From positions 1 to 16,460 of the forward strand of contig JAUXFB010000002.1 in the NCBI GenBank assembly GCA_030620255.1: a DNA stretch of 16,460 nucleotides. The letters run 5' to 3'. The DNA is from Candidatus Aminicenantota bacterium. Its GTDB lineage: Bacteria > Acidobacteriota > Aminicenantia > UBA2199. The translations under genes were made by a program, and so were the position numbers. The notes under the pieces were generated by a model. The model ran no database searches. It saw only the letters and a list, made by a program, of their open reading frames with translations, and was not told the DNA's origin. Positions within the stretch are counted from its first letter, which is position 1. Each line of letters starts with the position of its first letter. Below are positions 1 to 16,460 of the stretch, in pieces.

Positions 1-361
1 CTACCTTATCATTATTAAGCATTGCAGTAAAAGCAATAATTGCTGAAATTTCAGCAGCAATCTCTTTTTTACTTTTTGCTCTTGAAAAAAACCCAAGTGA
101 AGCAGATAGATCAACAGCAAGAATAACAGTTAGCTCTCTTTCTTCCACAAACTGCTTTATATAGAGCTTACCCATTCTTGATGAAACATTCCAATCAATA
201 AATCTCACATCATCTCCATCAATATATTCTCTAACTTCAGAGAACTCCATACCTCTTCCTTTAAAAGCTGAATGATACTCACCAGCAAAGATTTCTTTTG
301 AAGATTTTCTGGAAATTATCTCTATTCTTCTTATCTTCTTTAATATTTCTTCAGATATCAT
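1..361 (-). CDS. DUF58 domain protein, N-terminal part (runs off the left edge)
   Basis: The first 120 codons of a DUF58 family protein are visible, starting at the ATG complementary to 359-361; an in-frame TAA 12 bases upstream rules out a longer ATG form. Seen: a basic N-terminal helix, FKGRGMEF at about residues 33-40, a REY..GDDVR.IDWN block at about 44-58, and a vWA metal-site-like D-x-S-x-S (D84, S86, S88). These are the hallmark blocks of DUF58. Family knowledge: DUF58 proteins usually sit beside a MoxR-type AAA ATPase and are thought to act together in protein maturation or envelope stress; their exact role is unsettled. Here the gene directly upstream is a small unknown protein rather than a MoxR ATPase. 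The Met-Asp-Ala-Ser metal-site residues look intact. The C-terminus is outside the window. Confidence 0.9.
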   Translation of the reverse strand, partial: MISEEILKKIRRIEIISRKSSKEIFAGEYHSAFKGRGMEFSEVREYIDGDDVRFIDWNVSSRMGKLYIKQFVEERELTVILAVDLSASLGFFSRAKSKKEIAAEISAIIAFTAMLNNDKV

Positions 362-373
362 TCTTGCTATTGG

Positions 374-649
374 TTAGAAGACTTCAATTAGAATTTTTCC
401 CATAAACTTAATTATAAGATTAACTGGATAAGTAAATTTTAAATTCCATATTTTGGGTTGTGACTCATTCATTTGAACAAATGAGTGTTTTATTTCCAAG
501 GGTTTTTTTGCATCTATTTCAATACCCTCAACATTTGAAAAACTTAATTTTACATTTTGATGCCGTCTACCAACAAATTCAACTATATATTTACCCTCCA
601 TGGTATTTTCAATATATATCATCTCTACATCAAATATTTTCTCTTCCAT
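374..649 (-). CDS. Small protein of unknown function upstream of DUF58
   Basis: This is a 91-residue protein with no family I recognise. An ATG four codons further upstream (659-661) is possible. I prefer the ATG at 647-649 because GGAG (656-659) sits six bases before it, and the predicted transcription start near 667 would leave the outer ATG almost without a leader. Seen: alternating hydrophobic residues suggesting mostly beta strands, a charged middle, and a hydrophobic end (about the last 20 residues) too short and broken for a convincing membrane helix. The stop codon lies 12 bases before the DUF58 start, so the two genes are probably co-transcribed. It is not secreted by any visible signal. 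Expression is supported by the promoter and ribosome binding site rather than by homology. Confidence 0.6.
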   Translation of the reverse strand: MEEKIFDVEMIYIENTMEGKYIVEFVGRRHQNVKLSFSNVEGIEIDAKKPLEIKHSFVQMNESQPKIWNLKFTYPVNLIIKFMGKILIEVF

Positions 650-673
650 TTTAAACTCCATATTAGGTTAGCC

Positions 674-702
674 ATTATACAATTAAATCGATTTTTTTTC
701 AA
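674..702 (-). promoter_or_regulatory. Sigma-70-type promoter for the small-gene/DUF58 operon
   Basis: On the minus strand, TTGAAA (702-697) and TATAAT (679-674) are separated by exactly 17 bases. Transcription would begin near 667, about 18 bases before the preferred start at 649 and just ahead of its GGAG ribosome binding site. The match is seen; use in the cell is inferred. Confidence 0.65.
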
Positions 703-818
703 ACCTTTTTCTTTAAACTAATTCTATCACCTGATTTAAAATATTAAATAAGATTATATGATTTTAATAAATTATTTTCCAGAAAACAGGAACTTATAGG
801 GTTTGATAAATCAATCCC

Positions 819-932
819 CTACATTTTCCCTGCAGCAATCTTCATCTCTTCATATGTTAAATTATACAATTTATATACAAATTTGTCGATTTTGTTTTCT
901 TTTTTCCTTTTTACTTTTACCTTTTTACTTGT
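819..932 (-). pseudogene. C-terminal remnant of a restriction-modification (methylase/type IIG-like) enzyme
   Basis: Reading the minus strand into the stop complementary to 819-821, the last 25 or so codons give KIDKFVYKLYNLTYEEMKI followed by a short tail. This closely resembles the usual C-terminal end (IDxLVYxLYGLTxEEIxIVE) of adenine-specific methylase and type IIG restriction proteins of the Eco57I/BREX PglX kind. Upstream the frame stays open but becomes lysine-rich and then hydrophobic nonsense: it passes through an imperfect 14-bp tandem repeat (907-920 and 921-934, 12 of 14 identical) and into the repeats before the ATPase gene. No start codon, methylase motif or catalytic domain is present. 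I infer that the main part of the gene has been lost by deletion or replacement. The match is from memory of the family and is short, so a chance resemblance is not excluded. Confidence 0.5.
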
Positions 933-951
933 AACCCATCTACTCTTCCTT

Positions 952-1037
952 ATTACATTATTTTGGAGATAAAAAACCATGTTGTTGACATTTTTTAGGA
1001 GATATAATATAGTATATTTGACATTTTTTAGGAGATA
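952..1037 (+). repeat. Three direct repeats of 20 bp at a 33-bp period upstream of the ATPase gene
   Basis: Two identical copies of TTGACATTTTTTAGGAGATA lie at 985-1004 and 1018-1037. A third, degenerate copy lies at 952-971 (16 of 20 identical). The start-to-start distance is 33 bp both times, about three helical turns, so a protein bound at each copy would face the same side of the DNA. The middle copy supplies the promoter -35 box and the last copy supplies the AGGAG ribosome binding site five bases before the ATPase ATG. Copies one and three are both followed by a CCATG. The layout fits an operator for autoregulation or a duplicated translation-initiation segment; neither is proven. Confidence 0.85.
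985..1013 (+). promoter_or_regulatory. Promoter of the DUF4143 ATPase gene, built from the repeat
   Basis: TTGACA (985-990) and TATAGT (1008-1013) are 17 bases apart, five of six matches in the -10 box and a perfect -35. The start of transcription would be near 1020, inside the third repeat copy, leaving a leader of about 20 bases that contains AGGAG at 1030-1034. The other two repeat copies have no -10 box at the right distance. Confidence 0.6.
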
Positions 1038-1039
1038 CC

Positions 1040-2350
1040 ATGAAAAGAACATTATATTCCAAACTTTTAAAATGGAAAATAAAGGACAATAGAAAACCAT
1101 TACTCCTGCAGGGGGCAAGGCAGGTAGGAAAAACATATTTGTTAATGGAATTTGGAAAAAATGAATATGATGATATTGCTTATTTTAATTTCGAAGAATC
1201 ACCGAATTTAGCATCCCTGTTTGATAATGACATGGAGCCAATATCACTTATCGAATCCCTGCAAATTATTAATGGTAAAATAATAAATCCGGGAAAAACC
1301 CTTATATTTTTCGATGAGATCCAGGCAGTACCAAAAGCAATAACAAGTCTCAAATATTTTTTTGAAAAAGCTCCTCAATACCATATTGTATCAGCAGGTT
1401 CTCTTCTTGGAGTAAGAGTGGGGAAAACTTCAGGATTCCCAGTTGGAAAAGTAAATTTCATTAATTTATACCCGATGAGCTTCTCAGAATATCTTTTGGC
1501 AACCCGCGATGAGTTACTGCTAAAAAAACTAATTAAAAATCCATATTCCGAAAAGATGCCTGAACCGCTTCATCAGATCCTTCTAAAACACCTTAAATTC
1601 TATCTGATCCTGGGAGGAATGCCTGAGGTCATTAACAACTATATTAACAAGCGAAATATAAAAGAGGCCAGGGATATTCAATCCGATATACTGGAATCCT
1701 ATAAAAGAGATTTTTCAAAATATTCAAGTCCTGGTGAATCAATAAGGATATCAGAGATCTGGAATTCCATTCCGGTTCACCTATCCAAGGAAAATAAAAA
1801 ATTTAAGTATAGTGAAATCAAAAAGGGGGGCAGGAGTTCAAGATTCGAATCTGCAATAGAATGGCTGAAGAATGCAGGACTTATCAATGTCTCTTATAAT
1901 ATTAAATCTCCTAAATTTCCTTTAAACGGCTATATCGATTATAATAAATTTAAGCTTTTTCTATTTGATACCGGACTCTTATCTGCAATGACAAATGTTC
2001 CTCCGGAAATAATTTTGGATGGCAACAAACTTTTTTCAGAATATAAAGGAGCCTTTATAGAAAATTTCATTGCTCAGGAATTATTATGTTCAGGAAAGGG
2101 AAATAACCTTTATTATTGGACAAGTAAAAATGATGCTGAAATTGACTTTATCTTACAAAAAGGAAATTCAATTATCCCGCTAGAGGTAAAAAGCGGAATG
2201 ACAAGAAAAGCAAAAAGTCTTCATGTTTATGGCGAAAAATACTCCCCAAAAGCTATTTACAGAACATCACCAAGAAACTTCACAATAGACAACAAATTAA
2301 TAAATATACCTCTATACGGAATCTCCCTTATCTTTCGTAATGACGAATGA
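1040..2350 (+). CDS. AAA ATPase with C-terminal DUF4143 (nuclease-fold) domain
   Basis: A 436-residue, probably cytoplasmic ATPase of the AAA_14/DUF4143 family. Seen: Walker A GARQVGKT at 25-32, Walker B ending in DE at 92-93, and a sensor-like SAGS at 118-121. A middle helical part follows, then a C-terminal half containing FIENFIAQELL and the string E367-x-D369 ... E382-x-K384, which matches the PD-(D/E)XK nuclease-like core of DUF4143. Length is typical (about 380-450). Family knowledge: these proteins are common in anaerobes and archaea, occur in many copies per genome and spread horizontally; their function is not established, although links to mobile or toxin-like systems have been suggested. 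It is preceded by a repeat-built promoter and an AGGAG site five bases before the ATG. It stands alone, and sampled lines reach about 40% G+C, above the neighbouring genes, which suggests transfer. Confidence 0.92.
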   Translation: MKRTLYSKLLKWKIKDNRKPLLLQGARQVGKTYLLMEFGKNEYDDIAYFNFEESPNLASLFDNDMEPISLIESLQIINGKIINPGKTLIFFDEIQAVPKAITSLKYFFEKAPQYHIVSAGSLLGVRVGKTSGFPVGKVNFINLYPMSFSEYLLATRDELLLKKLIKNPYSEKMPEPLHQILLKHLKFYLILGGMPEVINNYINKRNIKEARDIQSDILESYKRDFSKYSSPGESIRISEIWNSIPVHLSKENKKFKYSEIKKGGRSSRFESAIEWLKNAGLINVSYNIKSPKFPLNGYIDYNKFKLFLFDTGLLSAMTNVPPEIILDGNKLFSEYKGAFIENFIAQELLCSGKGNNLYYWTSKNDAEIDFILQKGNSIIPLEVKSGMTRKAKSLHVYGEKYSPKAIYRTSPRNFTIDNKLINIPLYGISLIFRNDE

Positions 2351-2400
2351 TCCTTAATTCACCATCAAATTTTTCGCAGTCTATAGTCGCTATCCCTTTT

Positions 2401-2582
2401 CACTTTACCCAAGAACGTTTATCGTTTTTGGGGGCGTCTCATCCCATTTTCGATATTGGCGAGAAATGGGATTCGCAAGCCATTCAAAGGGAAGCCGACA
2501 CGCCTGCTTGATCTTGATTTTGGGGGAATCTCCAAATTTAGGTGGTGGATTTTGGTGATCACATAGGGTTGACGGTAAAGTG
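2401..2582 (+). other. G+C-richer intergenic element with nested stem-loops
   Basis: The gap between the ATPase gene and tRNA-Val (2351-2605) has no convincing coding frame. Its core is about 46% G+C by hand count, against roughly 30% nearby. Seen: stem 2408-2417 with 2423-2432 (10 pairs, one G-T, 5-base loop); stem 2441-2449 with 2464-2472 (9 perfect pairs, extended by 2450-2452 with 2460-2462); and an enclosing stem 2433-2440 with 2497-2504 (8 positions, one mismatch). The outermost CACTTTACC (2401-2409) and GGTAAAGTG (2574-2582) are perfect inverse complements, though the left arm shares two bases with the first hairpin and the right arm runs into the tRNA promoter. It could be a structured RNA, a MITE-like repeat or a degraded element. 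No run of T follows the hairpins, so they are not simple terminators. Strand is not known. Confidence 0.5.
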
Positions 2583-2597
2583 ATTTGGACTTATAAT
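2569..2597 (+). promoter_or_regulatory. Promoter of tRNA-Val and the genes behind it
   Basis: TTGACG (2569-2574) and TATAAT (2592-2597) lie 17 bases apart. Transcription would start around 2604-2605, so the tRNA precursor would have almost no 5' leader. The -35 box overlaps the right arm of the inverted repeat at 2574-2582. Confidence 0.7.
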
Positions 2598-2605
2598 AAA
2601 TTTTT

Positions 2606-2678
2606 GGGCGATTAACTCAGTGGCTAGAGTGCTACCTTCACACGGTAGAAGTCAGAGGTTCAAATCCTCTATCGCCCA
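2606..2678 (+). tRNA. tRNA-Val (anticodon CAC)
   Basis: A complete 73-base cloverleaf. Acceptor GGGCGAT pairs with ATCGCCC; D stem ACTC/GAGT; anticodon stem CTACC/GGTAG with loop TTCACAC, giving anticodon CAC (reads GTG); T stem AGAGG/CCTCT with loop TTCAAAT. The discriminator base is A2678 and the terminal CCA is not encoded. It is followed after ten bases by the start codon of the next gene, so the tRNA and mRNA are probably one transcript. Confidence 0.97.
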
Positions 2679-2688
2679 TTTTTTATTT

Positions 2689-3357
2689 ATGTATAAACAA
2701 TTATTTGATCCAAAAAGGATAGAATTAAATGTAGATAATATTGTACTAATTCCTGATTTTAGAGATAAAAAGTATTACAAGAATTTGAAGAATAAAGTAT
2801 TAAATAGAATTTCTTTGATTGGAAATGATGTTTTGATTTTCAAGAACTTTGCATTAATAACAGGGTTTTTAGGGTATCCAAACTTATTATTAACACTTGA
2901 ATTTATAAAGAATATAAAACAAAAAGATATCTTTTTTCTTGGAACAGGCGGGATTTTAAAAAAGGGTTTTAAAGTTCCATGCTCTTTGAACGTTGTAAAA
3001 ATTTATTCAAGCTCTATCTTTAAATTATTTTCAAAAAAGAGATGCCTTAATTTAAATGATTTTGAATCAGGGAATTTAAAAAAAGTTAAAGGAGTTAGTA
3101 TAGATTTAATCCAGCGAGAAACTAAGAAATGGCTGAGAGAGCAATTAATAGAGGGTATTGAAGTTGTGGATATGGAATTATTCCCATTAAGGGTCTATTT
3201 AAAAAAACCATTCTATGCGATTATTATTTTAACAGATATTATAAAACCTGAAGGAATAAAGTCTTTCTTTAATAATGATTTGATTAAAAATGAATTTGTA
3301 AAATCTTATGAATTAATAACGAGGTATATAGATGAAAAAAAAAGTAATATTAACTAA
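2689..3357 (+). CDS. Divergent nucleoside-phosphorylase-like protein
   Basis: A 222-residue protein resembling the PNP_UDP_1 (purine/uridine phosphorylase) superfamily. Seen: GTGG at 85-88, matching the phosphate/ribose-side GTxG loop, VVDMEL at 159-164, matching the VxDME ribose-binding signature, and an Asp (183) in a LTD context where the family has the catalytic-region SD. The N-terminal part is poorly conserved and the usual base-binding residues are not obvious, so substrate and activity are uncertain; by superfamily it would split or make a nucleoside or futalosine/MTA-like bond using phosphate. The frame stays open back into tRNA-Val, but the only sensible start is the ATG at 2689, which has no ribosome binding site. 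It overlaps the next gene by 26 bases. The neighbourhood (deoxynucleoside kinase, PfkB kinase, purF downstream) favours nucleoside metabolism. Confidence 0.65.
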   Translation: MYKQLFDPKRIELNVDNIVLIPDFRDKKYYKNLKNKVLNRISLIGNDVLIFKNFALITGFLGYPNLLLTLEFIKNIKQKDIFFLGTGGILKKGFKVPCSLNVVKIYSSSIFKLFSKKRCLNLNDFESGNLKKVKGVSIDLIQRETKKWLREQLIEGIEVVDMELFPLRVYLKKPFYAIIILTDIIKPEGIKSFFNNDLIKNEFVKSYELITRYIDEKKSNIN

Positions 3358-4297
3358 AAATTATTTAGAGGAAGCTATTAAACGATTAAAAGAGAAATTT
3401 GAATTAATCATTGTACAAGATACAGGTAAGGATTTTGTTGAGGTTCTAAAAGAAAATCAGGATGCAGAAGCTTTAATTAGCTTTTTATCTGATAATATAA
3501 CTAAAGAAAGTATTGATATTTGTATAAACCTGAAGATAATAGCAAATTATGCAGTTGGATATAATAATATTGATTATAAGCATGCTATAAAAAAGGGAAT
3601 ATATGTTACAAATACTCCCGATATTTTAACTGCTGCAACTGCAGATCTTACTATGGCTCTGATCCTTTCAGTTTCAAGAAGAATTGTTGAGTCTGATGAA
3701 TTTGTAAGAAGAGGGAAATTTAATGGTTGGGAAGCAAAATTAATGCTTGGCAAGGAATTAAATGGAAGTACTATTGGAATTATTGGAATGGGAAGGATTG
3801 GCCTTGCTTTAGCATTGAGGGCAAAAGCATTTGGAATGAATGTAATATATTATTCAAGAACTAGAAAAAAAGAAATTGAAAGAAAATATAATCTTAAATT
3901 TGTTAGATTTATTGAGCTAATAAAGGAATCAGATGTTGTTTCTATTCATATTCCTTATTCTCAAGATGTGCATCACCTTTTTAATAAGGATGTATTTAAT
4001 TTAATGAAAAATGATGCTATTTTTATAAATGTTTCAAGGGGAGGTTTAATGGATGAAAGATGTCTTGCTGAATCTCTTGAAAAGAATGAATTATTTGGAG
4101 CAGGCCTTGATGTTTATGAGTTTGAACCTAAAATAACAGAAAAATTGAAAAAATTGAAAAATGTTGTTTTAGCACCTCATATTGGTAGTGCTACATATAA
4201 AACCCGTCTTGCAATGGCAATGATGACTGTTAATGATGTTATTTTAGCTTTATCTGGAAAGAAGCCGGATTATTTGATTCCTGAATATAAACTTTAA
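3332..4297 (+). CDS. D-isomer-specific 2-hydroxyacid dehydrogenase (glyoxylate reductase-like)
   Basis: A 321-residue NAD(P)-dependent dehydrogenase that interconverts a 2-keto acid and a D-2-hydroxy acid. Seen: the substrate-side AVGYNNID at 74-81, Rossmann motif GIIGMGRIG at 149-157, catalytic Arg236 in NVSRGG, Glu265 in VYEFEP, and His283 in APHIGSAT. All three catalytic residues are present and the length matches the family (310-330). The first part looks most like glyoxylate/hydroxypyruvate reductase (GyaR type); a phosphoglycerate dehydrogenase role is less likely because there is no C-terminal ACT domain and the protein is short. The start overlaps the phosphorylase-like gene by 26 bases, with GAGG upstream as ribosome binding site. 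uvrB follows after eight bases. The true substrate cannot be read from sequence. Confidence 0.9.
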   Translation: MKKKVILTKNYLEEAIKRLKEKFELIIVQDTGKDFVEVLKENQDAEALISFLSDNITKESIDICINLKIIANYAVGYNNIDYKHAIKKGIYVTNTPDILTAATADLTMALILSVSRRIVESDEFVRRGKFNGWEAKLMLGKELNGSTIGIIGMGRIGLALALRAKAFGMNVIYYSRTRKKEIERKYNLKFVRFIELIKESDVVSIHIPYSQDVHHLFNKDVFNLMKNDAIFINVSRGGLMDERCLAESLEKNELFGAGLDVYEFEPKITEKLKKLKNVVLAPHIGSATYKTRLAMAMMTVNDVILALSGKKPDYLIPEYKL

Positions 4298-4305
4298 CAA
4301 CTTAT

Positions 4306-6279
4306 ATGTATTTATTAAAATCAGATTATAAGATCTCTGATGCACAGAACAAGACTGTTAAAAAGATTGTATCAGATTATAGAAAGCATATACAAAAACA
4401 GGTTTTACTTGGAATAACTGGTTCAGGTAAAACCTTTATAATGGCTAATATAATATATGAATTAGACTCACCCTGTCTAATACTCGCTCCAAATAAGACT
4501 CTTGCCGCTCAATTATATCAAGAATTTAAGAATTTTTTCCCTGAAAATAGAGTCGGATATTTTATAAGTTATTATGATTATTATCAGCCTGAAGCCTATG
4601 TTCCACAAAAAAACCTGTATATATCAAAAGAAGTATCTATCAATCCTGAGCTTGAAAGGTTAAGGATAGATGCTGTAAGGAATATTCTTGAATCAAAAAA
4701 TACTATTATTGTTGCATCAGTTTCAGCAATTTATAATATTGGTTCGCCTGATGATTTCTTTAAGCAGAAAATTTCATACTTTCTATATGCAAAAATAAGA
4801 AGAGATGATTTAATTAGAGAATTTATTGACCTTGGTTATTTAAGGACTGAGGAGTTTATTGAAACAGGTAAATTCAGGATAAGAGGAGATATAATTGAAA
4901 TATTTCCTACAAGTGAAGAAAATCCCATAAGATTTACTTTAGATGGAATAAATATAGTTGGAATAGAAGTTTTTGATGCAATAACTGCTAATAAAATAAA
5001 AGAGCTTGAATCCGTTAATATATTTCCAATAAGCTATTTTTATTACAAGAAATCAAGAATACAGGGTTCAATTGAAAAAATTAAAACTGAATTAAATGAT
5101 AGAGTTAAGTTCTTTTTGAAAGAAGATAAGATTGAATTTGCAGAAAGGTTAAAAGAGAAAACATTATATGATATTGAATTACTTGAACAATATGGTTATT
5201 GTTCTGGAATTGAGAATTACTCAATGTATTTATCTAATAGAAAAAAAGGAGATCCACCATATACTCTTTTAGATTTCTTTGGAAAGGATTATTTAATGAT
5301 AATTGATGAATCTCACATAAGTATTCCTCAGCTCAAAGGTATGTACTTGGGTGATAGATCAAGGAAACAAAAATTAGTTGACTTTGGATTTCGTTTACCA
5401 TCAGCTATTGAAAATAGGCCTCTGAATTTTGAAGAGATACAATCTAAATTAAAAAATGTACTGTATGTATCTGCTACACCTTCAGAATATGAGTTGACAG
5501 ATTCCAAACATCAAATTACAGAGCTACTTGTAAGACCTACTGGATTATTAGATCCAAAAATTGAAATTAAAAAAGTAGAATCTCCTGTTGAAGATATGAT
5601 TAAAGAAATAGAAAAAGAGATTTCTAATAGAAATAGAGTCCTGATTACAACACTTACAAAGAGAATGTCTGAAAAATTAGCTGATCACCTTTCATTTAAA
5701 GGAATTAAAAGTACTTATCTCCATTCTGAAATTAAATCTATTGATAGAATTAAGATTATAAAGAAATTAAGAATGGGTGAGATAGATACTCTTATTGGAA
5801 TAAATCTTTTACGTGAAGGCCTTGATCTTCCTGAGGTTTCTCTTGTTGTAATACTTGATGCAGATAGAGAGGGGTATTTACGTTCAGCAACCTCTCTTAT
5901 TCAAACTTTTGGAAGAGCATCAAGAAATGTGAAAGGAAGGGTTATTCTTTATATAAAAGGGATGACTTTTTCTTTAAAAAAAGCGATTAATGAGTCAAAT
6001 AGAAGGAGAAAGTATCAGATACTTTATAATAAGGAAAATAATATTGTACCAATGTCTATCAATAAAAAGGTAAAAGATTTTTATGATGATGACTTCTGGA
6101 TTAGAAAGAGTGAAGAGGATATTAAGGTTGAATTTAAAGATAAAGAGGATTTAATAAGAGAGATTGATAAATTATCAAAATTGATGAAGATAAAAGCTAA
6201 CCAGCTTGATTTTAAGAGAGCAGCATTTTTGAGAGAAAAGATTAAATACTTTAAAAATTTATTGGTCGAAATGTATTAA
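4306..6279 (+). CDS. uvrB: UvrABC system protein B (excinuclease subunit)
   Basis: UvrB, 657 residues, the helicase-like damage-verifying subunit of bacterial nucleotide excision repair; it is loaded by UvrA and recruits UvrC. Seen: Walker A GITGSGKT at 36-43, the beta-hairpin region with YYDYYQPEAYVPQ at 89-101, which clamps one DNA strand, Walker B DESH at 334-337, motif V around GINLLREGLDLPE at 498-510, motif VI QTFGRASRN at 533-541, and the C-terminal UVR helix pair at about 614-650 that contacts UvrC. Length is normal (about 660-680). The ATG at 4306 fits the family start (usual opening xxLxSDY) but has no visible ribosome binding site; it lies eight bases after the dehydrogenase stop, so translation may be coupled. 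uvrA and uvrC are not in the window. Confidence 0.98.
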   Translation: MYLLKSDYKISDAQNKTVKKIVSDYRKHIQKQVLLGITGSGKTFIMANIIYELDSPCLILAPNKTLAAQLYQEFKNFFPENRVGYFISYYDYYQPEAYVPQKNLYISKEVSINPELERLRIDAVRNILESKNTIIVASVSAIYNIGSPDDFFKQKISYFLYAKIRRDDLIREFIDLGYLRTEEFIETGKFRIRGDIIEIFPTSEENPIRFTLDGINIVGIEVFDAITANKIKELESVNIFPISYFYYKKSRIQGSIEKIKTELNDRVKFFLKEDKIEFAERLKEKTLYDIELLEQYGYCSGIENYSMYLSNRKKGDPPYTLLDFFGKDYLMIIDESHISIPQLKGMYLGDRSRKQKLVDFGFRLPSAIENRPLNFEEIQSKLKNVLYVSATPSEYELTDSKHQITELLVRPTGLLDPKIEIKKVESPVEDMIKEIEKEISNRNRVLITTLTKRMSEKLADHLSFKGIKSTYLHSEIKSIDRIKIIKKLRMGEIDTLIGINLLREGLDLPEVSLVVILDADREGYLRSATSLIQTFGRASRNVKGRVILYIKGMTFSLKKAINESNRRRKYQILYNKENNIVPMSINKKVKDFYDDDFWIRKSEEDIKVEFKDKEDLIREIDKLSKLMKIKANQLDFKRAAFLREKIKYFKNLLVEMY

Positions 6280-6338
6280 TTAATAATGAATAAGGTGTGG
6301 AACCTAATAGATAGCAGGTTTTTGAAAGATGAATTTTA

Positions 6339-6367
6339 TTTACATAAGTGTTTATAAATGATATAAT
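6339..6367 (+). promoter_or_regulatory. Promoter of the kinase-panBCD operon
   Basis: TTTACA (6339-6344) and TATAAT (6362-6367) are separated by 17 bases. The start of transcription would fall at about 6373-6376, at or right beside the ATG at 6376. The gap 6280-6375 holds no other gene. Confidence 0.65.
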
Positions 6368-6375
6368 TTGAATTA

Positions 6376-7017
6376 ATGAGTGATTTTAAATATATTATTA
6401 TTGATGGATTAGTAAAATCAGGTAAAACTAGATTAGCTAAAATAATTTCGCAAAAATTAAATGCCAGATTAATACTTGATAATAAAGAAAATCCCTTTGT
6501 GGATAATTTTTATAATTCATTAAAGAATGGAGAAAACTCTTATTTTCTTAAAACTCAACTTATTTTTTTATTAAATCGTTATTCTCAACAATTAGAAATA
6601 AAGCAAAAGGGGCTTTTTCATAAAACAACAGTGAGTGATTATATTTTTTTTAGAGATGGAATCTATGCTCATATTCTTTTAAGTGATGAAGATCTTGATA
6701 TTTACAAAAAAATGTTTAAAATTTTCTCTAAAAACATTACATCTTCAGATATTGTAGTTTATCTTCAGATATCTTTTTCAGAAATGTTGAAAAGGATTAA
6801 AGAAGAAGGAACAGAGCTTGAGAAGAATATTCCTAAAGGATATTGGAGAGAGGTATTTGAAGCTTATAATTACTATTTTTTTAATTATAATAGTTCGCCT
6901 TTATTAGTTGTAAATATGGAAGAGCTTGACCTTGATAATGAATCAGATGTTCAAAACTTAATAAATGAGATAAAGAATCATAAAATAGGGAGAAAATATT
7001 ATGCCCCAGCTCGATAG
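6376..7017 (+). CDS. Deoxynucleoside kinase
   Basis: A 213-residue kinase of the dNK/dCK/dGK family, which transfers phosphate from ATP to a deoxynucleoside in the salvage of DNA precursors. Seen: P-loop GLVKSGKT at 11-18, an N-terminal strand III typical of the fold, FLKTQLIFLLNRYSQQ at about 58-73 (the FLxxRxxQ substrate-side helix), a VSDY.FFRD block where the family has its (D/E)R or SDY catalytic motif, and a C-terminal hydrophobic strand ending LLVVNMEEL. Length is normal (200-220). Which base is used cannot be told. The gene is first in the operon with panBCD and overlaps panB by 17 bases; similar kinase-panB neighbours are known in several phyla. There is no ribosome binding site, and a promoter ends eight bases before the ATG, suggesting a leaderless mRNA. 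Confidence 0.85.
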   Translation: MSDFKYIIIDGLVKSGKTRLAKIISQKLNARLILDNKENPFVDNFYNSLKNGENSYFLKTQLIFLLNRYSQQLEIKQKGLFHKTTVSDYIFFRDGIYAHILLSDEDLDIYKKMFKIFSKNITSSDIVVYLQISFSEMLKRIKEEGTELEKNIPKGYWREVFEAYNYYFFNYNSSPLLVVNMEELDLDNESDVQNLINEIKNHKIGRKYYAPAR

Positions 7018-7846
7018 AGAAAAAATAACGGTTCTAACCTTAAAAAAAAGGAAAGAAAATGGAGAAAAAATATCTGCAGTAACATCATATGATTATCCCA
7101 GCGCTAAAATTGCATCTAAAGCAGGTATTGATATTATCCTGGTGGGTGATTCTTTAGGAATGGTTCTTCATGGAGATAAAAACACATTAAAGGTAGATAT
7201 GGATGATATAATTTATCATACAAATATGGTTGCAAAAGCAGAACCATTATCCTTAGTTGTAAGCGATATGCCATTTCAATCCTATCATATAAGTGTTGAA
7301 AAAGCTGTTGAAAATGCTATTAAGCTTGTAAAAAAGGGTGGTGCTGAAGCTGTAAAATTGGAAGGAGGTAGAAGGAGATTTAAAGTAATTGAAGCTATTA
7401 TTAATGCTGAAATCCCAGTAATGGGACATTTGGGGCTAACTCCTCAGTCTATCAATAGATTAGGGGGTTATAAAGTTCAGGGGAAAATAAAGGAAAGGGC
7501 TAAAGAGATTATACAGGATGCAATTGAGCTTGAAAAAATAGGAGTATTTGCATTAGTTCTTGAATCAATTCCAATGGAATTGGGTAAAAAAATAACTGAA
7601 AAAGTTTCAATTCCCACAATTGGTATAGGAGCTGGTAAGTATTGTGATGGACAGATTCTGGTTTTTCATGATTTAATTGGATTCACTAATTTATATTTAC
7701 CAAAGTTTGTTAGAAAATATGCTGATATGAACTCAGTTGTTTATGATGCTTTAAAAAAATATATTGATGATATAAAGAAAGAGGATTTTCCAAGTGATAA
7801 AGAGAGTTATCATCTTAATAAAGATATTGATGAGTTTTTAAGATGA
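7001..7846 (+). CDS. panB: 3-methyl-2-oxobutanoate hydroxymethyltransferase
   Basis: PanB, 281 residues, the first committed step of pantothenate synthesis: it adds a hydroxymethyl group from methylene-tetrahydrofolate to 2-oxoisovalerate, giving ketopantoate. Seen: metal and substrate residues in the expected contexts, Asp50 in LVGDSLGMV, Asp89 in VSDMPF, Lys119 and Glu121 in VKLEGG, His143 in MGHLG, and Glu188 in VLESIP, the proposed catalytic base. Length is normal. GGGAG lies nine bases before the ATG. It overlaps the upstream kinase and the downstream panC (ATGA), so the three are translated as a block. The next enzyme, ketopantoate reductase (PanE), is not in the window. Confidence 0.98.
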   Translation: MPQLDREKITVLTLKKRKENGEKISAVTSYDYPSAKIASKAGIDIILVGDSLGMVLHGDKNTLKVDMDDIIYHTNMVAKAEPLSLVVSDMPFQSYHISVEKAVENAIKLVKKGGAEAVKLEGGRRRFKVIEAIINAEIPVMGHLGLTPQSINRLGGYKVQGKIKERAKEIIQDAIELEKIGVFALVLESIPMELGKKITEKVSIPTIGIGAGKYCDGQILVFHDLIGFTNLYLPKFVRKYADMNSVVYDALKKYIDDIKKEDFPSDKESYHLNKDIDEFLR

Positions 7847-8688
7847 AGACAATAAAAAAAATTGATTCTCTTAGAAAAGAATTACATTTATATGTAAAAA
7901 AGAGGATTGGTTTGGTCCCTACAATGGGGTATCTTCATAATGGACATTTAAGTCTTATTGATCAATCAATCAAAGAAAATGATATAAGTGTTGTTTCTAT
8001 TTTTGTAAATCCATATCAATTTGGTACAGATGAGGATTTTAATGTTTATCCAAGAGATATCAAAAGAGATTTGAAGTTACTTGAAGAGAGGGGAGTCGAT
8101 ATATTGTTTTCACCTGATTCAAAAGAGATGTATCCTGAAAATTTCTCAACTTTTGTTGAAGTGGAAAAATTAAGCGAGGTTTTATGTGGAAGATCAAGAC
8201 CCACACATTTTAGGGGAGTTTGCACAGTTGTTTTGAAGTTATTTAACATAATAAACCCCAATAATGTTTACTTTGGTGCAAAAGATGCTCAACAAGCTGT
8301 TATTATAAAGAGGATGAAAGAAGATTTGAACCTGGATATAAATATAAGGGTAATGCCTATTGTCAGGGATGAAGATGGATTGGCACTTTCATCTCGTAAC
8401 AGATATCTTTCAAAGAAAGAAAGAGAAGCGGCATTATTGATGCCAGAAGCATTAAAAAAGGCAAATATACTTATAAATAATGGACTTTTTGAAGCCAATG
8501 AGATAAGAAAAAAAATTGTTGGAGAATTAAAAAAATGCAAATATATTAAAATAGATTATGTTGAGGTTGTTAATCTAAAAACATTAAAAAGTGTTGCGAT
8601 AATTGATAAGGAAAACACTCTTGTTGCTGCAGCAATTAAGGCTGGGGGAACAAGACTTATTGATAATTTTATTTTAGGAGAAATTTAA
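7843..8688 (+). CDS. panC: Pantothenate synthetase (pantoate-beta-alanine ligase)
   Basis: PanC, 281 residues, joins pantoate and beta-alanine using ATP through a pantoyl-adenylate. Seen: the HIGH-like motif HNGH at 32-35 within VPTMGYLHNGH, NPYQF around residue 56, the pantoate-binding stretch RPTHFRGV near 118, NPNNVYFGAKDAQQ near 139, and the KMSKS-like SSRNRYLS near 184. All family signatures are present and the length is usual (about 280). The start ATG overlaps the panB stop by four bases (ATGA), a typical translational coupling; there is no strong ribosome binding site of its own. The substrate beta-alanine is made by the product of the next gene. Confidence 0.98.
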   Translation: MKTIKKIDSLRKELHLYVKKRIGLVPTMGYLHNGHLSLIDQSIKENDISVVSIFVNPYQFGTDEDFNVYPRDIKRDLKLLEERGVDILFSPDSKEMYPENFSTFVEVEKLSEVLCGRSRPTHFRGVCTVVLKLFNIINPNNVYFGAKDAQQAVIIKRMKEDLNLDINIRVMPIVRDEDGLALSSRNRYLSKKEREAALLMPEALKKANILINNGLFEANEIRKKIVGELKKCKYIKIDYVEVVNLKTLKSVAIIDKENTLVAAAIKAGGTRLIDNFILGEI

Positions 8689-9057
8689 ATGCTTATACCT
8701 TTTTTAGTTTCAAAGATACATAGAGCAAAAGTAACTGGGAAAAATTTAAATTATAGTGGAAGTATATCAATAGATGAAGAGATAATGGGAAAAGCTAATT
8801 TAAGGGAGTTCCAGAAAGTAGAAGTATACAATATTTCTAATGGAAATCGTTTTGCAACGTATGTTATCCCAGCTGAAATAGGATCAAAAGATTTTATTTT
8901 AAATGGTGCTTCTGCTCACCTGGTCTCTAAGGGAGATGTTATAATAGTTGCAGCTTATGCTCTAATTGATGAGAAGGAACTCAATTCTTTAAAATCAATT
9001 GTTTTATTAATGAATGGAACCAATGAAATCGAAAAGATTTTGTATGGAAAAATATAG
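8689..9057 (+). CDS. panD: Aspartate 1-decarboxylase (pyruvoyl-dependent)
   Basis: PanD, 122 residues, makes beta-alanine from aspartate. It is translated as a proenzyme that cuts itself between Gly24 and Ser25, turning Ser25 into the pyruvoyl cofactor. Seen: KIHRA at 9-13, Tyr22, the cleavage site G24-S25 in NYSGSISID, the RFATYVI block that carries the active-site Arg, Thr and Tyr, and the LNGASAH stretch that builds the substrate pocket. Length is close to the usual 126. The ATG directly follows the panC stop with no gap, and AGGAG (about 8677-8681) is its ribosome binding site. Self-cleavage also needs no helper in most bacteria outside gamma-proteobacteria; no PanZ/PanM gene is seen. Confidence 0.97.
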   Translation: MLIPFLVSKIHRAKVTGKNLNYSGSISIDEEIMGKANLREFQKVEVYNISNGNRFATYVIPAEIGSKDFILNGASAHLVSKGDVIIVAAYALIDEKELNSLKSIVLLMNGTNEIEKILYGKI

Positions 9058-9076
9058 ATTGTATGGAGATATTTAG

Positions 9077-10093
9077 ATGAAAAAAGTTTTAGGTATGGGA
9101 AATGCATTAGTTGATATTCTTGTTAGAATTAAAGATGACAGTTTTTTGTCCGGGCTTGGTCTTGATAAAAGTAGTATGACTCTTATTGATAGAGAGAGAA
9201 TGAATTTGATAATAGATAGAACTAAATTATTGAAGAGACAGCAGGCTTCTGGTGGTTCAGCTGCTAATACTATAAACGGATTAGCCTATTTAGGAGTTTC
9301 AACTGGATATATTGGGAAAATTGGTGATGATGAATTTGGTTCTTTTTTTAATTATGATATGAACCTAAATAAAATAAAAACAAACCTTTTTAAAGGCATT
9401 GAAGATACAGGTAAATGTATTGTTCTGATATCTAATGATTCAGAAAGAACTTGTGCAACATATCTGGGTGCTGCAATTGAGTTAAATAAATCTGATTTAA
9501 GTAATAAATTGTTTGAAGGCTATGATTATTTTCATATTGAAGGTTATTTAATACAAAATAAAGACCTTATAAATAGTGCTTTAAATCTTGCCAAATGTAA
9601 TGGGGTGAAAATTTCAATTGATCTTTCAAGTTTCAATATAGTTGGAAAGAATAAAAGCTTTATAACAGATTTAATAAAGAATTATGTTGATATTGTGTTT
9701 GCAAATGAAGATGAAGCTAGAGTTTTCACAGGTAAAGGTAATCCTGAAGATGCTATTGATGAAATTGCAAAAAACTGTGAAATTGCAATTGTAAAATGTG
9801 GTAAACAGGGCTCTTTGGTTAAGTTTAATAATGTTAAATATAAAATACCCTCTATGAAGGCTAATACAATTGATACTACTGGAGCTGGTGATCTATATGC
9901 ATCTGGATTTTTTTATGGGTTAACAAATGGATACCCAATAGATATATGTGGTAGAATGGGTTCTGTTCTTGGAGCAAAGGTAGTTGAGATTCTTGGGGCA
10001 AAAATGGAAGGGAAAATGTGGAATGAAATAAAAATGCTTATTAAGAATATAGAGACTAATGAATTAGAAAAAAATGAAGGGGCCATGGTTTAA
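9077..10093 (+). CDS. PfkB-family carbohydrate/nucleoside kinase
   Basis: A 338-residue ribokinase-fold kinase. Seen: the N-terminal GNALVDILVRI strand, the substrate-lid GGSAANTINGLA at 59-70 with GKIGDDEFG near 80-88, and the C-terminal signature DTTGAGDLYASGF at 266-278, where Asp272 is the catalytic base and GAG forms the anion hole. The overall look is closest to adenosine kinase-like PfkB proteins, but sugar kinases share these motifs, so the substrate is left open. GGAG lies about ten bases before the ATG, 19 bases after panD. The stop codon (TAA at 10091-10093) lies inside the D arm of the following tRNA-Ala, so the last four sense codons plus the stop are shared with the tRNA gene. 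Confidence 0.9.
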   Translation: MKKVLGMGNALVDILVRIKDDSFLSGLGLDKSSMTLIDRERMNLIIDRTKLLKRQQASGGSAANTINGLAYLGVSTGYIGKIGDDEFGSFFNYDMNLNKIKTNLFKGIEDTGKCIVLISNDSERTCATYLGAAIELNKSDLSNKLFEGYDYFHIEGYLIQNKDLINSALNLAKCNGVKISIDLSSFNIVGKNKSFITDLIKNYVDIVFANEDEARVFTGKGNPEDAIDEIAKNCEIAIVKCGKQGSLVKFNNVKYKIPSMKANTIDTTGAGDLYASGFFYGLTNGYPIDICGRMGSVLGAKVVEILGAKMEGKMWNEIKMLIKNIETNELEKNEGAMV

Positions 10094-10149
10094 TGGGAGA
10101 ACATAGCCTTCGCAAGGCTGAAATGGCGGTTCGACTCCGCCTGGCTCCA
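10079..10149 (+). tRNA. tRNA-Ala (anticodon CGC), overlapping the pfkB-type gene
   Basis: A complete, short (71-base) cloverleaf: acceptor GGGGCCA with TGGCTCC, including the G3-U70 pair that marks alanine tRNAs; D stem GTTT/GAAC with a 7-base loop; anticodon stem TAGCC/GGCTG with loop TTCGCAA, giving CGC (reads GCG); a 4-base variable loop; T stem GGCGG/CCGCC with loop TTCGACT. The discriminator is A10149 and CCA is not encoded. The first 15 bases lie within the upstream coding sequence. No separate promoter is visible, so it is likely cut from the operon transcript. Confidence 0.95.
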
Positions 10150-10212
10150 TATAGATAAACCTGATTTTTATGTGGATTAAAGTTATAAGTAAAACTAAAT
10201 GAAGGGGCAAAA

Positions 10213-11685
10213 ATGTGTGGTGTGATTGGGATTTATGATTATGAAGAAGTTATTGCAAAAACTTATACAGCAATCTTAACACTTCAACATAGAGGCCAGG
10301 ATTCAGCAGGAATTTTAACCTATAATGGTAGATTTCATTTGAAAAAAGGAAATGGCTTAGTTAGAGACATCTTTGATCATAGAAATATAGCAAGGTTGAA
10401 AGGACACATTAGTATTGCTCATACTAGATATCCTACAGTTGGAGAAGGATCTGTAGAAGATGCCCAACCTTTCTGGATTAATTATCCTTATGGGATTGCT
10501 GGTGCTCATAATGGTAATTTAACGAATTTTTTCGAACTCAAACAGGAATTATTTGAAAAATCTCATAAAATCATTAATTCAAATTGTGATGTTGAAGCAA
10601 TTTTAAGTATTTTTACTGAACATCTTGAAAAATTTAGATCAAAAGAACTTACTCCTGATATTATTTTCAATGCTGTAAGATATGTATATAGAAAAGTAAA
10701 AGGAAGTTATTCTGTTGTTATTTATATTGCTGATAAGGGTATGTTAGCTTTCAGAGATCCATTTGGATTGAGACCTCTATTGTTTGGGATTAATAGAGAT
10801 AAGCTGATACCTTCCTTTGCATTTGCTTCTGAGAGTGTCACACTTGATGTTTTAGGTTTTAAAGATATTAAAGACTTGAAACCAGGGTCTGCTATATTTA
10901 TTGACAAAAACAGGAAAGTTCATGAAAAGAAAATATCAAACAAGCCTCACAGACCTTGCATTTTTGAATATATATATTTTGCAAGACCTGATTCATATTT
11001 AAACAAAATTAATGTTTATAAATCCAGGGTTGAATTGGGTAAAAAATTAGCAAAAAAGATAAAAAAAATAAAACTTCCAATTGATGTAATTGTGCCTGTT
11101 CCTGATTCTGCAAGAGCAGCAGCAATTGAAATAGCAAGAATTTTGAATATCAAATACAGAGAGGGGCTTGTAAAAAACAGATATATAGGAAGAACCTTTA
11201 TAATGCCGGGTGATACTCTTAGAAAAGAATCCATAAATTATAAGTTAAATCCAATAGCAGATGTTTTTAAAAATAAGAATGTTTTAATTGTTGATGATTC
11301 AATAGTAAGAGGAAATACTTCAAGGTCTATCATCCAGATGGTAAGAGATACTGGAGCAAAAAAAATATATTTTGCTTCTTATTCTGCACCTTTAAAAAAT
11401 CCCTGTATTTATGGAATTGATATGCAGACAAGAGGGGAATTTATTGCTACAAATTCAACTCCTGAACAGATAGCTAATAAAATTGGTGCAGATAAAGTGA
11501 TCTATCAAGATGTAAAAGATATGCAAGAGGCTGTCAGAGAACAGAACAAAGAAATTAAATCCTTTTGTAAAGCATGTTTTACTGGCATATATCCAACTGG
11601 AGATGTTTCTAAACATATGCTGGAACAAATTGAAGAGGAAAGAGAATATATGTCAAAACATTTAAATTTAACCTTAAATAAGTAA
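10213..11685 (+). CDS. purF: Amidophosphoribosyltransferase
   Basis: PurF, 490 residues, the first committed step of de novo purine synthesis: glutamine plus PRPP to phosphoribosylamine. Seen: an N-terminal class II glutaminase domain opening MCGVIGI, with Cys2 as nucleophile once Met is removed; HRGQDSAG near 27-34; the AHNGNL motif near 98; and the PRPP loop VLIVDDSIVRGNTS at 357-370. Cys249, Cys398, Cys452 and Cys455 sit in the contexts of the four [4Fe-4S] ligands of the Bacillus subtilis enzyme, so this is the iron-sulfur type. Unlike that enzyme there is no propeptide before the cysteine. A weak AAGGGG precedes the ATG by about five bases. The stop overlaps the next start (TAATG). Regulation by purine nucleotides is expected from the family; no PurR box or riboswitch is seen. 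Confidence 0.98.
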   Translation: MCGVIGIYDYEEVIAKTYTAILTLQHRGQDSAGILTYNGRFHLKKGNGLVRDIFDHRNIARLKGHISIAHTRYPTVGEGSVEDAQPFWINYPYGIAGAHNGNLTNFFELKQELFEKSHKIINSNCDVEAILSIFTEHLEKFRSKELTPDIIFNAVRYVYRKVKGSYSVVIYIADKGMLAFRDPFGLRPLLFGINRDKLIPSFAFASESVTLDVLGFKDIKDLKPGSAIFIDKNRKVHEKKISNKPHRPCIFEYIYFARPDSYLNKINVYKSRVELGKKLAKKIKKIKLPIDVIVPVPDSARAAAIEIARILNIKYREGLVKNRYIGRTFIMPGDTLRKESINYKLNPIADVFKNKNVLIVDDSIVRGNTSRSIIQMVRDTGAKKIYFASYSAPLKNPCIYGIDMQTRGEFIATNSTPEQIANKIGADKVIYQDVKDMQEAVREQNKEIKSFCKACFTGIYPTGDVSKHMLEQIEEEREYMSKHLNLTLNK

Positions 11686-12797
11686 TGAATAGATATTTTC
11701 GAATTTCCGGGGATTTAAAAGAGATAGATTTTCCTATCATTTTGTATAATATGCATCAAAAAGAGATTTCTGGAACTCTTATAATAAAGAATAAAAATCA
11801 TGAAAAAAGAGTAGTAATAAGAAACAAGAGGGTTATTTTTGCAAATTCAAATGATATTAAAGATTCTTTCGAAAAATATCTACTAAGAAACAATATAATT
11901 AATCAAAAGATCTTAAAAAAAACCAGTGAATATGTTAAAAGGAATGTAATAAATTTTAGAAGGGGTTTGATTGAACTTGGATACATTAATTATGATGAGG
12001 TGTGGAAATATAAGAAAGATCATTTAAAAGATATCATATTTTCTCTATTTAACCTTCATGAAGGGGATTATGAAATATTGACAGATGATAATGATATTGA
12101 CGAAAATATAGTACTTAACATTGATATTCCATCTATTATTACTGAGGGTATGAGAAATTCCGATATAATTAAAATATATAATAATTCCGTTAGAGATATT
12201 GATGATGTTTATCCCCTTCATTCTGAAATAATATCTAATTTAGAGCTTAAAGATTATGAAATTCATATACTTGATCTGGTTAGAAAAGCTTCTAGTATTG
12301 ATGAAATAATTAAAAAAAGTGAGCTTTTAGAAAAAGATACTTTAAGAATCTTATGTATGTTCTTAGTACTTGAAATAATTTCAGAAAAAAGAATAGAAAG
12401 AAAAGAGGTAAACATTGAAGAGAATATTTCAGGTTTACATTCATTTAATTCATTTGAAGATGCTTTAAAACATTACAATATGAAATATGAGATGATCTAT
12501 AAATTATTATCAAAAGAAATAGGACCAATTGCACTTTCAATTCTTTTTAAAGAAGTTAACAATATTGTAGATGCTTTACCTTTTTGTTTACAAAAAATTA
12601 AATTAAATACAAATGGTACGCTTAAAGAAGATATGATCTTGAAATCAGTATGGTATTATGATTTTGGAAAGCAAGGCATGGAATTTTTAAAAGGGCTTGA
12701 AGAAATTCTATATGCAGAGATTTATGCAGTAAAAAAACATTTGGGTATAGACTATGAGCAACAGATATTAAGATGGATAAATTCAAAGGGAATGTGA
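11685..12797 (+). CDS. DUF4388 domain protein
   Basis: A 370-residue soluble protein. Residues about 7-130 match DUF4388 (PATAN-like): opening ISGDLKEIDFPIILYNM, then SGTLIIKN, RVVIRNKRVIFANSN, and a helical part with GLIELGYINYDEVW. This domain is found in signalling proteins of delta-proteobacteria, Acidobacteria and related phyla, often with receiver or TPR domains, and probably mediates protein contacts. Residues about 183-235 look like a small helical, winged-helix-like unit (LELKDYEIHILDLV onward). The C-terminal 130 residues are helical and I do not recognise them. There is no signal peptide or membrane segment. The start is the ATG overlapping the purF stop by one base, so it is translated with purF; why a signalling-type protein follows purF is unknown. 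Confidence 0.75.
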   Translation: MNRYFRISGDLKEIDFPIILYNMHQKEISGTLIIKNKNHEKRVVIRNKRVIFANSNDIKDSFEKYLLRNNIINQKILKKTSEYVKRNVINFRRGLIELGYINYDEVWKYKKDHLKDIIFSLFNLHEGDYEILTDDNDIDENIVLNIDIPSIITEGMRNSDIIKIYNNSVRDIDDVYPLHSEIISNLELKDYEIHILDLVRKASSIDEIIKKSELLEKDTLRILCMFLVLEIISEKRIERKEVNIEENISGLHSFNSFEDALKHYNMKYEMIYKLLSKEIGPIALSILFKEVNNIVDALPFCLQKIKLNTNGTLKEDMILKSVWYYDFGKQGMEFLKGLEEILYAEIYAVKKHLGIDYEQQILRWINSKGM

Positions 12798-12802
12798 TTT
12801 TA

Positions 12803-12825
12803 AAAAAGAAACAGTTGTTCTTTTT
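12803..12825 (+). terminator. Possible weak terminator after the purF operon
   Basis: AAAAAGAA (12803-12810) and TTCTTTTT (12818-12825) form an 8-pair stem with a 7-base loop, six bases after the DUF4388 stop, and the right arm is T-rich. Seven of eight pairs are A-T, so the hairpin is weak; the palindromic A/T context could also arise by chance in such AT-rich DNA. Confidence 0.3.
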
Positions 12826-12885
12826 GTTTATTCTATTAATAATCTTGTATATTTGCTTTAAATTGTAGAACGTGAACAGGCTTTT

Positions 12886-12915
12886 TTTACATATAATCTG
12901 GGCAACCAATATAAA
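12886..12915 (+). promoter_or_regulatory. Possible promoter for miaA-hflX
   Basis: TTTACA (12886-12891) and TATAAA (12910-12915) are 18 bases apart, placing the start of transcription near 12922 and leaving a 26-base leader before miaA. A second TATAAT at 12892-12897 has no matching -35 box. The rest of the 150-base gap 12798-12947 shows no gene. Confidence 0.4.
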
Positions 12916-12947
12916 AAATATTGTTATACAGATAAGTTTTAAATAAT

Positions 12948-13874
12948 ATGGAGATTGGGAAAAAAATTGTACAAATTATTGGACCAACAGGTGTGGGAAA
13001 GAGCAAAATTGCCATAAAATTAGCGAAAGAGATAAAAGGAGAAATTATTTCTGCTGATTCAATTCAGGTCTATAAAGATTTTGATATAGGTACAGATAAG
13101 ATTAGAAATAATAGCATGAGAGGTATTCCTCACTTTTTAATTGATATAATAACTGATTGTTCTCAATTTAATGCATCAAATTTTTTAAATATGTCTTATA
13201 AAATTTCAGAAGATATTATAAAAAGAGGAAATGTGCCCATTGTTTGTGGAGGGACTGCACTTTATTTAAAAACAATGATAAATGGTATTTTCCCGGAAAA
13301 AAAAGGAAAAAAGGTTTCAAGAGAACATTTGAATGAGATTGTTAATACAAAAGGTCTTAAATATTTATGGGATGAATTGAGCAATATTGATCCATGTTAT
13401 GCAAAAAAAATAGGTAAAAACGATAGAATAAGAATTGTAAGAGCAATGGAAATATATTACAATAATGGAATTCCTCCATCAAAGATATTTAAACAAACAC
13501 AGAGCCCATATAAAAATTATAACTTTATAAGAGTTGGATTAACAATACAAAGGAACGAGCTTTATAAAAATATTGAGCATAGAGTGGAAAAGATGATGGA
13601 AAATGGATTTGTTAATGAGGTAAAATACTTAAAATCTAAATATCCTTTACATTGCCCTCCTTTCAAATCTATTGGATATAAAGAGATATTAATGTTTTTG
13701 AATAATGAAATTGATTTTGAAACTGCTAAAAAACTAATAAAACAACACTCAAAGAATTTTGCAAAAAGGCAATTATCATGGTTTAAACAGGAAAAGGATA
13801 TAAATTGGTTTACCCCAGAAAATTTTCCTGATATTGAGGACTTTGTTAAGAAGAGCTTATGGAAAGATCAATAA
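12948..13874 (+). CDS. miaA: tRNA dimethylallyltransferase
   Basis: MiaA, 308 residues, transfers a dimethylallyl group to N6 of adenosine 37 in tRNAs that read codons starting with U, which steadies codon pairing. Seen: P-loop GPTGVGKS at 12-19, DSIQVY at 37-42 (the catalytic and tRNA-contacting DSxQxY), DIGTDK near 46-51, GGTALYL near 101 (the GGTgLY motif), NDRIRIVRAMEIYY near 158-171, the KSIGYKE strand, and RQLSWFK near 284, the usual RQxTWF signature. Length is normal (300-316). There is no ribosome binding site before the ATG at 12948; GGAG occurs just inside the gene. It overlaps hflX by 16 bases, the common miaA-hflX order, but with no hfq between. Confidence 0.97.
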   Translation: MEIGKKIVQIIGPTGVGKSKIAIKLAKEIKGEIISADSIQVYKDFDIGTDKIRNNSMRGIPHFLIDIITDCSQFNASNFLNMSYKISEDIIKRGNVPIVCGGTALYLKTMINGIFPEKKGKKVSREHLNEIVNTKGLKYLWDELSNIDPCYAKKIGKNDRIRIVRAMEIYYNNGIPPSKIFKQTQSPYKNYNFIRVGLTIQRNELYKNIEHRVEKMMENGFVNEVKYLKSKYPLHCPPFKSIGYKEILMFLNNEIDFETAKKLIKQHSKNFAKRQLSWFKQEKDINWFTPENFPDIEDFVKKSLWKDQ

Positions 13875-15112
13875 TAGTTGGACTATTTAAAACAGAAAAG
13901 CATAAGTATGAGATAGATTGTATTCTTGAGGAATTAAAGTTATTGATAGAAAGTGCAGGTGCAGAGGTTTATGATTTATTCTATCAGAAAAGAGATTCAC
14001 CTGATAAAAAGTACCTTATTGGTAAAGGAAAAGTAAGTGAAATAAAAAATCTAATAAATGTGAAAAATATTGATTTAATTGTATTCTATAATTATCTTAA
14101 CAATATACAACAGAGGAACCTTGAGAATTATTTTAAAATTAAAGTTATTGATAGAGCAAGGTTAATACTCGATATTTTTGCAACTCGTGCAAAATCTATT
14201 GAAGGTAAACTTCAAGTTGAACTTGCTCAGCTACTCTATCTTCTTCCTAGATTAACTGGTAAGGGAATTGAACTATCCAGATTGGGAGGTGGAATAGGAA
14301 CAAGAGGACCTGGAGAGACAAAGTTAGAAGTAGATAGAAGAAGAATAAAAAAAAGGATCTCAATCCTCAAAAAGAGGTTAGTAAAAATTAGAAAAAACAG
14401 GGAGACCCAAAGAAAGGGAAGAAAATCCTTTCCTGTCCCTGTTATCTCTCTCGCTGGATATACATCAGCAGGCAAATCAACCCTTTTCAAACAATTAACC
14501 TCAGAAGAGGTAATGATTTCAGAGAAATTGTTTTCCACATTAGATCCTCTGTTGAGGCGTGTATGTCTGGATGAAATTGAGATGGGATATTATTTCTTAT
14601 TATCAGATACAGTTGGTTTTATAAGAAATATGCCCAAGGAGCTCTTACAATCATTTAAGGCTACTCTTGAGGAAATGGTGCAATCAGATATAATTTTGCA
14701 TATAGTGGATATTTCAAATTCTGAATATTTAAATCAGAAAATGGAAGTAGAAAAGATCCTTGAACACATAAACATACCAAATAGTAAAATAATCACAGTT
14801 TATAATAAAATAGATTCTATGGAAGATTATTCAAGTTTTTTAAACCAATCAAATGAAAATGAAATATTTATTTCTGCAAAAGAAAATGTAGGAATATTAA
14901 ATTTGAAAAAAATAATTTTCAATAAATACTTTAAAGATTATGAAAGATATACAATAGCTATTCCTGAAGATGTGTTTAACATTAATTCAATACAAAAATG
15001 GTTAATAATAGTTAATAAATCAAAAAAAGATGATTTAATATATATTGATGTTTTAAGTTCTAAGAAAAAAATGATAAAATTTAGACAGAGATATGGAGGT
15101 TATATTAAATGA
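13859..15112 (+). CDS. hflX: GTPase HflX
   Basis: HflX, 417 residues, a ribosome-binding GTPase of the Obg-HflX group that can split stalled or idle 70S ribosomes. Seen: the N-terminal HflX domain with IGKGKVSE near 54-61 and RARLILDIFATRA near 99-111, the glycine-rich SRLGGGIGTRGPGETKLE at 140-157, a basic coiled segment at about 158-190, then the G domain: G1 GYTSAGKS at 200-207, LFSTLDP near 224-230, G3 DTVG at 250-253, G4 NKID at 316-319 and G5 SAK at 339-341. All nucleotide-binding motifs are intact and the length is usual. The start lies inside miaA by 16 bases. Its stop overlaps the next start (ATGA). The three genes are likely one transcript. Confidence 0.97.
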   Translation: MERSIIVGLFKTEKHKYEIDCILEELKLLIESAGAEVYDLFYQKRDSPDKKYLIGKGKVSEIKNLINVKNIDLIVFYNYLNNIQQRNLENYFKIKVIDRARLILDIFATRAKSIEGKLQVELAQLLYLLPRLTGKGIELSRLGGGIGTRGPGETKLEVDRRRIKKRISILKKRLVKIRKNRETQRKGRKSFPVPVISLAGYTSAGKSTLFKQLTSEEVMISEKLFSTLDPLLRRVCLDEIEMGYYFLLSDTVGFIRNMPKELLQSFKATLEEMVQSDIILHIVDISNSEYLNQKMEVEKILEHINIPNSKIITVYNKIDSMEDYSSFLNQSNENEIFISAKENVGILNLKKIIFNKYFKDYERYTIAIPEDVFNINSIQKWLIIVNKSKKDDLIYIDVLSSKKKMIKFRQRYGGYIK

Positions 15113-16413
15113 AGTTATTGATGGTTTTCATATTGGTTTTAGCTTTAACAGGATGTATGAGGGTAAGTCATGTTAGAACAGAAATTAATATTCCTGAATT
15201 AAGTAGTTCTGAATATCATGACTCTTATTATATAGATGGGTGGAAAAGTTTGAGAATGAGAAACCCTAAACAAGCAATTGAATATTTTGAGAAGAGCAAT
15301 TTAGAAGATGATAAATTACATGTTGGTTTTGGATATGCATTTTTAGCTCAAAATAAATTAGGTCTTGCAAAGCGGAATTTTAAATTAGCTCTTGAATTAA
15401 ACCCGGATTCTCTTAATGCTGAGCTAGGCCTTGCTTCTATGTATGAATTAATGAAAGATAATGAAAACGCATTTAAAACCTACTCAAGGCTGCTCATAAA
15501 ATATTCTGATAATATATGGGTAAAAGTGAGGTATGAGCATATTAAATCTTATGAAACCGAATATTTTTTAAAAAAAGCTGAAACCTATAAAATTGAAAAC
15601 AGAGATAAAAAATATATCCAGTCATTAAAAAATGCTTTAAGATATTCTCCTGAAATAATTGATTTAACTGTAAAGATTGCTGATTTTTATTATAAAGCAG
15701 GAGAATATGAAAAGTCTTCAATATATTATGAGGAAATTCTTGGAAAATTTCCTGATAAAGAGGATATATTATTTAAACTTGCTGAAAATTATGAAAGGAT
15801 GAATAAAATTGATTCTGTTATAATAGTTTATAAAAAATTAGGAGAGCTAAGACCATTTGATATTAATATTACAAATAAAATAAATGATTTAAAAGTAAAA
15901 TTCTATGAAGTAAAATTACCTTTAAAATTTAAAAATATCTTTTTTAAGGATGATATGAGCAGAGAGGATCTTGCTGCGTTAATAGGCTATTATTTCGATA
16001 AATATTTAATAACTAACAAAACCCCTCTTATAATAACTGATATAGCTGGATCTTATGCAAAAGATTATATAATAAAATTATGCACTCTGGATATTATGAA
16101 ACTAAGGCCTGATCATAGCTTTGGAAGATTTGAAAATATCAAAATTACAAGAGATGCTTTTGCGGTTGTGATTAATTCTTTAATCAAGTATTTGGAAAAT
16201 TCCAGTTTTACTTTAAAATTTACACCTATTGAAAAAATAATTGAACCAACAGATGTATCCCCTATTCATAAGAATCATCAAATAATAAAATTCCTTTCAA
16301 ATTCTCAAATAATGAGACTTGATGCTGAAAATAAATTTAACCCAACGCTTAATATATCTCCAGCCGAGGCTTTTACATCAATTAAAAAGATTTTAAATAG
16401 TATTGAACAATAA
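15109..16413 (+). CDS. TPR lipoprotein with C-terminal SLH-like repeats
   Basis: A 434-residue predicted lipoprotein. Seen: a signal peptide MKLLMVFILVLALTGC with lipobox LTGC, the lipid-bearing Cys being residue 16. Four or more TPR-like helical pairs follow: about 42-66, 70-103 (ending ALELNPD), 104-137, and after a less regular part 186-218 and 220-252. The C-terminal 150 residues carry units that resemble S-layer homology (SLH) repeats: FKDDMSREDLAALI at 279-292, ITDIAGSYAKDYI to ITRDAFAVVI at 309-355, and PTDVSPIHKNHQI to ISPAEAFTSI at 380-425. SLH domains bind the cell wall, so the protein may link a membrane anchor to the sacculus or an S-layer. The start has GGAGG nine bases upstream and overlaps hflX by four bases. 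The SLH match is weak and inferred. Confidence 0.75.
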   Translation: MKLLMVFILVLALTGCMRVSHVRTEINIPELSSSEYHDSYYIDGWKSLRMRNPKQAIEYFEKSNLEDDKLHVGFGYAFLAQNKLGLAKRNFKLALELNPDSLNAELGLASMYELMKDNENAFKTYSRLLIKYSDNIWVKVRYEHIKSYETEYFLKKAETYKIENRDKKYIQSLKNALRYSPEIIDLTVKIADFYYKAGEYEKSSIYYEEILGKFPDKEDILFKLAENYERMNKIDSVIIVYKKLGELRPFDINITNKINDLKVKFYEVKLPLKFKNIFFKDDMSREDLAALIGYYFDKYLITNKTPLIITDIAGSYAKDYIIKLCTLDIMKLRPDHSFGRFENIKITRDAFAVVINSLIKYLENSSFTLKFTPIEKIIEPTDVSPIHKNHQIIKFLSNSQIMRLDAENKFNPTLNISPAEAFTSIKKILNSIEQ

Positions 16414-16443
16414 TAGTTTTATATAAATCACCTATTATTTTTT
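16409..16443 (+). terminator. Possible AU-rich terminator after the miaA-hflX unit
   Basis: AATAATAG (16409-16416, spanning the stop codon of the TPR gene) pairs perfectly with CTATTATT (16432-16439), with a 15-base loop, and the right arm runs into six T residues (16438-16443). Stability is low because only one pair is G-C. A minus-strand gene could converge here, since in-frame stops are present, but too little sequence is left to call one. Confidence 0.4.
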
Positions 16444-16460
16444 CATATCCTCCATAGACA

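Follow-up and report, generated by a model that had tools for sequence, protein, structure and literature searches.

Introduction

Plasmid iterons are repeats that lie near the gene of a Rep initiator and are read by that cognate protein. Geminiviruses likewise carry iterons near the rep gene, which are read in a sequence-specific manner by their own Rep (available portions of PMC12548392). A second point of comparison is IniR, a transcription regulator with an Sso1545-like AAA domain that acts at a promoter (available portions of PMC5760070). A third is PDC-S01, a PADLOC candidate single-gene phage defence system with AAA_14 and DUF4143 domains, which is reported to rank fourth in frequency among prokaryotic defence systems, validation being pending for most candidates of its kind (available portions of PMC12988326). 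The accounts of PDC-S01 in PMC12988326 and PMC13356809 deal, in the portions available, with its abundance, transfer and domains, and leave an upstream array unmentioned. We found no description of upstream arrays of PDC-S01 or DUF4143 genes in the open-licence literature, a result that does not establish their absence from print. The family is thus known as a defence candidate, and its arrays are apparently undescribed.

Results

A phased array over the promoter of a PDC-S01 gene

The window (the whole stretch of 16,460 nucleotides analysed, contig C139 of a 1.75-Mb draft genome that is 77% complete) contains the following upstream features:

952 to 971, plus strand: repeat unit 1, ATTACATTATTTTGGAGATA, 16/20 identical to units 2 and 3, at the 5' end of a stretch common to a sister species
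985 to 1004, plus strand: repeat unit 2, with TTGACA, a -35-like box
1008 to 1013, plus strand: TATAGT, a -10-like box that falls between units 2 and 3
1018 to 1037, plus strand: repeat unit 3, TTGACATTTTTTAGGAGATA, containing AGGAG and the predicted transcription start

The three 20-bp units reported in the preliminary description, two identical and one matching at 16/20 positions, were recovered with starts exactly 33 bp apart and identities of 16/20 (units 1 and 2), 20/20 (units 2 and 3) and 16/20 (units 1 and 3). A 20/20 pair of 20-mers arose in 0/1000 dinucleotide shuffles of 601-1039 (lags 20-199; shuffle maximum 18), and local chance was rejected on these shuffles together with the 75-locus survey given below. 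The proposal that the middle copy supplies the -35 box, and the third the AGGAG site and transcription start, stands in part: TTGACA (985-990) and TATAGT (1008-1013) are 17 bp apart and together match 11/12 promoter positions, and AGGAG (1030-1034) lies 5 nt ahead of the ATG at 1040, but promoter-like matches in 600-3000 are no more common than in shuffles (10 vs 10.5 expected), so that the promoter call rests on position, and the start of transcription is a prediction. A known RNA family in the leader was discarded as a candidate, since within 600-2700 nothing but tRNA exceeded the threshold; a tRNA-Val gene lies at 2605-2679 of the window.

A scan of the window's own genome with up to 3 mismatches returned the two identical copies and one further 3-mismatch match on contig C263, equal to the single match of a backward control, and a repeat dispersed across this genome was discounted accordingly, though given the 77% completeness the absence of the unit elsewhere is not absolute.

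The gene behind the array and its protein comprise:

1040 to 2350, plus strand: PDC-S01 gene encoding a 436-aa AAA_14 and DUF4143 ATPase with a PD-(D/E)XK-type motif (PF13635, 4.4e-39; PF13173, 3.3e-29)
1799 to 1903, plus strand: winged-helix-like region, residues 254-288 (AF2 helix 266-278, strand 282-288; the name is a reading of the model)
2126 to 2134, plus strand: codons K363-N364-D365 of a hairpin loop, in which residue 365 covaries with the repeat
2144 to 2191, plus strand: catalytic motif D369 ... E382-x-K384, invariant in 65 aligned proteins

PADLOC profile PDLC04786 matches residues 1-433 of the 436 (E 3.4e-170), spanning the whole protein as expected of PDC-S01, and seven further proteins that were scanned also match PDC-S01 profiles. 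The fusion of an AAA ATPase to a PD-(D/E)XK-type domain is likewise that of PDC-S01. By these sequence matches the gene is PDC-S01, a candidate for phage defence that is very common. We take the catalytic motif D369...E382-x-K384 to be of the PD-(D/E)XK kind. This assignment agrees with the text on PDC-S01 in the available portions of PMC12988326. The combination of an AAA domain and a winged-helix fold was also found, as in STAND/Orc-Cdc6-type proteins. The AAA domain is STAND/Orc-like and is followed by the winged-helix-like region; the PD-(D/E)XK-type domain, whose triad is invariant, completes the protein. Compared with Orc1/Cdc6 and the archaeal AAA ATPases 2qen and 2fna, it adds the C-terminal PD-(D/E)XK-type domain with its covarying residue. 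IniR shares the Sso1545-like AAA module, but its DNA-binding domain is separate and it acts by inducing another operon; the word nuclease is absent from PMC5760070. Among the best 80 of 155 matches to the window protein, the closest named relatives were Candidatus Aminicenantes MAGs (97%). A PDB sequence search with the protein gave nothing credible, and no NCBIfam or PHROGs profile was found for it.

A 32-33-bp period is widespread upstream of homologous genes

From the best 80 of the 155 homologous loci we used 75, leaving out L058, L063, L068, L073 and L076 for a cut N-terminus or a contig edge. A pair of similar 18-mers at a lag of 28-38 occurred within 250 bp upstream in 62/75 loci, compared with 6/75 downstream and a shuffle mean of 4.1 (maximum 8); 13/75 close homologues had no detectable pair upstream. 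Lag 33 accounted for 103 upstream pairs and lag 32 for 32, each other lag between 20 and 60 contributing 0-6. A motif model, with TTACACTTTTTTGGAGATAAATT as its seed and the upstream regions used for refinement, yielded 212 matches in 76 such regions, with two or more in 62/76. Elsewhere it gave 6 matches downstream (75 regions) and 4 within genes, no region having more than one; as the model was fitted upstream, the 18-mer survey serves as the independent test. In wider sets the array was detected less often, in 18/39 long and 0/3 short proteins (phylum, own genome and viral) and in 6/19 from Clostridia.

Copies in the plus orientation cluster near -23, -55, -88 and -121 from the start codon, and many of these loci fit a layout in which one copy carries the -35 box, the spacer the -10 box and the next copy the Shine-Dalgarno site. 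The unit is reversed in Clostridia/Bacilli-type loci, where it lies mostly around -77 and -110, and in some Bacteroidales. Joint blocking of promoter and ribosome site, as initially envisaged, cannot hold for the family at large: since the Clostridia/Bacilli-type units are reversed, blocking of the ribosome site would be at most clade-specific, and the reversal argues against a single fixed mode of blocking expression. A -10-like box was not clearly enriched in the last spacer (24/44, 21/39 and 7/25, with two loci counted twice in the 44), and its restriction to that spacer was dropped as not established.

As with iterons, several direct repeats were found at constant helical phase beside the gene of the putative binder. 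The window array and the iteron/Rep systems of plasmids and geminiviruses have in common repeats near a protein's own gene and reading by the cognate protein, the latter putative here. Unlike in those systems, the gene is a chromosomal AAA-nuclease gene and the period is 32-33 bp. PDC-S01-type genes often carry their own 32-33-bp-spaced repeats over the promoter, a widespread pattern that appears to be undescribed.

Paralogues within a genome carry private units

The preliminary description had predicted the unit, with variations, upstream of other DUF4143 genes, and such occurrences were found in related and distant genomes. Searching twelve genomes for ACACTTTTTTGGAGATAAA with up to 2 mismatches gave 36 matches, of which 31 make up one phased cluster in each of 11 genomes, located on the ATPase contig in all six genomes for which an ATPase match is listed; 5 matches lie elsewhere, and one genome has none.

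Four genomes other than the window's hold large numbers of DUF4143 matches (G010, 31; G013, 31; G011, 23; G005, 15). These 100 matches, 87 of them listed, led to about 84 retrieved loci, of which 50 encoded proteins passing the profile and length filter, 47 with at least 100 bp upstream. A 31-34-bp pair was present upstream in 24/28 proteins of at least 425 aa and downstream in 1, the corresponding figures for shorter proteins (<425 aa) being 10/19 and 2. Upstream regions of paralogues in G011 share the period and differ in their units, e.g. GTTATCTATGAAAAAATGTA, CAATATCGGATTTTATTCCT, AGTATTGGAAAAACCGATAT and AAACTCGCTCATTTTTTAGG. In 31 arrays selected for at least 15/18 identities, a unit's own second copy averaged 16.3-17.4 identities and its best match upstream of other paralogues 11.5-12.1, close to the level of single-base shuffles (11.4), with 5/208 cross comparisons reaching 15; those of G005 include L161, a divergent gene pair with a common upstream region. 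Units are private among paralogues in all four genomes, and a role as marker of all DUF4143 genes was ruled out by the differing units. The suggestion that the unit marks other ATPase loci of the window's genome was not supported either: of the paralogues on C48 and C84, the one compared (C48, by eye) has a different unit.

That paralogue, L005, carries about 100 bp upstream of 1228 two copies of a unit ACCTTGT..TTATT, 33 bp apart by eye, and CCTTG words resembling it precede several distant relatives. Three shorter DUF4143 proteins of about 370-400 aa (L174, L175, L178) have, by eye, inverted repeats near the promoter beside direct repeats.

A hairpin residue covaries with the repeat

Raw covariation ranked residues 363-365, in the hairpin before the catalytic strand, at the top for motif positions 13 and 15; for motif position 6, residues 410, 423 and 24 scored as high. 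Relatedness was controlled by forming 29 disjoint nearest-neighbour pairs from 59 loci and removing overall divergence (59/76 rows, each with at least two scored copies; L015, L016 and L061 excluded). Under this test residue 365 topped the 300 columns for the motif's 3' half (family-wise permutation p 0.0011; partial r 0.73, the runner-up at 0.48), K363 ranking 71st. Residue 365 also led at position 13, with 363 third, and at position 15 alone residue 199 led and 365 ranked 13th. Residues S267 and R268 of the winged-helix region, promising in raw covariation, were set aside after ranking 220th and 148th in the pair test (38th and 126th for the 5' half).

By majority motif, 31 of the 59 loci combine GGAGA with D365, 27 have neither, one (L053) has D without GGAGA and none has GGAGA without D. 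This agreement of 58/59, compared with 47 for the next best of 180 columns, rests on alphabetical tie-breaking, the opposite choice making L020 a second exception. Counting copies strictly, 0/27 non-D loci have any GGAGA copy, and at least half of the copies are GGAGA in 27/32 D365 loci, the fraction being lower in 5/32 (L019, L020, L021, L025, L053). E365 accompanies GGGGA, TGGGA and GGAGG, but also GTACA and AAAGA. On a tree built without the loop, parsimony assigned 12 motif changes and 11 residue changes; the tree test, which is underpowered, found 4 independent pairs on supported branches, 3 changing the same way, 0 the opposite way and 1 showing none (p 0.25).

Closer comparison of individual loci gave further instances. 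Within the reversed-unit clade, L079 has a GGAGA majority together with K-S-D, a combination of residues found in 0/8 of its nearest relatives. L053 and L054 differ at 22/432 aligned positions, including K363N, and in their arrays 2/4 copies change from TTGGAGAT to TGGCAGAT, a third being changed at one of those bases; that copies change together suggests concerted evolution of the units. Held-out cases are few and mixed: L185 and L186, outside the rule set, have S-D with scored copies GGAGG and CGGGA, although by eye the copy at the ATG is GGAGA; L253 lacks D yet has one GGAGA copy; and L022, outside the 59, has D with one scored GGACA copy. The encoded protein thus probably recognises its own gene, a residue of its nuclease part changing in step with the repeat sequence. 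The ATPase had been named earlier as a possible binder of the array, and the covariation of its residue with the unit makes it the likeliest one.

Array and gene occupy another place in a sister species

949 to 2350, plus strand: stretch of 1402 bp common to the window and the sister-species locus L016, 96.2% identical, with unrelated flanks

Array and gene occupy another chromosomal place in the sister species, the left end of the common stretch at 949 falling at the first unit. Locus L015 has the flanks of the window and, in common with L016, an additional 34 bp beyond the stop codon. In L185 and L186, from another genus, the stretch is held in common from 955 and 985 onward at about 71%. 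Compared with its syntenic relative L015, the window diverges at 704-949 and 2353-2561, to either side of the shared stretch.

These observations bear on an alternative in which the array is chiefly the recognition end of a one-gene mobile unit, used by the AAA-nuclease for movement or homing, overlap with the promoter being secondary. The relocation of 949-2350 between unrelated flanks and the invariance of the catalytic triad in 65 proteins accord with this, as does the gene to the left of the L016 copy, which occurs in G001 on C90 with no ATPase behind it; that contig, however, ends 238 bp past the match and offers only a partial empty site, and a single relocation may equally be ordinary transfer of a self-contained gene. 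The 34-bp tail of L015 and L016, absent in the window, holds a GGAGTTAACAT word that resembles a decayed unit by eye, and would suit a second recognition end, but the 3' end generally lacks phased units: the 75 downstream regions contain 6 motif matches and no region has two, as opposed to the recognition units at both ends of a transposon. We consider this alternative unlikely.

Phased pairs in viral contigs

Exact CACTTTTTTGGAGATAAA was identified in 13 viral contigs, and a profile search recovered a PDC-S01 reading frame in none of them. The general phased-pair pattern (GGAGAT) occurs in 11 viral contigs, with no PDC-S01 frame in 11/11 over the sequence examined (12.6/15.3 kb of L263 and 4.8/30.2 kb of L276). 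Among 385 genomes of the phylum of the Bacteroidales MAG G003, the pattern was seen once, at the G003 ATPase itself, on which the search was centred. In IMG/VR contigs L263-L269, L271-L273, L276 and L277, two units lie 32-33 bp apart, mostly outside long frames; several have a TATAAT-like spacer, and the first copy in L264 is a GTAGAT variant. Related small proteins, helix-turn-helix-like by reading of their translations, are encoded nearby downstream in L267, L268 and L271, and the same kind of reading suggests genes for terminase-like, ParB-like or primase-like proteins in some of the contigs that have the pair. Of the 12 contigs compared, at least 9 are linked by DNA similarity, and the number of independent viral events is consequently small. 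For four other units or unit classes, no exact counterpart was found in viral contigs, and three phage stretches compared by blastn with records of named phages likewise gave no match. The phages might use the site for themselves, carry it as a decoy for the protein or be targets of it.

Two alternatives draw on these contigs. The array might be a sensor that the gene has in common with phage promoters or has taken over from them: the protein would recognise the same phased site in phage DNA, and the array at its own gene would set its level or its target. The standing of PDC-S01 as a candidate defence family would fit, as would the position of the viral pairs, mostly outside long frames and in several cases around a TATAAT-like spacer, in contigs devoid of a PDC-S01 frame in the sequence examined. 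Yet the linked contigs represent few events, the other units lack exact viral counterparts, and one viral subgroup has, by eye, a small reading frame whose end extends into the first copy; we hold this reading to be quite improbable. Alternatively, a host or phage regulator rather than the ATPase would bind the array, another user being conceivable from the eleven viral contigs that have the phased GGAGAT pair and no PDC-S01 frame in the sequence examined. This we judge more doubtful still, as the units are private to each paralogue within a genome and change together with a residue of the ATPase itself over loci from many phyla. Chance or neutral tandem duplication of the leader, for which AT-rich units with promoter-like and Shine-Dalgarno-like words might speak, is extremely improbable given the same period across dozens of loci with different units and its absence downstream and in shuffles.

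Discussion

As read from the sequences, the array, its spacing, its privacy between paralogues, its travel with the gene and its covariation with the protein argue that the array serves the protein of the adjoining gene as a recognition site private to it. Phased units over a promoter, private to each gene and tracked by its product, resemble in their anatomy an autoregulatory or iteron-like site. Taken as a whole, the statement that the array is the self-binding site of the encoded protein and mediates negative autoregulation is one that we favour with slightly better than even confidence, the mixed held-out cases weighing against it. The AAA-winged-helix-nuclease protein, probably in oligomeric form, would bind several phased units that recur every 32-33 bp, or roughly three turns of the helix. 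The hairpin of its nuclease-type domain around residue 365 would read the 3' half of the unit (GGAGAT at the window), and the winged-helix region perhaps the remainder. As the units extend over the promoter and, in the window's clade, over the ribosome site too, binding would most likely hold down the protein's own expression. This hold may end once the protein is activated or lured elsewhere, as might happen during phage infection. Physical binding, oligomerisation, repression and its release, cleavage, the role of the winged helix and the link to infection are steps that we infer.

With a probable cognate DNA site and a residue that tracks it, PDC-S01 becomes a testable biochemical problem, for which target, mutant and control paralogue are at hand, and the specificities of PDC-S01 proteins would become readable from their upstream regions. 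More speculatively, PDC-S01 could amount to a large set of ATPase-nucleases, every one having a DNA address of its own over the promoter that is read by a co-evolving hairpin around residue 365, some of these addresses being present in phages as well; we offer this as a tentative extension with a low probability of being correct. If it were true, bacteria with 20-30 paralogues would possess many DNA-sequence detectors, in each of which the same site would control the weapon and mark its target.
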